Positions 1 to 64,000 of a stretch of 64,000 bases of DNA are shown here, in pieces; the stretch's first letter is position 1; each line of letters opens with the position of its first letter. The stretch is from Solibacillus merdavium (lineage in GTDB: Bacteria; Bacillota; Bacilli; Bacillales_A; Planococcaceae): contig NZ_JACSPW010000012.1 of NCBI RefSeq assembly GCF_014836935.1, forward strand, positions 1 through 64,000, written 5' to 3'. The notes under the pieces are model-generated. The model was not told the origin of the DNA, searched no databases, and saw only the letters and a list, made by a program, of their open reading frames with translations. Both the position numbers and the translations under genes were made by a program.

Positions 1-84
1 TATACATTTCGAAAAAAATTTTTTGGCACTCAAAAATGGCGTGAGCCATTGATATATCAACATTTATAGAGGGAGGGGGTTTAT

Positions 85-615
85 ATGCAAATTAGGCAAG
101 CTCAGTTAAAGGATGCTGCAGGAATCGCCAAAGTACATGTGGATAGCTGGCGGACGACGTATAAAGGAATTATTCCGGATGAATATTTGGATGGGCTATC
201 CTACGAACAAAGAGAAGAACTGTGGGAGAGAAATATGGCAGCTCCCGATAATTACATAGTTGTTGCCGAAAATAGCGATGGGCACATTGTCGGCTTTGCT
301 ACTGCAGGGAAAAGGGAAGAAAATCAAACTGACAAGGCAGCTGATTTAACCTCTATTTACCTGTTTGCTGATATGCAAGGTTATGGCATCGGGAAAATGC
401 TAATGAAAGAACTGTTTATCTATTTCACTCAAAATGGTTATGAAAAGATATTTGTGGAAGTGCTAAAGGATAATAAAACCCGCCATTTTTATGAACATTA
501 CGGCGCTCAACTAGTAAAGGAAGTCCAAATCAAAATAGGCGGCAAAGCACTTGATGAGCTTATTTATGAGTGGGAAAGTGCTGAGAAGGTATTAGAAAAA
601 CTGTCGAAACCCTAA
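85..615 (+). CDS. GNAT family N-acetyltransferase
   Basis: A 176-residue single-domain GNAT protein. These enzymes move an acetyl group from acetyl-CoA to an amine; the substrate cannot be read from the sequence. The acetyl-CoA pyrophosphate loop is visible as QGYGIG at residues 98-103, preceded by the usual beta strand (LTSIYLF) and followed by FVEVL and a conserved FYEHYG near 135-140. The start is set by a strong purine-rich site (GAGGGAGGGGG) a few bases upstream. It heads a likely three-gene run with a second GNAT gene and a HAD phosphatase. Family assignment is firm; the acceptor is unknown. Confidence 0.85.
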   Translation: MQIRQAQLKDAAGIAKVHVDSWRTTYKGIIPDEYLDGLSYEQREELWERNMAAPDNYIVVAENSDGHIVGFATAGKREENQTDKAADLTSIYLFADMQGYGIGKMLMKELFIYFTQNGYEKIFVEVLKDNKTRHFYEHYGAQLVKEVQIKIGGKALDELIYEWESAEKVLEKLSKP

Positions 616-648
616 CACCAGATTTATGAGGAAATGAAGTGATGAAAT

Positions 649-1560
649 ATGTGGCAAATCAAACAAGTACAACATATTGATTTATCGGCATTAAAGGATG
701 AATTAAGGCTTCAGATGGAAGAGGTTAAGCCTCGTATTGAAAAAAAGGCATTTCATGAGTTATTTATTCTAGAAAAAAATGACGAAATCATGGGGCTCTC
801 GCTTAGTTGGTTAAACAGCTTTCATCCAAAAGCTAAATATGTAAGAGTCTATACAACTTCAGCCTGTAAAGAAACAAAGTGGCCGACAGCTCTATATGAG
901 CAATTATTCAATGATACTTATCCGCAGAAGCAGCTTATCTTTTCATGTTGGGATGAGAAAAAAGATGCTATTTCTTTTATGGAAAAGCAAGGTTTTAAGC
1001 TATTTAGGAAAACGTATATGCCTGATTTAGAAGTACGAGCTTTATTACAGCAAATGCCGACTGTTCCAACCTTTAAGCAATATGAATCTCTAAATGATGT
1101 CCTGCAAAATGAGGAGAAGAAACAAGCCTTTCTTACACAATTAAAGGAAAACTATGAGAACACACATTTACATAATCCTGTGCAAACATATACATGGCAA
1201 CAGTGGGGAGAAATATTGCTCGATGATGAACCTGATCTAGAGTATAGCTATGTTGTATTTGAAGAAGCACAAGTAAAGGCGTATATTTTGTTGCATAAAT
1301 TAGGCAATCATTATGAAGTCGGATGGATTGGGTTTCAAGGAAATACCGAAGATGAATGGAAACTGACAGCTCTTTTCAAAACACAAATGGAACTGTTACA
1401 GCGTGAAGGAATAAAGAAGGTCTCTATTGAAATAGATACAACAGATACCAGCGCCTTTTCATTATTTAGGTTTCTAGATTTTGAACAATTTCCTAGCTGG
1501 AACAGTTATTCACACAAATTCGATAGGGGTAATATAAATGGTCAAAGCAGTGATATTTGA
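649..1560 (+). CDS. Tandem-GNAT-like acetyltransferase
   Basis: A 303-residue protein that looks like two GNAT folds in a row. The N-terminal half has ELFILEKNDEIMG and a helix-rich end FMEKQGFKLF near residue 115. The C-terminal half has YVVFEEAQVKAYILL followed by IEIDTTDTSAFSLFRFLDF, the C-terminal strand and helix of a GNAT fold. No clear Q/RxxGxG/A loop is visible in either half, so one or both halves may be degenerate. It starts 33 bp after the preceding GNAT gene, and its last 23 bp overlap the HAD gene, indicating translational coupling. Function unknown beyond the fold. Confidence 0.7.
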   Translation: MWQIKQVQHIDLSALKDELRLQMEEVKPRIEKKAFHELFILEKNDEIMGLSLSWLNSFHPKAKYVRVYTTSACKETKWPTALYEQLFNDTYPQKQLIFSCWDEKKDAISFMEKQGFKLFRKTYMPDLEVRALLQQMPTVPTFKQYESLNDVLQNEEKKQAFLTQLKENYENTHLHNPVQTYTWQQWGEILLDDEPDLEYSYVVFEEAQVKAYILLHKLGNHYEVGWIGFQGNTEDEWKLTALFKTQMELLQREGIKKVSIEIDTTDTSAFSLFRFLDFEQFPSWNSYSHKFDRGNINGQSSDI

Positions 1561-2218
1561 TTTGGACGGTACATTATTAAACAGGGATGCATCAGTTAAG
1601 CAATTCATAGCGAATCAATATGACCGTTTCTATCACCAACTACATTCTATTAATCGGCTAGATTTTTTAAACCGCTTTATTGAACTGGAACAAAGAGGTT
1701 ATGTATGGAAGGATAAAGTTTACCAGCAGCTAGTACAGGAATTCAGTATTGAAATCTCTTGGGAAGTCCTGCTTCAAGATTATATAGCTCATTTCCATTC
1801 CCACTGTATCCCTTTTGCCCATTTGTATGAAATGCTTGATGAGCTGAAACAGAGAAACATCCGATTAGCAATCATTACAAATGGTTTCGGACAATTCCAG
1901 ATGGATAATATCCATGCACTCGGTATTGCACACTATTTTGATGCCATTTTAGTATCAGAGTGGGAGCAAATGAAAAAGCCACAGCCTGACATCTTTTATA
2001 AGGCACTGAAGCAAATTAGCGTTCAGCCTGAAGAAAGCATATATGTAGGTGACCATCCAGTAAACGATATAGAAGGGGCTCAGAGTGTGGGCATGAAAAC
2101 TATCTGGAAAGGAGATCCATATTTTGGTTCAGTAACTACACCTTATATAATTGATGATTTAGATGAAATTATAGGTATTGTAGATTCGATCAATGAATCC
2201 CAATCCAGTCTGCTATGA
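1538..2218 (+). CDS. HAD superfamily hydrolase (phosphatase)
   Basis: A 226-residue HAD-type phosphatase, probably acting on a small phosphorylated metabolite in the cytoplasm. Motif I is DLDGT (D8 nucleophile, D10 general acid), motif II is TNG at 114-116, motif III lysine lies in KKPQPDIF at about 147, and motif IV is GDHPVND at 171-177. A helical cap lies between motifs I and II, as in the YjjG/PGP-like subgroup. The ATG at 1538 has AGGGG just upstream and lies inside the end of the preceding gene. Substrate not predictable. Confidence 0.88.
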   Translation: MVKAVIFDLDGTLLNRDASVKQFIANQYDRFYHQLHSINRLDFLNRFIELEQRGYVWKDKVYQQLVQEFSIEISWEVLLQDYIAHFHSHCIPFAHLYEMLDELKQRNIRLAIITNGFGQFQMDNIHALGIAHYFDAILVSEWEQMKKPQPDIFYKALKQISVQPEESIYVGDHPVNDIEGAQSVGMKTIWKGDPYFGSVTTPYIIDDLDEIIGIVDSINESQSSLL

Positions 2219-2231
2219 CAAGGAGGTCATT

Positions 2232-2378
2232 ATGAACCATATTGCCATCCATACTCATAAAGAAGCGGCACGCTTTATGTGCCATCTGCTTGAACAGGAA
2301 AAGGAATGGATCTTTTCTAAACTAGAGGAGCCGAAACGAATTTTGAGATTTTGGGAGAGAGTTATACAAATTATGTAG
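2232..2378 (+). CDS. Small protein, 48 aa, possibly frameshifted
   Basis: A short reading frame directly after the HAD gene with a very good ribosome binding site (AAGGAGG, about 7 bases before the ATG at 2232). The product begins MNHIAIHTHKEAARF and is helix-prone. Near the C-terminus the +1 frame reads TNFEILGESYTNYVAK to a stop just downstream, which looks as protein-like as the annotated end, so a 1-base slip near 2340 is possible. I do not recognise the family. Confidence 0.45.
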   Translation: MNHIAIHTHKEAARFMCHLLEQEKEWIFSKLEEPKRILRFWERVIQIM

Positions 2379-2493
2379 CGAAATAATGAACAGTTTTTCC
2401 GTTAAAGTCCAATTATATAAGCCTCTTTCCTAGATACATACCATATATGTTTGTTAGTATGAAACAGAGATGAATTTTAAAAGGGTGAATTTG

Positions 2494-2820
2494 ATGTATA
2501 AAAAAATGTTAATCGTATTTAGTGCAGCTACTATTTTATCTGCATGCGGAAACAGCGCCGATGCTGAGAAGGAAGTAATTGATGCGCAATTTGAGCTGCA
2601 TGGGGATTATGCAAATTTACCAGAATACCTGTATATTCTTGAAGAAATTGAAGCCGAGCAGTATGATTTTAATACTGTAACCGACAATGATGACAAGCGC
2701 GTCATTTCTATTCAAGCGGATAGTGAAAATTACCGATCTATTTATGTTTATAAAACATCTCGCTTAATCATCCAGCATGAAGGGAATCAAGGCGAAATAT
2801 TTAATGAAGAAATCGATTGA
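2494..2820 (+). CDS. Small secreted lipoprotein
   Basis: A 108-residue putative lipoprotein. The N-terminus MYKKMLIVFSAATILSACG is a lipoprotein signal peptide with lipobox LSAC, so the mature protein begins at Cys and is anchored outside the membrane. The rest is acidic and has no motif I recognise. I chose the ATG at 2494, which has AAAGGG upstream and gives a normal signal peptide; the ATG at 2470 would add residues before it. A terminator follows, so it is likely monocistronic. Confidence 0.7.
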   Translation: MYKKMLIVFSAATILSACGNSADAEKEVIDAQFELHGDYANLPEYLYILEEIEAEQYDFNTVTDNDDKRVISIQADSENYRSIYVYKTSRLIIQHEGNQGEIFNEEID

Positions 2821-2841
2821 AACCACAAATAACTAGCTCAA

Positions 2842-2871
2842 AATCCTCCTACTAGTAGTGGGGATTTTTTT
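2842..2871 (+). terminator. Rho-independent terminator
   Basis: An AATCC...GGATT hairpin around CTACTAGTAG, followed by a run of seven T. It closes the lipoprotein gene. Confidence 0.7.
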
Positions 2872-2958
2872 ACTCTATGCTAAGGGGGAAGTACTATATT
2901 TATATTTAATACAGTCATTTTATGGATCGTTATATCCACACTTATTAATACATATTTA

Positions 2959-3516
2959 ATGACATTTCCTATACCCGTTTTACGTAAAAGAGCTTATCCT
3001 GCCAACTATCTGATTCAACAAAATAATCGAATAGATTTCCAAAACAATACGGAATGTGCGGCCTTTTCAACAGCGTATATTTTGCGCCATTTTGGTTTGG
3101 AGGCGGAGGGGGAAGCGTTATACACACATTTTCCTAGTAAAACGATGGCCGGCAATGTATATCCAAAGGGAATCCGGACGGTGTTAAATAAAAAGGGCTT
3201 TAAAACAAACTATTATAAAGGGAATATCCACACATTAAAATACGAAGTTAGTAAAGGAACTCCTGTAATTGTTTTTATTAAAGTACATAAGAATCTCAAT
3301 AACTTGCATTTTGTCCCGGTTGTAGGCTACGACAAGGAGTATATTTACCTTTCAGAGTCTTTAAAGCATCTGGTGAATAGTGAAGGTGAACACAAGAGCT
3401 ATAATCGGAAAGTTCCTATCGAAGAATTTAAAAAACTTTGGGATGTAAAGAGACTGCATATGCTTTTTTATAGCAATACATACTTAGCCGTTCATGCCAA
3501 TTCAAAGGAGGGATGA
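2959..3516 (+). CDS. C39-like cysteine peptidase family protein
   Basis: A 185-residue papain-like (Peptidase_C39_2-like) protein. The presumed catalytic Cys is C33 in NNTECAAFSTAY, the His is H117 in NNLHFVPVVGYD, and D125 follows at the expected spacing. In peptidase C39 proteins this fold cleaves leader peptides; stand-alone versions are mostly uncharacterised. The frame stays open upstream to 2884 and encodes a hydrophobic stretch (TVILWIVISTLINTYL) directly before the annotated ATG. An AGGGGGAA site sits at 2883-2890 but no ATG, GTG or TTG follows it in frame. The true product may therefore be membrane-anchored and start at a rare codon. The small downstream gene overlaps its stop. Confidence 0.65.
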   Translation: MTFPIPVLRKRAYPANYLIQQNNRIDFQNNTECAAFSTAYILRHFGLEAEGEALYTHFPSKTMAGNVYPKGIRTVLNKKGFKTNYYKGNIHTLKYEVSKGTPVIVFIKVHKNLNNLHFVPVVGYDKEYIYLSESLKHLVNSEGEHKSYNRKVPIEEFKKLWDVKRLHMLFYSNTYLAVHANSKEG

Positions 3517-3653
3517 AAATGTTTAAATATATCGATGATATGGCTGGAGCTATATTTGATATTTTTAAATATATTTGTTATTTTTTTGCTGGCGCAATAA
3601 TCGTTGGTGCACCACTATACTTGATTGCTAAATTATTTGAGTGGCTTTTCTAA
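3513..3653 (+). CDS. Small membrane protein, 46 aa
   Basis: A 46-residue protein starting MKMFKYIDDMAG with one strongly hydrophobic segment (FFAGAIIVGAPLYLIAKL). Its ATG overlaps the stop of the C39-like gene (ATGA) and is preceded by AAAGGAGGG, so the pair is translationally coupled. Function unknown; coupling suggests it works with the C39-like protein at the membrane. Confidence 0.65.
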   Translation: MKMFKYIDDMAGAIFDIFKYICYFFAGAIIVGAPLYLIAKLFEWLF

Positions 3654-3702
3654 ATGTCTTATATATAGAACTTTGAAAGGATTTAAATTCCAGCATAAGA
3701 AA

Positions 3703-3737
3703 AAATATCCATTTTCATTAGGGAAATGGATATTTTT
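3703..3737. terminator. Terminator between convergent genes
   Basis: The hairpin AAATATCCATTTTC / GAAATGGATATTT has A-rich and T-rich flanks and can work in both directions. It separates the plus-strand small membrane gene from the minus-strand zinc-ribbon gene. Confidence 0.75.
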
Positions 3738-3775
3738 CGGTTAGAGCATAAATTAAAGACCATCCGCCTATAAAA

Positions 3776-3988
3776 TTAATACGTGTCCTTAAACCGTTTT
3801 GGCTTTTTCACATAGCCTTCAATTACGAACCCGCACTCCGTACAAATAATGTATTCAACCTTGGACCCGAACCCTAATTTATTGACGACGGACATGACAC
3901 TGTAGCCACTGTGCTGGCCTTTTCCTAATTCCGTCGAACCGCATTTTGGACAATCACTTACCTTTGTAGATTCGATCAATTTCTTCAC
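3776..3988 (-). CDS. Small zinc-ribbon protein
   Basis: A 70-residue protein with two CxxC knuckles, CPKC near residues 14-17 and CTEC near 49-52, spaced as in a zinc ribbon. The basic C-terminus (YVKKPKRFKDTY) could contact nucleic acid. It lies 11 bp downstream of a membrane-protein gene on the same strand and is probably cotranscribed. No specific role can be assigned. Confidence 0.7.
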   Translation of the reverse strand: MKKLIESTKVSDCPKCGSTELGKGQHSGYSVMSVVNKLGFGSKVEYIICTECGFVIEGYVKKPKRFKDTY

Positions 3989-3999
3989 TCCTCGTTTTG

Positions 4000-4689
4000 C
4001 TATACTGATTCCGTTACTACTTCCGAACTTTGTGTCTCCGGTTGCTTGTTTTCATGTGATTGTTTCGTATGTTTTTGCACAACGTTATTAATATTAAAGA
4101 AAAGTCCCATTACAATAATGGAAAATATCCAGCCCGCTACTTTTTTATAGATAAGCATGTCCCCATATCCATCGATACCATATTTATTTAGCAGAAACGC
4201 CGTTAAACCTGCCATAAAGAGACCCCGAATAATAAACACCGCTTGGATGATTTGAAACCATTTGAAAATGCCCTTTTGAAAAAATAAAGTTTTGCTGTCT
4301 TTTCTGTCATAGCCCTGTAAATAGGCAAAATCGACCGCGATATATAATGAAAAAGGCTGCTTTACGATGAATAGAATACAGTATAAAAAAGTATAAAAGA
4401 GACTTAAATAAATGCCATTTATAATCATTTGCTCTGCTGAACCTGACAGTAAATCGACCGTTGTGCCAATTAACAGCGAACCTAAAATAAATATTCCTGT
4501 TATATTAAACTGTCTATCAAAAATAAAGCGGTAAAGGGTATAAACAATACCAGGAACGGTTGAAAGCAGCATCGCAACATAATCCCCTAAAGGTTCCCTA
4601 CCAAAATTCCAAATAATATAGGGGAATGCCGCATAAAATAGCAGCTCAAGTAAAATAGAATTTTTATTCGACTGTGGTTTTTTTGCCAT
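4000..4689 (-). CDS. VC0807-like integral membrane protein
   Basis: A 229-residue membrane protein with about six hydrophobic segments and a conserved-looking central stretch (DLLSGSAEQMIINGIYLS) that reminds me of the VC0807 family of unknown function. The C-terminus is polar and acidic. I chose the ATG at 4689 because GGAGG lies five bases upstream; a TTG four codons earlier overlaps that site. Likely the first gene of a two-gene operon with the zinc-ribbon protein. Confidence 0.65.
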   Translation of the reverse strand: MAKKPQSNKNSILLELLFYAAFPYIIWNFGREPLGDYVAMLLSTVPGIVYTLYRFIFDRQFNITGIFILGSLLIGTTVDLLSGSAEQMIINGIYLSLFYTFLYCILFIVKQPFSLYIAVDFAYLQGYDRKDSKTLFFQKGIFKWFQIIQAVFIIRGLFMAGLTAFLLNKYGIDGYGDMLIYKKVAGWIFSIIVMGLFFNINNVVQKHTKQSHENKQPETQSSEVVTESV

Positions 4690-4787
4690 AGAATCCTCCA
4701 ATATAACAATATAAATACAATTATAAACTTAATTTACATAAAATGGATTACGTTATTTCTTAAAGAATTAATATAAAAAAGTAATTG

Positions 4788-5981
4788 TTAGACTAACTTG
4801 ATTACATTTGACATGAAGAATAATAAAAAGTACAGCGTAACAAATGTGAACAATAGGATTCTTTCTTTTCTGGCAATATATGAAATACACGTAACAATAA
4901 TTGATCCAGCTGCCAATGCAGAAACTAAAGGACTGCTTAACAGAAGGCTTAAGGTAAAGAAAACAAAGAAAGCTGCATAGGACCAGTTTTTTAGTTTTAA
5001 AAATACCCCTTGAGCACCTGTTTCGGTAATTTTCCATTTACCTAAATAGTTATGTTCGTTTTTATTAGGTTTTAGTGATAAATTCTCTTGATCAAACTGC
5101 ATGTATACGGGCTGCAAATAAGGTGCACACCCATCTACTGCTTCATAACCCCAGTAAAAAGGTTCTCCATCAATTTGGAAAGGCGCAATGGGCGGGTATG
5201 GCGAATTAACTATTGTTAGTTTATCCAGATCGTTATATTTAGGGGATAAATAGAGCTCTGCATCATAAGAAAAGACAACACGCTGTCCTTCTAATTGACC
5301 GAAGTATGCAGTCCATTTTAATGTACGGATATTACTAAACAAAAACTGGAATTTCTTCTTCTTTTGAAGTGATGCTAAACTGCAATCGACAGGAACCCAG
5401 CCTGCCTGTTCATCATAAAGTTCATTCCACACATGAGCTCCCATCTTACCATTAGCCCAACTACCGATAAGCGTACGGCAAGGAATCCCGATGGAACGAC
5501 ATAGTGAAGAAAATAGAAAAGAATATTCTCCACAATCACCTTGCTTCGCTTGTAAAAAGGACTTAGTGCCACGTCCTTTAGGGGGATAAACATATTTATA
5601 TTGAGTGACTGTATAATTAAAGATAGCCTTCGCTTTTTCCATTGTCGTTACAGCCCCAGCCGTTATTTCATGTGCTAGATTCCTCATCTGTTCATCCACA
5701 ACAACGAGTGTACCGCTGCGCAAATAAAATGCCTTTTCCTTATCCGTAAGCATTTTTTGTTCATTTTGTTTATACGTATCGATAGAATAATTCATTTGAA
5801 ACTGTTCATTTTCTTTTAAAGTAAAATAAAAGAGTTCATTATTGCCGTCATCAATTGTTTTTTCTTCAGGGGAATGAGTACAAGTCACGTCAGGGTGATC
5901 CATCGGTAAAGTAGTCCATATCCTTGTTATGCCTTTATTTGAGTTGTGATACGAATATGCTATATTGACAATATTTTTCAT
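4788..5981 (-). CDS. Transglutaminase-like membrane protein
   Basis: A 397-residue protein with a transglutaminase-like core and C-terminal membrane segments. The Cys-His-Asp triad is visible: C150 in QGDCGEYS, H183 in GAHVWNE and D199 in VPVDCS. The core is followed by an about 120-residue linker and then two or three hydrophobic helices, the reverse of the TgpA order. Such proteins may act as peptidases or crosslinkers; no substrate is evident. The ATG at 5981 has AAAAGG upstream; the GTG three codons earlier overlaps that site. Confidence 0.78.
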   Translation of the reverse strand: MKNIVNIAYSYHNSNKGITRIWTTLPMDHPDVTCTHSPEEKTIDDGNNELFYFTLKENEQFQMNYSIDTYKQNEQKMLTDKEKAFYLRSGTLVVVDEQMRNLAHEITAGAVTTMEKAKAIFNYTVTQYKYVYPPKGRGTKSFLQAKQGDCGEYSFLFSSLCRSIGIPCRTLIGSWANGKMGAHVWNELYDEQAGWVPVDCSLASLQKKKKFQFLFSNIRTLKWTAYFGQLEGQRVVFSYDAELYLSPKYNDLDKLTIVNSPYPPIAPFQIDGEPFYWGYEAVDGCAPYLQPVYMQFDQENLSLKPNKNEHNYLGKWKITETGAQGVFLKLKNWSYAAFFVFFTLSLLLSSPLVSALAAGSIIVTCISYIARKERILLFTFVTLYFLLFFMSNVIKLV

Positions 5982-6154
5982 TATAGACACCTTTTCTTTT
6001 AATGATTTTTAAATATTCTGGATATTTGTATATACGGAAAATACTTATAAAAGTTTCAATGTATTTAATTTTATAAGATCAAGTAAAGGTAAAAGGAATG
6101 AGAAAGAGGGTAGCAAGAAGGTGCGAATTTACTATTAGTTTTCTGATTTATCTA

Positions 6155-6163
6155 TGTTACAAT
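6155..6163 (+). promoter_or_regulatory. Extended -10 promoter of the rib operon (candidate)
   Basis: TGTTACAAT is an extended -10 element, about 20 bp upstream of the first FMN aptamer. I see only a weak -35 (TTAGTT, 17 bp upstream). Transcription starting near 6170 would place both riboswitches in the leader RNA. Confidence 0.4.
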
Positions 6164-6182
6164 AATTTTCAAATAAAATAAT

Positions 6183-6311
6183 TTCCTTCGGGGTCGGGTG
6201 AAATTCCCAATCGACGGTGATGAGTTAATCTCTAAGCCCGTGAGCCGCTTTTTGTGTGCAGGATTTGGTGCAAGTCCAAAGCCGACAGTATAGTCTGGAT
6301 GGGAGAAGGAA
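6183..6311 (+). promoter_or_regulatory. FMN riboswitch, first copy (RFN element)
   Basis: A complete RFN aptamer. The P1 strands are TTCCTTCGGGG and GGGAGAAGGAA, and between them are the conserved blocks GGGTGAAATTCCC, CGACGGTGATGAG, AGCCCGTGAGCC, GATTTGGTG, CAAGTCC and AAAGCCGACAGT. It lies on the leader of the riboflavin operon and is followed by its own terminator. FMN binding is expected to stop transcription. The 3' P1 strand GGGAGAA can also pair with TTTTCCC at the base of that terminator, giving a plausible antiterminator. Recognition is by sequence and is strong. Confidence 0.96.
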
Positions 6312-6368
6312 TAGCCACGCATTTTTTAAAAATTTGATTTAAAATGTGCTTTTTTGCTATACACTTTT

Positions 6369-6397
6369 CCCGTCGCACCAAGTGACGGGATTTTTTT
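6369..6397 (+). terminator. Terminator of the first FMN riboswitch
   Basis: CCCGTCGC / GTGACGGG forms an 8-bp stem with one G-U pair and a five-base loop, followed by seven T. It lies about 57 bp after the first aptamer and is the presumed expression platform. Confidence 0.85.
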
Positions 6398-6417
6398 ATT
6401 GATAATTTTATATGAAT

Positions 6418-6545
6418 TTCCTTCGGGGTCGGGTGAAATTCCCAATCGACGGTGATGAGTTTAACTCTAAGCCCGTGAGCCACTTTTGTGTGCAGGATTT
6501 GGTGCAAGTCCAAAGCCGACAGTATAGTCTGGATGGGAGAAGGAA
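6418..6545 (+). promoter_or_regulatory. FMN riboswitch, second copy (RFN element)
   Basis: A second complete RFN aptamer, nearly identical to the first. Differences are confined to a few bases in the GAGTTTAACTC hairpin and the CCACTTTTGTG hairpin. All conserved FMN-binding blocks are intact, so both copies look functional. Its linker and terminator are unrelated in sequence to those of copy 1. The 3' P1 strand can pair imperfectly with TTCCCTCTC at 6604-6612, just before the terminator. Confidence 0.96.
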
Positions 6546-6615
6546 GCAATGTCATTCGCTTTTTGAAATTTGTGTTCAAAAGGCTTATTTGATGCTGCTA
6601 AATTTCCCTCTCATC

Positions 6616-6645
6616 GAACTCCGAATTCAATCGGGGTTCTTTTTT
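6616..6645 (+). terminator. Terminator of the second FMN riboswitch
   Basis: GAACTCCGA / TCGGGGTTC forms a 9-bp stem with one G-U pair, followed by six T. It lies 24 bp before the ribE start codon, so it acts immediately before the operon. Confidence 0.85.
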
Positions 6646-6668
6646 AATTTTAAAAAGAGGTGAGTAGG

Positions 6669-7304
6669 ATGTTTACAGGAATTATTGAAGAGTTAGGAAC
6701 TGTGGAGAAGATTAGTCAGTCCACACAAACGATGGAATTATCCATTCGAGCAAGTAAAATTTTAGAAGACGTAAAACTCGGAGACAGCATTGCGGTGAAC
6801 GGTGTTTGTTTAACAGTGAAAAAATTTTCGTCCAATTCATTTTTGGCAGATGTGATGCCTGAAACTGTTAAAGCAACAAGCCTGAAACAATTGACTGTAG
6901 GTATGCATGTCAATTTGGAACGGGCAATGCTGGCGGACGGCCGTTTTGGCGGACATATTGTATCTGGCCATGTTGATGGTGTCGCAATCATACAGCGGAA
7001 AAGACCTGTTGCTAATGCGGTCTATGTGGATTTAGCGATGGACCGTACTTTAATTGCACAGTGTATCGAAAAAGGTTCTATAACAGTCGATGGCATAAGC
7101 TTAACGATTTTTAATGTGTCAGATACACTCGTTACCATTTCCTTAATCCCCCATACGTACGAACAGACCGTGTTGGGCTATAAAAAGGCTGGGGATGTTG
7201 TGAATATTGAAACAGATTTGATCGGGAAATATGTGAAAAAGCATTTACAAAATCAAACGATAAATACGATTACACAAGATTTTCTGCAACGTACAGGGTT
7301 TTAA
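6669..7304 (+). CDS. ribE: Riboflavin synthase alpha chain
   Basis: A 211-residue riboflavin synthase that dismutates two 6,7-dimethyl-8-ribityllumazines into riboflavin and the ribitylamino-pyrimidinedione. It starts [10 protein letters not shown], the family signature, and shows the two duplicated lumazine-binding domains: domain 1 with GVCLTVK and [10 protein letters not shown], domain 2 with GISLTI and IPHTYEQT. I use the ATG at 6669 with GAGGTGA upstream; a GTG three codons earlier overlaps this site. First gene of a ribE-ribB-ribH operon controlled by two FMN riboswitches. In B. subtilis a ribD homologue would precede it; here there is none. Confidence 0.95.
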
Positions 7305-7318
7305 AGGAGTGGGAAAAG

Positions 7319-7930
7319 ATGAATACGATTGACGAAGCAATTCAAGCATTAAAAAATGGTGAAATTATTATTGTATCTGATGATGAAAATCGAGAGAATG
7401 AAGGAGATTTTCTCGTTTTAGGAGAATTTGCAACACCGGAAAATATCAACTTTATGGCACTTCATGGTAGGGGATTAATATGTACACCTATTTCTCTAGC
7501 CATCGCTGAAAAACTTTGTCTTCACCCAATGGTCCAGAGTAATACAGATACATATCAAACGGCTTTTACGATTAGTATCGATCATATTAACACAACGACA
7601 GGAATCAGTGCATTTGAACGTTCAGCAACGATATTGGCATTACTTGAACCAGCAGCGAAGCCGGAACATTTCCACCGTCCTGGGCATGTTTTTCCGCTTA
7701 TCGCAAAAGAAGGCGGGGTAATAGAGCGCCGCGGTCATACAGAGGCAGGGGTAGATCTTGCAAAATTATGCGGGTCGATGGAAGCGGCGGTCATATGCGA
7801 AATTATGAATGAAGATGGTTCGATGGCGCGGATGCCGCAGCTTGAAAGACTCGCACTAAAACATCAGCTGAAATTTATTACGATAGAAGATTTAGTTCAA
7901 TATATAAAAATAAACACAATGGTTGTATAA
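7319..7930 (+). CDS. ribB: 3,4-dihydroxy-2-butanone-4-phosphate synthase
   Basis: A 203-residue enzyme making 3,4-dihydroxy-2-butanone 4-phosphate and formate from ribulose 5-phosphate. The signature is complete: [11 protein letters not shown] near residues 21-31, HGRGLICTP near 51-59, RPGHVFPL near 120 and [12 protein letters not shown] near 138-149. In most Bacillales this domain is fused to GTP cyclohydrolase II (RibBA/RibAB, about 400 residues). Here the protein stops right after the RibB domain, so GTP cyclohydrolase II must be encoded elsewhere. Start set by AAAGGAGTG; gap to ribE is 14 bp. Confidence 0.94.
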
Positions 7931-7945
7931 GAAGGAGCATATGAA

Positions 7946-8410
7946 ATGGGAAAAACATTTGAAGCGCAATTAGTAGGTACAGATTTAAAAATCGGAATCG
8001 TTGTCGGCCGGTTCAATGAATTTATTAACTATAAATTATTAAGCGGTGCAATCGATGGATTAAAAAGACACGGTGTAAATGAAGATAATATTGATACTGC
8101 CTGGGTACCGGGTGCATTTGAAGTACCCTTTATTGCAAAGAAAATGGCAGAAGCCAATAAGTATGATGCAGTAATCGGCTTAGGTACAGTCATTCGCGGA
8201 TCAACAACACATTATGATTATGTATGCAATGAAGCAGCTAAAGGAATTGCCAAAGCGGGCTTGGATACAGGGGTACCGGTTATTTTCGGGATTGTCACAA
8301 CTGAAAATATCGAGCAGGCGATTGAACGCGCAGGGACAAAAGCAGGGAATAAAGGCTATGACAGTGCGATGTCAGCTATAGAAATGGCGAATTTAAATAA
8401 GATGTTTTAG
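7946..8410 (+). CDS. ribH: 6,7-dimethyl-8-ribityllumazine synthase
   Basis: A 154-residue lumazine synthase that condenses dihydroxybutanone phosphate with the ribitylamino-pyrimidinedione. Family motifs are [10 protein letters not shown] near residue 21, [10 protein letters not shown] near 52, [16 protein letters not shown] near 77-92 (containing the catalytic His) and FGIVTTEN near 112. Its length fits the 60-subunit capsid-forming type. It lies 15 bp after ribB with AGAAGGAG upstream, and a strong terminator follows, making it the last gene of the operon. Confidence 0.95.
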
Positions 8411-8445
8411 ATGTTGTTATGTGTCATACCAAGGCATAATGATTA

Positions 8446-8488
8446 AAAAAGGCTTTCCGAAATCGTATCTTTTCGGAAAGCCTTTTTC
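8446..8488 (+). terminator. Rho-independent terminator of the rib operon
   Basis: A 16-bp stem, AAAAGGCTTTCCGAAA against its complement, with a short loop and T-rich tail. Confidence 0.88.
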
Positions 8489-8543
8489 GTGCATACGCAA
8501 ATTTGATTTGGAAACATTATTTAGAATGATTCTGTATGCTTTA

Positions 8544-8783
8544 TCAATCTTTAATTGGACGCTTAGACAACAATAAATTGATTATGAAACCACTGATAGT
8601 AAATATAATCATCCCTATCAACACCTTTACTAATGATACCTCGATATCCACAATATGATCAGTCTCCTGTGTTATTTCAAGTACTGTCCACCAGTTATCG
8701 ATTGAGGATTCATATATGGCAAAGTATAACCATATTAAAAAACAGAAATATACAAATATAAAAATCCCCATTTTTCTATTCAT
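8544..8783 (-). CDS. Small membrane protein, two helices
   Basis: A 79-residue protein starting MNRKMGIFIF with two hydrophobic helices (about residues 5-24 and 51-72), separated by an acidic stretch (ITQETDHIVDIEVS), and a basic tail SKRPIKD. AGGAGGTG upstream of the ATG at 8783 fixes the start. No recognised family. Confidence 0.6.
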   Translation of the reverse strand: MNRKMGIFIFVYFCFLIWLYFAIYESSIDNWWTVLEITQETDHIVDIEVSLVKVLIGMIIFTISGFIINLLLSKRPIKD

Positions 8784-8915
8784 AACACACCTCCTATACA
8801 ACTTTTCGCAAATTCAGAGTGTTATACCTTTTTAATCTTTCTGATATTATTCGTGTTTTAAGAAAAACGTTTTCAAATGCAAGTTTGGGGAATCTAAAGT
8901 CGATCTTCAACAATC

Positions 8916-8951
8916 GGGTGCTTTCCTTGAATAAGGAAAGGCCCTTTTCTT
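8916..8951. repeat. Terminator-like repeat (short family)
   Basis: A hairpin CTTTCCTT-GAAT-AAGGAAAG preceded by CAACAATCGGG and followed by a T-rich run. It shares the CAACAATCRGG...CAATAAG layout with the repeats near 9559 and 13875. An open frame on the minus strand over it (8794-8976) looks accidental. Confidence 0.55.
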
Positions 8952-9050
8952 TCACTTCCGTTTGTATAATCAGCATTGGAATATAATAGATCCTTATTTA
9001 TAAATTTCTAGCAGTGTTTTTCATTGCCAAATGTTCGAAGATTAATTTGT

Positions 9051-9296
9051 TTATTTATTTTTACCGGTTTTTTCATTGCCGTGTTTAAAGTTCCCTGTAA
9101 TTTTAGCTAATAAAAGCTGTACTTCCATTATATTTTCTGCTGCATTTAATTTTTCTATAAGTTGCGCAGCCTTCCCATCCTTTACAATTTTGATTTGCTT
9201 GCCTTCAAAATAGATGATCACTGTCCCTTTTTTCGTTATTTGGTAATTGAATGGCTCTTCCCTTAATCTGTTGCGTTTATCTATTTCACTCACCAT
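9051..9296 (-). CDS. Small conserved protein, paralogue of 21334-21585
   Basis: An 81-residue basic cytoplasmic protein starting MVSEIDKRNRLREEP. It is clearly homologous to the protein at 21334-21585: both share IDKRNRL, EEPF, KGKQIKIVKD-like and LLLAKITGNFKHGNEK segments. The N-terminus looks like small beta strands (ITKKGTVIIYFEGKQIKIV), followed by a helix. I recall similar uncharacterised proteins in Bacillales but know no function. AGGGGG precedes the ATG at 9296; the next codon, GTG at 9293, aligns with the TTG start of the paralogue and is the alternative. Confidence 0.7.
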   Translation of the reverse strand: MVSEIDKRNRLREEPFNYQITKKGTVIIYFEGKQIKIVKDGKAAQLIEKLNAAENIMEVQLLLAKITGNFKHGNEKTGKNK

Positions 9297-9315
9297 ATTA
9301 CCCCCTGTCGACAAA

Positions 9316-9501
9316 ATAGCTTACAAGCCATTTTGTGAAAATATATCCTCTTTCGCAGGGATAATACTCTCTTTTTTATTGTTTAGTTTAAGTAGGGTGT
9401 ATGTAGACCAAATATCTATGCTTATAATAACTGGAATTTTAGATTTAGTTGGTACATCATATTTTGTGTATCAAATTGTTTCAAAATTGGTTATTCATTA
9501 A
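9316..9501 (+). pseudogene. Possible remnant of a membrane permease C-terminus (FecCD-like)
   Basis: An open frame without a credible start encodes two hydrophobic helices. The end, ILDLVGTSYFVYQIVSKL, aligns without gaps to the typical C-terminus of FecCD iron-siderophore permeases (xxxALIGTPYFVYLL). The frame runs antiparallel into the neighbouring minus-strand gene, and nothing upstream encodes the rest. I read it as a decayed gene end; this is low confidence. Confidence 0.25.
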
Positions 9502-9558
9502 GATATATAAATGCAGTTTCATACTAGTTAATAGAAGCTTTTCAGTTATTAAATTAAA

Positions 9559-9604
9559 GGGCGCGATTCTTCAATAAGAAGGTCGCGTTTTCCGTTAAAG
9601 GACC
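9559..9604. repeat. Short terminator-like repeat, left flank of the arsenic operon
   Basis: GGCGCGATTCTT-CAAT-AAGAAGGTCGCG forms a hairpin followed by TTTTCCGTTAAAGGACC. Nearly the same 46 bp occur at 13875-13920, on the other side of the arsenic operon and in the same orientation. Confidence 0.75.
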
Positions 9605-9705
9605 ATATTGTTGAATAACACTCATTTATAGTTTCCAAACACATATAGGTATGGAAATTTGAATTCTCAATAAGTTCAAAAATATTTTTAAGAACATTTT
9701 ATTTA

Positions 9706-9746
9706 TTGTCACCTTCTTAGTTGAAGGTGACAATTTTATTTTTATT
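9706..9746 (+). terminator. Rho-independent terminator before arsR
   Basis: TTGTCACCTTC / GAAGGTGACAA is an 11-bp stem with a 6-base loop and a T-rich tail. It insulates the ars promoter from upstream transcription; no intact plus-strand gene lies directly upstream. Confidence 0.75.
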
Positions 9747-9804
9747 ACATAAGTATTTACTTATATTGAAAGAAATGATACGTTATATAAGTAAATACTT
9801 ATGT
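9747..9804 (+). promoter_or_regulatory. ArsR operator pair and ars promoter region
   Basis: Two 20-bp sites, at 9747-9766 and 9785-9804, are exact reverse complements of each other. Each is an imperfect palindrome built on ATAAGTA-TT-TACTTAT. Their centres are 38 bp apart, and TTGAAA plus A/T-rich -10-like sequence lies between and within them. ArsR/SmtB repressors bind such 12-2-12-type palindromes at their own promoters. The site lies 20 bp before arsR, so autoregulation is expected. Confidence 0.75.
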
Positions 9805-9824
9805 AAAAGATTGGAGGGGTCGTT

Positions 9825-10127
9825 ATGGATTTATTAGAACAACAACTAAAAGCATTGGCAGATAAAAATCGTCTTACGCTTTTAGCATGCATGAAAAATG
9901 GTGAGGTATGTGTTTGTGATTTTGTTGAAGTGCTTGGCATTTCGCAACCTGCTGTTAGTCAACAGTTAAAAAAATTAAAAGATGCAGGTATTATTTTAGA
10001 AAGAAAAAAGGGGACGTGGAAATATTACCGAATTGCAGAGCAACTTTCCCCTGTTGTAGAAGCTGTCATTAACCAACTAGAAGCTGATGATGGGTGTCGT
10101 TGTGGAGGAAATACATGTTCTTGTTAG
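9825..10127 (+). CDS. arsR: ArsR-family arsenite-responsive repressor
   Basis: A 100-residue winged-helix repressor. The recognition region is [18 protein letters not shown] (residues 40-57), followed by the wing [12 protein letters not shown]. The As(III)-sensing motif of the classical ArsR type is present as C29-V-C31-D in GEVCVCDF. The C-terminus adds four more Cys in [10 protein letters not shown] (residues 91-100), which could form an extra metal site. It heads the arsenic operon and overlaps arsB. Arsenite binding should release it from the operators at 9747-9804. Confidence 0.92.
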
Positions 10128-11404
10128 CAAGCATTCTCTTTATCACAACATTAATTTTCGTTATTTGGCAGCCTAGGGGACTGAATATTGGTTGGTCTGC
10201 CATAGCTGGCGCTGTAATGGCATTACTTCTTGGTGTTGTTGATTTTTCTGATGTTGGCTCAGTAATCAACATTACATGGAATGCTACGCTCTCATTTATA
10301 GCTATTATCTTAATCTCATTGATTTTAGATGAAATTGGTTTATTTGAGTGGGCTGCCTTACATATGGCGCGTGCAGCAAAAGGCAGTGGCATCAAAATGT
10401 TTGTTTATGTTAGCTTACTTGGCGCTATTGTAGCAGCATTGTTTGCTAATGATGGGGCTGCACTGATTTTAACGCCGATCGTATTAGCGATGGTTCGTAA
10501 CTTACAATTCAGTGAGAAAATGATTTTCCCGTTTATTATGGCAAGTGGCTTTATCGCTGACACAACCAGCTTACCTTTTGTCGTCAGTAATTTAGTAAAC
10601 ATTGTCTCTGCTGACTTCTTTAACATAGGCTTTATCGAATATGCTTCACGTATGTTTATTCCTAACTTATTCTCACTTGTGGCAACCATTGTTGTGCTAC
10701 TCCTATATTTTAACAAGTCGATTCCACGGGCATATGACGAAGCAATGTTAAAAGAACCACGTCTTGCCATCAATGACATGAAACTATTTAAGTTATCTTG
10801 GTTCATCCTAGCAATATTAGTGATTGGTTATTTTTCAAGCGAATGGATTGGCGTACCCGTTTCACTAGTTGCAGGGGTAATTGCAATTTTCTTCTTAGTA
10901 ATGGCACGTCGAAGTAAAGCTGTCGATACAAAAGCAGTTGTTAAAGGTGCTCCATGGAATATTGTTTTCTTCTCAATTGGTATGTATATTGTCGTTTACG
11001 GCTTAGGGAATGCAGGTTTGACATCTGTACTTGCTCGACTTATTGAATGGACAGCAGACCAAGGTTTATTTGTCGCAACGGTTGGTATGGGCTTTATTGC
11101 AGCTTTTCTATCATCTGTTATGAATAATATGCCGACTGTGATGGTCAATGCATTAGCAATTGCTGAAACGACTACCAATGGCACATTACGAGAAGCGCTC
11201 ATTTATGCCAATGTTATTGGTTCTGACTTGGGACCAAAAATTACGCCTATCGGATCTCTTGCGACTCTTGTGTGGCTTTATGTACTTTCAGGAAAAGGCA
11301 TTAAAATTTCATGGGGGACGTATTTCAAGACAGGGATTTTATTAACGATACCTATTTTACTGTTTACATTATTCGGTCTTTATATCACGCTTTATATTTT
11401 TTGA
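10115..11404 (+). CDS. arsB: Arsenite efflux permease ArsB
   Basis: A 429-residue polytopic membrane protein of the ArsB/NhaD (ion transporter) superfamily with about 11-12 hydrophobic helices. Characteristic segments are [17 protein letters not shown] near residue 110, [17 protein letters not shown] near 148 and the C-terminal [20 protein letters not shown] near 368. It extrudes As(OH)3 (and Sb), either alone or with an ArsA ATPase; no arsA is present here. The ATG at 10115 lies inside the end of arsR with GGAGG upstream, so the two are translationally coupled. Confidence 0.93.
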
Positions 11405-11424
11405 GGAATGGAGCCTTATTTTAT

Positions 11425-11838
11425 ATGAAAAACACGTTATATTTCTTATGTACCGGCAACTCATGCCGTTCACAAATGGCTGAAGGTTTTGCCAAAAAGT
11501 ATTTACCTGATTGGAACATCAAAAGTGCTGGGATTGAAGCGCATGGATTAAATCCAAATGCTGTCAAAGCAATGGCTGAAAAAGGCATTGATATATCGAA
11601 ACAAACTTCGGATATCATTGACCAAGAGATTTTAAATAACGCAACACTTGTTGTGACTCTGTGCGGTGATGCAGCCGACAAATGCCCAGTAACACCACCG
11701 CATGTAAAACGTGAACATTGGGGATTTGATGATCCTGCAAAGGCGAGTGGAACTGAAAAAGAAAAATGGCTTGTATTTCAAACAGTGCGCGATGCGATAG
11801 AAACAAGAATTCAGTTGTTTGCTAGTGACCAAAACTGA
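11425..11838 (+). CDS. arsC: Arsenate reductase, thioredoxin-coupled
   Basis: A 137-residue low-molecular-weight-phosphatase-fold arsenate reductase. The P-loop is C9-TGNSC14-RSQ. The redox pair Cys lies at C80 and C87 ([10 protein letters not shown]), equivalent to Cys10, Cys82 and Cys89 of the S. aureus pI258 enzyme, which is reduced by thioredoxin. It converts arsenate to arsenite for export by ArsB. A longer open frame begins inside arsB, but the MKNTLYF start matches the family N-terminus. Its stop overlaps the next ORF (TGATG). Confidence 0.94.
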
Positions 11839-12044
11839 TGCAAATACACAAATCGGGCGATAAGTCAGTCACATTTTTCACGGCTTATATGCAACTCGTT
11901 TTACAAGCTAACATCACTTCAGTTGAAAATCTTGAAAAATACATGGTCCAACACTTTTTTCAAAATGATATATCTTCACTCGGTACAATTACGCTTGCTA
12001 ATTTTAAACAAGCGCTTCAAATAATTATAAGAAATGAGGAATAA
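11838..12044 (+). CDS. Unknown small protein in the arsenic operon
   Basis: A 68-residue protein whose ATG shares a base with the arsC stop, so it is translationally coupled. It is mostly helical and soluble, with no Cys and no membrane segment (YMQLVLQANITSVENLEKY, then LGTITLANFKQALQII). I do not recognise it. Placement between arsC and a Cys-rich flavoprotein suggests a role with one of them, perhaps as a small partner, but nothing in the sequence proves this. Confidence 0.65.
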   Translation: MQIHKSGDKSVTFFTAYMQLVLQANITSVENLEKYMVQHFFQNDISSLGTITLANFKQALQIIIRNEE

Positions 12045-12046
12045 AA

Positions 12047-13345
12047 ATGGAGTTTAATATTTTAACAAATTCATCTTGTTGCACACCAAATACAGGGTGT
12101 TGCGAACCAAAATATCCAGTCGCTATTATTGGTGCAGGTCCTATTGGGTTAGCCGCTGCTGCCCATTTAAAATCTTACAAATTGCCATTTATCATATTAG
12201 AGAAAAATGAGGTGGCTGCAAATGTTGCTTCTTGGGAACATGTGCAACTATTTTCACCATGGGAATTTAATGTAGACAGTGCTGCTAAACAATTGTTAGA
12301 AAACACTGGGTGGACGATGCCGAATAAAAACACTATTCCAACTGGAAAAGAATTACGAGAAGATTACTTAATTCCTCTAAGCAAGTTGTTTAAAGAGCAG
12401 ATCCATACGAATGAAGAGGTTATTGCGATTACAAAGTTAGATACCGATAAAATGAAATCGACCAACCGAGTAAATAAGCCTTTCTTGATTTTCACAAAGA
12501 ACGGGCAAGCGACAAAAACTTATAAGGCCAGCGCTATTATTGATGCGACAGGTACATGGGGACATTCCAATCCTGCTGTTAGCCATGGGGTATGGTTACC
12601 GAACGAACACGCAGCCAGTCATAAAATAAATTATCAAATTCCTAACGTATCTGCCGATTCTTCACGCTATGCAAATAAACGCATTGGTGTTGTAGGTGGT
12701 GGACATTCAGCCATCAATTCCCTACTTCAACTAGTAGAATTAAAAGGTGCATACCCACAAACGGAAATCACATGGATTTTGCGTAAAAAGCGTGTTGAAG
12801 ATGCTTTAGGTGGCGGAACTTCCGATGAATTAGCTGCGCGTGGTGAGCTTGGCTTAAAAATGAAACAAATACTCTCTGATAAAACGATTCATGTGGAAAC
12901 ACCTTTCTATATCCAAACTATTTTAGAGAAAGAAGAAGGATTGATCCTTAAAGGTACAGATAAAAAAATTGGTCCTTTTGATGAGCTAATTGTCAACACA
13001 GGCAATCGTCCAGATTTTTCATTCCATAGTGAATTACGTTATGAGGTTGAACCATCGACAGAAGCTGTTTCTGCAATTGCTTCATTAATTGATCCAAACC
13101 TTCATAGTTGTGGAAGTGTACCAGCACATGGTGAAAAAGAGTTACGGCAACCAGAAACGAACTTTTACATTGTTGGCTCTAAGTCATACGGACGCGCTCC
13201 AACTTTCTTAATGGCTACTGGTTATGAGCAAGTACGTTCAATTGTTGCGTTCCTTGCTGGCGACATATCTGCTGCTCTTGATGTGAAATTAACACTACCA
13301 GAAACAGGCGTTTGTCATACTGGGATTGAAGGATGCTGTCAATAA
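12047..13345 (+). CDS. FAD/NAD(P)-dependent oxidoreductase with Cys-rich ends (arsenic operon)
   Basis: A 432-residue flavoprotein with a two-dinucleotide-binding-domain layout. The FAD site is GAGPIG (residues 29-34) and a second GGGHSA (217-222) fits NAD(P)H. IIDATGTWG (164-172) is the ATG-type motif of flavin monooxygenases. The N-terminus carries two CC pairs (C11/C12 and C18/C19) and the C-terminus ends C423...C430-C431-Q, pairs that could bind As(III) or another thiophilic metal. Related flavin monooxygenase-like genes (arsO) occur in ars operons with no settled substrate; this one is longer and Cys-rich. It follows the small ORF by 2 bp. Confidence 0.78.
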   Translation: MEFNILTNSSCCTPNTGCCEPKYPVAIIGAGPIGLAAAAHLKSYKLPFIILEKNEVAANVASWEHVQLFSPWEFNVDSAAKQLLENTGWTMPNKNTIPTGKELREDYLIPLSKLFKEQIHTNEEVIAITKLDTDKMKSTNRVNKPFLIFTKNGQATKTYKASAIIDATGTWGHSNPAVSHGVWLPNEHAASHKINYQIPNVSADSSRYANKRIGVVGGGHSAINSLLQLVELKGAYPQTEITWILRKKRVEDALGGGTSDELAARGELGLKMKQILSDKTIHVETPFYIQTILEKEEGLILKGTDKKIGPFDELIVNTGNRPDFSFHSELRYEVEPSTEAVSAIASLIDPNLHSCGSVPAHGEKELRQPETNFYIVGSKSYGRAPTFLMATGYEQVRSIVAFLAGDISAALDVKLTLPETGVCHTGIEGCCQ

Positions 13346-13362
13346 AAAGGGGCTTTTATTAG

Positions 13363-13842
13363 ATGATTCGTTTTTTAGAAAAGAAAGATATACCTGACGT
13401 GCTGACAATCTATCAATTAGGGATTGACACAGGTATCGCGACATTTGAAACAATGGCACCTTCTTTAGAACAGTGGGACCAAAAATTTCACCCAAACCTT
13501 CGATATGTCTTTGAAGAAAATGATAACATTTTAGGTTGGATATCTATAACGCCTGTTTCTTCAAGAGAGGTTTATAAAGGAGTAGGAGAAGTAAGTGTTT
13601 ATGTACACCCTCATGCTAAAGGCAAAGGGGTTGGTACTCAACTACTTAAACAATTAATTGTGCAAGCCAAACTCTCGGGTTACTGGATGCTACAATCATC
13701 TATATTTGAAGTGAATTTAGTTAGTATTCAACTTCACAAAAAGTCCGGATTTAATATTGTAGGGTTACGTAAAGGAATTGCTAGAAAAAACGATCAATGG
13801 ATGAATACAATTTTGATGGAACAACATTTAATACTTGAATAA
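13363..13842 (+). CDS. arsN: ArsN-like (phosphinothricin-type) N-acetyltransferase
   Basis: A 159-residue GNAT of the phosphinothricin acetyltransferase/ArsN1 type. The family N-terminus is seen in YQLGIDTGIATFET (residues 17-30), then GWISITPVSSREVY, then GEVSVYV and the acetyl-CoA loop KGKGVG (86-91). ArsN1 enzymes acetylate the amino group of arsinothricin, an arsenic-containing glutamate analogue antibiotic, and PAT acetylates phosphinothricin. Its position as last gene of an arsenic operon favours the arsinothricin role; the substrate is inferred. A repeat that can act as terminator follows. Confidence 0.8.
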   Translation: MIRFLEKKDIPDVLTIYQLGIDTGIATFETMAPSLEQWDQKFHPNLRYVFEENDNILGWISITPVSSREVYKGVGEVSVYVHPHAKGKGVGTQLLKQLIVQAKLSGYWMLQSSIFEVNLVSIQLHKKSGFNIVGLRKGIARKNDQWMNTILMEQHLILE

Positions 13843-13874
13843 CGAACCTTTAGATAAATGATATTCAACAATCA

Positions 13875-13920
13875 GGCGCGATTCTTCAATAAGAAGATCG
13901 CGTTTTTCCGTTAGAGGACC
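13875..13920. repeat. Short terminator-like repeat, right flank of the arsenic operon
   Basis: GGCGCGATTCTT-CAAT-AAGAAGATCGCG followed by TTTTTCC and TTAGAGGACC. It differs from the copy at 9559-9604 by about three changes. As a hairpin followed by T it probably also ends the ars transcript. A weaker relative lies at about 15308 (CAACAAACGGGCGCAATTG). Confidence 0.75.
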
Positions 13921-14076
13921 AGATTGCTCCCAAAATATTATTTTATAGGACTTGTGTAGCATATATTTTAAAACCGTGTTATGTTATTGAAAGAAATACT
14001 ATACATACAAGCAAACAGCTTGTTATTCAATAGCATTGTAAGATGAAATTTAGCAATTACTCAAAGGAGAACAACA

Positions 14077-14916
14077 ATGAATAAAATAAATTCAAACACA
14101 GCCATTCATCCGACTTTACAAAATTATTTAGAAATTTTACCTTTATTCCACTCAATGTTACCAGACCTAGCTATTGGATTAACTGATACACAAGAATGGA
14201 TTGCTTACTTTCCGGGGCGAAAAATAGATATAGGAGCAAGAGCAGGTACTAAAATAAATCCACAAGAACCTCTAGCAGATTGTATTAAAAACAAGGTAAT
14301 AATAAATGATGAAGTTCCACCGGAGTTCTTTGGACTTCCTTTCACCGGCATAGCTGCACCTATATTAGATAATGGTCAGGTAATTGGAGCACTAGCCATT
14401 CAATTACAAAAACAAAATGAAAAACAACTTAGAGCTATTTCAGATCAGATTTTACAATCACTTGAAAAAGCTAGTAACCGTGTCGTGTCTATCACAGATA
14501 GCTCGGAAGGTCTCTCAAAAATCAGTGATAAATTGTTAGAACAGTCCACTCAAGCAATGGAAGAAGTGAAAAATACGGATGAAGTATTAAATTTCATTAA
14601 GAGAGTTGCTGATCAAACAAACCTTTTAGGGTTAAATGCCGCTATTGAAGCAGCAAGGGCAGGGGATAAAGGTCTTGGCTTCACAGTAGTTGCTAATGAA
14701 ATAAGAAAACTTTCTTTTGAAACCGTTTCTTCCACAGAAAAAATAAGACAAACACTAACGAACATCCAAAATTCCGTGAATGAGATTACAGCTTCTATTC
14801 AAGAGGTTGTGGTTGTTGGACGTGAACAAGCATCCTCTACTGACGAAATTTCAAACATTATTACTAAGATTGAATCTATGAGTAAAGAGTTAAACAAGTA
14901 TGCTTCCGAATTATAA
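14077..14916 (+). CDS. Soluble methyl-accepting chemotaxis-type protein (YfmS-like)
   Basis: A 279-residue chemoreceptor-like protein with no membrane segment. Residues 1-115 form a small sensory domain (LAIGLTDTQEWIAYFPG, then GIAAPILDNGQVIGALAIQ). Residues 120-279 are a coiled coil with the signalling tip DQTNLLGLNAAIEAARAG (179-196), which binds CheA/CheW in MCPs. Length and layout match the short soluble receptor YfmS of B. subtilis. The C-terminal helix is shorter than in full MCPs. It should report to the chemotaxis array from the cytoplasm; the ligand is unknown. AAAGGAGA sets the start. Confidence 0.85.
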   Translation: MNKINSNTAIHPTLQNYLEILPLFHSMLPDLAIGLTDTQEWIAYFPGRKIDIGARAGTKINPQEPLADCIKNKVIINDEVPPEFFGLPFTGIAAPILDNGQVIGALAIQLQKQNEKQLRAISDQILQSLEKASNRVVSITDSSEGLSKISDKLLEQSTQAMEEVKNTDEVLNFIKRVADQTNLLGLNAAIEAARAGDKGLGFTVVANEIRKLSFETVSSTEKIRQTLTNIQNSVNEITASIQEVVVVGREQASSTDEISNIITKIESMSKELNKYASEL

Positions 14917-14963
14917 AAATTAGGAACGTAAAAAATATACATATAATATGGATTTCCAAAAAT

Positions 14964-15006
14964 AAAAGCGAAGTAGTACCTAAAACAAGGGGCTACTTCG
15001 CTTTTA
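14964..15006 (+). terminator. Rho-independent terminator
   Basis: AAAAGCGAAGTAGT pairs with ACTACTTCGCTTTT-like sequence (one mismatch) around an A-rich loop, then TTTT. It closes the chemoreceptor gene. Confidence 0.8.
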
Positions 15007-15067
15007 GACTTATTTATTGTGAATACTTAATATTATATACATAATGGCGTAACGGAGTGATGATAAT

Positions 15068-15274
15068 ATGACAAGAAATCAGAAAAACGAGGTACCTATT
15101 GTTGTTTTAAGCAGCTTTTCTATCCTAGTTTTGCCTGCACTTTATTATAGTGGAGTAAATAGTTTAATCGTAGGAACTTATACTATTATCATGTTTATTA
15201 TTCTATCTACGTTAACAATAAGCATGATTAAACAACAAAATAGTAGAAAGAATAATAAGGAAGAAAATCACTAA
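15068..15274 (+). CDS. Small two-helix membrane protein
   Basis: A 68-residue protein with two hydrophobic helices (IVVLSSFSILVLPALYYSG and LIVGTYTIIMFIILSTLTIS) and a charged tail KQQNSRKNNKEENH. GGAGTGA upstream fixes the start. No family recognised. It could be an accessory or toxin-like membrane peptide, but there is no positive evidence for either. Confidence 0.6.
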   Translation: MTRNQKNEVPIVVLSSFSILVLPALYYSGVNSLIVGTYTIIMFIILSTLTISMIKQQNSRKNNKEENH

Positions 15275-15340
15275 AATGATTTTGAACTTACTGTGGCTTT
15301 AATCAACAAACGGGCGCAATTGTTATAAATAAGACTTAGG

Positions 15341-15625
15341 TCATAATTTCTTACGTTTTCGTTCTAAAAATATAGGTGCTAAATTTAGCAAGATAGAAAC
15401 AATTGTCAAAAACCAAAATGCCCTTGCCATACCAGGCAGTTCACTTAAAGCCGACCAGTCTTCCACTTTTACCCACCGATTTAAATTACTGAAAGCTGCA
15501 CAAATTGTTAATGCTGTTAATGATAATGCCATCGCCATAGCAAATTTATAGTCCTTTCCTGCTGCATACATATAAAGATTTATAAAGGTTATAACTACTG
15601 CAATAAGACCTAATATTACCCACAT
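15341..15625 (-). CDS. Small membrane protein, about three helices
   Basis: A 94-residue protein with three hydrophobic segments (about residues 2-20, 27-45 and 68-86) and a strongly basic C-terminus ERKRKKL. GGAGG lies just upstream of the ATG on the minus strand. Function not recognised. Confidence 0.65.
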   Translation of the reverse strand: MWVILGLIAVVITFINLYMYAAGKDYKFAMAMALSLTALTICAAFSNLNRWVKVEDWSALSELPGMARAFWFLTIVSILLNLAPIFLERKRKKL

Positions 15626-15807
15626 AATAATACCTCCATCATACTTTCATTTTTCAATATAGATATAAATTGTAAGTTTATGGTTCTTAAAGCGATGTTT
15701 GATATGTGCGTCTTAATTCATTTATATTGGTTGGGCGTATTGAAATCGTAAATTGAATGACTAAGAGAATGGAACTATATTGTAAATCAATTCCTTCTAT
15801 TTCAAAC

Positions 15808-15824
15808 CTTACGCCAACTGTAAG
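15808..15824 (+). promoter_or_regulatory. Candidate operator of the Bce-type response regulator
   Basis: CTTAC-GCCAACT-GTAAG is an inverted repeat 58 bp before the transporter operon. BceR-type regulators bind TTACA-N4-TGTAA-like sites; here the spacing between half-sites is one base larger (TTACG-N5-TGTAA). Proposed from position and resemblance only. Confidence 0.35.
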
Positions 15825-15882
15825 AGTAATTTTGCTTATTTTTGTAGTAAGGTATTGCTAAGGAAACAAACAGGAGGCTGTA

Positions 15883-16668
15883 ATGGTGAATGCGTCGAAT
15901 AAATTACTTGAAGTGAAAGAAGTTCATAAAGTTTTTGGGAAAGGACAAAGTGAAACAAAGGCATTAAAAGGTGTCACTTTTGATGTTTTACCAGGGGAGT
16001 TTCTTGGCATCATGGGAGCGAGTGGTTCAGGAAAGACAACGCTATTAAATGTAATCGCTACAATGTTGAAGCCAACATCAGGTCAAATATTACTAGAGGG
16101 GCAAAATATTTCGTCGTTCAAAGGGGGGCAGCTTGCTGCATATCGAGGCAATCACATTGGTTACTTATTCCAGCAATTTGAACTGATTGATAATTTAACG
16201 GTGAAAGAAAATATCGTGTTGCCGTTAGCCATTCATGGAATTCATGTAAGTGCACAGGAGCAACAGTTGTCGGAATTAGTGAACAGATTTGATATTGAAG
16301 AACTGTTAAATAAATTTCCGTCACAGTTGTCTGGCGGTCAAAAGCAGCGGGTTGCGGCTGCAAGGGCATTAATTTCCAATCCTAGTATTGTCCTAGCAGA
16401 TGAGCCCACAGGAGCGCTAGATACAAAAAATGCAAAAGTTTTAATGGAGAAGCTATCTGAACACAATCAACTGCATCGGTCTACGATTTTAACGGTGACG
16501 CATGATGCGAATGCAGCTAGCTATTGTTCTAGAATTTTGTTTATCCAAGACGGGGTCATTTTCCATGAACTACGCAGAAATGTACTGGGCGAATCGCAAG
16601 AGGCATTTTATGAGCGCATTGTGATGGTGATGGCGCAGCTTGCTGGAGGTAGTAGCAATGTTCTTTGA
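15883..16668 (+). CDS. Bce-type ABC transporter, ATP-binding subunit
   Basis: A 261-residue ATPase of the MacB/BceA class. Walker A is GASGSGKTT (residues 45-53), the signature motif is QLSGGQKQRVAAARAL near 148, Walker B is VLADEPTGALD near 170, and the switch His is in LTVTHD. It pairs with the large permease that overlaps its end. Such pairs give resistance to bacitracin, lantibiotics or other peptide antibiotics by target protection, and also act as the sensor for the linked two-component system. Start set by CAGGAGG. Confidence 0.9.
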   Translation: MVNASNKLLEVKEVHKVFGKGQSETKALKGVTFDVLPGEFLGIMGASGSGKTTLLNVIATMLKPTSGQILLEGQNISSFKGGQLAAYRGNHIGYLFQQFELIDNLTVKENIVLPLAIHGIHVSAQEQQLSELVNRFDIEELLNKFPSQLSGGQKQRVAAARALISNPSIVLADEPTGALDTKNAKVLMEKLSEHNQLHRSTILTVTHDANAASYCSRILFIQDGVIFHELRRNVLGESQEAFYERIVMVMAQLAGGSSNVL

Positions 16669-18712
16669 TTTTGTGAAACGTAATAGCCGACAAACGCGAA
16701 AGGAAAACGGGGTGTATTTTGCATCGCTGATTGTATCGATTATGGCGTTTTATGTGATTTTGTCACTAGGTGAACAAGATGTGATGCGGTATTTGAAGAC
16801 AATTGAAAGTGATGCAGTAGATCGCTTACTATTATTAATTCCCGTACTTTATGGGGTTTCACTAGTATTCGTGTTCTTCCTTGTGTATTTTGCAAATCGC
16901 TATCAGATGCAGCAGCGTAGTCATGAGTTCGGTATGTATTTAATGATGGGGATGAAGCAAAGTAAGTTATTTCTCATGACGATGGGAGAAGCGATATTGA
17001 ATAGTATCATGTCTCTTTGTATAGGCTTACCGATTGCTTTGTTTATAACGGAGCTTATTAATTTAACGACGTCTCGTTTAGTTGGCATGGGGATTGTAGG
17101 ACATGCATTTCGAATTTCATGGGTTGGCATACTATTAACGATTTGTGGTTTCTTTCTTGTGCAATTACTAGCAATGCTGATTTTGAGCTTTAAGTTGAGC
17201 CGAAAAGAGCCGAATGAATTACTTCATGAGGATAAAGATAAGTCGCAAAGTACAATGACACCTAAATGGGGTGTAGTCAGTCTACTATCTGGTGCTACTT
17301 TACTGCTTGGGACAATCTTTTTATGTATCGCATACGGCATGGCGATTTTATATTTAAGAAATTTTGATTACAGCATATTTGCACTTATTTTACTAATCGG
17401 TATAATGGGGACGTTTATAATGTTCCGCGGTTTAGGCAGCTTGATTGGTTTTTATGTGATGAAAAAAGGTAAGTCCACAACAGGTATATCAATGTTTACA
17501 GCGAGACAGCTACAGGAAAACGTACTGCATCAATGGAGCTCACTGGCAATTTCATCACTACTTATTTTAATGGCGATGGTGTGCTTTGCGTTCGGGACAT
17601 TTACTGCGTTAACGAATGATGCAGTATCTACACGAACAGTGGACTACACGTTTAATGATGAAAAGGCAGAAATTCAAGCGGTTGTGCAATCAGAGGAATT
17701 AGCACCATATATCGAGCAATTTTACGGCATGGCGTTGCACAATTTTTACGCAAGCGAAGATGAGTCAACATTAAACTTTCATTTTGCTTGGTCAGGATTA
17801 ATGGAGGAAATATCGAGTGCAACTGATTCAGAGGCTAAAAATATTTTAATTAATAACTTTTCACAGAAAGGTAATCCTTATTTTATTTCATTATCAAGCT
17901 ATAATGATATGCTACAAGCAGCAGGTAAGGAACAAATTGTACTCGCTGACAATGAAGTTGCGATGTATTCAAGTGAGGTTACAGGTGCTCCTTATGATGT
18001 ATTAAAGGATTTATTACAAAAGGAGCCGACAATTGAAATTGCGGATAAAGAGTATACATTAGCGTCAAATCTATACTCAGATAATATTGTAGCGGACCGT
18101 GCGATTACGTTAATGTATGCACTTATCGTACCAGATACATTGTTCACTCAATATTTTGATGTAGTTGATACGTGGCTGTGGAATATGACGTTAAAAAGTG
18201 ATTTCGTAAAAGAAAAAGGGCTTATGCAGGCGATGCTTGAAGTCGATCAAGTACTCAACACAATGGATGTGCAATTTGAAAGCTACCTTGCAAGTATGGG
18301 CAGACAGCTATTTTATACGGTAGCAGCAACCTATACAACGTTTTACTTAGGCGTGATGTTTTTACTAATCGCCAATACGGTGCTAGGCTTGAACTTTTTA
18401 ATGCAACAACGAAGCACGCGTAGTCGCTACGAAACACTGGTGATGCTCGGTGCAAATGTACATTCTATCTGTCTGTCTGCACGCAAGCAAATTTGGTTAT
18501 ATTTTATTTTAGCGATTACAGTGGCACTTATTAGTGGTAGTTTTGGGATTTGGTCTTTATTAACCGCCTTGCCAGCGGCTGAGTTTAATGTTCGTAACAT
18601 CAGTGTGATTGGACTTGTTGTGCTACTATTTATAATAATCGAAGTGATATATATTCGTATGATACAACGAAAAAGCGACGCAGAAATTCAAAAGCTAAAC
18701 GATATTGACTAG
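16658..18712 (+). CDS. Bce-type ABC transporter, permease with large extracellular domain
   Basis: A 684-residue FtsX-like permease of the BceB/peptide-7-exporter class. About ten hydrophobic helices are visible. A roughly 220-residue polar domain (about residues 325-540) lies between the seventh and eighth helix, the hallmark sensory domain of BceB proteins. I use the ATG at 16658, which has GGAGG upstream and overlaps the ATPase gene by 11 bp; an ATG six codons earlier contains that site. It should form the sensing complex with the downstream histidine kinase. The inducing peptide cannot be predicted. Confidence 0.9.
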   Translation: MFFDFVKRNSRQTRKENGVYFASLIVSIMAFYVILSLGEQDVMRYLKTIESDAVDRLLLLIPVLYGVSLVFVFFLVYFANRYQMQQRSHEFGMYLMMGMKQSKLFLMTMGEAILNSIMSLCIGLPIALFITELINLTTSRLVGMGIVGHAFRISWVGILLTICGFFLVQLLAMLILSFKLSRKEPNELLHEDKDKSQSTMTPKWGVVSLLSGATLLLGTIFLCIAYGMAILYLRNFDYSIFALILLIGIMGTFIMFRGLGSLIGFYVMKKGKSTTGISMFTARQLQENVLHQWSSLAISSLLILMAMVCFAFGTFTALTNDAVSTRTVDYTFNDEKAEIQAVVQSEELAPYIEQFYGMALHNFYASEDESTLNFHFAWSGLMEEISSATDSEAKNILINNFSQKGNPYFISLSSYNDMLQAAGKEQIVLADNEVAMYSSEVTGAPYDVLKDLLQKEPTIEIADKEYTLASNLYSDNIVADRAITLMYALIVPDTLFTQYFDVVDTWLWNMTLKSDFVKEKGLMQAMLEVDQVLNTMDVQFESYLASMGRQLFYTVAATYTTFYLGVMFLLIANTVLGLNFLMQQRSTRSRYETLVMLGANVHSICLSARKQIWLYFILAITVALISGSFGIWSLLTALPAAEFNVRNISVIGLVVLLFIIIEVIYIRMIQRKSDAEIQKLNDID

Positions 18713-18722
18713 AGGTGTTTGT

Positions 18723-19400
18723 ATGGCGAACATTGTCATAGTAGAGGATGACCATTTTCTACGTGAAGAATTACAACATATTTTACAAAAGGAGGGGTAC
18801 TCAGTTGTGAGTATCTCTACTTTTGATGCCCCCGTAGAAGCGATTATACAAGCCAATCCGTCCCTTGTATTATTGGATTTAAATTTGCCAGATATGTCCG
18901 GCTTTCAAATTTGTCGTACGTTAAAGGCGAAGGGCGTTGGTCCAATATTAGTGTTAACAGCACGTAATCAGTTACGAGATGAACTGCATGCATTAGAGCT
19001 CGGGGCGGATGATTTTTTAAATAAACCGTGTCATCCGAAGCGACTCATTGCCCGAATCGAAAAGCTACAGCAACTGTACGCTACAATGCCTAGACTATTA
19101 AAATGGGCACAATTCACGCTAGATGAAAGAGGGAATATTTTATATGCTGCTCAGCAGTCTGTCGCCTTATCAGAAAATGAAGCCATTATGATGAAATTAT
19201 TTATTAACAATTCACCAGCAATAGTGACAAAGGAGCAACTTTTTATAGAGCTATGGGGAAGTAGTGAATTTGTAGACGAGAACATTTTACAAGTCAATAT
19301 GACGAGACTTCGAAAAACGTTAGATAAGGTGGGAATGTCACGGTCAATTAAAACGGTCAGAGGTATCGGCTATCAATTAATAGGGGGCGAAACCTCATGA
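18723..19400 (+). CDS. BceR-like response regulator (OmpR/PhoB type)
   Basis: A 225-residue response regulator. The receiver domain has the acidic pocket E8-D9-D10, the phosphoacceptor D52 in LLDLNLPD and the conserved Lys in FLNKPCHP near residue 101. The C-terminal winged helix contains ENEAIMMKLF and VKTVRGIGYQL-like sequence (TVRGIGYQ). It begins 10 bp after the permease gene and overlaps the kinase by 4 bp. It is expected to activate the transporter promoter when peptide antibiotics are present. Confidence 0.9.
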   Translation: MANIVIVEDDHFLREELQHILQKEGYSVVSISTFDAPVEAIIQANPSLVLLDLNLPDMSGFQICRTLKAKGVGPILVLTARNQLRDELHALELGADDFLNKPCHPKRLIARIEKLQQLYATMPRLLKWAQFTLDERGNILYAAQQSVALSENEAIMMKLFINNSPAIVTKEQLFIELWGSSEFVDENILQVNMTRLRKTLDKVGMSRSIKTVRGIGYQLIGGETS

Positions 19401-20419
19401 AAAAAGTCAATTGGCTACATCTATTTCAGCACTCGCATCACTGGATTTTACTCCTTTTTGTGAATAGTGCTTTATTTATATTTTTAGCGTGGGTTGCTTA
19501 TCCAAAAGAATTTAAAATATTAGTACCGACGATGCTCATTATCACATTGGTTACGATGTTGTATGGGGTAATTATTACATTGAAAAAACAGCAAGAGAAA
19601 CAAAATCCTTTTTATCAGTTTTTAAAAGAGCCCTCTCTTGAGAAGGAAGAACATTTATTACAAATTTTAGGTAACTCCTATAAAGAAGTCGTGCACAATT
19701 TAGCCAATGAATTACGTCGCCTGCATGATGAAGCACTAGAGGCAAAGTACCAGTCATTAGAATATCAAACGTTTATCGAAAGCTGGGTGCATGAAATTAA
19801 AACACCACTTTCATTATTTCATTTTGTGTTACAAAATCGGAAAGACGAAATGTCTTCTTTAGTTTATAAACGGCTAGATCATGCAAATATAACGATTCAT
19901 GATTACGTAGAACGTATATTATTTTTTGCCAAGCTTCAAGCAGTGCATGTGGATTATAGCTTGAAAAAGGTCTCGATTTTGGAATGCTTTGAAGACGTCT
20001 TACTAGAGCTACAATCATTATTGGAAGAGCAGAAGGTAAGTGTTCATACGGATATCAAGGACATTCCCGTTATATCTGATGAAAGAGCGCTTCATTTTAT
20101 TTTAATCCAGTTACTTGTGAATGCAATTAAATATCGAAACGTAGATAGTGATAGTTTCATTTGGATAGAAACAGGCTTTGAACATGAAAAAGACAGCTAT
20201 TATGTGAAAGTAGCTGACAATGGACTGGGTGTCTTGCAATCAGACTTACCATTTATATTTGATAAAGGATTTACTGGAGACACTCACAATCAAAAGCAGT
20301 CTACAGGAATGGGCTTGTTTTTAGTGAAAAAATTATGTGATGATTTGCAAATTGAAATGAAGGTCGACTCAGAATATAAGCGTGGTTTTACAATGAAGTT
20401 ATTGTTTCCGAAGGTTTAA
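19397..20419 (+). CDS. BceS-like intramembrane-sensing histidine kinase
   Basis: A 340-residue kinase with two N-terminal helices (about residues 15-35 and 42-62) and almost no extracellular loop, as in intramembrane-sensing kinases. The H box is SWVHEIKTPLSL with H132. The ATPase domain has the N box LLVNAIKYR near 240, G1 ADNGLGV near 273 and STGMGLFLVK near 301. It relies on the BceAB-type transporter for input. The order here is ATPase-permease-regulator-kinase, all tightly spaced, whereas in B. subtilis bceRS precedes bceAB. No clear terminator follows. Confidence 0.9.
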   Translation: MKKVNWLHLFQHSHHWILLLFVNSALFIFLAWVAYPKEFKILVPTMLIITLVTMLYGVIITLKKQQEKQNPFYQFLKEPSLEKEEHLLQILGNSYKEVVHNLANELRRLHDEALEAKYQSLEYQTFIESWVHEIKTPLSLFHFVLQNRKDEMSSLVYKRLDHANITIHDYVERILFFAKLQAVHVDYSLKKVSILECFEDVLLELQSLLEEQKVSVHTDIKDIPVISDERALHFILIQLLVNAIKYRNVDSDSFIWIETGFEHEKDSYYVKVADNGLGVLQSDLPFIFDKGFTGDTHNQKQSTGMGLFLVKKLCDDLQIEMKVDSEYKRGFTMKLLFPKV

Positions 20420-20567
20420 CCGTACGAAATTGAACAAAAATACTAACGAAGCTAATCGTCCATGAAACGGTTAGACACTATTACTGTTAGAGGCTGATAT
20501 TCCAACACTGGTACGTAGTAAAGGGATAAGCGATAGTGTGTAAAGACGGCGAAATCCTTGTCAAGCA

Positions 20568-20762
20568 AATAAGCGGAGATTTTCCCTTTATACGCTGTTA
20601 ACCTTTAGTTTAAGTTGAAAATAAAGGGAATTTTTCCGTCTATTCATAGAAAAACGCACTCACTCACTTGTTTTTTAGGATGATAAGCGGAATTTCTCCG
20701 TCTATTTTGACCACTTTTAAAGAAATTAACTAAATAAGCGGAATTCCTCCCTCTATTTAAGC
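20568..20762. repeat. Palindromic repeat cluster (AAGCGGAATTTCTCCGTCTATT family)
   Basis: Four related 24-28-bp units occur in this 418-bp gap without genes, at about 20570, 20622, 20682 and 20735. The first two pair with each other (AAGCGGAGATTTTCCCTTTAT against ATAAAGGGAATTTTTCCGTCTATT), forming a stem-loop. The same units build the longer elements at 35480-35665 and 52643-52824. I see no gene in 20420-20838. Confidence 0.75.
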
Positions 20763-20838
20763 CCATTTTCATTTTCCTGGAAACCTTCATAAAGTTAATT
20801 CGTTTTATTGAGAAACATTGGAAAATAAGGAGGATACT

Positions 20839-21294
20839 ATGAAGAAAATCAATTCCGTTCTTTTAAGTTTAGGCATTATCGCTATGGGCATAATCGTATT
20901 GTTTTTATGTGTATATCTTTTACCTATCCTTGCCCAGGAAGCAGCTGCTGTTCATCCGGAAGTCGCCTACTTGCAATATCCTATTTTACTTGGATTATAC
21001 GCAACAGCAATCCCATTTTTTTACGCGCTTTATGAGTCATTGAATATGATATATGTGATTGAACGGAAATCATTATTTTCAAGCAGCATTATAAAAGGGT
21101 TAAATTATATTAAATATTGTGCATTCATTATCATCGCTTTGTACGTAGCAGGATTTATTATACTTGATACGGCAAATGCTTTTCCGCCGATCATGGCATT
21201 AGCAGGGTTAGTAATTATTATCGTTTCCTTAATGGTAGCAACCGGATCAGTATTTATTAAAAACGTTTTATTAAAATTTCCATTATCAAATTAA
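20839..21294 (+). CDS. DUF2975 family membrane protein
   Basis: A 151-residue protein with four hydrophobic helices, starting MKKINSVLLSLG. The central YESLNMIYVIERKSLFSSS and GLNYIKYCAF segments are typical of DUF2975. In Bacillus such proteins are usually followed by a small Cro-type HTH regulator (YozG-like); here the next gene is instead a small protein of another family. I use the ATG at 20839, which has AAGGAGG upstream. Function unknown. Confidence 0.75.
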   Translation: MKKINSVLLSLGIIAMGIIVLFLCVYLLPILAQEAAAVHPEVAYLQYPILLGLYATAIPFFYALYESLNMIYVIERKSLFSSSIIKGLNYIKYCAFIIIALYVAGFIILDTANAFPPIMALAGLVIIIVSLMVATGSVFIKNVLLKFPLSN

Positions 21295-21333
21295 CAGTGG
21301 AGTTTAAAAAATAGTGATCAAGGAGATGGTGTT

Positions 21334-21585
21334 TTGAGCGATATAGATAAACGAAACAGATTAAAAGAAGAGCCATTCACTTATCGAATAACTAAAAATG
21401 GAACGGTAGCAATTAACTTTAAAGGTAAGCAAATTAAAATAGTAAAGGATAAAGAGGCAGAACGTCTTATAGCAAGAATAAAAGCAGTTGAAGATAATAT
21501 ATTAGAAGTACAGTTATTGTTAGCGAAAATTACGGGTAACTTTAAACATGGAAACGAAAAATCCGGAAAAAATAAAAGAAAATAA
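21334..21585 (+). CDS. Small conserved protein, paralogue of 9051-9296
   Basis: An 83-residue basic protein beginning at TTG after AAGGAGATGG. It shares DIDKRNRLKEEPF, NFKGKQIKIVKD and LLLAKITGNFKHGNEK with the minus-strand gene near 9.1 kb. No Cys, no membrane segment. Conservation is strongest at both ends, suggesting two interaction surfaces. Function unknown. It follows the DUF2975 gene by 39 bp and may be cotranscribed with it. Confidence 0.75.
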   Translation: MSDIDKRNRLKEEPFTYRITKNGTVAINFKGKQIKIVKDKEAERLIARIKAVEDNILEVQLLLAKITGNFKHGNEKSGKNKRK

Positions 21586-21691
21586 ATATTGGTAATGTAA
21601 AACATTGAGGGTGGGACAAAGTTAGAGATCTCATTGATATAGAAGAAATCCCTTATTAAGAGCCATATCCCTGTAACGCTGGCAGTAGCAG

Positions 21692-21732
21692 AAAAATATC
21701 GATTTTTCCTTTTGGAAACTCGATATTTTTCG
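21692..21732. terminator. Rho-independent terminator, probably bidirectional
   Basis: AAATATCGA-TTTTTCC / GGAAAC-TCGATATTT forms a hairpin with A- and T-rich flanks, between the convergent genes 21334-21585 and 21776-22234. Confidence 0.75.
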
Positions 21733-21775
21733 TTTTCTCCTAAGTTCTTTATATTTGGGCTGTCTTGAAAGTATG

Positions 21776-22234
21776 CTATTTAATGAACTCAATTAACTTT
21801 TCCGTCATTTCTTTCCCAACTGTATAAGCTGTATGGGTATCTTCGGTGTTCATCAAAGTGCTTGTTTCACCTTTTTCATGTATCCAAAGATAAAAATACT
21901 GTGTATTTCCATTCTCATAAATAATGTTCATATAGTATTCTGGATTAGTCATATCCGCTATGCCATTAACTTTTATACCACTCATAATTATAGTTTTTAA
22001 CGTCTCGATAGAACTACTGTCTTCAAGAACGATTTTGTTACTTCCTTTCGTTTTTGAAATACTAACTTCTTTAATTTTTCCATCGATTTGTAATGTTGGA
22101 ACCTCTTCTACCTCTGACTGCTGTTTAGGTTTATTTTCACCATTGTTTATTGCATTGCTTTCATTTGTTTGGCAACCTAAAAGAATTGTTGATGTAATAG
22201 TCAGTGATAAAACAAGTAACATAACTTTTTTCAT
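21776..22234 (-). CDS. Putative lipoprotein (DUF5301-like)
   Basis: A 152-residue secreted lipoprotein. The signal peptide ends in lipobox LLGC (Cys21), followed by a polar linker (QTNESNAINNGENKPKQQ). The folded part begins near residue 45 with LQIDGKIKEVSISKTKG, a pattern I associate loosely with DUF5301, and continues to KEMTEKLIEFI. It would be anchored on the outer face of the membrane. Function unknown; the family link is tentative. Confidence 0.65.
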   Translation of the reverse strand: MKKVMLLVLSLTITSTILLGCQTNESNAINNGENKPKQQSEVEEVPTLQIDGKIKEVSISKTKGSNKIVLEDSSSIETLKTIIMSGIKVNGIADMTNPEYYMNIIYENGNTQYFYLWIHEKGETSTLMNTEDTHTAYTVGKEMTEKLIEFIK

Positions 22235-22336
22235 ATAATAATCCCTCCATAATTATTAGACGGAGTTAACTTCCTGAAAGTTACAAGTGAAAATAGAGTT
22301 TACAAATATTTCCGCATACTTTACTATTATGTTATA

Positions 22337-22346
22337 CGATATATCG
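22337..22346. promoter_or_regulatory. Candidate PadR operator
   Basis: CGATATATCG is a perfect 10-bp palindrome 29 bp before the padR-type gene. PadR regulators often bind A/T-rich palindromes at their own promoters. Position is the only other support. Confidence 0.25.
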
Positions 22347-22374
22347 CGACACATAATAAAAAGGAGTGATGGAC

Positions 22375-22692
22375 ATGTCCTATAATGGTGGACCGATGAC
22401 AGAGGCAATGTATTACGTCTTATTAGCGTTAATACGTCCAAACCACGGGTACCAATTAATGCAATCAATTACAGAGGTATCGCGCGGAAGACTAAAAATG
22501 GGGCCGGGCACATTATACGGAGTTCTTTCACGTATGCAAAAGGACGGGTTAATTGTTCTGGCAAAGGATGATGGACGAAGAAAAACGTATGAAATTACGA
22601 AAGAGGGCGAGCAGGCATTACGTGTGGAGTACGAGAGACTGAAATCTTTAATTAATGACAGCCGCATTTTAGAGGAGGCAAACGATGAGTAA
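22375..22692 (+). CDS. PadR family transcriptional regulator
   Basis: A 105-residue PadR-s1 type winged-helix regulator. It has MTEAMYYVLLALIRPNHGYQ, then the typical GPGTLYGVLSRMQKDGLI (recognition helix and wing) and RRKTYEITKEGEQAL. The ATG at 22375 lies 8 bp after AAGGAG; earlier GTG and ATG codons are too close to it. It overlaps the DUF2812 gene by 8 bp, the standard PadR-DUF2812 pairing of Firmicutes, where the regulator controls its membrane partner. Confidence 0.88.
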   Translation: MSYNGGPMTEAMYYVLLALIRPNHGYQLMQSITEVSRGRLKMGPGTLYGVLSRMQKDGLIVLAKDDGRRKTYEITKEGEQALRVEYERLKSLINDSRILEEANDE

Positions 22693-23890
22693 AATTGTAC
22701 GTAAAATTCGACCATCTGAATATTGGCGCATCGGGGAGCATGAAAGTTATTTTTCCGATATGTCTTTAAAAGGGCTGCATCTTCATAAAATAGGGACTTA
22801 TTTTATTCATTTTAAAAAAGGTGAGCCGAAGCGGATTGAATATCGCATGGAAGTGACGAAGAAAAAATCCATAACTTATGAACAAATAGATTTGTATGAA
22901 GAGAATGGCTGGGAATATGTAACAAGCTATCAATATTTTCATGTCTTCTCATCCCTGGAAGAGAGCAATGCACCGGAAATTCATACAGATCCGGCAGAAC
23001 AGGCTTATACGTTGCAGCGCCTAAGTAAGATTCTTCTTGTTAATTTAATCGCAATGTCGTTAGCGGTAGCTTTAATGATTGGTTTACTGAGCGCTACATG
23101 GTTTTTGGACGGAACACCGGTTTTACGTCTAGTAGAAGGGTATATTATTCAGCAAAGTATCATGAGTATCCTCTTTCTTTATTATGTGTATTACTCAATC
23201 CAGGCAACAAGGGCAATACGGTCATTAAAAAGAGATTTAAATGAAGGAAAAGCAATAAATCATCATGCCCCATGGCAAAGTAGTTTGCATAAAAATGCTA
23301 TTTTCCCGTTTTTCTATGCTGGAATCGCGCTTGTAAGTGCTATATTGCCAGTGATGCAATTAATAAAAATGGATACTTATACTCTGCCTCAAGAGGATGG
23401 AGGCTTACCTATTGTCCGTTTGGCAGATATTGAACAGAATCCTTTACTTCAACGAGATGAATATTATATAGATGAAGTGGATTGGGCAAACCGCTACTCG
23501 ACAAACTGGAGTATTTTTGCACCTGTGCAGTATGAAACAGATGAAGGTGGTATCGTCGAGGGTAGGATGTGGTTAGACGAAAGCGGCACTTATTCACCTA
23601 GTATCTCATCGGAAATTTATGAACTAACTTTTCAAGCTTTCGCGGCGCCATTAGTAAAAGATTTAATTAAATGGAATTCGTATAAAGAGGAAATTGATTC
23701 TTACGTAGAAATAGATCATGCCACACTTGATGAATTACGCGTTCATGAAGAGGAAGAACAGAAACAAATAGTTGCTGTTAAAGGTAAAGTAGTCATGTAT
23801 GTCCGCTATTACGGTTATGCAGACGTAGATCATCTAATAGAAAATGTCGCACAAAAAATAGAAGTTTTTGCTGAAAAAGAGAATACCTAA
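22685..23890 (+). CDS. DUF2812 domain membrane protein
   Basis: A 401-residue membrane protein. The N-terminal DUF2812 part (about residues 1-100) includes YWRIGEHESYFSDMSLKGLH and YEENGWEYVTSYQYFHVF. Three hydrophobic segments follow, near 122-142, 153-172 and 203-225. The C-terminal domain is extracytoplasmic or soluble and acidic. It is coupled to the upstream PadR regulator. A paralogue lies at 25964-27142. The biochemical role of the family is unknown to me. Confidence 0.82.
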   Translation: MSKIVRKIRPSEYWRIGEHESYFSDMSLKGLHLHKIGTYFIHFKKGEPKRIEYRMEVTKKKSITYEQIDLYEENGWEYVTSYQYFHVFSSLEESNAPEIHTDPAEQAYTLQRLSKILLVNLIAMSLAVALMIGLLSATWFLDGTPVLRLVEGYIIQQSIMSILFLYYVYYSIQATRAIRSLKRDLNEGKAINHHAPWQSSLHKNAIFPFFYAGIALVSAILPVMQLIKMDTYTLPQEDGGLPIVRLADIEQNPLLQRDEYYIDEVDWANRYSTNWSIFAPVQYETDEGGIVEGRMWLDESGTYSPSISSEIYELTFQAFAAPLVKDLIKWNSYKEEIDSYVEIDHATLDELRVHEEEEQKQIVAVKGKVVMYVRYYGYADVDHLIENVAQKIEVFAEKENT

Positions 23891-23901
23891 TACAGATTGT
23901 C

Positions 23902-23939
23902 GACAAAAGGTTTCGAGAGACCTTTTGTCTTTTTATTAG
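23902..23939 (+). terminator. Rho-independent terminator
   Basis: GACAAAAGGT / ACCTTTTGTC, a perfect 10-bp stem with an 8-base loop followed by five T. It ends the padR-DUF2812 operon. Confidence 0.85.
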
Positions 23940-24031
23940 GCTATTTTCTAAAAGATTGTTGTTTTAAAAAAAGATTGATTTACTATTAAATGATTGTATA
24001 ATAATGTAAAACTAATACAGGGGGATTTATC

Positions 24032-24511
24032 ATGTCGTTATTATTTAGAAAATCAAAAATAGAAGATATAGAGATATTACTTCCTATTCAAAAAGCTTCA
24101 TTTCAAGAAGACTTAGAAAAATACGAGGACTTCGAAACTAATCCAGCTTGCGAAACAAGTGAAAAGTTAGCGGAAAATATAAAAAAATATCAGCATTTTA
24201 CAATTTTAGACGAAGATACAGTTATCGGCGCAATTGATGTTAGAGGTAGTGATGAACGTATGCATATAGATAAAGTATTCGTTTCTCCAACTAGTCAAGA
24301 TAAAGGAGTTGGTACTGCCGCTATTCAGTTTCTAGAAGAGCAGTTTCCCAATGTGAAATTATGGACTTTGTATACCCCGCACTTAAGTTTTCGTAATCAC
24401 TATTTTTATGAAAAATTTGGATACAAAAAGACCAAAGAAGTTCAGTTAACAACCAATTTAATTTTGTTTAAATATGAAAAATTATCAAAAACGTTAAGAC
24501 CTCTTGATTGA
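24032..24511 (+). CDS. GNAT family N-acetyltransferase
   Basis: A 159-residue GNAT. The acetyl-CoA loop is QDKGVG near residue 90, preceded by MHIDKVFVSP and followed by the C-terminal NHYFYEKFGYKKT. An acidic, Lys-rich insertion (EDLEKYEDFETNPACETS) lies near residues 28-45. It appears monocistronic: GGGGG ribosome site before it and a compact terminator overlapping its stop codon. Acceptor unknown. Confidence 0.82.
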   Translation: MSLLFRKSKIEDIEILLPIQKASFQEDLEKYEDFETNPACETSEKLAENIKKYQHFTILDEDTVIGAIDVRGSDERMHIDKVFVSPTSQDKGVGTAAIQFLEEQFPNVKLWTLYTPHLSFRNHYFYEKFGYKKTKEVQLTTNLILFKYEKLSKTLRPLD

Positions 24512-24518
24512 GGTTTTT
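24499..24518 (+). terminator. Terminator overlapping the GNAT stop codon
   Basis: ACCTC-TTGATT-GAGGT followed by TTTT. The hairpin contains the TGA stop of the GNAT gene. Confidence 0.6.
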
Positions 24519-24609
24519 ATTATGCGCTTCTTAGCATTTTTACTGTTATTTTATTGGATTTTTGACACAATATATACGAAAACAGCCTTTTATTATAAAT
24601 TTCAACAAT

Positions 24610-24850
24610 GCTAAGCAGGAACAGTTGTTCACGTTCATTGATTTTATTACTAGTCATCGTAGATATCGTATCTCACTTTATTTAAAGTGATTAATAAGTT
24701 GATTGGAATGGAGGGACCGTGACTCCACCGGGAAAAGCACGCGCGGAAGATCCACTGAATTGTGCCTGCCGTTATAGGCACAATTCAGTTAGCTGGAGCC
24801 GTGCCCGGGGAAAGCATCGGTCCTGGAATGGAAATCAACGGTTTAATGTT
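24610..24850. repeat. Large structured intergenic repeat, copy 1 (33-bp-shorter form)
   Basis: One of three close copies (with 37568-37793 and 59764-60046). Ends pair as GGACCG...CGGTCC and CCGGG...CCCGG, with an inner hairpin AATTGTGCCTGCCG-TTAT-AGGCACAATT. Relative to the others it lacks about 33 bp between two AGCA tetranucleotides. It fills most of the 457-bp gap before the M23 gene. I see no gene in it. Such GC-rich palindromic repeats are common between Bacillales genes. Confidence 0.85.
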
Positions 24851-24968
24851 AATTTAATTTAATTTAATTTAATAAACACTTTTTATTGATCTAGGGTCTT
24901 AATATAATTTTGAAACGAATTTGGGACTTGAGCCGTATAAATAGTAAGAACTTTTAGGAGGGATTTTT

Positions 24969-25934
24969 ATGTCGGTTCAAGATCCACTTTCGCTTGGTAC
25001 ATATTTTATCAATAATGAATTTAAAAAGATCTATAATGCAGCTACTGCAGATTTCCATACTTTAATATCTGTTGAAGATTTTATTGAAGTTGGGAAGGAA
25101 TATAATAAAGGTGTAACGCATTATGAAATTGCCCATCAATTTCAATACGATGACATCACTCAATTTGTCTGGTTGGATGATCAGAAGAAAAAAGCAATTG
25201 TCGTTGCATTTAATGTGGAAAATGTCATTCAAAGTCTTTATTTAAAGCCATATGTTATATTTCCAGAAACCGATCAGAAATTTACGAAAAACAAATATCG
25301 TATGCCCATTGAACAGGAATGGTTTGTATTTTGGGGCGGTACGAATGAATTCGTCAATTACCACTATCCATATGAACAGCAGCGTTATGCTTATGATCTT
25401 ATTATCATGAAAGATGGCAGAAGCTATATGGATTCCCCGACATTGAATGCTAATTACTATGCCTTTAATGCAGATGTTGTAGCTCCATATGCAGGGGAAG
25501 TCATAAAAGTTGTCTCAGACATAAAAGATAATGTCCCGGGGGAAATGGATGAAGAGAATGCTGCAGGTAATTATGTTGTCATTGCCCACCCTAATGAGGA
25601 ATACAGTATGATTGCTCATTTTAAGAAAGACTCGATCGTTGTAAAGCCGGGGGATACAGTAAAAGAAGGGCAACTGCTTGGTCAATGCGGGAATTCAGGC
25701 AATTCATCGGAAGCGCACATTCATTTTCAAGTAATGGATAAAGCCGATATGAACGAAGCAAAATCGATTCGAATTCAGTTTCAGGATGATTTTGAACCAA
25801 TACAGGGCGATATAGTTAAGCCACTGCCTTTTAAAGATCATTCTGAAGAAAAATTTGATAAAGTCGAGAATTCATTTTCAATTGTTGAAATGATACAGAT
25901 GATACCAAAAGTAATAGGTCAATTATTTAAGTAG
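24969..25934 (+). CDS. M23 family (LytM-type) metallopeptidase without signal peptide
   Basis: A 321-residue protein with a LytM/M23 endopeptidase domain. Zinc and catalytic residues are H132 with D143 (HYPYEQQRYAYD), H217 (MIAHFKK) and the H250-I-H252 pair. VVAPYAGEVIKV and VKEGQLLGQCGNSG are typical strands. An NTF2/DUF3887-like region (about residues 10-95) precedes it. No signal peptide or membrane helix is visible, unusual for a wall-directed peptidase, so it may act inside the cell or leave by another route. Thirty bp separate it from the DUF2812 gene, suggesting an operon. Confidence 0.82.
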   Translation: MSVQDPLSLGTYFINNEFKKIYNAATADFHTLISVEDFIEVGKEYNKGVTHYEIAHQFQYDDITQFVWLDDQKKKAIVVAFNVENVIQSLYLKPYVIFPETDQKFTKNKYRMPIEQEWFVFWGGTNEFVNYHYPYEQQRYAYDLIIMKDGRSYMDSPTLNANYYAFNADVVAPYAGEVIKVVSDIKDNVPGEMDEENAAGNYVVIAHPNEEYSMIAHFKKDSIVVKPGDTVKEGQLLGQCGNSGNSSEAHIHFQVMDKADMNEAKSIRIQFQDDFEPIQGDIVKPLPFKDHSEEKFDKVENSFSIVEMIQMIPKVIGQLFK

Positions 25935-25963
25935 AACAATTCCATAAGTAGGAGGTTGAAAGA

Positions 25964-27142
25964 ATGACGAAAACTGTACGCAAGTTAAGACCTGCTGATT
26001 TTTGGAAAGTTGGAGAACATGAGAGCTGGTTTTCGGATATGTCCGAACAAGGCCTCCATATATATGATATAGGTACCCATTTTGCTAAGTTTAAAAAAGG
26101 TGAACGAAAGCAGATGGAATACCGTTTGGAACTGGCGAAGGACAAATATATTTCAAATGACAAAATTGATTTATATAAGGAAAATGGCTGGGATTATATA
26201 GCAAGTGACCGCTACTTTCATATTTTTGCAGCCCCGACTGAAAGAAAGACGAAAGAGATAGAAGTCAATTCGGTAGAATATATAGCTGTATTAAAATCGC
26301 TTCAGAGAAAAATGCTGCTGAATCTACTTGTAACAGTAGGAGGGGTAGCATTAATACTTTTCGTACTATACAGATTTTGGTTCCTTGATAATACCAAAAT
26401 ATTGCTATTAATTGATGGGGGCTTAGAAGTTACATTAATTTTAGCTGTAATTAATTCCTTATATATAATATCTGCTTTTAAAAGCTGGTGGGGAATTACT
26501 TGGGTACGTAAAAAATTTATAGAAGGTGAATTGATCGATCACCATAAACCTTGGGAACTCTCTTTTTTATATAATAAGATTACCTATATATTTAATATAG
26601 CGATTACAATATTTGCTCTGATTATCCCGATTTACCAAATAACTAAAATAGATCATTTGACGTTACCGAATGAGGATACATCATTACCGATAGTCAGACT
26701 GGAGTCGATTGAAAATAATCCGCATTTAGTAAGAAAGGAATGGGGGAACTATGTTAGCGTTAATTGGAGTACTTTTGCCCCAATCATATATGAGACTTTA
26801 GAGAATGGTGAAGAAAAAACGGGGGAATGGACTGATCCGAATAACACTTACACACCAATAATATACTCAAATATTTATCAGCTACGTTTTCACTTCCTTG
26901 TGGATCCTTTAGTTCAAGATTTAATAAAAGAGAGTAATAATGAAAGCAATGATAAAAAAATTTTTACAGAAACAACACATGAAAAATTTGACCAACTGCT
27001 AACTCATGAAGGAGATAAAGTTAATGAATTTATTTTCGTAAAAGATAATGCCGTAATGTATATTTCCTACAATGGACAGGTAAAAGCAGATGTCATAATA
27101 GATCAGGCTGCTGAAAAAATCAGCTTACTAACAAATAAATAG
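25964..27142 (+). CDS. DUF2812 domain membrane protein, second copy
   Basis: A 392-residue paralogue of the protein at 22685-23890. Shared features include VRKLRPADFWKVGEHESWFSDM at the N-terminus, FKKGERKQMEYRLEL, LYKENGWDYIAS and the TLPNEDTSLPIVRL segment before the C-terminal domain. Two to three membrane helices lie near residues 115-165 and 205-225. Unlike its paralogue it has no adjacent padR gene and sits behind an M23 peptidase gene. TAGGAGG marks the start. Confidence 0.8.
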   Translation: MTKTVRKLRPADFWKVGEHESWFSDMSEQGLHIYDIGTHFAKFKKGERKQMEYRLELAKDKYISNDKIDLYKENGWDYIASDRYFHIFAAPTERKTKEIEVNSVEYIAVLKSLQRKMLLNLLVTVGGVALILFVLYRFWFLDNTKILLLIDGGLEVTLILAVINSLYIISAFKSWWGITWVRKKFIEGELIDHHKPWELSFLYNKITYIFNIAITIFALIIPIYQITKIDHLTLPNEDTSLPIVRLESIENNPHLVRKEWGNYVSVNWSTFAPIIYETLENGEEKTGEWTDPNNTYTPIIYSNIYQLRFHFLVDPLVQDLIKESNNESNDKKIFTETTHEKFDQLLTHEGDKVNEFIFVKDNAVMYISYNGQVKADVIIDQAAEKISLLTNK

Positions 27143-27218
27143 TTTCTGCTCCCCTCCGCTCCGCGTCATTCTGCTTTGGCATAAAGTGAATTTCTTCATA
27201 ATTGAAGATATAAAAGAG

Positions 27219-27276
27219 AACCCTTCCGCTCTCCGCCGCCTCGCGATAGCGCAAGCGGCTTGATTGGGTGTTTTTT
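27219..27276 (+). terminator. Rho-independent terminator after the second DUF2812 gene
   Basis: ACCC...GGGT encloses GCCGC / GCGGC and a tip CGC-GATA-GCG, followed by six T. Confidence 0.7.
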
Positions 27277-27308
27277 ACTTCACTTTATAACGTGGGTAAA
27301 ATTTTGTA

Positions 27309-27395
27309 ATTGGTGGGCCTCACAATCGGCAATAAAGGCAGTGATAAAGACACGTATCACGTGGCTTTATCGCTGTCTTGCCGTAGCCCACCAAT
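27309..27395. repeat. Long imperfect palindrome upstream of lysE-type gene
   Basis: ATTGGTGGGC at 27309 pairs perfectly with GCCCACCAAT ending at 27395. Inside, CGGCA pairs with TGCCG and GATAAAG with CTTTATC, closing on an ACACGTATCACGTG tip. A weaker pairing of TAAAATTTT with AAATTTTA extends it outward. It lies about 145 bp before the exporter start and fits either a mobile palindromic repeat or a leader structure. Otherwise 27277-27538 holds no gene. Confidence 0.7.
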
Positions 27396-27538
27396 CAATC
27401 AAGTTAAATTTTATTAGAAAATCTTCCACATGTTATAGTGAGGAGCCAGCAAAATACAAGTCATTTAAAAATGTATGTAGCTTCCTTCGTCTTAATTATG
27501 TTAAAATAACTAAAAATTTAGAAAACGAAGGTGAGGAA

Positions 27539-28159
27539 ATGGAGAATATCGTATTCTTTATTATTGCAAGTGTGCTGTTGATTATTTTGCCGGGTCCTGA
27601 TACAGCAATTGTAACGAAAAATACAATTGTTAATGGACAAAAGGGCGGCTTGCAGACGATGCTCGGATCATGTGTAGGCTTAACCGTTCATACGATTGCT
27701 GCGGTTGCCGGATTATCAGCCCTTATCGTTAAATCTGCCGTAGCATTTACAGTATTAAAGTATGTAGGTGCCGCTTATCTATGCTATTTGGGGATAAAAA
27801 CATTGCTTGCTATGCGTGTGAAAAACACAGAGATCGATGAAGTTCCGACTATCGAAGTAAAGGGTAATTCCTATTTCAGGCAAGGGTTGGTAACGAATAT
27901 TACAAATCCTAAGGTGGCGGTATTTTTCCTTACGTTTTTACCGCAATTTTTATCAGCAGGCAGTGAGCCATTTTGGCCTTTCTTAACAATGGGTATTATT
28001 TACATTGTACTCACGTTTGTATGGTTTGCTGTTTATGTATTCTTATTAAACAAAATACGCAATTTCATGAAAAAACCAGCTACACAATCAGCTATTGAAG
28101 GGTTAACTGGTGCTGTGTTAATCGGATTTGGTATGAAACTTGCATTTGAAAAACAGTAA
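27539..28159 (+). CDS. LysE/RhtB family amino-acid exporter
   Basis: A 206-residue exporter with six hydrophobic helices. It begins MENIVFFIIASVLLIILPGPDTA; the PGPD motif near residue 18 and GSCVGLTVHT near 40 are the RhtB/LysE signature. KYVGAAYLCYLGIKTL and NITNPKVAVFFLTFLPQF also match. It would export an amino acid or derivative. A longer open frame reaches back to 27260, but the ATG at 27539 has AGGTGAGGA upstream and matches the family N-terminus. Substrate unknown. Confidence 0.9.
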   Translation: MENIVFFIIASVLLIILPGPDTAIVTKNTIVNGQKGGLQTMLGSCVGLTVHTIAAVAGLSALIVKSAVAFTVLKYVGAAYLCYLGIKTLLAMRVKNTEIDEVPTIEVKGNSYFRQGLVTNITNPKVAVFFLTFLPQFLSAGSEPFWPFLTMGIIYIVLTFVWFAVYVFLLNKIRNFMKKPATQSAIEGLTGAVLIGFGMKLAFEKQ

Positions 28160-28165
28160 ACCGTA

Positions 28166-28206
28166 AAAATCGATTCATTGCTACTTGGCATTGAATCGAT
28201 TTTTTG
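28166..28206 (+). terminator. Rho-independent terminator
   Basis: AAAATCGATTCA / TGAATCGATTTT with six T, directly after the exporter gene. Confidence 0.85.
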
Positions 28207-28306
28207 TATTTTAATTGGGGTTTATTTATAATGCCTGGCATGGTCGCATACTTTTTTATCAGGTAGGGTATGGATACCTAATCTTATAGAAAAAGGGTGA
28301 GACTTT

Positions 28307-29026
28307 ATGGGGTTATATATTGTCATGTGGATTGCCTTGATTGCCGTAATTGTCGTCAATGCATTATCCAATACACTACCATTAAACGGGGTGACAGCAG
28401 CTGAAATTACAAATAGGCTGGATGTACTCTTTACACCAGCCGGCTATGTATTTTCGATTTGGTCGCTTATTTATCTATTATTAGTAATTTGGTTAATTGC
28501 CATTTACAAAAAAGTGAAAGAAAACCGTTTTAAATCAAAAGTAGGATTTTTATTTATTATAAGCTGTATATTTAATATTGCTTGGTTATTTAGCTGGCAT
28601 TATGAACAATTTATTTTATCTATTATCATCATGTTTTTATTACTGTTCACACTCATTGCGATTTATCAACAGTACAAAAATATAGAAAAAGGCTTATCAG
28701 AACGCTTTCCATTTTCATTTTATTTATCGTGGATTTCAGTAGCAACCATTGCCAATATGAGCTACGTATTAAAATATTACAATGTGGATCTTGGTATTTC
28801 GGAAGTAGCAGGTTCTCTTGTACTTGTAGCAGTAGCAGTCATCCTCGGCTATTTGGCAGTCGCGCTTTCCCATGATATTTTCTTTGTATTAGTAATTGTT
28901 TGGGCATTAATCGGTATCGCTGTCAAAACAGACGACACTACAATGCAATACGGAACGATCGCATTAACGATCATATTAATTATCGCATCGCTCATTCGTT
29001 ATATGCGAAATAAGAAATTTGCTTAA
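28307..29026 (+). CDS. TspO/MBR-like membrane protein
   Basis: A 239-residue membrane protein with about seven helices. FTPAGYVFSIWSLIYLLL (residues 35-52) is the TspO/MBR P-x-G-Y-x-F-x-I-W signature, followed by FNIAWLFSWHYEQF and YLSWISVATIAN. It is longer than the classical 160-residue TspO, as in the tryptophan-rich sensory proteins annotated in many Bacillales. TspO proteins bind porphyrins and act in stress responses; the role of long forms is unclear. Confidence 0.75.
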   Translation: MGLYIVMWIALIAVIVVNALSNTLPLNGVTAAEITNRLDVLFTPAGYVFSIWSLIYLLLVIWLIAIYKKVKENRFKSKVGFLFIISCIFNIAWLFSWHYEQFILSIIIMFLLLFTLIAIYQQYKNIEKGLSERFPFSFYLSWISVATIANMSYVLKYYNVDLGISEVAGSLVLVAVAVILGYLAVALSHDIFFVLVIVWALIGIAVKTDDTTMQYGTIALTIILIIASLIRYMRNKKFA

Positions 29027-29093
29027 GAGGATTAGGCAGAATTAGATATATCTAATAAATGAGAAAATACTAATATTAAAGTAGATACTTTAT

Positions 29094-29271
29094 GATTGAT
29101 TGGAGTGAAGGGTCGAGTGTAGCTGACGGCTAGCGCCTTTCGCTACAAGCAAAGCTTCCTACGGGAATAGCGAAATTATTTTTGCGACGAGTAACCGCAG
29201 GAGCATGACGCTTGAGACTACAGGCTCAGGCCACGCCCGTGGAAAGCGTACCCTTGACGGAAATCAATTGC
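29094..29271. repeat. Large structured repeat, divergent copy
   Basis: Shares TGATTGGAGTG, GCGACGAGTAACCGCAGGAGCA and CCCGTGGAAAGCG-like blocks with the other large repeats, but the outer stem is GGGTCGAGT.../...GCGTACCC and the inner hairpins differ. It fills most of the 321-bp gap between the TspO-like gene and copD; nothing else is seen there apart from the terminator. Confidence 0.7.
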
Positions 29272-29280
29272 TGGATAAAC

Positions 29281-29320
29281 AGAAAAAACCATTTTCTCAT
29301 GGAGAAGATGGTTTTTTCGA
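29281..29320. terminator. Terminator between convergent genes
   Basis: AAAAAACCATTTTCTC-ATG-GAGAAGATGGTTTTTT is a long stem with A and T flanks. It can serve both the TspO-like gene and the minus-strand copC-copD operon. Confidence 0.8.
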
Positions 29321-29347
29321 TATTGCCATATATATTTCAGTCGTAAA

Positions 29348-30427
29348 TCATTTAAAAAACACAATCGACATAAAGCCCATATAAAAACATAAAGCAACAG
29401 CGAAAGTCATAGCTGCTGAAATAATAATAGGAAGCTGTTTTATGTAGCTTACAATGACCAGCCCAATAAAGAGGACGGTAAGTAAGAAAAAGCCTAAGCC
29501 GATTCCAGTCATTTGCAAATATGCCCGCATGCCTGTCTCAATCGAGCTGCTATAAAATAGCTCAAAAAAAGGTGAAATTTCCTGTACAGTAAAGCTTGGT
29601 GGCTGTTGTTCACTGAATAGCGCAGTAATAAACAAAATAATGATCAATAAAGTAGTCTCCATTATGACCCACGTACGAGGCTCAAATAACGGCTTTTTTA
29701 TTTTCAGTTTAATTAATAGCGCATTGGCCAAAATGATTACGGTAAGGGGGACGAGCAATACATGTTTAATAAATAAAAATTGCCCGTAATTGCTTGACCA
29801 GCTTGTTATATAGCCAGGGACAATCGATTCGGTCATCATCACACCGCTTAATGCAATCGTTGTAAGGGAGACAAGTGCAACAGGTGAGAACCACTTTAAA
29901 TAAGCTTCCCAATTCGCGGCGTCTTTTGAGAAAAAGCTAATCATGATTAATATACCGAGCCAAACACTTACAGCAAGCAAATGAACAAAGTCGAAAATGG
30001 AACCGACAATGCCTGACATCGATCCTGCGTGACTAATATAGCCAATTGCAGCCATAATCGCGATAAGGACTAAAATTCCCATTACAGCACTAAGCTTCGA
30101 CTCTTGTTTTACATACATCCGAACGATTAATAGTAAAATAATCGTGAAACCTAAAATTGCAAGCCATGAATGTCCAACTTTAAATTTTGATAGGAGCATC
30201 CATATTGAGTCGAAAAAGCCGAATTGCGGCGTTAATATCGTAAGCAATTGTATATTAGGAACAAACGATACAATAGGTAAAGCAATCGTACTGATCATTA
30301 ACCATTTTTTTGAAATATAAACTTGCGGACGTAACGAAGTGGGGATACAGTTTAGAATAAATGTCCCCATTAAAATCGATAAACCTATATAGAGCAGAAA
30401 TTGGCTAAAAATCGTTATAGCTATCAT
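29348..30427 (-). CDS. copD: CopD family copper resistance/import membrane protein
   Basis: A 359-residue polytopic membrane protein with eight to nine helices. The region HAGSMSGIVGSIFDFVHLLAVSVWLGIL (given in parts: GSIFDFVHLLA and VSVWLGIL) is the CopD core with its conserved His. It starts MIAITIFSQFLLYIG and overlaps copC by 4 bp. In B. subtilis, YcnJ is a CopC-CopD fusion that imports copper; here the two domains are separate adjacent genes. Copper uptake is the likely role. No regulator is adjacent. Confidence 0.85.
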   Translation of the reverse strand: MIAITIFSQFLLYIGLSILMGTFILNCIPTSLRPQVYISKKWLMISTIALPIVSFVPNIQLLTILTPQFGFFDSIWMLLSKFKVGHSWLAILGFTIILLLIVRMYVKQESKLSAVMGILVLIAIMAAIGYISHAGSMSGIVGSIFDFVHLLAVSVWLGILIMISFFSKDAANWEAYLKWFSPVALVSLTTIALSGVMMTESIVPGYITSWSSNYGQFLFIKHVLLVPLTVIILANALLIKLKIKKPLFEPRTWVIMETTLLIIILFITALFSEQQPPSFTVQEISPFFELFYSSSIETGMRAYLQMTGIGLGFFLLTVLFIGLVIVSYIKQLPIIISAAMTFAVALCFYMGFMSIVFFK

Positions 30428-30975
30428 TTAGTCTTTTTCCGTGCGAAAAGTATGATTATACTAATGAAAATAATAGCAAGTAACATTCCGCCAACGACCA
30501 GCAACGGCATATTATTTTTATCATCCTCTACACTTACGGGTTCGGATTCAGATACATCAACTTGTGACGAATCTTCTACTTCAGCCTGCTCAACGTTCTC
30601 TTCTGTAACAGCTTCCTCTGTTTCAGGTGCATTGACAGTAAAAGAAAACTCTCCTGATAATGGATGTCCGTCTTCACTTATACTGTTCCACTGAACTGTA
30701 TACTCACCATTCGGTAAAGGGTTATCAAAACTACCAGTTAATACACCATCTACTAAAGTCATATTGCTAGTTTCCATTTGCTCGCCATTAGCTGTAAGGA
30801 CTTTAAATGTACTACCTTGTTCGATTTTACCGGCATATGTGAGCGAAATAGATTGCAGCGGTTCTACAACAACTTCGCCATCTTCCGGTTTTGTCGTATC
30901 CAAATAAGTATGTGCTGCAGCATTTGGAACGAATAAAACTAGTGCAGCTAGAATCGATAATAATATTGTTTTCAT
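30424..30975 (-). CDS. copC: CopC domain copper-binding protein
   Basis: A 183-residue exported protein: signal peptide ending AAA, CopC beta-sandwich (residues 22-115), an acidic Thr/Ser/Glu linker (116-150), a C-terminal membrane helix (MLLAIIFISIIILFA) and a basic tail. The first mature residue would be H22, and D102-x-H104 (EDGH) supplies the other ligands of the CopC Cu(II) site. It is therefore tethered to the outer membrane face, where it can hand copper to CopD. AAAGGAGA precedes the start. Confidence 0.88.
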   Translation of the reverse strand: MKTILLSILAALVLFVPNAAAHTYLDTTKPEDGEVVVEPLQSISLTYAGKIEQGSTFKVLTANGEQMETSNMTLVDGVLTGSFDNPLPNGEYTVQWNSISEDGHPLSGEFSFTVNAPETEEAVTEENVEQAEVEDSSQVDVSESEPVSVEDDKNNMPLLVVGGMLLAIIFISIIILFARKKTK

Positions 30976-31140
30976 ATTATAATGATTCTCCTTTCAAGTT
31001 TTTTTCACTCACCCATCATTGTAGCGGAAACATGAAACATTTTCATCATTTCGGTGTTGAAAACCTATTAATCCAAATAAGGTAAGCAATAGAAGGGTGC
31101 TATGCTATAATAATTTGGACTATTCATAAAGGAGATTACG

Positions 31141-31887
31141 ATGCAGTTGGTTGAAAATATCTTTTTACGGGGCAACGAAAAAGCGGTTTTACTTTTACAT
31201 AGTTATACAAGTAATGCGAAGGAAATGCAGTATTTAGCAAAAGAGCTTCATCAGGAAGGTTATACTTGCTATGCACCAAACCTGGTAGGACACGGTGCTA
31301 CACCTGAGCATCTATTTGCAAGTTCCATTGAAAAAGTAGCAGCCGGCAGTAGAGAGGCAGTTAATTATCTAATTCAGCAAAAATATGAAACGATCTATTT
31401 GATTGGTCAGTCTTTAGGTGGTGTGTTAAGTATTCGTTTGGCCAATGAATTTCCGCAAATTAAAGCCGTTTGCATTATTTCATCGCCTATATTGGAACGT
31501 CCAGCGGTAGAGCTAGAAAAAAGGGCAGCACATTTTTCAAGGCGGTATTTAAAAAATAATGGGAGATCGGAACAGGAAATTCAGGAGTTTATGAGTGAAC
31601 ACTTTCCAAGACCTATCGAAAAATTTATCGCCTTTCAGCAATTTATTGTCCAGTCTGGAAAGGAAGTTCACGCGATGAAGCAGCCGTTGTTTTTGGCAAA
31701 GGGCGGGTTGGATGAAGCGGTATTTCATAAGAGCATTGATTTAATTGAACAGAAGGTTAACGGAAATATTGTCTGCATAAAGCTATATAAAAATAGTGGA
31801 CATCTTATTTCATTAGGAAAAGAACGTGATTTGTTAGCTGAGGATATTTTAGATTTTTTAAAGAAAATTGAAAAAAGAACTGTTTAA
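31141..31887 (+). CDS. Alpha/beta hydrolase, Est30-like carboxylesterase
   Basis: A 248-residue cytoplasmic esterase. The catalytic triad can be read: S91 in GQSLGG, D190 in GGLDEAV and H220 in NSGHLIS. The oxyanion region is LLLHSYTSN (residues 17-25) and NLVGHGATPEHL follows. Length and motifs match the Est30 carboxylesterases of Bacillaceae, acting on short- to medium-chain esters. A single gene with AAAGGAG upstream, ending at a shared terminator. Confidence 0.86.
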   Translation: MQLVENIFLRGNEKAVLLLHSYTSNAKEMQYLAKELHQEGYTCYAPNLVGHGATPEHLFASSIEKVAAGSREAVNYLIQQKYETIYLIGQSLGGVLSIRLANEFPQIKAVCIISSPILERPAVELEKRAAHFSRRYLKNNGRSEQEIQEFMSEHFPRPIEKFIAFQQFIVQSGKEVHAMKQPLFLAKGGLDEAVFHKSIDLIEQKVNGNIVCIKLYKNSGHLISLGKERDLLAEDILDFLKKIEKRTV

Positions 31888-31909
31888 AGTTACCTTTAGA
31901 CAGTTCTTG
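31875..31909. terminator. Terminator between convergent genes
   Basis: AAGAACTGTTTAAAG / CTTTAGACAGTTCTT (one mismatch), lying over the stop of the esterase gene. It can serve both the esterase and the SET-domain gene. Confidence 0.7.
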
Positions 31910-31918
31910 ATACCATGC

Positions 31919-32302
31919 TTATTCTTCTTCTTTATTAAACCATAATGGATCATTATCATCGATATCACCATTATAATTAATAAAAATTTCTTCACCGGCT
32001 TTAATATCTTTGTAGGCAAAAAAATCGAATGTTTCATTTTCAAAATTTATTTCATACGTAGCATTAGGTTCATAAGAATGATTAAATAACATCCCGTAGC
32101 CTAATAATATCGCAGATCGGCCTACACCGAACTCAAATGCATAATCTGCAAGACTTGTTTTTTCAATATGTTTATGTTGCTCATTCGGGTAACTTAGGAC
32201 AGGAGCCTGGTGGAATAAAGTTCCTGCTGGAATTGCTTCTTGCGCAAAAACACCGCGAGTATATTCGCCCTCACTAATTGGGGAATTTTTTATTTCAATC
32301 AT
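31919..32302 (-). CDS. SET domain-containing protein
   Basis: A 127-residue stand-alone SET domain. The pseudoknot motifs are N74-H75-S76 (LFNHSYEPN) and the C-terminal GEEIFINYNGD with Y110. The N-terminal GVFAQEAIPAGTLF is the usual first strand pair. SET proteins transfer methyl groups from S-adenosylmethionine to lysine, and are best known in eukaryotes. In bacteria small SET proteins are uncommon and mostly uncharacterised. No post-SET Cys cluster is present. Target unknown. Confidence 0.8.
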   Translation of the reverse strand: MIEIKNSPISEGEYTRGVFAQEAIPAGTLFHQAPVLSYPNEQHKHIEKTSLADYAFEFGVGRSAILLGYGMLFNHSYEPNATYEINFENETFDFFAYKDIKAGEEIFINYNGDIDDNDPLWFNKEEE

Positions 32303-32408
32303 TTTTTCGCCTTCTATCTTTTAAGATTCTACTCTACTGTAACACGGATGTTGTAAGAAAGGTTGTTTTCTAGCTTATTTACTGAAAAAACGGGAAGGAG
32401 AGGTTATT

Positions 32409-32780
32409 ATCGTACAAAAACTACAATTTGAAGCGGCATGGGACAAAACGATTGCAAAACAAGACCGCCTCATCATCGAACAGCTATTTCATCAAACTAA
32501 AGATGAGGACACGGAGGAGATATCGTGCTGCTTCGTACGAAAAGCATTAAATCATCGGCAGCAGCTGCTCCTGACCGTACTTATTCATAATCGAAGTGGA
32601 GATGTGCTAAATTTTCAAAATAGAGAAGTAACCTGCACAACTACTAAGGGTGTTTTTGCAAAAACATTCACCATTCCAAATTTAAATATTCCTCCACATA
32701 CTTCAATGCCATGGACCTTTATTTTTGATGATGAAGAAGAATTTCTATTCACTGAACTTTTGCATGTGGATATTCAATAA
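32409..32780 (+). CDS. SLAP-domain-like protein with no canonical start codon
   Basis: A 123-codon open frame encoding VQKLQFEAAWDKTIAKQD, then LLLTVLIHNRSGDVLNFQNR and TIPNLNIPPHTSMPWTFIF, which closely resembles SLAP-domain proteins of Bacillaceae (S-layer assembly/accessory Sec context). An excellent site AAGGAGAGG lies at 32395-32403. The codon at the right distance is ATC (32409), with ATT at 32406 just before. No ATG, GTG or TTG occurs in frame for about the first 65 codons. Either an AUC/AUU start is used or the start was lost by a point change. Coding looks intact. Confidence 0.6.
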   Translation: MVQKLQFEAAWDKTIAKQDRLIIEQLFHQTKDEDTEEISCCFVRKALNHRQQLLLTVLIHNRSGDVLNFQNREVTCTTTKGVFAKTFTIPNLNIPPHTSMPWTFIFDDEEEFLFTELLHVDIQ

Positions 32781-33005
32781 TTCATTTGGAAACTAGGGGG
32801 ACGTCACACTGTTTGACAACCCCCACCGTTATTTTAAGCTTTCCACAAAGGCTAATAGTAAGCAACAGATTTCTTCAAATAATCCCCACATCAATTCTCC
32901 TTAAATTAACATTTCTTTATATGTATATAATACCGATAAATCGCCTTAAAATAGATAAATTATTCTTGAATATTAGAAATAATTTTACTAAAAGGAGCGG
33001 TTTTT

Positions 33006-33899
33006 ATGCATTTCAAAAATGTAACGATTGCAGGTAGTGGTGTTTTAGGGAGTCAAATAGCATTTCAGTCCGCATTTTTCGGCTTTAATGTAAGTGTTTA
33101 TGATATAAATTCGAGAGCTATTGAGGCAGCAAAAGAGCGTATGGCAACATTAAGAACAACATATGGTGAGTATTTTAATGATACTAACCGTGCTGAGAAA
33201 GCATTCAGCAATCTGAAGTTTTTTACTGATTTAGCGGAGGCAACAAAAGATGCGGACATCGTTGTTGAAGCAGTACCGGAGCGCATCGAAATTAAACAGA
33301 GTTTCTATGAAAATCTTGGGAAAGTGGCGCCTGAGAAAACAGTATTTGCTTCAAACTCTTCTACCTTGTTGCCAAGCCAATTTGCAGCGTATACAGGTCG
33401 TCCTGAAAAATTCCTCGCATTGCACTTTGCCAACTCGATTTGGCAAAACAATACGGCCGAAATAATGGGACACCCGGGAACAGATGCAAAGTACGTAGAG
33501 CAGGTGGCAAATTTCGCTCGTGCAATCGGCATGATTCCATTTGTGCTGAAAAAAGAGCAGCCTGGTTACATCCTAAACACATTACTAGTTCCATTTTTAT
33601 CTGCGGCAATGGAGCTTTGGGTGAAAGATATTGCTGATCCGCAGACAATTGATAAAAACTGGATGATTTCAACGGGTTCGCCTCGGGGACCATTTGCCAT
33701 TTATGATATCGTCGGAATGGAAACACCATATAACCTGAATTTAATGCGTGCCGAGCATGACCCGGCTGCCAAATTTGTTGCCGACAAAATTAAACGTGAA
33801 ATGATTGATCAAGGCAAAATGGGCATTTCAACAGGTGAAGGCTTCTACAAATACCCAAACCCTGCCTATATGGATCCGAGTTTTTTGAAATCGAATTAA
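33006..33899 (+). CDS. 3-hydroxyacyl-CoA dehydrogenase family protein
   Basis: A 297-residue NAD-dependent dehydrogenase. The Rossmann motif is GSGVLG (residues 10-15), followed by D33-like acidic residue in VYDINSRA, EAVPER near 83, NSSTLLPS near 112 and the catalytic-region HFANSIW near 138. The C-terminal dimerisation domain ends in GEGFYKYPNPAY. Length fits 3-hydroxybutyryl-CoA dehydrogenase-like enzymes. In place of the canonical HFFNPA motif it has HFANSI, so the substrate may differ. Single gene with AAAAGGAG upstream. Confidence 0.85.
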   Translation: MHFKNVTIAGSGVLGSQIAFQSAFFGFNVSVYDINSRAIEAAKERMATLRTTYGEYFNDTNRAEKAFSNLKFFTDLAEATKDADIVVEAVPERIEIKQSFYENLGKVAPEKTVFASNSSTLLPSQFAAYTGRPEKFLALHFANSIWQNNTAEIMGHPGTDAKYVEQVANFARAIGMIPFVLKKEQPGYILNTLLVPFLSAAMELWVKDIADPQTIDKNWMISTGSPRGPFAIYDIVGMETPYNLNLMRAEHDPAAKFVADKIKREMIDQGKMGISTGEGFYKYPNPAYMDPSFLKSN

Positions 33900-33908
33900 C
33901 ATTATTTT

Positions 33909-33943
33909 GGCGTGCACATCATGAAAAGGTGCGCGCTTTTTTA
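33909..33943 (+). terminator. Rho-independent terminator
   Basis: GCGTGCAC / GTGCGCGC imperfect stem followed by six T, ending the dehydrogenase gene. Confidence 0.8.
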
Positions 33944-33997
33944 ATTTGTAAACACAATTAGTACTTCATACAGTATACTGGAAAACGAGGTGATTTT

Positions 33998-34222
33998 ATG
34001 GAAATGGTAAATCAATTTAATTCGGCAATATGGATGTCATTCGTTACACCGATTTTCTTAATAAGCTGTCTGTATTTTTCGCTTTCGTTTTTGCAGCATA
34101 TGAAAAGCGGTAACGAGCAGCTTTTAAATTATAACAAGTGGGGCGCTGTATTATCGCTCGCTTTTGCTCTGCTTGTCCCAGCATTCTATAATATTTATTT
34201 TTATTATCAAGTAATGCAGTAA
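33998..34222 (+). CDS. Small two-helix membrane protein
   Basis: A 74-residue protein with helices at about residues 12-33 and 47-72 and a short polar loop (MKSGNEQLLNYNK). Start set by CGAGGTGA. A terminator follows. No family recognised. Confidence 0.6.
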   Translation: MEMVNQFNSAIWMSFVTPIFLISCLYFSLSFLQHMKSGNEQLLNYNKWGAVLSLAFALLVPAFYNIYFYYQVMQ

Positions 34223-34247
34223 CAGGATTACATAGGAGGAACAGGAA

Positions 34248-34288
34248 AGTCACGAAACGTTGGTGAAACAGCATTTCGTGACTTTTTA
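34248..34288. terminator. Terminator between convergent genes
   Basis: AAAGTCACGAAA / TTTCGTGACTTT perfect 12-bp stem with T-rich tail. Confidence 0.85.
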
Positions 34289-34334
34289 AAATGTTCTTAA
34301 ACTTCAAATCGAAAAGTTAGAGTTATTATGTGAA

Positions 34335-34835
34335 TTAATATTGAGTTTCTAGGCGTTTTTTAATTTTTTCAACCATTTCATGTTTTTCATCATGCATAGC
34401 TCCATAATCAGGATATTTAACAAATTCTCGATAATCGATAGTAATAAATAAAATTGCTTGTAAAGCCTGATTCAAATCCGCAACATCCTCCTCTAAAAGG
34501 GGAGGACCAAACATATAACGTTGGAGATATGCTTGAATATCATACATTCGATTCTTCCATTCTAAATGCACCACATTTCCACGGAATATTAAATCTGTTA
34601 TCTCACTAATCTCAACGTAAAGCCCATGAATATAATCTTTTTCCTCAGCTGTTATGGGTTGACTAAAGTTCCATTCAAGTAGTTCCTCAACCGTATTTCT
34701 CAGTAATTTGTTTGCGGTTGAGTATTGATAACTAAGCTCTTTTTCTAATTCTCTTACTTGTTCTCTTGCAGGGTGAACTATCCAAATAACTGCACATAAA
34801 GCAAGAGCAACTAAAATTCTTATAAAGTACTTCAA
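34335..34835 (-). CDS. Membrane-anchored helical protein of unknown function
   Basis: About 166 residues: one N-terminal helix (FIRILVALALCAVIWIV) then a long soluble helical region with PAREQVRELEKELSYQY and a C-terminal basic helix EMVEKIKKRLETQY. Start choice is uncertain. I prefer TTG at 34835, eight bases after GAGGTG; the ATG at 34853 contains that site, and a longer frame to 35012 runs over the promoter of the divergent gene. No family recognised. Confidence 0.55.
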   Translation of the reverse strand: MKYFIRILVALALCAVIWIVHPAREQVRELEKELSYQYSTANKLLRNTVEELLEWNFSQPITAEEKDYIHGLYVEISEITDLIFRGNVVHLEWKNRMYDIQAYLQRYMFGPPLLEEDVADLNQALQAILFITIDYREFVKYPDYGAMHDEKHEMVEKIKKRLETQY

Positions 34836-34972
34836 TAAAAACACACCTCTCATATTCTCCGTTTCCCCAAAGAATACTTCAGAAGGAAAATGGATATTTA
34901 TGTTAATGTATACTATAAAGTAATGGTGCAGGCTCATGCAATAAGAAGCATTAAATTGAAAGGGAGAATGAT

Positions 34973-35440
34973 TTGTTAATATTTCTACTTTTTTATTTAG
35001 TAATATGGCCACTTACAGTTCTATTGCATGAAATAGGGCATGGACTCGGAGTCGTCTTTACTTCAAAGTGTCACGCACACATTTATTTAGGTAATTCAAA
35101 TGAAAATAACAGGGAGAATTTTAGATTAGGAAGACTTCATTTTCATATTATTTGGTCATATAAAGGTTATTGTTATTGGGGATATGAACTAAATAAAAAA
35201 CAATGTGTTATTTCTTTAATTGGTGGTCCAGCCATGTCATTGCTAGTTACCCTCATATGTTTATTGTTCACTTTTAATACTTCTTTAGGGGATTTATATT
35301 CACTCTTATGGGCGACAACAGTTTTGAATTTTTCCCAATTTTTATTCACGATTATACCTATTACTTATCCTCGGTGGATACGAGGATATAGTGGATATCC
35401 GTCTGATGGTTTACAGCTGCTGCGACTGTTAAGAAATTAG
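34973..35440 (+). CDS. M50-like membrane metalloprotease
   Basis: A 155-residue membrane protein with three to four helices and a zinc-protease motif H19-E-I-G-H23 inside the first helix, as in site-2 proteases. The C-terminal GYPSDGLQLL resembles the second M50 motif (NxxPxxxxDG). It is shorter than typical M50 proteins. It starts at TTG with GGGAGA nine bases upstream. It might cleave a membrane substrate such as an anti-sigma factor; no partner is next to it. Confidence 0.7.
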   Translation: MLIFLLFYLVIWPLTVLLHEIGHGLGVVFTSKCHAHIYLGNSNENNRENFRLGRLHFHIIWSYKGYCYWGYELNKKQCVISLIGGPAMSLLVTLICLLFTFNTSLGDLYSLLWATTVLNFSQFLFTIIPITYPRWIRGYSGYPSDGLQLLRLLRN

Positions 35441-35479
35441 TTAATCTTTTTACTTTAGAAGAACCAGCGACCGAAATAG

Positions 35480-35665
35480 AAGGAGAAATTCCACTTATTA
35501 AGTAAAAAAATTAAAAAAACACGAAAATAAACGGAGGAATTCCGTCTATTGATTAAAATCAACATGAAATTTACATGTTTTAGTGTACATAAGCGGAATT
35601 TCTACCCTTATTTTCAGTAAAACGAACACATTTTTTCAAATAAGGGGAAATCATCCGCTTATTAA
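35480..35665. repeat. Large palindromic repeat element, copy A
   Basis: A roughly 185-bp element matching 52643-52824 along its length. It holds four units of the AAGCGGAATTTC family. The arms AAGCGGAATTTCTACCCTTATTT and AAATAAGGGG-AAATCATCCGCTT (each given as separate blocks here) pair across a short loop. It fills most of the 351-bp gap before the MerR gene. No gene is seen in it. Confidence 0.75.
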
Positions 35666-35791
35666 TCCTTGTTGCACTAAAGCAGCACGTTAGTTGAAGT
35701 GATCTAACGTTATTTTTGCCAATGTAAAATGATATAGAAAAGGTACTGATATTATAAAGAATATATAGCAATGATAAAGGGGGTATTATGT

Positions 35792-36586
35792 ATGTACACA
35801 ATAGGACAAGTAGCAAAATTTTTAGATGTATCTAGAGATACCTTGAAATTTTATGAAGAAAAGGAATTAGTAAAGCCTAAGCAAAATATTGAAAATGGGT
35901 ATAGAAAATATAATCATTTTGATATTTATGATATAGCAACAGTAAATTTCTATAGAGAACTTGATATTGAAATTAAAAAAATCCAGGAATTAAGAAAAAG
36001 TAAGAGTATAGAGGGAATAGAATCATTATTAGAAGAGAAAGAACAAGATGTTTTGGATGAAATAGAATATAAAAAACTTCTTTTAAAAAAGATTCAGATA
36101 GTAAAAAAAGATTGCGAAAAAATCAAACAATTCTTAGGGGAATATACAGTAAAAGAAATGAATCCTTTAGAAATAAAGGGGGAAATAGAACATTTTACTG
36201 CGTATGATGAATATGGCACTCTAAAAAAGAACACAGACAGCTTAAAGAAAGCAGTTACCCTAACATCTTTAAGAAGAATTATTCGTTTCAATGAAAAAGG
36301 AATTCTAGAAGAAAAGTTTATAATTGTAAGAAAAGTAGAAGACTTTGATCAAGAAATAGAAGGTGAAATTCTATCCCATCCAAAATGTATTTATACGGTT
36401 ATTGAAAATGGAAGATGGTCAACTGGTGGGGAAAATATTGATCATAGTGTGGAAGCTAGTTTAAGAAAAGTAGCATTAGAAAAAGGGTATGAACTTTTGG
36501 GGCTAGTTTATATAAATCTATTACTTACCATTTATGAAGATGGACTTGAACGTGTTTTTTTAGAAATTTATGCACCTATAAAATAA
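35792..36586 (+). CDS. MerR family transcriptional regulator
   Basis: A 264-residue regulator. The MerR DNA-binding domain is complete: MYTIGQVAKFLDVSRDTLKF, YEEKELVKP and NGYRKYNHFDIYDI. A coiled coil (about residues 75-115) follows. The C-terminal 150 residues look like a GyrI/BmrR-type ligand-binding domain ending VFLEIYAPIK. Such proteins sense bulky drugs and activate export genes. I use the ATG at 35792, eight bases after AAGGGGG. The next gene (CPBP protease) starts 109 bp downstream and could be its target, though this is only positional. Confidence 0.85.
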   Translation: MYTIGQVAKFLDVSRDTLKFYEEKELVKPKQNIENGYRKYNHFDIYDIATVNFYRELDIEIKKIQELRKSKSIEGIESLLEEKEQDVLDEIEYKKLLLKKIQIVKKDCEKIKQFLGEYTVKEMNPLEIKGEIEHFTAYDEYGTLKKNTDSLKKAVTLTSLRRIIRFNEKGILEEKFIIVRKVEDFDQEIEGEILSHPKCIYTVIENGRWSTGGENIDHSVEASLRKVALEKGYELLGLVYINLLLTIYEDGLERVFLEIYAPIK

Positions 36587-36695
36587 TGCAGACATGTATT
36601 GACCTGTGAGTAACTCCTAGGTTTAAGCTGAAGGTATTAGTAAATATGGACATTATTATATTTATAAAATACTTAGTTTGAAACGGGGATAATGC

Positions 36696-37529
36696 ATGAA
36701 TAGAGAAAAAAAACTAAAAAAACCAGTAGCAAGTTTTATTTTACTAACCAATATCATTTTTTTACCCCTTTTTTTTCTTGTAGGAGCGACACACATGTTA
36801 GGCTTTCCTACATGGGTCATTGATGTAATGTTCTGTATAGCAGCTTGGTCTTCAACTTTTGCTTTTGCAGTGCTGTTTAAAAAAATCTATCCTGGGCAGA
36901 GTTTTATACAATTTGTAAAAGAGAAATTCAAGCATAAACTTAAAATTTCTATCATTCTTGCTACGAGTATGATTCAAGTTTTTATATTTTTGATAATTTT
37001 GTTTACTGTATCTAATAATAGTGAAGTAGACTCTATTTTTACTGTCTCTTCATGGGGAATGCTGATCTATTTCTTTTTCAAAAACCTTCTTTCTGGGCCA
37101 CTAGGAGAAGAACTAGGGTGGAGAGGTTTCGCTCAAATTGAGCTTCAAAAGAAGCACTCACCATTAAAAGCTTCGATAATCATTGGATTTTGGTGGGGTA
37201 TTTGGCATCTACCAATATGGTTTACTACAGGGTTTGTGGGGATTGATTTAATCAAATATATATTATTTTTTATGATTGCAATCATGTCTATTAAGATCGT
37301 CATGACAGCCTTTTATAACTTAAATCAGAATTTAATAATACCGATTATCATTCACCAATTCTTTAATCTTTTTATTGGTTTAATAAACGGAAACTTAATC
37401 GATTTAATCATGTATAACGCAATTTCTTATTTAGTAGTAGCAGTTTTAATCATCATTATAAATCCAAGGAAAGTATTGTACGGAAAGAAAGATACAAACA
37501 TTATTAATGGAAATAATTATGTTAATTAA
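36696..37529 (+). CDS. CPBP family intramembrane metalloprotease
   Basis: A 277-residue membrane protein with about seven helices. The CPBP/Abi motifs are E138-E139-LGWR143, FWWGIWH171 and a late H in IIHQFFN near residue 240. The family includes CAAX-prenyl proteases and bacteriocin self-immunity proteins. The substrate is not evident. The start has GGGGA upstream. Confidence 0.85.
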   Translation: MNREKKLKKPVASFILLTNIIFLPLFFLVGATHMLGFPTWVIDVMFCIAAWSSTFAFAVLFKKIYPGQSFIQFVKEKFKHKLKISIILATSMIQVFIFLIILFTVSNNSEVDSIFTVSSWGMLIYFFFKNLLSGPLGEELGWRGFAQIELQKKHSPLKASIIIGFWWGIWHLPIWFTTGFVGIDLIKYILFFMIAIMSIKIVMTAFYNLNQNLIIPIIIHQFFNLFIGLINGNLIDLIMYNAISYLVVAVLIIIINPRKVLYGKKDTNIINGNNYVN

Positions 37530-37567
37530 TGTTTGTTTGTAAAGCTATACACGTCAACTATTGGGAG

Positions 37568-37793
37568 CGATATCGTATCTCACTTTATTTAAAGAGATGA
37601 ATAAGTTGATTGGAGTGGAGGGACCGTGACTCGACCGGGAACAGCGAAATTTATTTTGCGACGAGTAACCGCAGGAGCACTACGCGCGGAAGATCCACTG
37701 AATTGTGCCTGCCGTTGTAGGCACAATTTAGTTAGCTGGAGCCGTGCCCGGGGAAAGCATCGGTCCCGGAATGGAACAACGGTTCAATGTTAA
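37568..37793. repeat. Large structured intergenic repeat, copy 3
   Basis: Same element as 24610-24850 and 59764-60046, but lacking the leftmost 40 bp or so. It includes the segment CAGCGAAATTTATTTTGCGA and GAGTAACCGCAGGAGCA missing from copy 1. Outer stem GGACCG / CGGTCC is intact. It fills the first half of the 548-bp gap before the sulfur operon. Confidence 0.85.
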
Positions 37794-37853
37794 GAATATC
37801 ATTTTGATTTAGTTCGCGTTTCCTTACCCTCAGAATTTAACATATAAAAAATA

Positions 37854-37868
37854 AGATAAGGATTATCA
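37854..37868. promoter_or_regulatory. Fur-box-like sequence (candidate)
   Basis: AGATAAGGATTATCA matches the 15-bp 7-1-7 Fur consensus TGATAATNATTATCA at all but two defined positions. It lies about 120 bp before the candidate sulfur-operon promoter, and no gene begins close to it, so its relevance is doubtful. Confidence 0.25.
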
Positions 37869-37987
37869 TACTTAATTTCAAAGCACCATTAAAATTAAAA
37901 CACTGTTAAAAGATACAAAGTAAAGCGGTTTAATACACTGATTTGCTTAAAACATATTATTCCTGTATGAATTGTTTAAATTCACTA

Positions 37988-38016
37988 TTGACTTTGAATA
38001 ATTCAGTCTGTAAACT
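37988..38016 (+). promoter_or_regulatory. Sigma-A-type promoter of the sulfur operon
   Basis: TTGACT, 17 bp, TAAACT, located 62 bp before the first gene. No S-box or T-box leader is visible between promoter and start codon, so regulation would be by a protein (for example CymR), which I cannot confirm. Confidence 0.5.
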
Positions 38017-38077
38017 TACGAATTAAGATTACTGAATTGCAAGAAAATTCTATGACTTATTTAAAGGAGCAGGTACG

Positions 38078-39217
38078 ATGACAGCAGTTGCACACTTTGA
38101 AGAGATAGCCCTTCAACTCGCCGCTCAGTTTGAGAAAACTGCAGTGAAACGGGATAAGGATGGGGGAAATGCAAAGCAAGAGCGTGATTTAATACGAGAA
38201 AGTGGGCTTTTAAAACTTATAATTCCGACTGAATACGGTGGTTTAGGTGGTAATTGGCATGACGTATTTAATGTTATAAGAACTTTCGCGCATGTAGATA
38301 GCTCGCTTGCACATGTGTTTGGTTACCATTTTATTAATTTAGTTACACCACATTTATGTGGAACTACGCAGCAAAAGGAACACTTTTACAGAGAGACAGC
38401 TAAGCATAATTACTTTTGGGGAAATGCTTTCAATCCAGTAGATATTAAGCTAAAAGCTGAAAGAACTCCGACTGGTTATGTATTAGACGGGATTAAAACA
38501 TTTTGTTCAGGCAGTGTCGATTCGGATATTTTATTAGTATCGGCTTTACTGGATGGCCAAAATGAACCTTTGTTGGCCGTTATTCCGAGTAATCGGATAG
38601 GTGTAGAAATAAATGGAGACTGGGATAATATGGGGCAACGTCAAACTGATAGTGGGTCCATACAATTTCAGCAGGTAGAAGTGCTTCCTTCAGAAGTATT
38701 GCAACGCGGTTTTTATGCAAGCGAGTTTTCACAGCTCCGCTTAAATATTGCAACATTTGTGTTAAACCATGTATATCTTGGTATTGCAGAAGGTGCATTA
38801 AAATCAGCTCTTTCTTATACAAGAGAACAAACAAGACCGCGTTCAATGACACAGACTTCAGCAATTGAAGATCCCATCATTCAACATCACTACGGTCAGT
38901 TTTTTGTACAGATTGAAGCAGCGAATTTGGTTGTAAAAAAAGCGGATCAATTATTGCAGCAGCTATGGGATCATCCTGAAACGATAACAGCAAACGACCG
39001 AAGTGAGCTGGATAATGCCCTACAGACAGCAAAAATATTTACAACGCAGGTTGGGTTAGATATTACTTCGAAAATATTTGAAGTGATGGGAAGCCGGTCT
39101 ACAGCGAGTTATTATGGATTTGATCGCTATTGGCGCAACCTTCGAACGATGACATTGCATGTTCCAGTTGATACATCGCTTCAAGCATTAGGTAAAAAAT
39201 TTTTACTGGGAGAGTGA
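38078..39217 (+). CDS. Acyl-CoA dehydrogenase-like flavin monooxygenase (DszC/SfnB-like)
   Basis: A 379-residue protein of the acyl-CoA dehydrogenase fold. It has the N-terminal helical domain with PTEYGGLGG near residue 50, the FMN-site strand NYFWGNAFNPVD near 113, the middle beta domain, and the C-terminal helices with DITSKIFEVMGSRSTASYYGFDRYWRNLRT (shown in parts: EVMGSRSTASYYG, DRYWRNLRT). Members next to ssu genes (DszC, SfnB and SoxC-type) oxygenate organosulfur compounds with reduced flavin rather than dehydrogenating acyl-CoA. It is the first gene of an 11-gene sulfur operon. Substrate unknown. Confidence 0.85.
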   Translation: MTAVAHFEEIALQLAAQFEKTAVKRDKDGGNAKQERDLIRESGLLKLIIPTEYGGLGGNWHDVFNVIRTFAHVDSSLAHVFGYHFINLVTPHLCGTTQQKEHFYRETAKHNYFWGNAFNPVDIKLKAERTPTGYVLDGIKTFCSGSVDSDILLVSALLDGQNEPLLAVIPSNRIGVEINGDWDNMGQRQTDSGSIQFQQVEVLPSEVLQRGFYASEFSQLRLNIATFVLNHVYLGIAEGALKSALSYTREQTRPRSMTQTSAIEDPIIQHHYGQFFVQIEAANLVVKKADQLLQQLWDHPETITANDRSELDNALQTAKIFTTQVGLDITSKIFEVMGSRSTASYYGFDRYWRNLRTMTLHVPVDTSLQALGKKFLLGE

Positions 39218-39221
39218 TTTA

Positions 39222-40094
39222 ATGGTTCAACTATTAGAACGCCAAGTGCAAGAACCTGAATTACCAAGTTTGGAACAGACTCATAAAAAAACAAAAATTA
39301 AAGTGCACAATATTGATTTTAGCTACGATGATAAGACAAAAATTCTCAATGATATCCAGCTTGAAGTAAAAGAAGGTGAATTCCTTGTATTTATGGGACC
39401 TTCTGGATGCGGGAAGAGCACATTACTTCGGATGATTGCTGGACTGGAGCCGTTTTCCGACGGTGACATTGTAATTGATGAAAAATCAGTGAGGCAAACG
39501 CACCCGGATTGTGGTGTAGTATTTCAGGATTACTCGTTATTCCCTTGGCTGAATGCACAATCCAATGTCATGCTTGCCTTAAAACAGCGCAATAAGAAAA
39601 TGCCGAAAAAAGAGCTCGCGCATATTGCAGAACAATATTTAACACTCGTTAATTTAGGGCATGCCATTAAAAAGTATCCTGGTCAAATGTCAGGCGGCAT
39701 GAAGCAGCGTGCAGCTATTGCAAGAGCTTTAAGTTTCGGATCAGATTTACTGTTAATGGATGAACCATTCGGGGCACTGGATCCGGTAACTCGTATAAAG
39801 CTACAGGATTTAATCGTTCAAATTAGTGCTGAGCAAAAGCGCACAGTAGTTTTTGTAACACATGATGTCGATGAAGCGATTTACTTAGCGGACAGAATTA
39901 TCATTTTTGCCCCTGGAAAAAACGGTGCAGTTACAAAAAGCATCGAAGTACCGGTTCAGAAAAAAGGAACAAATCGTCAAAAACTCTTTGAGGACCCGCA
40001 ATTCCGGGCATTCCGGGAATCATTATTAAACGAAATGAATGAGCAAATCGTTAACAGTTTAAAAACAGAAATAACTGATGGAGCAGGAATTTAG
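39222..40094 (+). CDS. ssuB: Sulfonate/organosulfur ABC transporter ATPase
   Basis: A 290-residue ATPase of the SsuB/TauB/NrtD class. Walker A is GPSGCGKST (residues 59-67), Q-loop VFQDYSLFPWL near 103, signature MSGGMKQRAAIARAL near 154, Walker B LLLMDEPFGALDP near 174 and switch HDVDEA near 210. The N-terminal extension (about 28 residues) is longer than usual. It energises the SsuC permease encoded two genes later. Four bp separate it from the preceding gene. Confidence 0.9.
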   Translation: MVQLLERQVQEPELPSLEQTHKKTKIKVHNIDFSYDDKTKILNDIQLEVKEGEFLVFMGPSGCGKSTLLRMIAGLEPFSDGDIVIDEKSVRQTHPDCGVVFQDYSLFPWLNAQSNVMLALKQRNKKMPKKELAHIAEQYLTLVNLGHAIKKYPGQMSGGMKQRAAIARALSFGSDLLLMDEPFGALDPVTRIKLQDLIVQISAEQKRTVVFVTHDVDEAIYLADRIIIFAPGKNGAVTKSIEVPVQKKGTNRQKLFEDPQFRAFRESLLNEMNEQIVNSLKTEITDGAGI

Positions 40095-40105
40095 GAGGAT
40101 GGATA

Positions 40106-41176
40106 ATGCAAAAAAGTAAACTGAAATGGCTGGCATCTTTAGCAATAACGGCAGGGATACTTGGTGCCTGCGGGGATGAAAAGCAAATTTCACAAGGCAA
40201 GGCGTCGAATGATTATGAAATTACTGTTGGATTAAGTCAATCTGCGGGTGGAGTGTTAGTCGATATAGCCCACCAGGAAGGTTATTTTGAAGAGGAAAAC
40301 ATCGAGGTGAATCGGGTAGGCTTTGCGAATTCAGCAGATGGGCTAAATGCTTTGCAGGCTGGGAAAATTGATGTTGGCTTAACATTTGGTACTGCAGGTC
40401 CCTTAACATTTATCGCCAATGGCTCTGATTTTTCGATTATCGGAGGACATTTGGAAGGCGGTCATCCGATATTAACGAAAAAGGAAAATGCCGGACAGTA
40501 TACATCTCTTGAAAGCTATAAAGGAAAAAAAGTCGGTACAATCCGTATTTTCACTTCGGATATCGTGTTCCGATCAGCGCTTGAAGATGCAGGCATTGAC
40601 TGGAAAACAGACTTGGAAATTATTGAATTTAAAACAGGTAGTATGTTACTTGAAGCTGTTGCATCCGGGAAAGTGGATGTTGCCGTATCTGCCAACTCAT
40701 TTTATGCACAGGGGGTTGAGATGGGGCTAGAAGCAGTTGCCTGGAGCAATGACTTACAGGAAGGTCATGTTTGTTGCCGTGTTGTAACTCGTTCAGAATT
40801 ATTAGCTGAAGACGATGGCGAAGCGTATAAGCGATTTTTAAAAGCAATAATCCGTGCAGAGCGTAAAAAAATTGAAGATCCTGAAGCTGCCATTACCGCT
40901 GCGAAAGAATATATGAACGTTGATGAAGAGGTAATTAATAAAATTGTTAATGAATCACATTCCCATTATTCTTCAGATCCTAGTAAAGAAAAGGTTGTTC
41001 AAATGTGGGAACAAATGAAGGAAATTGGCTATGTAGAAAATGTTGACGACATTGATGTGAATGACTATGTCAATATCGATCTTTATGAAAAAGCATTAAG
41101 TGAATTAATCGAACAGTATCCGGACGATTCGTATTACAAAGAGCAATTAGTTCGTTTCAATGAACAGAACATTTAA
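40106..41176 (+). CDS. ssuA: Sulfonate/organosulfur-binding lipoprotein
   Basis: A 356-residue substrate-binding lipoprotein. The signal peptide ends in lipobox LGAC (Cys22). The mature part has the SsuA/NMT1-like fold: ITVGLSQSAGGVLVDIAHQE, AGKIDVGLTFGTAGPL, then YKGKKVGTIRIFTSD and DVAVSANSFYAQ. It captures the organosulfur substrate outside the cell for the SsuB-SsuC importer. The exact ligand cannot be read. AGGAGG precedes the start. Confidence 0.88.
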   Translation: MQKSKLKWLASLAITAGILGACGDEKQISQGKASNDYEITVGLSQSAGGVLVDIAHQEGYFEEENIEVNRVGFANSADGLNALQAGKIDVGLTFGTAGPLTFIANGSDFSIIGGHLEGGHPILTKKENAGQYTSLESYKGKKVGTIRIFTSDIVFRSALEDAGIDWKTDLEIIEFKTGSMLLEAVASGKVDVAVSANSFYAQGVEMGLEAVAWSNDLQEGHVCCRVVTRSELLAEDDGEAYKRFLKAIIRAERKKIEDPEAAITAAKEYMNVDEEVINKIVNESHSHYSSDPSKEKVVQMWEQMKEIGYVENVDDIDVNDYVNIDLYEKALSELIEQYPDDSYYKEQLVRFNEQNI

Positions 41177-41193
41177 GTAGGGAGTGAGAGTGA

Positions 41194-41964
41194 ATGCTCA
41201 CATTTTTTAAACGCTATAATCTTACTATTTTGATAGGAATTATATTCATTGCGGTTTGGGCAATCGTCACAAAATATGCAACGTGGATTAATCCGGTTAT
41301 ATTCCCTCAGCCAATAACGGTTATCCAGTCATTTAGTGTAAAAATCGGCGAACTTTTAAACGGTGTTGTGAGTTCGATGAAGCTGCTCATTCCAGGATTT
41401 TTCGGAGCATTAATCATAGGAGTTGTAGGGGGGCTGTTCTTCGGATTAAACAGAAGATCGCGAGAAGTGTTAATGCCATATTTCCATGCATTAAGCCCGA
41501 TTCCTCCGACATTGTTTATTCCATATGTCATCGCAATTTTACCGACGTTTCAAACAGCATCGATGTCACTTATTTTTATCGGAGCATTTTGGCCCGTTTT
41601 CTTAGGAACGATTCACGGAGTTCTTTTAATAGAAAAGCATTATTTGGATAATGCAAAATCACTTGGGTTAAAAGGTCCAACATTCTTATTGAAAGTCGTT
41701 TTACCTGCGAGTGCACCTCACATTTTAAGTGGTGCCAGTACGTCACTGGCAATGAGCTTTTTAATTTTAACGATTGCTGAAATGTTCGGTGCTTCATCGG
41801 GAATGGGATTCTTCATTCAATATTACAGTGATTTTTCACAATACCACTATGTGTTAGCCGGCATTATTTTTAACAGTATTATTATCGTCACGGTCATGAT
41901 CGCCTTTGAAAAGATTAAAAAACGTCTGTTGTTTTGGACGAATTTAAAGGCGGATAGTAAGTGA
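41194..41964 (+). CDS. ssuC: Sulfonate/organosulfur ABC transporter permease
   Basis: A 256-residue permease with six helices. The BPD_transp_1 EAA region reads LDNAKSLGLKGPTFLLKVVLP (shown as NAKSLGLKGP and VVLPASAPHILSG), contacting SsuB. Family-typical segments PQPITVIQSF and IGAFWPVFLGTIHG are present. It overlaps the next gene by 4 bp (GTGA). Confidence 0.9.
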   Translation: MLTFFKRYNLTILIGIIFIAVWAIVTKYATWINPVIFPQPITVIQSFSVKIGELLNGVVSSMKLLIPGFFGALIIGVVGGLFFGLNRRSREVLMPYFHALSPIPPTLFIPYVIAILPTFQTASMSLIFIGAFWPVFLGTIHGVLLIEKHYLDNAKSLGLKGPTFLLKVVLPASAPHILSGASTSLAMSFLILTIAEMFGASSGMGFFIQYYSDFSQYHYVLAGIIFNSIIIVTVMIAFEKIKKRLLFWTNLKADSK

Positions 41965-42317
41965 AGAAATTACTTTATTTATTCGTGTTACTGCTTGCCG
42001 GCTGTAGCGCACTGTCTGCCGAAACACTTGAAGTGACGATAAAGGCAACAAAACATGAAGTGGGGGCCTTTGAGCCAGTGAAGATCACTTCACTTGTCAC
42101 AGTCAATAACGAACCAATCAGCAGCGGGGCAGAACTTGAGTTTGAATTGATCAATCCCGATGGTACTTCGATTGGAACCGTAACGCCTACAAATGAAGGC
42201 AATGGCCTGTATTCAATTGAAACGAGCTTTGATGGTCAAGGTACCTACAAAATCATCTCGCATGTCAGCTACGGTGAATTACATGAAATGCCTGAAGTGG
42301 AGGTCACGCTGAAATGA
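41961..42317 (+). CDS. YtkA/FixH-like lipoprotein
   Basis: A 118-residue lipoprotein starting at GTG, which overlaps the ssuC stop. The lipobox is LAGC (Cys15). The rest is an Ig-like beta-sandwich typical of YtkA-like/FixH periplasmic domains (PVKITSLVTVNNEPISSG, NEGNGLYSIETSFDGQG, YKIISHV). YtkA-like domains bind copper or act in metal delivery in some systems. Its link to sulfur uptake is unclear; it overlaps the TlpA-like gene by 4 bp and probably functions with it outside the membrane. Confidence 0.75.
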   Translation: MKKLLYLFVLLLAGCSALSAETLEVTIKATKHEVGAFEPVKITSLVTVNNEPISSGAELEFELINPDGTSIGTVTPTNEGNGLYSIETSFDGQGTYKIISHVSYGELHEMPEVEVTLK

Positions 42318-42805
42318 AAAAAGCTACACAGCTAACCCTTGTCATTGTACTAATCATCGCGCTCAGTTACTCCATTGTATCAAACGTAACGAGCAGTCAT
42401 GCAGAAGCAAAAATCGATCATATTAAACTTCTAACCACTACTGGTCAACAAGTTACCATTCCTTCAGAAGGCAGCTACATTCTCAATTTCTGGGCAACGT
42501 ATTGTCCTCCATGTGAGCGGGAAATGCCAGCGTTTGAAGCAGCTTACGCAACACTGCAAGCTCAAAATATCGAGCTGTATGCGGTGAATGTGGAGGAACC
42601 AACAAAACTAGTAAACCGGTATTTAGCACAATTTAATTTATCGTTTCCTATTTTGTTGGATCGAAACGGAGAACTAAAAGAGGCCTATGAAATTTTAACA
42701 TTACCAACAACTTTATTTGTGAAAGACGGAAAAGTCGTACACACCGTCAAGGGTGAACTGACTGAACAGCAATTACTTACACTCACTAAAAATTTTCTTT
42801 ACTAA
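42314..42805 (+). CDS. TlpA/ResA-like membrane-anchored thioredoxin
   Basis: A 163-residue extracytoplasmic thioredoxin with an N-terminal signal anchor (LTLVIVLIIALSYSIV). The redox motif is C64-P-P-C67 in FWATYCPPCEREMPAF, and the cis-Pro is in LTLPTTLFV. Such proteins reduce disulfides or deliver reductant outside the cytoplasm. Its presence inside an ssu-type operon is unusual; it may keep the upstream lipoprotein or the binding protein reduced, which is inference. Confidence 0.85.
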   Translation: MKKATQLTLVIVLIIALSYSIVSNVTSSHAEAKIDHIKLLTTTGQQVTIPSEGSYILNFWATYCPPCEREMPAFEAAYATLQAQNIELYAVNVEEPTKLVNRYLAQFNLSFPILLDRNGELKEAYEILTLPTTLFVKDGKVVHTVKGELTEQQLLTLTKNFLY

Positions 42806-42820
42806 AGGAGAGTATCAACT

Positions 42821-44119
42821 ATGACATTTTTTAATCAAGAAACCATTGCCTTACATACAGGGCAAACAGTAGATCCGGTAACCCGTTCACGTGCAGTTCC
42901 GCTATATCAGACGACATCTTATGTATTTGATGATACAGAGCATGCGGCAAGTCTTTTTAAACTACAAGGCAGCGGCTATTTATATTCCCGCAATGCAAAT
43001 CCAACGAATGCCGTTTTTGAAGAACGTCTCGCTGCACTTGAAGGGGGAGTTGGAGGGTTTGCTGTTTCGTCAGGTCAGGCGGCCATTTTAATTGCCGTAT
43101 TAACTTTGGCGCAGGCGGGTGAGGAAATTGTTGCAACAAATGCGCTGTACGGTGGTACTTATACGTTATTTTCCAAAACATTACCCCGCTTTGGTGTGAC
43201 AGTACGCTTCGTCGAAGGATCTGATTTACAGCAAGTTGAAGCTGCGATCAACCAAAAGACACGTGCCGTATTTACAGAAACAATCGGTAATCCAAGCTTA
43301 GAAATTGCTGACATAGAGGGATTGGCACAAGTTGCACACCGCCATGACGTGCCGCTGATTGTTGATAATACATTTGCTACACCTTATTTATCAAAGCCAA
43401 TCGAATTTGGCGCAGATATCGTTGTTCATTCAACGACAAAATTTATTGGCGGACACGGAACTTCTCTAGGTGGAGCAATTATTGATTCAGGTAAATTCGA
43501 ATGGAAAGAACCACGCTTTCCAACATTTGTACGACCAAATGAATTAATTGATAACCGGTCATTTGTTGAAGCTGCCGGTGAAAAAGCGTTTATCGCAAAA
43601 GCCCGTTTTGAATTAGGTCATGATTTAGGGGCAACATTGTCACCGTTTAATGCATGGCTATTTATTCAAGGGCTTGAATCTTTGGCTGTTCGCGTACGCC
43701 AGCATGTTGTGAATGCACAGGCAGTAGCGGAGTATTTAGCACAGCATGAATTAGTGGAATGGGTAAATTATCCGACATTACAGGGAAATGACCCGCAAAA
43801 CTTAGTAGCAAAATATTTACCAAAAGGTGCAGGTTCTATTTTTAGCTTCGGCATTAAAGGCGGGTTAGAGGCGGCGAAAGCATTTATCAACAATGTACAG
43901 CTCCTTTCACATGTTGCAAATGTAGGCGATTCAAAATCACTTGTTATTCATCCGGCAAGTACATCGCATTCCCGATTAACGGCTGAGCAGCAGCTTGCAA
44001 GTGGTGTAACACCAGGGTTAATCCGTTTATCCATCGGTTTAGAGGACATTGAAGATATTAAAGCAGACTTGGCACAAAGTCTTCAAAAGGCTGCCGAAGT
44101 CGCGCACATTACAAAATAA
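42821..44119 (+). CDS. metY: O-acetylhomoserine sulfhydrylase-type PLP enzyme
   Basis: A 432-residue Cys/Met-metabolism PLP enzyme. The PLP lysine is K207 in VVHSTTKFIGGHG, with SSGQAAIL near residue 83, YGGTYTLF near 110 and DNTFATPYL near 182. HGTSLGG and its long C-terminal part separate O-acetylhomoserine sulfhydrylases (about 430 residues) from the shorter MetI/MetC type. It would fix sulfide from the desulfonation pathway directly into homocysteine. AAAGGAGAG precedes the start. Confidence 0.88.
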   Translation: MTFFNQETIALHTGQTVDPVTRSRAVPLYQTTSYVFDDTEHAASLFKLQGSGYLYSRNANPTNAVFEERLAALEGGVGGFAVSSGQAAILIAVLTLAQAGEEIVATNALYGGTYTLFSKTLPRFGVTVRFVEGSDLQQVEAAINQKTRAVFTETIGNPSLEIADIEGLAQVAHRHDVPLIVDNTFATPYLSKPIEFGADIVVHSTTKFIGGHGTSLGGAIIDSGKFEWKEPRFPTFVRPNELIDNRSFVEAAGEKAFIAKARFELGHDLGATLSPFNAWLFIQGLESLAVRVRQHVVNAQAVAEYLAQHELVEWVNYPTLQGNDPQNLVAKYLPKGAGSIFSFGIKGGLEAAKAFINNVQLLSHVANVGDSKSLVIHPASTSHSRLTAEQQLASGVTPGLIRLSIGLEDIEDIKADLAQSLQKAAEVAHITK

Positions 44120-44134
44120 CAGGAGGATTTGAAT

Positions 44135-44506
44135 ATGACAATTGCAGTAGTAGTTAATGATGAAGGTATTGTAACACCAATCGTGGAAGGAACAATTTTA
44201 CGTATTATTCAAAAAGACCATTCTATAGAAGATTTTCGTAACCCGGCACTCGATTTAACAGAAGGTCGACGCGGTGCCACATTACGTAAAGCCATTGAGC
44301 AAGGGGCAACGACATTTATCGCACCGCCTGAAACGTTTTGTGAACTATCTTATAAAAAGGCGAAGGAAGAACAGATTTCATTTATTAATATTGCAGCAAA
44401 CCAATCATTTGCACAGGTTATAGAACAGGTAAATTCAGGTGAAATTCAAATTTCAAAGGAACTGCCGGCTGAAGAAGTAGTACCAAGCGCACCGGCTGTA
44501 CAATAA
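44135..44506 (+). CDS. Small unknown protein in the sulfur operon (NifX-fold-like?)
   Basis: A 123-residue soluble protein, MTIAVVVNDEGIVTPIVEG at the start, then ALDLTEGRRGATLRKAIEQG, TTFIAPPETFCELSYKKAKEE and an acidic, Pro-rich tail. The alternation of strands and helices, with a late KKAKEEQISFINI, faintly resembles the dinitrogenase iron-molybdenum cofactor (NifX/NafY) fold; I am not confident. One Cys only. The ATG at 44135 is eight bases after AGGAGG. It sits between metY and ssuD, so a role in sulfur handling is plausible. Confidence 0.6.
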   Translation: MTIAVVVNDEGIVTPIVEGTILRIIQKDHSIEDFRNPALDLTEGRRGATLRKAIEQGATTFIAPPETFCELSYKKAKEEQISFINIAANQSFAQVIEQVNSGEIQISKELPAEEVVPSAPAVQ

Positions 44507-44518
44507 GGAGGAAATAAC

Positions 44519-45646
44519 ATGACAAAAGTAGAGTTCATTACAATGGCACCAACTTCCGGAGACAGTGAGTATATAGGGAATCAAGTTTCGAATAAAGGCC
44601 AACAAACATGGTCTGGCGTTGGCGTAGATTCGGATCGTGAGCCTTCTGTTGAGTATATTACACAGATTGCTCAAGCTGCAGAAAAAGCCGGCTTCTCAAC
44701 ATTACTGTTACCGATTGGTGGAAACTGCGTCGATTCTTTAGTCGCAGCGTCTCATTTAACTGCACATACAAAAACATTAAATTTCCTGTTTGCTGTACGT
44801 CCCGGTTCAACAGCTCCAACACAATTAGCAAAGCAATTCGCATCAGTCAACTACTGGACGAATAATCGAGTATTCGTAAACGTAGTAACAGGTGGAGCAC
44901 CAAAGGAACTGGAAAATGACGGCGACTTTTTATCACATACGGACCGCTACAAGCGTACGCGTGAGTATATCGAAATTTTAAAACGTTTATTCAATGGAGA
45001 GACGTTTGATTATGATGGAGAGTTCTACACATTAAAAGGTGCGAACTTGCCGTTACCAGTAAAAGAAGCACCACCAATTTTCTTTGGGGGCTCTTCACCA
45101 ATTGCAAAAGAAGTCGCTACAGATGTGGCGGATGTTTACATGCTGTGGGGTGAAACATTGGAAACAACAAAAGAAGAGCTGGAGTCGGTTGTCAAACTCG
45201 CAAAAGAGAAAAACCGCAATTTATCATACAGTGTGTCATTCCAGGTTGTTCTAGGAGAAACGGAAGAAGACGCATTTAAAAATGCCAATAAAATTATTAG
45301 CCAAATTGCACCGGAAGTGTTAGCAGCAAAACACGAAAACACATTAAAGAACGGGGCAGTTGGCGTAAATCGTCTGCATCAGCTAATGCTAGAGGCAAAG
45401 GATAATAACTTTGTCATTGCACCAAATATTTGGGCAGGGCTCACACAAGTATTATCAGGCAATTCGATTTCCTTAGTTGGAACGCCGAAGCAAGTTGCAG
45501 AACGAATCGTGGAGTTTGTAGATTTAGGATTTGATAAAGTATTACTTCGTGGATTCCCTCATTTAGAGGTCATTACGGACATTGGTGAAAAAGTAATTCC
45601 GCTTGTGCATGAAATTTTGGCTGAACGCGAAAAGCAAGTAGTATAG
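44519..45646 (+). CDS. ssuD: FMNH2-dependent alkanesulfonate monooxygenase-type LLM protein
   Basis: A 375-residue luciferase-like TIM-barrel monooxygenase of the SsuD class. Typical segments are FAVRPGSTAPTQLAKQFASV, NVVTGGAPKELENDGDF, HTDRYKRTREYIEIL and PPIFFGGSSPIA. SsuD enzymes split C1-and-longer alkanesulfonates into aldehyde and sulfite using FMNH2 and O2. Reduced flavin would come from the SsuE homologue two genes downstream. AAGGAGG precedes the start. Confidence 0.88.
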   Translation: MTKVEFITMAPTSGDSEYIGNQVSNKGQQTWSGVGVDSDREPSVEYITQIAQAAEKAGFSTLLLPIGGNCVDSLVAASHLTAHTKTLNFLFAVRPGSTAPTQLAKQFASVNYWTNNRVFVNVVTGGAPKELENDGDFLSHTDRYKRTREYIEILKRLFNGETFDYDGEFYTLKGANLPLPVKEAPPIFFGGSSPIAKEVATDVADVYMLWGETLETTKEELESVVKLAKEKNRNLSYSVSFQVVLGETEEDAFKNANKIISQIAPEVLAAKHENTLKNGAVGVNRLHQLMLEAKDNNFVIAPNIWAGLTQVLSGNSISLVGTPKQVAERIVEFVDLGFDKVLLRGFPHLEVITDIGEKVIPLVHEILAEREKQVV

Positions 45647-45656
45647 GGGGATCATC

Positions 45657-46979
45657 ATGACGAAAAAGCAAATAAAGCTAGGTGTATTTCTAATGGGAAC
45701 GGGTCATCACATCGCTTCTTGGCGTCACCCGGATGCTCAGGCAGATGCTAGTGAAAATGTAGAGTTTTTTAAAGAAGTAGCCATAAAAGCGGAGCAAGGA
45801 AAACTTGATATGCTGTTTTTGAGTGACGGCCTATCTTTTAATGAATTGTCACATCCGGCTGAACAAGTACGCTTTGAGCCACTGACATTATTAAGTGTGC
45901 TATCAACGGTAACTAAAAATATCGGCTTAACAGGTACGGCATCCACTACGTATAATGAGCCTTTCCATATCGCCCGAAAATTTTCTTCGCTGGATCATTT
46001 AAGTAGAGGGCGAGCGGCTTGGAATATTGTCACGAGCTATTATGAAGCAGAGGCAAGCAACTTCAATCAAGATAAGCATTTGGACCATTCGTTACGATAT
46101 GATCGGGCAGATGAATTTGTTGAAGTGGTAAAAGGCTTATGGGATTCCTATGAGGATGATGCACTCGCACGTAATAAAGAAACAGGCGAATATATTAAAA
46201 AAGGGAAGCTGCACACGTTAAATCATAAAGGCGAATACTATTCGGTGCGCGGACCATTAAATTCATCCCGACCACCGCAGGGGAGACCAGTATTAGTGCA
46301 GGCAGGCTCTTCAGAAGCAGGGACAACACTAGCCGCAAAACAGGCAGATGTCATTTTTACAGCCCAGCAAACATTAGCGGATGCACAAAGCTTTTATAAA
46401 AAGTTAAAAGACAAGGCAGTCGCAGCAGGTCGTAATCGTGATGATATAAAAATCATGCCGGGTGTTTCGGTTTATGTAGCGGAAACAGAGGAAAAGGCTC
46501 GTGCAAAATATGAAGAGCTGCAGCAATTAATCACACCGGAAATTGGCCTGGACTTTTTGGAAGATTATCTAGGTATTGATCTATCAGGCTATGATTTGGA
46601 TGGTCCACTTCCAAAAGATATTCCGCCAACTAACGGCAACCGCAGTCGTCAACAGCTTATTATCGAGCTTGCTGAGCGTGAGAACCTGACAATCCGTGAG
46701 CTGTATTTAAAAATTGCCGGCTCCCGAGGACATCGAATTATATTCGGTTCGCCTAGTCAAATTGCCGATCAGTTAATAGAATGGGTGGATAACGATGCGG
46801 CGGATGGCTTTAATTTAATGCCGCCATACTTCCCGGGAGGATTTACGGATTTTATTGATCTGGTCATTCCGGAACTTCAAAAACGCGGAGTCTTCCGTAC
46901 AGAATATGAGGGCAATACATTACGAGAAAATTTAGGCTTACAGCAAGTGCCATCAAGATATGCATTACAACAAGTTTAG
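45657..46979 (+). CDS. NtaA/SnaA/DszA-type flavin monooxygenase
   Basis: A 440-residue LLM-class monooxygenase of the NtaA/SnaA/SoxA group. It has GVFLMGTGHHIASWRHPDA near the N-terminus, FEPLTLLSVLSTVTKNIGL, ARKFSSLDHLSRGRAAWNIVT (in parts: KFSSLDHLSRGR, AAWNIVTSY) and PVLVQAGSSEAG. Members open sulfones (DszA), chelators (NtaA) or oxidise dimethyl sulfide (DmoA). Ten bp downstream of ssuD, it broadens the operon beyond simple sulfonates. Substrate unknown. Confidence 0.87.
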   Translation: MTKKQIKLGVFLMGTGHHIASWRHPDAQADASENVEFFKEVAIKAEQGKLDMLFLSDGLSFNELSHPAEQVRFEPLTLLSVLSTVTKNIGLTGTASTTYNEPFHIARKFSSLDHLSRGRAAWNIVTSYYEAEASNFNQDKHLDHSLRYDRADEFVEVVKGLWDSYEDDALARNKETGEYIKKGKLHTLNHKGEYYSVRGPLNSSRPPQGRPVLVQAGSSEAGTTLAAKQADVIFTAQQTLADAQSFYKKLKDKAVAAGRNRDDIKIMPGVSVYVAETEEKARAKYEELQQLITPEIGLDFLEDYLGIDLSGYDLDGPLPKDIPPTNGNRSRQQLIIELAERENLTIRELYLKIAGSRGHRIIFGSPSQIADQLIEWVDNDAADGFNLMPPYFPGGFTDFIDLVIPELQKRGVFRTEYEGNTLRENLGLQQVPSRYALQQV

Positions 46980-46991
46980 GAGGAGTGAAAA

Positions 46992-47525
46992 ATGACAAAA
47001 GCGATATTAATTAATGGCGGCAATAGTATTTCGTCACGATTAACGGGAATTCAGCAATATATTGAAACCTTATTAGATGCGCAAGGTATTACACATGAGA
47101 CAATTCAGGTACACCAACTGCCTGCACAGGATTTAATTACAGCCAACTTTGCAAGTGAAGCAATTTCAAAGGAAATAGTAAAAGTAGGGGAAGCGGATAT
47201 TGTATTTTTCTTAACTCCAATTTATAAAGGCTCATTTACGGGGATTTTAAAAACCTTCATCGACTTATTACCGCAAAAAGGGCTGGAAAATAAGACAGTC
47301 ATACCGGTAGCCATAGGCGGATCAATTGCGCATTTATTGGCTTTGGAGTACTCATTGAAGCCGATACTTTCCATTTTAGGAGCTACAACGATATCGAGTC
47401 CAATCTATATAGTAGATTCTCAAGTGACAAAAACAGAAAACGGCTTTACATTGGATCAAGCAGCAGTAGACCGCATAGAAAAGGTGTGGGAAACCGTTGC
47501 GCCACAAGTGAAACAAACCGTATAA
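46992..47525 (+). CDS. ssuE: NAD(P)H-dependent FMN reductase
   Basis: A 177-residue flavodoxin-fold reductase. The FMN site is seen as INGGNSISSRLTG at the N-terminus, FFLTPIYKGSFTGILKTFID (residues 73-92) and AIGGSIAHLLALEY near 107. It supplies FMNH2 to the two LLM enzymes and probably to the DszC-like protein. It is the last gene of the operon and a strong terminator follows. The final 16 codons are duplicated, in diverged form, at 51044-51095. Confidence 0.88.
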   Translation: MTKAILINGGNSISSRLTGIQQYIETLLDAQGITHETIQVHQLPAQDLITANFASEAISKEIVKVGEADIVFFLTPIYKGSFTGILKTFIDLLPQKGLENKTVIPVAIGGSIAHLLALEYSLKPILSILGATTISSPIYIVDSQVTKTENGFTLDQAAVDRIEKVWETVAPQVKQTV

Positions 47526-47528
47526 ATG

Positions 47529-47568
47529 ATCATCCTCGCGAAGAGTAATTGACTTCGCGGGGATTTTT
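47529..47568 (+). terminator. Rho-independent terminator of the sulfur operon
   Basis: ATCCTCGCGAAG / CTTCGCGGGGAT stem, followed by six T. A diverged copy of the same hairpin is found at 51102-51139. Confidence 0.88.
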
Positions 47569-47585
47569 TAATGTAAATTCAAATT

Positions 47586-47595
47586 ATGGTATAAT
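47586..47595 (+). promoter_or_regulatory. Extended -10 promoter
   Basis: ATGGTATAAT is an extended -10 (TGnTATAAT) with no good -35, about 87 bp before the SUKH-like gene. The related stretch at 51168-51177 has the same element. Confidence 0.45.
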
Positions 47596-47681
47596 TTTGG
47601 TAATAATAGAATTCTATGTAACATCATCATAGACCTATGACGAGATGAAAAATATAAAGTATAGATTGGAATGTAGTCATA

Positions 47682-48338
47682 ATGCAAAATATATCATTCG
47701 ATTCTAGTTATCAAAAAGAGGAAATTAAGAGAAATATGGACTTGATTAAGTTGGAATGCGACAAAATAAAAGACTTTATTAATATTGAAATTTTTCCTTT
47801 TGAACAATTGGATGAATGTCAAGTAGGATATAGCGTTGATCCTGATGGAAAGTCTCTTGTAACGGATGAAGAGGATACTTGGGATGAAAATTGGATTGTC
47901 ATTGCATATGAAACTCTGTGTGGAGACCCAGTTATTACTGAATTGAATGCAGATAGATACCCTGTATCATTATTGATGCATGGAATGGGCAGTTGGGATA
48001 ACGGCATTTATCTTGCCGATTCATTGGAATCTTTTCTAAAAAGTATAATTAAAATAGTTGATTTCCTTACAGAAAAGCAAGTGTTAAATGGGAAATATAA
48101 TATTCAGCACAAAGAATTAAAAGTACTATTAAATGATATTGTTGAAATAAGCAATTCCGCAAACCTTGAATCGTGGGAGTCTTTATTAAGCCCGTTATTC
48201 GATATTGTAGAAGAATACGAGAACGTATTGGAGACAAAAATAGAAGAAATGAAAAATGAAGGCAAAAAAATTTCAGAGATTGCTAGTTTACTTAATTTGC
48301 AGGCTAAAGATGTGTACGAGTATATTAAAAAGATTTGA
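47682..48338 (+). CDS. SMI1/KNR4 (SUKH)-like protein
   Basis: A 218-residue soluble acidic protein. The stretch WIVIAYETLCGDPVITEL followed by YPVSLLMHGMGSWDNGIYLADSLESF matches the C-terminal half of SUKH domains, which often serve as toxin-immunity proteins. The C-terminal 80 residues are helical and end NLQAKDVYEYIKKI. No polymorphic toxin gene is next to it. The ribosome site is weak (GGAATG), so the start may be wrong. SUKH assignment is by pattern, moderately sure. Confidence 0.6.
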   Translation: MQNISFDSSYQKEEIKRNMDLIKLECDKIKDFINIEIFPFEQLDECQVGYSVDPDGKSLVTDEEDTWDENWIVIAYETLCGDPVITELNADRYPVSLLMHGMGSWDNGIYLADSLESFLKSIIKIVDFLTEKQVLNGKYNIQHKELKVLLNDIVEISNSANLESWESLLSPLFDIVEEYENVLETKIEEMKNEGKKISEIASLLNLQAKDVYEYIKKI

Positions 48339-48495
48339 TAAGTATACACAAAACTATCTCTAGACTGGAAAACAAAATGAAAATGGGTCTGATCTAGCAT
48401 TTCTTTCAAAACAATTAGAAGATACAGGTATAAGTACCTCACATGCACTTAAAATAGGTGAAACGAGTAAAACAATAAATAAAGATGATTCTGAA

Positions 48496-49062
48496 ATGCT
48501 TTTGAAATTAAATGGCTACTTAATTAGATATTCCTTTATTTCTAAATCCAACCTTTCAGCAGAAATCGTAGAAGAAATGCAATCGGATTTAATAAGATTC
48601 AATACAATACTAGCTGAAAATGATTTTAACGACAAAGACGAATTTGGTAGCTGGACAAAACAAAATTATTTAAAAAAGTTAGAAATGTTGTTTCAGAAAT
48701 CGATAAAACAGACGGGGAAATTTAGGGGAACTATACATGATCGTCAATTTAAACGGCCGTTTGGGAAGGTTAAAGAGGTGATGAAATTGGATAATAAAAA
48801 GGGATTACTACTATTTTGTTCAATAGTGTTTTTAAGTATTAGTATTATAATTGCATCTAAGTTCATTTCAGATGCTCTTAATAATGTTGGATTAGGTTTG
48901 GAAGCTTCAAAATCAAATACTACTTCGATTGAAAATTTTGAGTTAATTTTGAATGATGGGTGGATGTATTTATATGAAACAAACAGCGGACAAATTTGGA
49001 AAAAAGCAGATAATGATAATCCGGACAGTGAATGGGAATTAGTTAAACATTATACTGAATAA
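48496..49062 (+). CDS. Unknown protein with central membrane helix, start uncertain
   Basis: A 188-residue frame: a soluble N-terminal half (LIRYSFISKSNLSAEIVEE, a charged middle), one helix (LLLFCSIVFLSISIIIASKF) and a C-terminal WMYLYETNSGQIWKK segment. The frame stays open upstream to 48364 with protein-like codons but no start, so this may be the end of a larger damaged gene. Alternatively the real gene is only the last 90 residues, starting at TTG 48787 behind AAAGAGGTG. I do not recognise either part. Confidence 0.45.
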   Translation: MLLKLNGYLIRYSFISKSNLSAEIVEEMQSDLIRFNTILAENDFNDKDEFGSWTKQNYLKKLEMLFQKSIKQTGKFRGTIHDRQFKRPFGKVKEVMKLDNKKGLLLFCSIVFLSISIIIASKFISDALNNVGLGLEASKSNTTSIENFELILNDGWMYLYETNSGQIWKKADNDNPDSEWELVKHYTE

Positions 49063-49190
49063 CGGGTTAAGTATGACAAACATCTTAAAATTCGTTACCA
49101 ATCCCGCTTTTGGAACTTGTTTTTCAAAAATATGTAACTAGCTTTAAATTGGCGGAAATTTTCAGTTGCAAGATTGAAGGGGGATTCTAA

Positions 49191-49574
49191 ATGAAAAAAG
49201 CACGTGAAAATCAACTATCATACTTATTTTTAGGCATTATTATGATTCCACTAAGTATTTATATTAATTACCCATATATTGCTAATGATGATTTTCCAGA
49301 AGGAATTATGATTTTTTTCTTAGGAATAAGTGCGCTAATGATGTCCTATTTGTCACCTCATTTATTTCCGAAAGATGAGCGAACAAAAGAAATTGTAGGT
49401 AAAAGTATGACAATAAATTATTTTACTTTATTCGGATCAATTACAATTCTAATTTTCTTGACGGGCTCACTTGGATTTATTAATTTAAGTGCTACACAGG
49501 TTTTAATTGTTTTAACTTGTATTATGGGTACATCAATCCCATTAACAATGGTTATTTATTCGAAACTAATTTAA
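49191..49574 (+). CDS. Four-helix membrane protein of unknown function
   Basis: A 127-residue protein with four hydrophobic helices (about residues 9-25, 38-56, 74-95 and 101-122) and a charged loop with FPKDERTKEIVGKS. That loop is reminiscent of small DUF2178-like membrane proteins, but I do not press this. GAAGGGGG precedes the ATG. Confidence 0.6.
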   Translation: MKKARENQLSYLFLGIIMIPLSIYINYPYIANDDFPEGIMIFFLGISALMMSYLSPHLFPKDERTKEIVGKSMTINYFTLFGSITILIFLTGSLGFINLSATQVLIVLTCIMGTSIPLTMVIYSKLI

Positions 49575-49624
49575 TAGTTAACTACAAATCAATACAAAAT
49601 AACGTTCTTAAATGTGACACTTAA

Positions 49625-49650
49625 ACACCTTATTCAATTGAATAAGGTGT
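49625..49650 (+). terminator. Terminator (perfect palindrome)
   Basis: ACACCTTATTCAA / TTGAATAAGGTGT is a 26-bp perfect palindrome followed by TAAATTTT. It follows the four-helix membrane gene. Confidence 0.6.
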
Positions 49651-49742
49651 TAAATTTTAGCTGCTTATATCCCGAAACGACGCTTTGGGAATTTTCCATA
49701 CATATTAGATTATAAAATTCATTAAATTAATTTAGCATTAAT

Positions 49743-49770
49743 TGTAACGAATCTTTGTTTCATTCTATAT
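49743..49770 (+). promoter_or_regulatory. Candidate ECF-type autoregulated promoter
   Basis: TGTAAC, 16 bp, CTATAT lies about 45 bp before the ECF sigma gene. ECF factors usually recognise an AAC-containing -35 and regulate themselves. Proposed only from position and the AAC motif. Confidence 0.3.
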
Positions 49771-49811
49771 ATAAGTGAACTCAATTTAAGGATGTTGGAG
49801 GGAGGTATTTA

Positions 49812-50321
49812 GTGGAGGATTTAAGTGAAATCTATAAATCCTATGCCAATGAAGTAAAACTTTTTCTTCTTTGTTTAACATCAAGTGAGGATTTAGCAGA
49901 AGAATTAACACAGGAAACGTTTTATCAAGCGGTTAAATCGATTCATCGTTACAATGGCGAATGCAAAATTTCAGTTTGGTTATGTCAAATTGCTAAGCAC
50001 AGCTATTTTGATTATTTAAAGAAGGCAAAGCATCGAAATCATACGAGTATTGATTACTTAATTAAAGCAGGTGTAGATATACGTTCAAAGGAAGATTTGC
50101 CTGATATCGCAATGATTAAAGAAAGTACACTACGTGGAATCCACCAAGAAATTCGGCAATTACAAGAACCGTATGCTGAAATTTTTTTACTTCGGATAAC
50201 TATGGATTTAAGTTTTAAGGAAATAGGTGATATCTATGAGAAAAGTGAAAACTGGGCAAGGGTTACATATTATCGTGCAAAATGCAAATTAGCAGAAAGG
50301 GTGGATTTGGATGAATTGTAA
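49812..50321 (+). CDS. ECF-type RNA polymerase sigma factor
   Basis: A 169-residue sigma factor with regions 2 and 4 only. Region 2 includes DLAEELTQETFYQAVKSIHRYNG and ISVWLCQIAKHSYFDYLK (residues 57-74). Region 4 includes EPYAEIFLLRITMDLSFKEIGDIYEKSENWARVTYYRAK. It starts at GTG behind GGAGGGAGG. It overlaps its presumed anti-sigma factor by 11 bp. It should direct a small envelope-stress-type regulon; the target genes are unknown. Confidence 0.9.
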   Translation: MEDLSEIYKSYANEVKLFLLCLTSSEDLAEELTQETFYQAVKSIHRYNGECKISVWLCQIAKHSYFDYLKKAKHRNHTSIDYLIKAGVDIRSKEDLPDIAMIKESTLRGIHQEIRQLQEPYAEIFLLRITMDLSFKEIGDIYEKSENWARVTYYRAKCKLAERVDLDEL

Positions 50322-50931
50322 TATTATAAAGGATTTGATGCCGTCCTATATAGATAGAATTTGTAGTAAAGAAACAGGTGCAGCAGTGGAAGAACATATT
50401 GAGCATTGCCAAGATTGTAAAAAAACTATGCAACTGATGCAGCAACCCACCATACAAATAGTCGAAACAAATGTAGAGGTTGCGAAAAAACCGTTTAACC
50501 TCATTAACAAAAAGCGCCGATTTCAAGTGATTACAGCTATTTTGCTGACCTTTATGATTACTACAATAAGTGCATTAGTAATACAAGATGTAGGGGTTGT
50601 TAATCAATTCTTTTTCCCAAAGGTTACAGCAATTGCACATATAACGGATGACAGTGAAGAATGGCAAAGTATTAGATTCTCTGCCGATGGGATTAATACT
50701 CAAGATTATGTGATATATGATAGCGTTTTTTGGAAGAAGGAGATTATTAATGATGCTAATAGTGATAGTAATGTGTATCTAAGAGTAAAAGATGAAAAGG
50801 GCGATGTAATTATTGATGAATTTCCAATATCCTCTGGAAAAGGGGTTAAATTAGAAGGTTTGAAGAGGAAAGAAAAATACTTTTTTGAAATAAAAGCTTC
50901 ACCAGGGCGCTTCTTTATTAATGCAGTATAG
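50311..50931 (+). CDS. Membrane-bound zinc-finger anti-sigma factor
   Basis: A 206-residue protein. The N-terminal ZAS motif is H29-xxx-C33-xx-C36 (EHIEHCQDCKK) after IKDLMPSYIDRI. A single membrane helix lies at about residues 72-92 (ITAILLTFMITTISALVI), followed by an outside domain of about 110 residues. Overlap with the ECF gene and this layout identify it as the cognate anti-sigma factor. The outer domain (WQSIRFSADGINTQDYVIYD) is not a family I recognise and presumably senses the signal. Confidence 0.87.
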   Translation: MNCNIIKDLMPSYIDRICSKETGAAVEEHIEHCQDCKKTMQLMQQPTIQIVETNVEVAKKPFNLINKKRRFQVITAILLTFMITTISALVIQDVGVVNQFFFPKVTAIAHITDDSEEWQSIRFSADGINTQDYVIYDSVFWKKEIINDANSDSNVYLRVKDEKGDVIIDEFPISSGKGVKLEGLKRKEKYFFEIKASPGRFFINAV

Positions 50932-51043
50932 ATGTATCTAGTATCAAGTTGATTTTATAATTCAAAATAACGTTCGTAAATAAAAGTTTGTGGAACATTG
51001 TATATACTTGATTTTTTGCAAGGTTCCTCATTTCAAAAGGAAG

Positions 51044-51095
51044 GATAGAAGAGGTGAGGGAAACCGTTGCACCACACGTGAAAGAAACTGTTTAA
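51044..51095 (+). pseudogene. Remnant of a second ssuE-like gene (3' end)
   Basis: In frame, this codes IEEVRETVAPHVKETV followed by TAA, matching the last residues of SsuE (IEKVWETVAPQVKQTV) at 47475-47525. Homology continues through the terminator and the next promoter to about 51177. Nothing upstream encodes the rest of the enzyme. It is a leftover of a duplicated or deleted flavin reductase gene. Confidence 0.8.
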
Positions 51096-51101
51096 ATAAT
51101 T

Positions 51102-51139
51102 ATCCTCGCGAAGAGTAGCTCACTTTGCGGGGGTTTTTT
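51102..51139 (+). terminator. Terminator, copy of the ssuE terminator
   Basis: TATCCTCGCGAAG / CTTTGCGGGGG followed by six T. It matches the hairpin at 47529-47568 with several substitutions. Confidence 0.75.
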
Positions 51140-51167
51140 ATATGTAAAACCTCATTTTATCCAAAAT

Positions 51168-51177
51168 ATGGTATAAT
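51168..51177 (+). promoter_or_regulatory. Extended -10 promoter
   Basis: ATGGTATAAT just before the ribosome site of the gene at 51199. It is homologous in context to 47586-47595. The leader would be only about 10-15 bases. Confidence 0.5.
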
Positions 51178-51198
51178 TTACCGGGGAGGGATGAAATT

Positions 51199-52005
51199 AT
51201 GAGCAAACGCTTTATTTTGATGCTTGCTGTAACGTTCATTATTTTTACAACAAGCAGTGTGATTTTACTTCAAAAGGAAATCGAAGAGCCTATTATTCTT
51301 CCAATTGGTACACAGGCACTGCATATGGAGGAAGAGAGCTTTATTAATATGAGCTATGTTACAAATCATAATGAGGATATAGAACTCAAATCTATTCAAG
51401 TAGGCGAACTGGAGCTAGTACCGTATACGAAACCATATCACTTCTCTGTGAATACAGAAACTGAAGAAAGTGATTCCCTTATACAAAGCTATCCATATTA
51501 TGATCTTCATTCGGTCGAATTTAAAGTAAACGAAAATGAATACAGTGCATTAACTGCTGCATCCAACAAAAATGCAACGGCATTTTTTTCTAATGGTGTA
51601 AAACAGGAATTCCCTTTGAAATTGGAAGTTCTTACAAAGAAGAAAGAATACTTGTTTGTCGGAGTACAAAGTAGTGATACAGCAGAAGGTGAATCAGAAA
51701 CAATATTTACTATTACAGAGGCTGGAACTATAGAAGAAATAGAAACGGTATTTCCATTGGCGAATATCAAGTTATATAAAGAAGATAAGCAGATGACACT
51801 TCCATACAATACAGAAAAAGGCGAAAAGCTATCGATTCGCATCTCTCCAAACTACCGTATTTGGGATTCCAGATATAAGAATATTATTGTTCACGGCACA
51901 TTTGCGACTGGAGAACCATTTACCGAGGGAATTGCACAATACATATATGAACTTCCTCCTAAAAAATGGATGAATGATTTTGTGATGGAAGCGAGGGACA
52001 GATAA
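51199..52005 (+). CDS. Exported or membrane-anchored protein of unknown function
   Basis: A 268-residue protein with an N-terminal helix (FILMLAVTFIIFTTSSVILL) that acts as signal anchor, then an all-beta-looking extracellular part. Ile/Val alternation, YPYYDLHSVEFKVNENEYS and IVVHGTF-like strands are seen. No Cys after the helix, so not a lipoprotein. No known family recognised. Its stop is directly followed by the ATG of a membrane protein, so the two form an operon. Confidence 0.65.
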   Translation: MSKRFILMLAVTFIIFTTSSVILLQKEIEEPIILPIGTQALHMEEESFINMSYVTNHNEDIELKSIQVGELELVPYTKPYHFSVNTETEESDSLIQSYPYYDLHSVEFKVNENEYSALTAASNKNATAFFSNGVKQEFPLKLEVLTKKKEYLFVGVQSSDTAEGESETIFTITEAGTIEEIETVFPLANIKLYKEDKQMTLPYNTEKGEKLSIRISPNYRIWDSRYKNIIVHGTFATGEPFTEGIAQYIYELPPKKWMNDFVMEARDR

Positions 52006-52575
52006 ATGAGTCGATTTTTTTCACGGGTACTTATAGGCTTTGCTTTTATCATTATTGATTTTCATTTTGGAATTGATATTATACCGGATATTATTGGCTA
52101 TATTATCATTGCAAGAGCAATTCAAAAATATGCCGAGTCAAAGTACAATAAAACCGCTGTCCTGCTTTCGTATATTTCAGGAGTCATATCTATAATAGAA
52201 ATGCCTATCATATATAGTGCAGTAGAGAATTTCCCGACAGTAGTGTTTTTACTTTACGGGTTTATAACAAGCATCATTCAACTTCTTTTCTATTATTATA
52301 TTTTTGGTATATTCTTTAGCTTTGTTCAGAATACACCTCATGTAAATTACACGAAAAGGGTGAAGCATTTAGTTGTAGGGAGCTTATGGATTGTCATTAC
52401 ATCGATCTATCTTTTTGAAATTACTCAACATATTATTTTAGGATTTGCGGTAGTGATTGCAGGAATAGCATTAATTATTGGGTTTATTATGTTTATCATA
52501 TACTGTTATAAAATGATGAAGTACGGGAAGTTAATTGAACTAAGCGAAAAGGTAGAACATGTGGAGACAACGTAG
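52006..52575 (+). CDS. Integral membrane protein, about five helices
   Basis: A 189-residue membrane protein starting MSRFFSRVLIGFAFIIIDFHFG. Helices lie near residues 7-35, 49-67, 74-100, 123-140 and 143-168. The N-terminal GIDIIPDIIGYIIIARAI motif occurs in many uncharacterised Bacillales membrane proteins. It begins at the base after the stop of the preceding gene. Function unknown. Confidence 0.65.
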   Translation: MSRFFSRVLIGFAFIIIDFHFGIDIIPDIIGYIIIARAIQKYAESKYNKTAVLLSYISGVISIIEMPIIYSAVENFPTVVFLLYGFITSIIQLLFYYYIFGIFFSFVQNTPHVNYTKRVKHLVVGSLWIVITSIYLFEITQHIILGFAVVIAGIALIIGFIMFIIYCYKMMKYGKLIELSEKVEHVETT

Positions 52576-52642
52576 ACTAGTGAGCAGTGCATCAATTTGG
52601 ATAATGGGTGAATGACTGTTACTGAATAACAGTATTAGACAG

Positions 52643-52824
52643 AGCAACTCCGCTTATTAAGCAAATAAAGAAAAAAACCACTAAAATAAACGGAGAAAGT
52701 CCGTCTATTTCATAAAAATCCATAAAATATCGAGGTGTTAACGTACCATAAGCGGAATTTCTACCCTTATTTTCAGAGAAACGAGCTCAATTTTTCAAAT
52801 AAGGGTAAATCCTCCGCTTATTTA
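52643..52824. repeat. Large palindromic repeat element, copy B
   Basis: Matches 35480-35665 in the order and spacing of four AAGCGG-type units (CCGCTTATTAAG, AAACGGAG...GTCCGTCTATT, AAGCGGAATTTCTACCC, AAGGGTAAATCCTCCGCTT). It fills most of the 313-bp gap between 52576 and 52888. No gene seen there. Confidence 0.75.
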
Positions 52825-52888
52825 ACTCTCGGACCTGTGAATATTTTATGGTTAAATTCATTTTATTTAGCTGAGTAATGTTTCCATC

Positions 52889-53413
52889 TTAGTCATATGG
52901 TTTATCATAATCCTGAATTTTAAGCTCTTTTAGAAATTCAATAAAATTTATTCTATATCTATATTTTTCTCTATAATATGACTTTTTACCGAGAAAATCT
53001 TTATGCACAATCTCAATAATATATTGTTTCATCCGATTTTCTTCCGCATAATCATAACTTTCGGTAAGTTCTATTAGAAAGGAAACAAGATAATTAAATA
53101 ATACAGGGAAATCTTTTTCAATTTCTTCCTGGTATTCAACTAAGGCTTTAATATACTTATATAACTCACTTTGTTTAGTAAAACGGAAACTGCATCCTGA
53201 ATTCCAATACCCAAGCCAAATAGTAAATATACTAACAGAATACCGTCTCAATTCTTTATCAGAATCCCCGAAATATAAATAATATGGATAATGAGGAAAC
53301 GCCATTCCACCATCAAAACCTAATATTCGGAAGCCACTGTTCAATACTTTATTAACTTCTGTAATAATCATACTTTTTTCTTCCATTGTAAGTTTCTTAT
53401 CTTCTGACTTCAT
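52889..53413 (-). CDS. Unknown soluble protein, 174 aa
   Basis: A 174-residue protein, rich in Tyr, Lys and Glu, without membrane helix. The N-terminal half contains LNSGFRILGFDGGMAFPHYP and YVSIFTIWLGYWNSG-like sequence; the C-terminal half is helical (YREKYRYRINFIEFLKELK). The style is that of immunity or SUKH-neighbourhood proteins, but I recognise no family. GAGGGGG precedes the ATG on the minus strand. Confidence 0.6.
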   Translation of the reverse strand: MKSEDKKLTMEEKSMIITEVNKVLNSGFRILGFDGGMAFPHYPYYLYFGDSDKELRRYSVSIFTIWLGYWNSGCSFRFTKQSELYKYIKALVEYQEEIEKDFPVLFNYLVSFLIELTESYDYAEENRMKQYIIEIVHKDFLGKKSYYREKYRYRINFIEFLKELKIQDYDKPYD

Positions 53414-53510
53414 AATACCCCCTCAATTTTTTACTTTTATTATATCAAAATATTGGTAAGTTATTGAATTCTTGCCTGTAAATAAAGAAAATATATATTG
53501 AGGTGATTAA

Positions 53511-53774
53511 ATGAAATATACTTGTCCTTGTTGTGGCTATAAAACATTAGATGAAGAACCTCCAGGAACATATGAAATATGTAGTATCTGTTTTTGGGAA
53601 GATGATGGAGTTCAATATGAAGACCCAGATTATGAGGGAGGCGCAAATCTACCATCTTTAAGAAAGGCACAGAAAAATTATGTCTTATTTGGGGCTTGTG
53701 AAGAAAGTTGTATTGGGGCTATAAGAAAACCAAACGAAAATGATGTAAGAGATCTTGATTGGAAACCATTATAA
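53511..53774 (+). CDS. CPCC family cysteine-rich protein
   Basis: An 87-residue protein with the CPCC signature (C5-P-C7-C8 in YTCPCCGY) and a second Cys pair C24-xx-C27 (EICSICFWEDDG), likely a zinc-binding knuckle. PDYEGGANLPSLRKAQKNY is the conserved middle of the family, and DLDWKPL the end. Such proteins often sit next to immunity-type genes in toxin loci. ATTGAGGTGA precedes the start. Confidence 0.85.
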   Translation: MKYTCPCCGYKTLDEEPPGTYEICSICFWEDDGVQYEDPDYEGGANLPSLRKAQKNYVLFGACEESCIGAIRKPNENDVRDLDWKPL

Positions 53775-53822
53775 GTTAATAGAAGATTAATGCATTAAGT
53801 TAACTAGAAAGTAGGTAAATCA

Positions 53823-54539
53823 ATGATTCCATTAGTTTATGACCAAGTAAATGGTTGGGGAAAAGACGATGAATTTTTTCTAACATTATTAAAGAAGATC
53901 AATGTAAAGACAATAGCTGATTTAGGATGTGGGACAGGGAGATTAACAACTCACTTTGCAAAAGCAGGCTATCAAATTACAGCAATTGACCCAAATGAAG
54001 AAGCAATTGAATATGCAAAAAATAAGCAACATTCCAGTGAAGTAACATGGATTGTTGGTGATAGTACAAATCTACAAACGAATACATATGAAACAGTCAT
54101 TATGACTGCGAATGTTGCACAAGTATTTCTCACAGAGGAAAGTTGGGAAAAGGTTGTTGCAGATGCTTTCCGAGCGTTAAAACAGGGAGGCCATTTTATT
54201 TTCGATACTCGTAATCCATTAGCAAAGGTATGGGAAGAGTGGGAAAAAGATACGACACCTGATTTAGCAACAGATTTGTTGAACGGTGAGCCACTTGAAA
54301 TTTGGACACAATATGAAGGATTAGTAAATGATGTGTTTACGTTTTATGAAACGGTAAAAAGAAAACACACTGGAGAAGTAATGATTCATGAAAAGATGCA
54401 ATTGAAATTTAGAACACAGGAAACAATATATGAATCACTGAAAAGAGCAGGGTTTTCGCAGGTTCAAGTTTATGGAGATTGGGAATTTAATCAAGAAACT
54501 TCAAAAAATAAATCTTTTATTTTCCACAGTATCAAATAA
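53823..54539 (+). CDS. Class I SAM-dependent methyltransferase
   Basis: A 238-residue methyltransferase. Motif I is ADLGCGTGR (residues 32-40), the acidic end of strand 2 is ITAIDPNEEA, motif II region is WIVGDSTNLQ and post-motif VIMTANVAQVF. GGHFIFDTRNPLAKVWEEW is typical of the YjhP/small-molecule subgroup. The substrate is unknown. Weak ribosome site (GTAGGT). Confidence 0.85.
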   Translation: MIPLVYDQVNGWGKDDEFFLTLLKKINVKTIADLGCGTGRLTTHFAKAGYQITAIDPNEEAIEYAKNKQHSSEVTWIVGDSTNLQTNTYETVIMTANVAQVFLTEESWEKVVADAFRALKQGGHFIFDTRNPLAKVWEEWEKDTTPDLATDLLNGEPLEIWTQYEGLVNDVFTFYETVKRKHTGEVMIHEKMQLKFRTQETIYESLKRAGFSQVQVYGDWEFNQETSKNKSFIFHSIK

Positions 54540-54557
54540 ATCTCTTTAACGACTCTT

Positions 54558-54586
54558 TTGGGCCGTATTTATTTATATGGTATAAT
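54558..54586 (+). promoter_or_regulatory. Sigma-A-type promoter
   Basis: TTGGGC, 17 bp, TATAAT, 30 bp before the small membrane gene at 54616. Confidence 0.55.
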
Positions 54587-54615
54587 GCTAAAAAATGGAT
54601 AATAGGAGAGTAAAT

Positions 54616-54759
54616 ATGGAAATCATATTCCTGGTAATCGTGTTGTTTTTAATTATTTTGTTCTTTATTTCCTTTACTCTATTTATTAGACGATTAATAA
54701 TAAATTCCGCGGTTAAAGCAAATAATTCGAATGATTTAAATGAAAAAATGATAAATTAA
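54616..54759 (+). CDS. Small membrane protein, apparently frameshifted
   Basis: A 47-residue protein with an N-terminal helix (IFLVIVLFLIILFFISFTLFI) and a short basic-polar tail. After a run of six A at about 54742 the frame ends quickly. With one more A it would continue NDKLIEQNEQLLLLLKEQK to a stop at 54806, a coiled-coil tail typical of such small anchored proteins. Likely a 1-base deletion, slippage site or sequencing error. AGGAGAG precedes the ATG. Confidence 0.6.
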   Translation: MEIIFLVIVLFLIILFFISFTLFIRRLIINSAVKANNSNDLNEKMIN

Positions 54760-54887
54760 TTGAACAAAACGAACAGCTCCTTTTATTACTAAAGGAACAA
54801 AAATAGATTTTTAAGATACAGAGTAAATATAAGTACTTAAGCTTTCATATTTTTAATATACAAATATAATAGGGGAGAAAAATAGCC

Positions 54888-55391
54888 GTGATTTCAAATC
54901 AAGAACTACATATACGACTTATGGACAAGACTGATTTCAATCTAATGGTAAAGTGGCTAATAATCAGCAGGTATTAGAGTTTTATGAAGAACCACCTTCA
55001 AATTTAGAACGAGTGATAAATAAATACGCACCAAGAATAGACGGCAAACACTATGTTACTCCCTGTATTGTAGAATACAATAAATGAATCAATTGGTTAT
55101 ATCCAATATTATGAGCTTCAAGATACTGAACTTAAAAAGTACGGCTATCCAGGAAACCAAAATATTTATGGAATAGATCAATTTATTGGTGAACCTAAAT
55201 TATGGGGGCAAGGAATAGGGACAAAAATGATACAAATGATGTTAAATTTCCTTTGTAATAAAGGTGCCTCAAAGGTTCTATTAGAGGTGAAAAGTAATAA
55301 TGTCAGAGCAATATCAAGCTATAAAAAATGCGGTTTTAAGAGAATTAAAGATCTTAACAACGATCTGGTTTTAATGGAATGGATAGTTTGA
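54888..55391 (+). pseudogene. Broken AAC(6')-like GNAT acetyltransferase
   Basis: Three frames together encode an aminoglycoside 6'-N-acetyltransferase-like protein: HIRLMDKTDFNLMVKWL, then (shifted) VLEFYEEPPSNLERV...PCIVEYN, then (shifted) ESIGYIQYYELQ, YGIDQFIGEP, LWGQGIGTKMI and the tail YKKCGFKRIKDL. The GIDQFIGEPxxWxxGIGT block is characteristic of AAC(6')-Ie-like enzymes. Frameshifts lie near 54959 and 55084. GTG start with AGGGGAG upstream. As read here it cannot make a full enzyme. Confidence 0.8.
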
Positions 55392-55407
55392 ATTGATTGA
55401 ACATAAA

Positions 55408-55444
55408 AAGGAGAACCCATTTTAACCAAAACGGATTCTCCTTA
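55408..55444. terminator. Terminator between convergent units
   Basis: AAGGAGAACCCATTTT / AAAACGGATTCTCCTT stem (one mismatch) with A/T-rich flanks, between the broken acetyltransferase and the minus-strand LLM gene. Confidence 0.75.
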
Positions 55445-55502
55445 TAATTAAAAAATAGTACTTACGAGCTTTTCATCAATTCCGCCACGGCTGACACTAC
55501 TT

Positions 55503-56561
55503 TTATTTTGCCGTATATTTTTTTATAGCCGGAATAATTTCATTGCCAATAAGCTCGATGTTTTTCATCACTTTATCGAACGGAACGCCGCCGAAATCAA
55601 TTTGAGCCATGAAACGTTGCATGCCGAACAGTTCATATTGGTACAGCATTTTTTCAATAATTTGGTTCGGGCTGCCGACCATTAAGGCATCCTCTACTCG
55701 AGGAGCCTCTTCTACTTGCCAGCGCGGATAACCTTGTCCACGAATTGCCTGGAAACCGCCGCTTAAAAAAGGATGCATCCCGTCAACTGCCTCTTGTTCT
55801 GTTTCTGCAACATAAAATAAACTTGTCGTTGCGATCGGTAATGTACTCGCATCAAAGCCGCTGCGATCAGCTGCTTCCCGGTAAGCATCAACCGAAGCCT
55901 TGAAGTTAATCGATGGACCGCCTAATGTTGTTAGCATCATCGGTATTCCCATATAACCAGCTTTTATGGCACTTGCCGGAGGTCCACCAACTGCACGCCA
56001 AATAGGAATGGAGCCGTTTAATGGCTGCGGTAAAATATGGGCATTATTTAAAGAAGGACGGAATTTACCACTGTAATTGACAACCGTATTGTCATTTAAC
56101 TGTTTTAGTAAAGCTAACTTTTCCTCAAATATTTCCTCGTAATCACGTAAGCTCACACCGAACAATTCATGTGCGCCAACACGCGATCCACGACCCGCAA
56201 CAATTTCTGCACGGCCGTTTGAAATTAAATCAATCGTAGCAAAGTCTTCATATACACGAACCGGATCAGCTACACTTAATACCGTTGCAGAGCTGGAAAG
56301 TTTGATGCTCTTCGTTGCATTGGCTATCGCACCTAACACAACCGAATGTGCCTGTGTTGTAAAATATTGCTGATGACTTTCACCGACAGCAAATACATCA
56401 ATACCAGCTTGCTCGGCTAATTGGCTTGCTTCAATAATTTCCTTTAGACGCTCTTGTGCAGAAATACGAGAGCCTGTTAAAGGATTTGGCATATGATCAC
56501 CTAATGTGTACAACCCAAATTCCATTCCTTTTTTTTCATCAATTCGATATTGTTCCATCAT
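55503..56561 (-). CDS. LLM class flavin-dependent oxidoreductase
   Basis: A 352-residue luciferase-like monooxygenase. N-terminal FGLYTLGDHMPNPLTG, then VFAVGESHQQYFTTQAHSVV, LISNGRAEIVAGRGSRVGAHELFG and IPIWRAVGGPPASA mark the group often annotated as Atu2307/SP_0267 family. It lies 10 bp downstream of the ring-cleaving dioxygenase gene in an MhqR-type operon, suggesting a role in degrading quinones or other aromatic electrophiles. Substrate not known. Confidence 0.85.
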   Translation of the reverse strand: MMEQYRIDEKKGMEFGLYTLGDHMPNPLTGSRISAQERLKEIIEASQLAEQAGIDVFAVGESHQQYFTTQAHSVVLGAIANATKSIKLSSSATVLSVADPVRVYEDFATIDLISNGRAEIVAGRGSRVGAHELFGVSLRDYEEIFEEKLALLKQLNDNTVVNYSGKFRPSLNNAHILPQPLNGSIPIWRAVGGPPASAIKAGYMGIPMMLTTLGGPSINFKASVDAYREAADRSGFDASTLPIATTSLFYVAETEQEAVDGMHPFLSGGFQAIRGQGYPRWQVEEAPRVEDALMVGSPNQIIEKMLYQYELFGMQRFMAQIDFGGVPFDKVMKNIELIGNEIIPAIKKYTAK

Positions 56562-56571
56562 TCATTTCTCC

Positions 56572-57510
56572 TTAAAAAATTGGTTTTAGTTTTGCAGCAA
56601 TTTCTTCGCGTTTCTCTTCCAAAAAGTCCGGTAGATCTAGCTGTTCCCCGAGTGTTTCGATATCGCCGTCTCGTAAAAAGCCTGGACCATCAGTTGCTAT
56701 TTCAAATAAAATTCCGTTCGATTCACGGAAATATAAGCTTTTAAAATAATATCGGTCTACAATGCCTGATGAGGTGAATCCACGTTTTTTTACTTGTTCA
56801 TCCCAATAGGCGAGTTCTTCGTCATTTTTCACACGAATCGCCAAATGGTGGATGCTACCTCGACCTGGTTTTTCGGAAGGACCATCCTGTTCGTTGATGA
56901 AAATCTCACCAAATATTTCACCTTTAACGGATTGGAGAAGGGCAGTGGTTTCTGTCTGTTCCTTTACTTCATAACCGAATATTTCTGTTAATGTATGGAT
57001 CAGTTTCCCCATACTTTTTACGGTCATTTCTACAGGACCCATACCTTGTATTTGATGTTCAGCCGGTACTACCGACTTTTCATACGTTTCCCAATAGGGC
57101 ACTTTTGTATTGGGCGCGGCAATTAGTGCCATTCGTAAACCTTCTTCATCCTCAAATAGCACAGCAGGACGGTTCGTAAATGTAGAGCGCCCCTCATGCT
57201 TTACACCAAACTCATCAAACCGCTTCACCCAATAGTTCAGGCTCTCTTCGGAAGGGACGATTAAACCGATTTTCGTAATCGCATTCGTACCGCGATGAGT
57301 GCGTCCGACTAGTGGAATTTCAAAAAATGATAACTCGGTGCCTGGACTGCCTGTTTTATCTCCGTAGAATAAATGATACATTGAAGTTTCATCTTGATTA
57401 ACTGTTACTTTTACACGGCGCAACCCTAGAACATCTCGGTAAAATGTATTATTTTGCTGTGCATTTTTCGTAATCATAGAAATGTGGTGATGTCCTGGAA
57501 TTGTATACAT
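56572..57510 (-). CDS. Ring-cleaving dioxygenase (MhqO/MhqE-like, VOC fold)
   Basis: A 312-residue vicinal-oxygen-chelate dioxygenase with two tandem modules. The start MYTIPGHHHISM carries the first metal His, and IHHLAIRVKNDEE near residue 220 the second; the C-terminal metal Glu is in NGILFEIATDGPGF. Close to the MhqA/E/O glyoxalase/dioxygenase group, which removes hydroquinones and catechols in B. subtilis under MhqR control. It follows the MarR gene by 19 bp. Confidence 0.87.
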   Translation of the reverse strand: MYTIPGHHHISMITKNAQQNNTFYRDVLGLRRVKVTVNQDETSMYHLFYGDKTGSPGTELSFFEIPLVGRTHRGTNAITKIGLIVPSEESLNYWVKRFDEFGVKHEGRSTFTNRPAVLFEDEEGLRMALIAAPNTKVPYWETYEKSVVPAEHQIQGMGPVEMTVKSMGKLIHTLTEIFGYEVKEQTETTALLQSVKGEIFGEIFINEQDGPSEKPGRGSIHHLAIRVKNDEELAYWDEQVKKRGFTSSGIVDRYYFKSLYFRESNGILFEIATDGPGFLRDGDIETLGEQLDLPDFLEEKREEIAAKLKPIF

Positions 57511-57529
57511 ATATGTTTCCTCCTATATT

Positions 57530-57964
57530 TTACTTACTCCGCTGTTCACTATTTTTTTGAACACGGGAAATCAGTTTATACAATGTTTTTTGTTCTTCTT
57601 TTGTTAATGTTTCATCAAAAAAAGAAGATTGAAAGGCGAGCTGGGCTTCAAAAGCATTGTTTAACTTTTCGTTGCCTTTTGGTGTTAATGAGATAAATTT
57701 CGTTTTCCAGTCCTGATGTCTTACAATAAGCTGTTCCTGTTCAAGACGTGTAAGCATTCGGGAAATACCACCTTGTGTAACCGTTACTTTCTTTGCAAGC
57801 TCGGATTGTGTAATCGGCTCGAATATGGAGATTTGCAAGAGCACATCGAATTGCGCAGTCGTTAAGTCAAACTGTTTTAAAAACTCATTTGAAAGGTTAT
57901 TACTTTCATGAGTAAAACGCATCATACGAAGCCATATAAGAGAGCCTAAAGTATTTTTCTTCAT
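57530..57964 (-). CDS. MarR family regulator, MhqR-like
   Basis: A 144-residue MarR protein. The winged helix spans [36 protein letters not shown] (shown in parts: [24 protein letters not shown]) and the wing [19 protein letters not shown]. Length and sequence style match MhqR of B. subtilis, which represses dioxygenase and oxidoreductase genes until quinones or aldehydes appear. It is the first gene of the minus-strand operon. An MhqR-type operator lies 60 bp upstream. Confidence 0.82.
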
Positions 57965-58023
57965 CGTACACGTCCTTTCTTAATTATCACTTTACTACTC
58001 AAATGATAATAATGCAATGAAAA

Positions 58024-58041
58024 TATCTCGAATTCGAAATA
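58024..58041. promoter_or_regulatory. MhqR-type operator
   Basis: TATCTCGAATTCGAAATA matches the palindromic operator I recall for B. subtilis MhqR (tATCTcgAAtTCgAgATa). The core TCGAATTCGA is a perfect palindrome. It lies between the marR gene (minus) and a lipoprotein gene (plus), next to a candidate minus-strand -35 (TTGCAT). It could control either or both. Confidence 0.65.
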
Positions 58042-58098
58042 AAATAAATTGTAACTTTTTTACTTTTCTTGCGACCAATATAGAAAGGGGGATGACAA

Positions 58099-58506
58099 AT
58101 GCGAAAATGGTTTATTTTATGCGTTTTTGTTTTATTAGGTGGCTGTCATTCACCACAGCAATCCGGTTTTATTAAAGCGCTGGAGGAACTGCAAGTACCT
58201 GTAAGAGTAATGGAGAAAAAAGAAAAATCGATTTTCACGCAGGATTTAAATGGGGAAAAGCCGAAAACGTATTTACTGAATGATAAATTACTCTCGGTAT
58301 ATACATTTGACCAGAGCAAAGATCGTTCAAAAGCGAAGCAGCTATTTTACGAAAAAACCGCATCACAAAATGTCGTCTCTTATGAACTGTATGAGCTAAA
58401 TACAATGCTCATTTTTTATGTCCATGAACAAAATTTACATGTTGCCATTCCATACGATGAGCAGATCCGCAAAGCTCTAACACAACTAGGGGAGGACGAA
58501 GAATGA
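58099..58506 (+). CDS. Small lipoprotein
   Basis: A 135-residue lipoprotein: signal peptide MRKWFILCVFVLLGGC with lipobox LGGC (Cys16). The mature part mixes basic and acidic residues (VPVRVMEKKEKSIFTQDLNG, YTFDQSKDRSKAKQLFYEK). No family recognised. It overlaps the next lipoprotein gene by 4 bp, so the two are likely partners outside the membrane. Confidence 0.72.
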   Translation: MRKWFILCVFVLLGGCHSPQQSGFIKALEELQVPVRVMEKKEKSIFTQDLNGEKPKTYLLNDKLLSVYTFDQSKDRSKAKQLFYEKTASQNVVSYELYELNTMLIFYVHEQNLHVAIPYDEQIRKALTQLGEDEE

Positions 58507-59633
58507 AAAGAATACTTGTATTTGCGGTGTTGCTGCTGTTAGTCGGATGTACAGATGAACAGAACGATTCAGGTTTAATTCAGCGCGCGGTAATTGAACG
58601 GGTAGTTAGCGATAATAATATTGGGACAGAAGAGATCATGGTTTTTGATCAAGAGGAGCTTGATGACATCCAGGGTTATTTGTCCGAAACAAAATGGCAG
58701 CCAAATGTCGAGGCCGAAATGGCAAGGAAAGAAGATGTAGTATTGAGATTATTTATTGAATTGGAGAAAAACTTGCCCGAACGAATTAACACGTACCGCA
58801 TCTGGTATGAGCAGGATCAGTCCATGACGATTCTAAGTAATGTTGAAACAGAAGGATACGGACGGCTGAATGCTGAATTTGGCAAACCATTTAAAGAGCT
58901 GCTTCAGCCATTGATAAATGAAAAAAAGCAGGTCATTGATATCCACGGTCAGCTTGAAAATGAAGAACTGTTTGAACAGTTTTTAAAAGACATCGAAGCA
59001 AATAACGAAACATTACTTGAAATGACCCGTTATACAATCGAAGGGGATCCGATTTATTGGACAATAGAATATGACGGACAGCAATTTGCGATTGAAATTG
59101 ATAACCGGGAAGATGCATTTGGAAGTAAAACGGTTGAAAACTATCAATGCACAAAACTAGATGAGGTTGTGACAGGTTCTTTAATCGATTATAACTTTAC
59201 AGGGTGTGAAGAAGGCTATGATATTAATTTGCTGTCGGTTGAAAAAACTACAGAGGCATCTACTAAGCTTGAAATTCCAAATATAAACTTCGTAATTGGT
59301 GATCAAACAATTAAAACTTATAAAGGGGCATATTCCTGGAGCTCATTTGATGCATCGACCGGAGAAACGACTACAACTATGACAGACCATGCATCGCCCA
59401 ATCAAATGATGGAGGCAGTTCAGGAAATAGAAGTGAATTTAAATGAACCGGTTGAGATCACTTTTGATAGTGAACCGACAAAGGTAGAATTCAACATTTG
59501 GAATGAAGCGGGAATCATCTCAACGTATCATTCATTGGAAGAAATTAAGGAAACAGGGCCTATCATTCTGGAAATTGTAGGCTATTGGAATGAGAGTCGC
59601 GCAACGTATGTGACGGCGTTAATAAATGAATAG
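58503..59633 (+). CDS. Large lipoprotein of unknown function
   Basis: A 376-residue lipoprotein with lipobox LVGC (Cys16). The N-terminal half is acidic and contains a DUF4362-like look (TYRIWYEQDQSMTILSNVETEG), which I only note. The C-terminal third is beta-rich (YKGAYSWSSFDASTGETTTTM, a motif seen near the end of some Bacillus lipoproteins, and VEFNIWNEAGII). It is coupled to the small lipoprotein upstream. Function unknown. Confidence 0.7.
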   Translation: MKRILVFAVLLLLVGCTDEQNDSGLIQRAVIERVVSDNNIGTEEIMVFDQEELDDIQGYLSETKWQPNVEAEMARKEDVVLRLFIELEKNLPERINTYRIWYEQDQSMTILSNVETEGYGRLNAEFGKPFKELLQPLINEKKQVIDIHGQLENEELFEQFLKDIEANNETLLEMTRYTIEGDPIYWTIEYDGQQFAIEIDNREDAFGSKTVENYQCTKLDEVVTGSLIDYNFTGCEEGYDINLLSVEKTTEASTKLEIPNINFVIGDQTIKTYKGAYSWSSFDASTGETTTTMTDHASPNQMMEAVQEIEVNLNEPVEITFDSEPTKVEFNIWNEAGIISTYHSLEEIKETGPIILEIVGYWNESRATYVTALINE

Positions 59634-59700
59634 GGGACAAAAAAGGCGATGGGAAATGAATTCTAGTGAAAGTAGATAAAACAGTTTTCTCACAAATATA

Positions 59701-59745
59701 CAAAAGGCCTCAAGAGTTTGTCTCTCGAGGCTTTTTGTCTTTTTA
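59701..59745 (+). terminator. Rho-independent terminator
   Basis: AAAAGGCCTCAAGAG / CTCTCGAGGCTTTTT (mismatches tolerated) with five more T. It ends the lipoprotein operon. Confidence 0.8.
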
Positions 59746-59763
59746 TTATGAATTTAACTAGAT

Positions 59764-60046
59764 GCTTAGCAGAAACAAGTTGTTCACGTTCATTAATTTG
59801 AATAGATTAATAATCATTGTAGATATCGTATCTACTTTATTTAAAGCGATGAATAAGTTGATTGGAATGGAGGGACCGTGACTCCACCGGGAACAGCAAA
59901 ATTTATTTTGCGACGAGTAACCGCAGGAGCACCGCGCGGAAGATCCATTAAATTGTGCCTGCCGTTGTAGGCACAATTTAGTTAGCTGGAGCCGTGCCCG
60001 GGGAAAGCTTCGGTCCCGGAATGGAAATCAACGGTTTAATATTAAT
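59764..60046. repeat. Large structured intergenic repeat, copy 4 (longest)
   Basis: The most complete copy of the element: left part GTTGTTCACGTTCATT...GTAGATATCGTATC, then GGACCGTGACTCCACCGGG, the 33-bp segment absent from copy 1, the AATTGTGCCTGCCG / AGGCACAATT hairpin, and CCCGGGGAAAGC...CGGTCC. It fills most of the 464-bp gap before metC; no gene seen there. Confidence 0.85.
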
Positions 60047-60097
60047 ATAATTTTTAACTAACACTTTTTAAGAGTTTGTCTACAGTCTCAACAATAA

Positions 60098-61261
60098 TTA
60101 TTTAAATTGACCAGCAATCGCTAATGCTTGTGTGAAATCTTCAATTAAATCATCTTCATTTTCCAAACCGACTGAAAAACGTAGCAAGCCATCTGTTATA
60201 CCACGCTTCGCACGCTCTTCCGGCTCCATTGCCGCATGACTCATTTTGGCAGGGTACGATAAAATCGATTCGACACCACCAAGACTGACAGCAAAAACGG
60301 GAATTTTCATTGCATCAACAAACACTTTGGCAATTTCATAGTTCGGTAAACTAAAGGACAATACCGCACCAGCAGAAGTTGCTTGCGCTGCATGAATTTC
60401 ATAGCCAGGGTGAGTAGGAAGACCAGGGTAATACACTTTTTCTACTAACGGATGGTCATGTAAAAACTGTGCAATACGCATCGCAACACGTGATTCTTCA
60501 TTAAAACGGACAGCAGTTGTTTTCATGTTCTGAATTAACGTGTAGCAATCCTGAACACCAAGTACAGACCCAAAAGAATTTTGAATGAAATAAATTTGAT
60601 TGCCGAGCTCCTCATCCTTCGTTACGACTAGTCCAGCCACAATATCCGAATGTCCCGACAAAAACTTAGTCGCAGAATGAATGACAACATCTACACCCAT
60701 ATCAAGTGGCTTTTGATGCAGTGGTGTCATAAATGTATTATCCAAAAATGTCATGGCACCGTGGTGTTTCGCAATATCGACAACAGCGTGAATATCCGTA
60801 ATACCTAACGTTGGATTTGATGGTGTTTCCATATAAATTAATTTCGTTTCTGGACGAACTGCTGCTTTCACTGCCTCAATATCCGTAAAGTCTACAAATG
60901 TATGGGTAATACCATAGCGAGGCAATACTTTTGTGACAAAACGGTAAGTCCCGCCGTATACATCCTCTGTAATGACAATATGATCACCGGCAGATAAAAT
61001 CATAAAGCATGCTGATACGGCAGCCATACCTGTTGCAAAGGCGAAACCTCGATTTCCGCCTTCCAGCTCGGCGATTGCTTTTTCCAATGCGGCCCGTGTT
61101 GGGTTACCGGAGCGGGCATAATCATATTCGCCAAATTCATCGATCGATTCTTGATGGAAAGTGGAAGATAAGTACATCGGTACATTTACGGCACCTTTTT
61201 TATCGGCATAGCCTTCTCGAATGGCTCCGTGAATGAGGGCTGTTTCAATGCGATTTGTCAT
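60098..61261 (-). CDS. metC: Cystathionine beta-lyase-type PLP enzyme
   Basis: A 387-residue Cys/Met-metabolism PLP enzyme. The PLP lysine is K199 in VVIHSATKFLSGHSD; YARSGNPTRAALE, ATGMAAVSA and YMETPSNPTLGI are conserved blocks. In B. subtilis the equivalent second gene, metC, cleaves cystathionine to homocysteine; gamma-lyase activity (MccB-type) cannot be excluded by eye. It overlaps metI by 4 bp. With MetY at 42.8 kb, it gives two routes to homocysteine in the window. Confidence 0.85.
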   Translation of the reverse strand: MTNRIETALIHGAIREGYADKKGAVNVPMYLSSTFHQESIDEFGEYDYARSGNPTRAALEKAIAELEGGNRGFAFATGMAAVSACFMILSAGDHIVITEDVYGGTYRFVTKVLPRYGITHTFVDFTDIEAVKAAVRPETKLIYMETPSNPTLGITDIHAVVDIAKHHGAMTFLDNTFMTPLHQKPLDMGVDVVIHSATKFLSGHSDIVAGLVVTKDEELGNQIYFIQNSFGSVLGVQDCYTLIQNMKTTAVRFNEESRVAMRIAQFLHDHPLVEKVYYPGLPTHPGYEIHAAQATSAGAVLSFSLPNYEIAKVFVDAMKIPVFAVSLGGVESILSYPAKMSHAAMEPEERAKRGITDGLLRFSVGLENEDDLIEDFTQALAIAGQFK

Positions 61262-62373
61262 GCGAACTCACCTCGTAACGTATCGAAAACTTGCTTTAGA
61301 TCGGCAATTAAATCATCCGCTTCTTCAATTCCTACAGAAAAACGTAGCAATCGGTCACATACACCACGTGCTACTCGCTCGTCATACGGCATATCGGCAT
61401 GAGTCTGTGTGGCAGGATACGTAATAAAGCTCTCCACACCACCTAGGCTTTCCGCAAATGTAATAAGTTTCATGCCTTTTAAAAATGGATTGACCATTAA
61501 CGCTTCCTTCACGCGGAATGAAAGCATACCGCCTTTTCCTGTATATAGCACATCTGTAACAAGTGGTTCAGTCTTTAAATAGTCAGCAATTTTTTTCGCA
61601 TTCGCATCATGCTGCTTCAGACGAAGATGCAACGTCTTCAGTCCACGAATAAGTAGCCATGAATCCATCGGTGCTAACACCATACCGATTCCATTATGAT
61701 AATAGGCTAGCTTCTCACATAGCTCCGAACCTTTTGCAACGACAAGTCCTGCCAATACATCATTGTGTCCGCCAATATATTTCGTCGCACTATGTAAAAC
61801 AATATCCGCACCTAATTCAATTGGACGCTGGAAATAAGGTGTATAAAATGTGTTATCCACAATTAAAAGTAATTGATGCTTTTTAGCCAATGCTGCATAT
61901 TGAACTAAATCAATTTCCTGCATTAAAGGATTCGTTGGTGTCTCAATAAACAGGGCTTTCGTATTTTCGTTAATTGCACGCTCTACATTATTTACATCTG
62001 TAAACGCATTATAGATAGGTTTAATGTTGTAATTTTCTGAAAACGTTTTAAATAGTCGGTACGTCCCACCGTATAAATCTTCCGGTACGATTAATTCATC
62101 ATTCGGTTTAAATAATGACATGACAAGCTGAATGGCTGCCATTCCTGAACTGCAGGCAAACCCAGCATCTCCACCTTCAAGTTCTGCAATTCCTTCTTCT
62201 AAAATGGAACGTGTCGGATTTTTTGTACGTGTATAATCATAGCCCGTAGATTCACCGATTCCTGTATGCTGGTAGGCTGTTGACATATAGATTGGAGGGT
62301 TAATTGCTCCTGTTTTTGCATCACTTAAATTCCCAAGCTGTACTAATTTTGTTTCTATAGAGCGCTGTGACAT
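61258..62373 (-). CDS. metI: Cystathionine gamma-synthase-type PLP enzyme
   Basis: A 371-residue PLP enzyme. PLP lysine K198 in IVLHSATKYIGGHNDV; TGYDYTRTKNPTRSILE, SSGMAAIQL and ETPTNPLMQEID fit MetI, which uses O-acylhomoserine and cysteine (or sulfide). It is the first gene of a metI-metC operon. In B. subtilis this operon has an S-box (SAM) riboswitch; I looked through 62374-62865 on the minus strand and see none, so regulation differs. Start follows AAGGAAG. Confidence 0.87.
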   Translation of the reverse strand: MSQRSIETKLVQLGNLSDAKTGAINPPIYMSTAYQHTGIGESTGYDYTRTKNPTRSILEEGIAELEGGDAGFACSSGMAAIQLVMSLFKPNDELIVPEDLYGGTYRLFKTFSENYNIKPIYNAFTDVNNVERAINENTKALFIETPTNPLMQEIDLVQYAALAKKHQLLLIVDNTFYTPYFQRPIELGADIVLHSATKYIGGHNDVLAGLVVAKGSELCEKLAYYHNGIGMVLAPMDSWLLIRGLKTLHLRLKQHDANAKKIADYLKTEPLVTDVLYTGKGGMLSFRVKEALMVNPFLKGMKLITFAESLGGVESFITYPATQTHADMPYDERVARGVCDRLLRFSVGIEEADDLIADLKQVFDTLRGEFA

Positions 62374-62865
62374 GAAAACACTTCCTTACACTAAATTTAC
62401 GAAACATTTTAAATGAATCGATTATTAAATCAATTTAACATGAACAACTGAAAGGGACAATAGAGGAAAGGGGGAATTAACGAAATGAAGAGTAAAACGT
62501 GTAAAAAAGAACAATAACGCAAGTCTGCAACTTATATTCAGCTATTAATATGCTACTGAACTTCAAACGGTATTTATAAATATTTGCAAAAACGAAAGCA
62601 TATACTCCCAAAAGGTGTACGACAACAATCGACATTTTTGTTTGGCAATATACGATGGTTCCCGATGATAAGAACCTTTCTTGTTAATTCCTCATCTTTC
62701 CGCTTCTTCTTAACCCTGGAGTAATTCCACATTTTATGATTGATATATAGTGAAAATAACACGTAAAACAACAAAATATAGCAATATACTGATAACGGAT
62801 ATGCAAGATTGGCAGCATGCCTTCTATATGGATTTCAAAATAAATGAAGAGGAGAAGGTAATTTA
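62374..62865. other. Intergenic region without recognised feature
   Basis: A 492-bp A/T-rich gap between divergent metI and the small membrane gene. I see no riboswitch, no repeat of the families found elsewhere and no convincing gene. Two minus-strand open frames (62574-62774 and 62684-62893) lack good ribosome sites and overlap each other. Confidence 0.5.
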
Positions 62866-63042
62866 ATGATATATATATTTCTAATAGATGCATTCGGTCT
62901 CATTGAAACAGCCTTTGTTATAAAGTCATACTTTTTAGCTGTTGCAACATGTTTTCTAGTATATTTGAAGATTACTCGGGCTAATTTGCCACACTTAAAA
63001 AAACACGTAACTGAATGGGAACTTCAAAATGGAAGTCCTTAA
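62866..63042 (+). CDS. Small membrane protein, 58 aa, coupled to dedA
   Basis: A 58-residue protein, MIYIFLIDAFGLIETAFVIK at the start, with one or two hydrophobic stretches (SYFLAVATCFLVYLKI) and a polar tail. GAGGAGAAGG lies upstream and the stop overlaps the DedA start by 14 bp, indicating translational coupling. Function unknown; a partner of the DedA protein is possible. Confidence 0.6.
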   Translation: MIYIFLIDAFGLIETAFVIKSYFLAVATCFLVYLKITRANLPHLKKHVTEWELQNGSP

Positions 63043-63514
63043 TCAGCTTGTGTCGCAATATGGGTACTTGGCTATTTTCGTAATTCTTTCATTAGGGCTT
63101 TTCGGACTCCCAATTCCTGATGAATTACTCGTTTTATGGATAGGGTATTTTACTAAAATCGGCACGCTGAATTACACCTATTCTCTTGTCGTCTGCATTA
63201 TCGGCACGTTTCTCGGGATGATGTTCAGCTATTATGTCGGAAAAAAAGCGGGGCGTCCTTTAATTGAGCGAATTGGCCGGTGGATTGGATTAACAGATAA
63301 AAGAATAGGAAAGACCGAAAAATGGATTCATAAGTACGGTCCGTCTTCTATTGTCATCAGTTTCTTTATACCAGGCATACGGCATGTTACTGGCTACTTT
63401 TTTGGTGTTTCTCAGATGAGATTAAAAACCTATGCGATCTATGTAGGCATCAGTGCAATTATTTGGTGTTGTTTACTTTTAACTTTAGGAAGAATTGTAG
63501 GTCACTTTGATTAA
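63029..63514 (+). CDS. DedA family membrane protein
   Basis: A 161-residue DedA/VTT-fold protein with about five hydrophobic segments. Family blocks are LGLFGLPIPDELLVLWIGY (residues 21-39) with the membrane-embedded acidic residues, GRPLIERIGRWIG and FFIPGIRHVTGYFFG (residues 114-128, with the conserved Arg). DedA proteins are linked to lipid-carrier (undecaprenyl phosphate) or phospholipid flipping and membrane homeostasis. Slightly shorter than the usual 200 residues. Confidence 0.88.
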   Translation: MEVLNQLVSQYGYLAIFVILSLGLFGLPIPDELLVLWIGYFTKIGTLNYTYSLVVCIIGTFLGMMFSYYVGKKAGRPLIERIGRWIGLTDKRIGKTEKWIHKYGPSSIVISFFIPGIRHVTGYFFGVSQMRLKTYAIYVGISAIIWCCLLLTLGRIVGHFD

Positions 63515-63559
63515 TAACACGGGGGAGAGTTAAAAGAGCAATGGTTAATATTCATTATG

Positions 63560-63605
63560 AAAGCCACGAAATGTTGAATCAATAACATTTCATGGCTTTT
63601 TTAGT
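63560..63605. terminator. Terminator between convergent genes
   Basis: AAAGCCACGAAATGTT / AACATTTCATGGCTTT (one mismatch) followed by T. It serves dedA and probably mscL. Confidence 0.8.
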
Positions 63606-63624
63606 TTTTCTGATTAAGATTTGA

Positions 63625-64000
63625 TTATTTGGCTTGTTCGTTCTTTAATAAATCACGAATTTCTTTTAATAGTTCTTCCTTCGTATCAAGTTCCGGTGTA
63701 GGCTCTTCTACAATTTCCGATTCCTTTTTCCGATTTAATTTTGTTAATAGTCGTAGAGCCATGAAAATGGCAAACGCAATAATAAGAAAATCAATGATCG
63801 ATTGGACAAATACTCCAAGCGCTATTTGTGCCTCACCTGAACCAAATTTCCACTCATTCTTTAAATCAATTCCACCTGTAAGCATCCCTACAAGGGGCAT
63901 TATTATATTTTCTACTAAGGATGTTACGATTTTTCCAAATGCAGATCCAATTACAACTGCAACAGCTAAATCAATAACATTTCCTTTCATAGCAAATTCC
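63625..64000 (-). CDS. mscL: Large-conductance mechanosensitive channel MscL (5' end beyond window)
   Basis: The two-helix channel that opens on membrane tension during osmotic downshock. [21 protein letters not shown] is the first helix, then [12 protein letters not shown], the loop [14 protein letters not shown] and the second helix [19 protein letters not shown], with a C-terminal amphipathic helix [12 protein letters not shown]. The ATG at 63990 is internal: upstream codons read EFA, matching the usual MxxEFKEFAxKGNVID start, so the true start lies past position 64000. Confidence 0.94.

Follow-up and report, generated by a model that had tools for sequence, protein, structure and literature searches.

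The riboflavin synthesis genes ribE-ribB-ribH of the 64-kb window (the whole stretch of DNA analysed here) are preceded by a doubled FMN riboswitch, confirming what had been read from the sequence alone. We consider it likely that this leader acts as an in-series ("pseudo-cooperative") FMN shut-off, and that it derives from an old doublet whose aptamers have been homogenised by gene conversion while their expression platforms diverged.

Architecture of the ribE leader

All features of the leader lie on the forward strand. A probable promoter, read from the sequence as an extended -10 element TGtTACAAT (6155..6163), is located ~17 nt 5' of the first aptamer. Its -35 element is weak, so that it was missed by the consensus promoter scan, and nearly every relative in the genus carries TGnTACAAT at this position. 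Aptamer 1 (6180..6314) and aptamer 2 (6415..6548) both match RF00050 over its full length (model positions 1-138, 116.3 bits each, E 2e-26, for a gathering score of 66.2 bits), within 3 nt of the limits given by the sequence-only reading, and they are the sole Rfam matches across the window. As that reading had noticed, they differ by a few bases, namely 4 of the 123 aligned core positions, all confined to the variable P3 and P4 loops.

Each aptamer is followed by its own platform, composed of a terminator and an antiterminator-like helix to that aptamer. In unit 1, the 5' strand of the predicted antiterminator, GAUGGGAGAAG (6298..6308), occupies the 3' edge of the aptamer in the minimum free energy fold, and its predicted 3' strand, CUUUUCCCGUC (6364..6374), overlaps the 5' arm of intrinsic terminator 1 (6368..6397, hairpin 6368-6390), which was recovered by terminator scan and folding with a 9-bp stem, a U7 tract and -16.0 kcal/mol. 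In unit 2, the genus-conserved GAUGGGAG (6532..6539) forms the 5' strand of a predicted antiterminator/antisequestor helix with CUCUCAUC (6608..6615), a segment invariant in 15 related leaders. Intrinsic terminator 2 (6616..6645, hairpin 6616-6639; 9-bp stem, U6, -13.5 kcal/mol) starts directly after it. In the closed state of aptamer 2, the Shine-Dalgarno (SD) region of ribE, GAGGUGAG (6657..6664), is a predicted pairing partner of 6608-6615. Downstream lie ribE, encoding riboflavin synthase (6669..7304; TIGR00187, 252 bits), ribB, encoding a DHBP synthase that lacks the RibA domain usually fused to it (7319..7930; PF00926 only, TIGR00506), and ribH, encoding lumazine synthase (7946..8410; TIGR00114), that is, riboflavin synthesis genes, as expected 3' of an FMN riboswitch.

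The likeness between the two platforms is at chance level (local score 24, shuffled maximum 27), in agreement with the earlier claim that they are unrelated. No promoter-like site was detected in the 100-nt linker between the aptamers, either by consensus scan or by conservation among relatives. Two complete aptamers of the same class thus share one leader with no promoter between them. Since a terminator sits between them, this is not the shared-platform arrangement of the cooperative, glycine-type tandem aptamers.

Distribution and copy number among relatives

The doublet stands before ribE-ribB-ribH in 14 of the 16 genus genomes, the remaining two (G010 and G011) being devoid of any ribE, and the sequences indicate that it is older than the genus. 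At the family scale, ~118 of 261 genomes (a hand count) contain three or more FMN riboswitches, versus 15 of 399 in a phylum-wide draw. We verified the positions of 54 arrays of 2-5 copies each, found in 53 family genomes and in one genome of another family (G057). Doublets are in the majority, accompanied by a dozen triplets, by four copies in G032 and G114 and by five in G103, with a period of ~202 nt; a further genome (G117) displays three units and a masked N stretch with room for a fourth. Copy number in the family therefore spans 1 to 5 among related species. The arrays of G103, G032 and G114 (L093, L051 and L099) stand before ribD-ribE-ribBA-ribH, and because their whole units, platforms included, are nearly identical, they appear to be recent whole-unit expansions. 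In the five-copy array, no terminator matched the fixed scan pattern, though U-run hairpins are readable in the repeated platforms; either the scan falls short here or the terminators are weaker.

Named organisms with a doublet ahead of ribE are Kurthia huakuii, Lysinibacillus fusiformis and two Psychrobacillus. Lederbergia panacisoli and Bacillus sp. FJAT-49711, which presumably belong to other families, also have one, ~1.2 kb further upstream of ribE. In another set of 20 named loci, all aptamers found were single. The sequence-only statement that FMN riboswitches are normally single holds in general, but tandem copies are common in this family, and doublets and triplets had already been published.

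Two candidates were not counted as arrays: the three FMN riboswitches of G021 are at separate loci, and two apparent weak tandem aptamers in G208:C55 are really one aptamer with an insertion in P4. At the latter locus (L124, G208:C55:13391-13722), the rib-operon FMN aptamer is split by a sizeable P4 insert ending in a GGCGCAATCACGCCTAGGCG-like sequence, and the insert end resembles leader repeats of G009 and G079 (GCAATTACGCCAAGGCG). A degenerate FMN-like element scoring 34 bits, below the cut-off, was also observed (L128, G187:C30:401770-401905); its 3' part, GTCTAGATGGGAGAAG, is intact, and it may be a decayed or a variant aptamer. In another genome (L092, G090:C1:558500-573000), an FMN array with ribD-ribE-ribB occurs twice in tandem with an N run between, representing either an operon duplication or an assembly join.

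Concerted evolution of the aptamers

Platforms compared between species are related by position: first-first and last-last comparisons yielded z of ~10-80 in most pairs and first-last comparisons mostly 0-4, with four exceptional pairs (G174-G188, G187-G188, G030-G067 and G000-G013). Platform 1 of the window is recognisable in its nearer relatives only. As the platforms keep positional homology across species, the doublet predates those species. The aptamers evolve in concert within their leaders. With genomes of more than 80% RibE identity left out of the comparison, 117 of 130 aptamers were strictly closest to a neighbour from their own leader, and a tree forcing all first copies into one clade was rejected (dlnL 299, p-AU 3e-44).

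The balance of site patterns changes with divergence. Below ~83% RibE identity, most genome pairs exhibit joint changes of both copies and position-specific sites are few, whereas closer relatives have at least as many position-specific sites as jointly changed ones; this shift is how gene conversion is expected to unfold over time. One such event was caught in the sister genomes G015 and G002, which are identical over platform 2 (130/130) and aptamer 1 (135/135). At all 4 sites where aptamer 2 of G002 differs, aptamer 2 of G015 carries the bases of its own aptamer 1, and the outermost bases of this second copy are unchanged.

Gene conversion, one of the two origins proposed for the near-identical aptamers from the sequence alone, is thereby supported: repeated conversion has probably held the aptamers nearly identical, and the platforms have diverged freely. 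A fresh duplication in each lineage is excluded where the platforms keep their positional orthology, and only there. Such duplication did take place in G032, G103 and G114, and in far-apart genera, where such orthology is not visible, repeated independent duplication would equally cluster aptamers by locus.

Predicted control by the two units

From a single promoter, RNA polymerase would transcribe both complete FMN riboswitches, one after the other, before reaching ribE-ribB-ribH. At low FMN, each aptamer would pair through its 3' edge with downstream sequence, forming an antiterminator, and the polymerase would read through; at high FMN, both aptamers would bind it and close their P1 stems, and each terminator would form and act. 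With two checkpoints to pass, output would approximate the product of two FMN responses, which would lower the threshold, steepen the curve and reduce the leak. As an arithmetic expectation only, which assumes independent and equal units, a single switch has an EC10-EC90 span of 81-fold, which shrinks to 40-fold with two units and 27.5-fold with five; with two units, the EC50 falls to 0.41 K and the leak is squared.

RNA folding predicts contrasted designs for the two units. In unit 1, GAUGGGAGAAG pairs with CUUUUCCCGUC, antiterminator and terminator share bases and are predicted to be mutually exclusive, and the free fold contains the antiterminator (-64.7 kcal/mol, versus -62.2 kcal/mol with P1 forced and the terminator formed); on these predictions, unit 1 has the textbook attenuator design. 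The predicted helix of unit 2, between GAUGGGAG and CUCUCAUC, ends exactly where terminator 2 starts, so that it abuts the terminator and does not overlap it. The hairpin of terminator 2 is predicted in both states, so that simple mutual exclusion does not account for ligand-dependent termination in this unit. With the aptamer strand made unavailable, CUCUCAUC is predicted to pair with the ribE SD region with a probability of 0.36-0.87 in 15/15 leaders, with no covariation. Unit 2 may then also control the ribosome-binding site of ribE, as a second, translational layer.

Alternative explanations

This last prediction opens the way to a bi-mechanism tandem, in which unit 1 would act on transcription and unit 2 mainly on translation: with FMN bound, CUCUCAUC would be free to pair with the ribE SD region around the terminator hairpin, and without FMN it would pair with the 3' edge of aptamer 2, freeing the ribosome-binding site. 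The invariance of CUCUCAUC in the related leaders, the recurrence of the closed-aptamer pairing in every one of them, an antiterminator helix that does not exclude terminator 2 and the existence of tandems of this kind (SAM-II/SAM-V; PMC9481103) are all consistent with such a scheme. However, SD regions are purine-rich like GAUGGGAG, so that chance complementarity is expected, the SD region is predicted to be paired in both states in several species, and internal units distant from any SD show the abutting layout too (G020). We regard the bi-mechanism tandem as possible but somewhat doubtful, and rank in-series termination above it because of the SD pairing without covariation and the abutting layout of these internal units. 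It is improbable that the array is a neutral by-product, that is, direct repeats that grow, shrink and stay identical by recombination with little regulatory gain. The variable copy number among related species, the recent unit duplications in G032, G103 and G114, with platforms nearly identical too, and the observed gene conversion would fit this idea, but direct repeats free of benefit should vanish by deletion, and the doublet persists across the genus, its two terminators and two antiterminator helices all intact even though the platforms have diverged fully.

Concerning origin, the sequence-only reading had also suggested that the doublet could be the scar of a deleted gene, such as ribD, once located between two separate rib leaders. 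The absence of ribD and of a RibA domain from the window operon, with both located elsewhere in a ribA-ribD operon, could be read this way. So could a live FMN-partial ribD-FMN-ribD duplication in G063 (L125:2469-4583), the sole leader-gene-leader case and the sole exception to the absence, by tblastn, of any rib coding remnant in array spacers (73-300 nt). This case is, however, a perfect 1057-bp tandem repeat of the FMN leader and the 5' portion of ribD, comes from a 7%-contaminated assembly and is possibly an artefact; it possibly illustrates how a head-to-tail leader duplication can start. Moreover, ribD stands directly downstream of all copies in 15 arrays, the quadruple and quintuple ones included (e.g. 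G020, G032, G057, G103, G114, G126, G190 and G283), and four family genomes (G016, G018, G022 and G025) have a single aptamer before an operon without ribD. These two sets of loci imply that tandem copies and ribD loss are independent, and a lost gene is strongly disfavoured, being very improbable as the source of the doublet. Finally, near-identical direct repeats are a known assembly risk, which the sequence-only reading had proposed to check in related genomes; the same layout, with diverged sequence, recurs in the 14 genus genomes, several of them single-contig assemblies, so the doublet is real and an assembly or sequencing artefact is refuted.

Other loci of the source genome

The third FMN riboswitch of the genome (G000:C11) precedes a RibU-like ECF transporter S component. 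The ribA and ribD genes are grouped with one for a UbiH-like FAD monooxygenase in an operon of their own (G000:C52; L086:5945-8872), without an FMN riboswitch. This operon is retained in G010 and G011, both without ribE, and G034 has a second ribD in addition to a complete rib operon; for these reasons, the ribA-ribD operon may supply a non-riboflavin product too. Elsewhere in the window (9825-13842), an arsenic-resistance-like cluster was noticed by eye, with an ArsR-type regulator, an ion transporter, an arsenate-reductase-like protein, an FAD/NAD oxidoreductase and a GNAT acetyltransferase.

Relation to known systems and significance

Tandem FMN riboswitches are an already known kind, of which the window doublet is another case. 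Sherlock et al. (2022) counted 31 doublet and 4 triplet FMN riboswitches, listed as pseudo-cooperative, and in-series control is the standard reading of same-class tandem riboswitches (PMC9481103). A 2025 survey reported doublets (FMN FMN, 87%) and triplets (FMN FMN FMN, 13%) before ribE-ribB-ribH in Bacillota (PMC12452182). These published tandems share with the window the repetition of one class, separate platforms and the same operon. The four- and five-copy FMN arrays and the aptamer homogenisation seen in this family are not mentioned in the main texts of either survey, and no relevant open-access papers were found on such arrays or on the concerted evolution of tandem aptamers, an absence that is no proof of their being unreported. 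Relative to the Bacillus ribD-leader FMN riboswitch (RFN element, RF00050), the window resembles it in aptamer sequence, fold, position before riboflavin genes and attenuation layout (unit 1), and departs from it by two copies in series, an operon without ribD and a unit 2 antiterminator that abuts the terminator where overlap would be usual. The tandem TPP and the triple c-di-GMP-I (Bacillus thuringiensis) riboswitches, as cited in PMC9481103, are likewise complete identical-ligand units in series that give steeper control; they respond to other ligands and, as cited there, were tested experimentally, whereas the window doublet is known from sequence and prediction. Should unit 2 act on translation, the SAM-II/SAM-V bi-mechanism tandem would be a possible model, although it combines two aptamer classes where the window has one (PMC9481103).

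More tentatively, the family leader could be viewed as a copy-number array of 1 to at least 5 complete FMN riboswitches, in which copy number would set threshold and leak, aptamer-confined gene conversion would equalise ligand affinity, and platforms would be free to specialise, the first ones as transcription attenuators and the one nearest the gene as a switch acting on both transcription and translation.

The papers found treat FMN doublets and triplets only as survey counts; in this family, their evolution becomes readable: some species have expanded whole units to four or five copies, and others keep an old doublet with homogenised sensors and diverging platforms. The near-identity of tandem aptamers need not, therefore, mean recent duplication. 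In addition, a single operon is preceded in this family by one and the same riboswitch in 1 to 5 copies, a natural copy-number series that makes the assumption that units in series sharpen the response directly testable.
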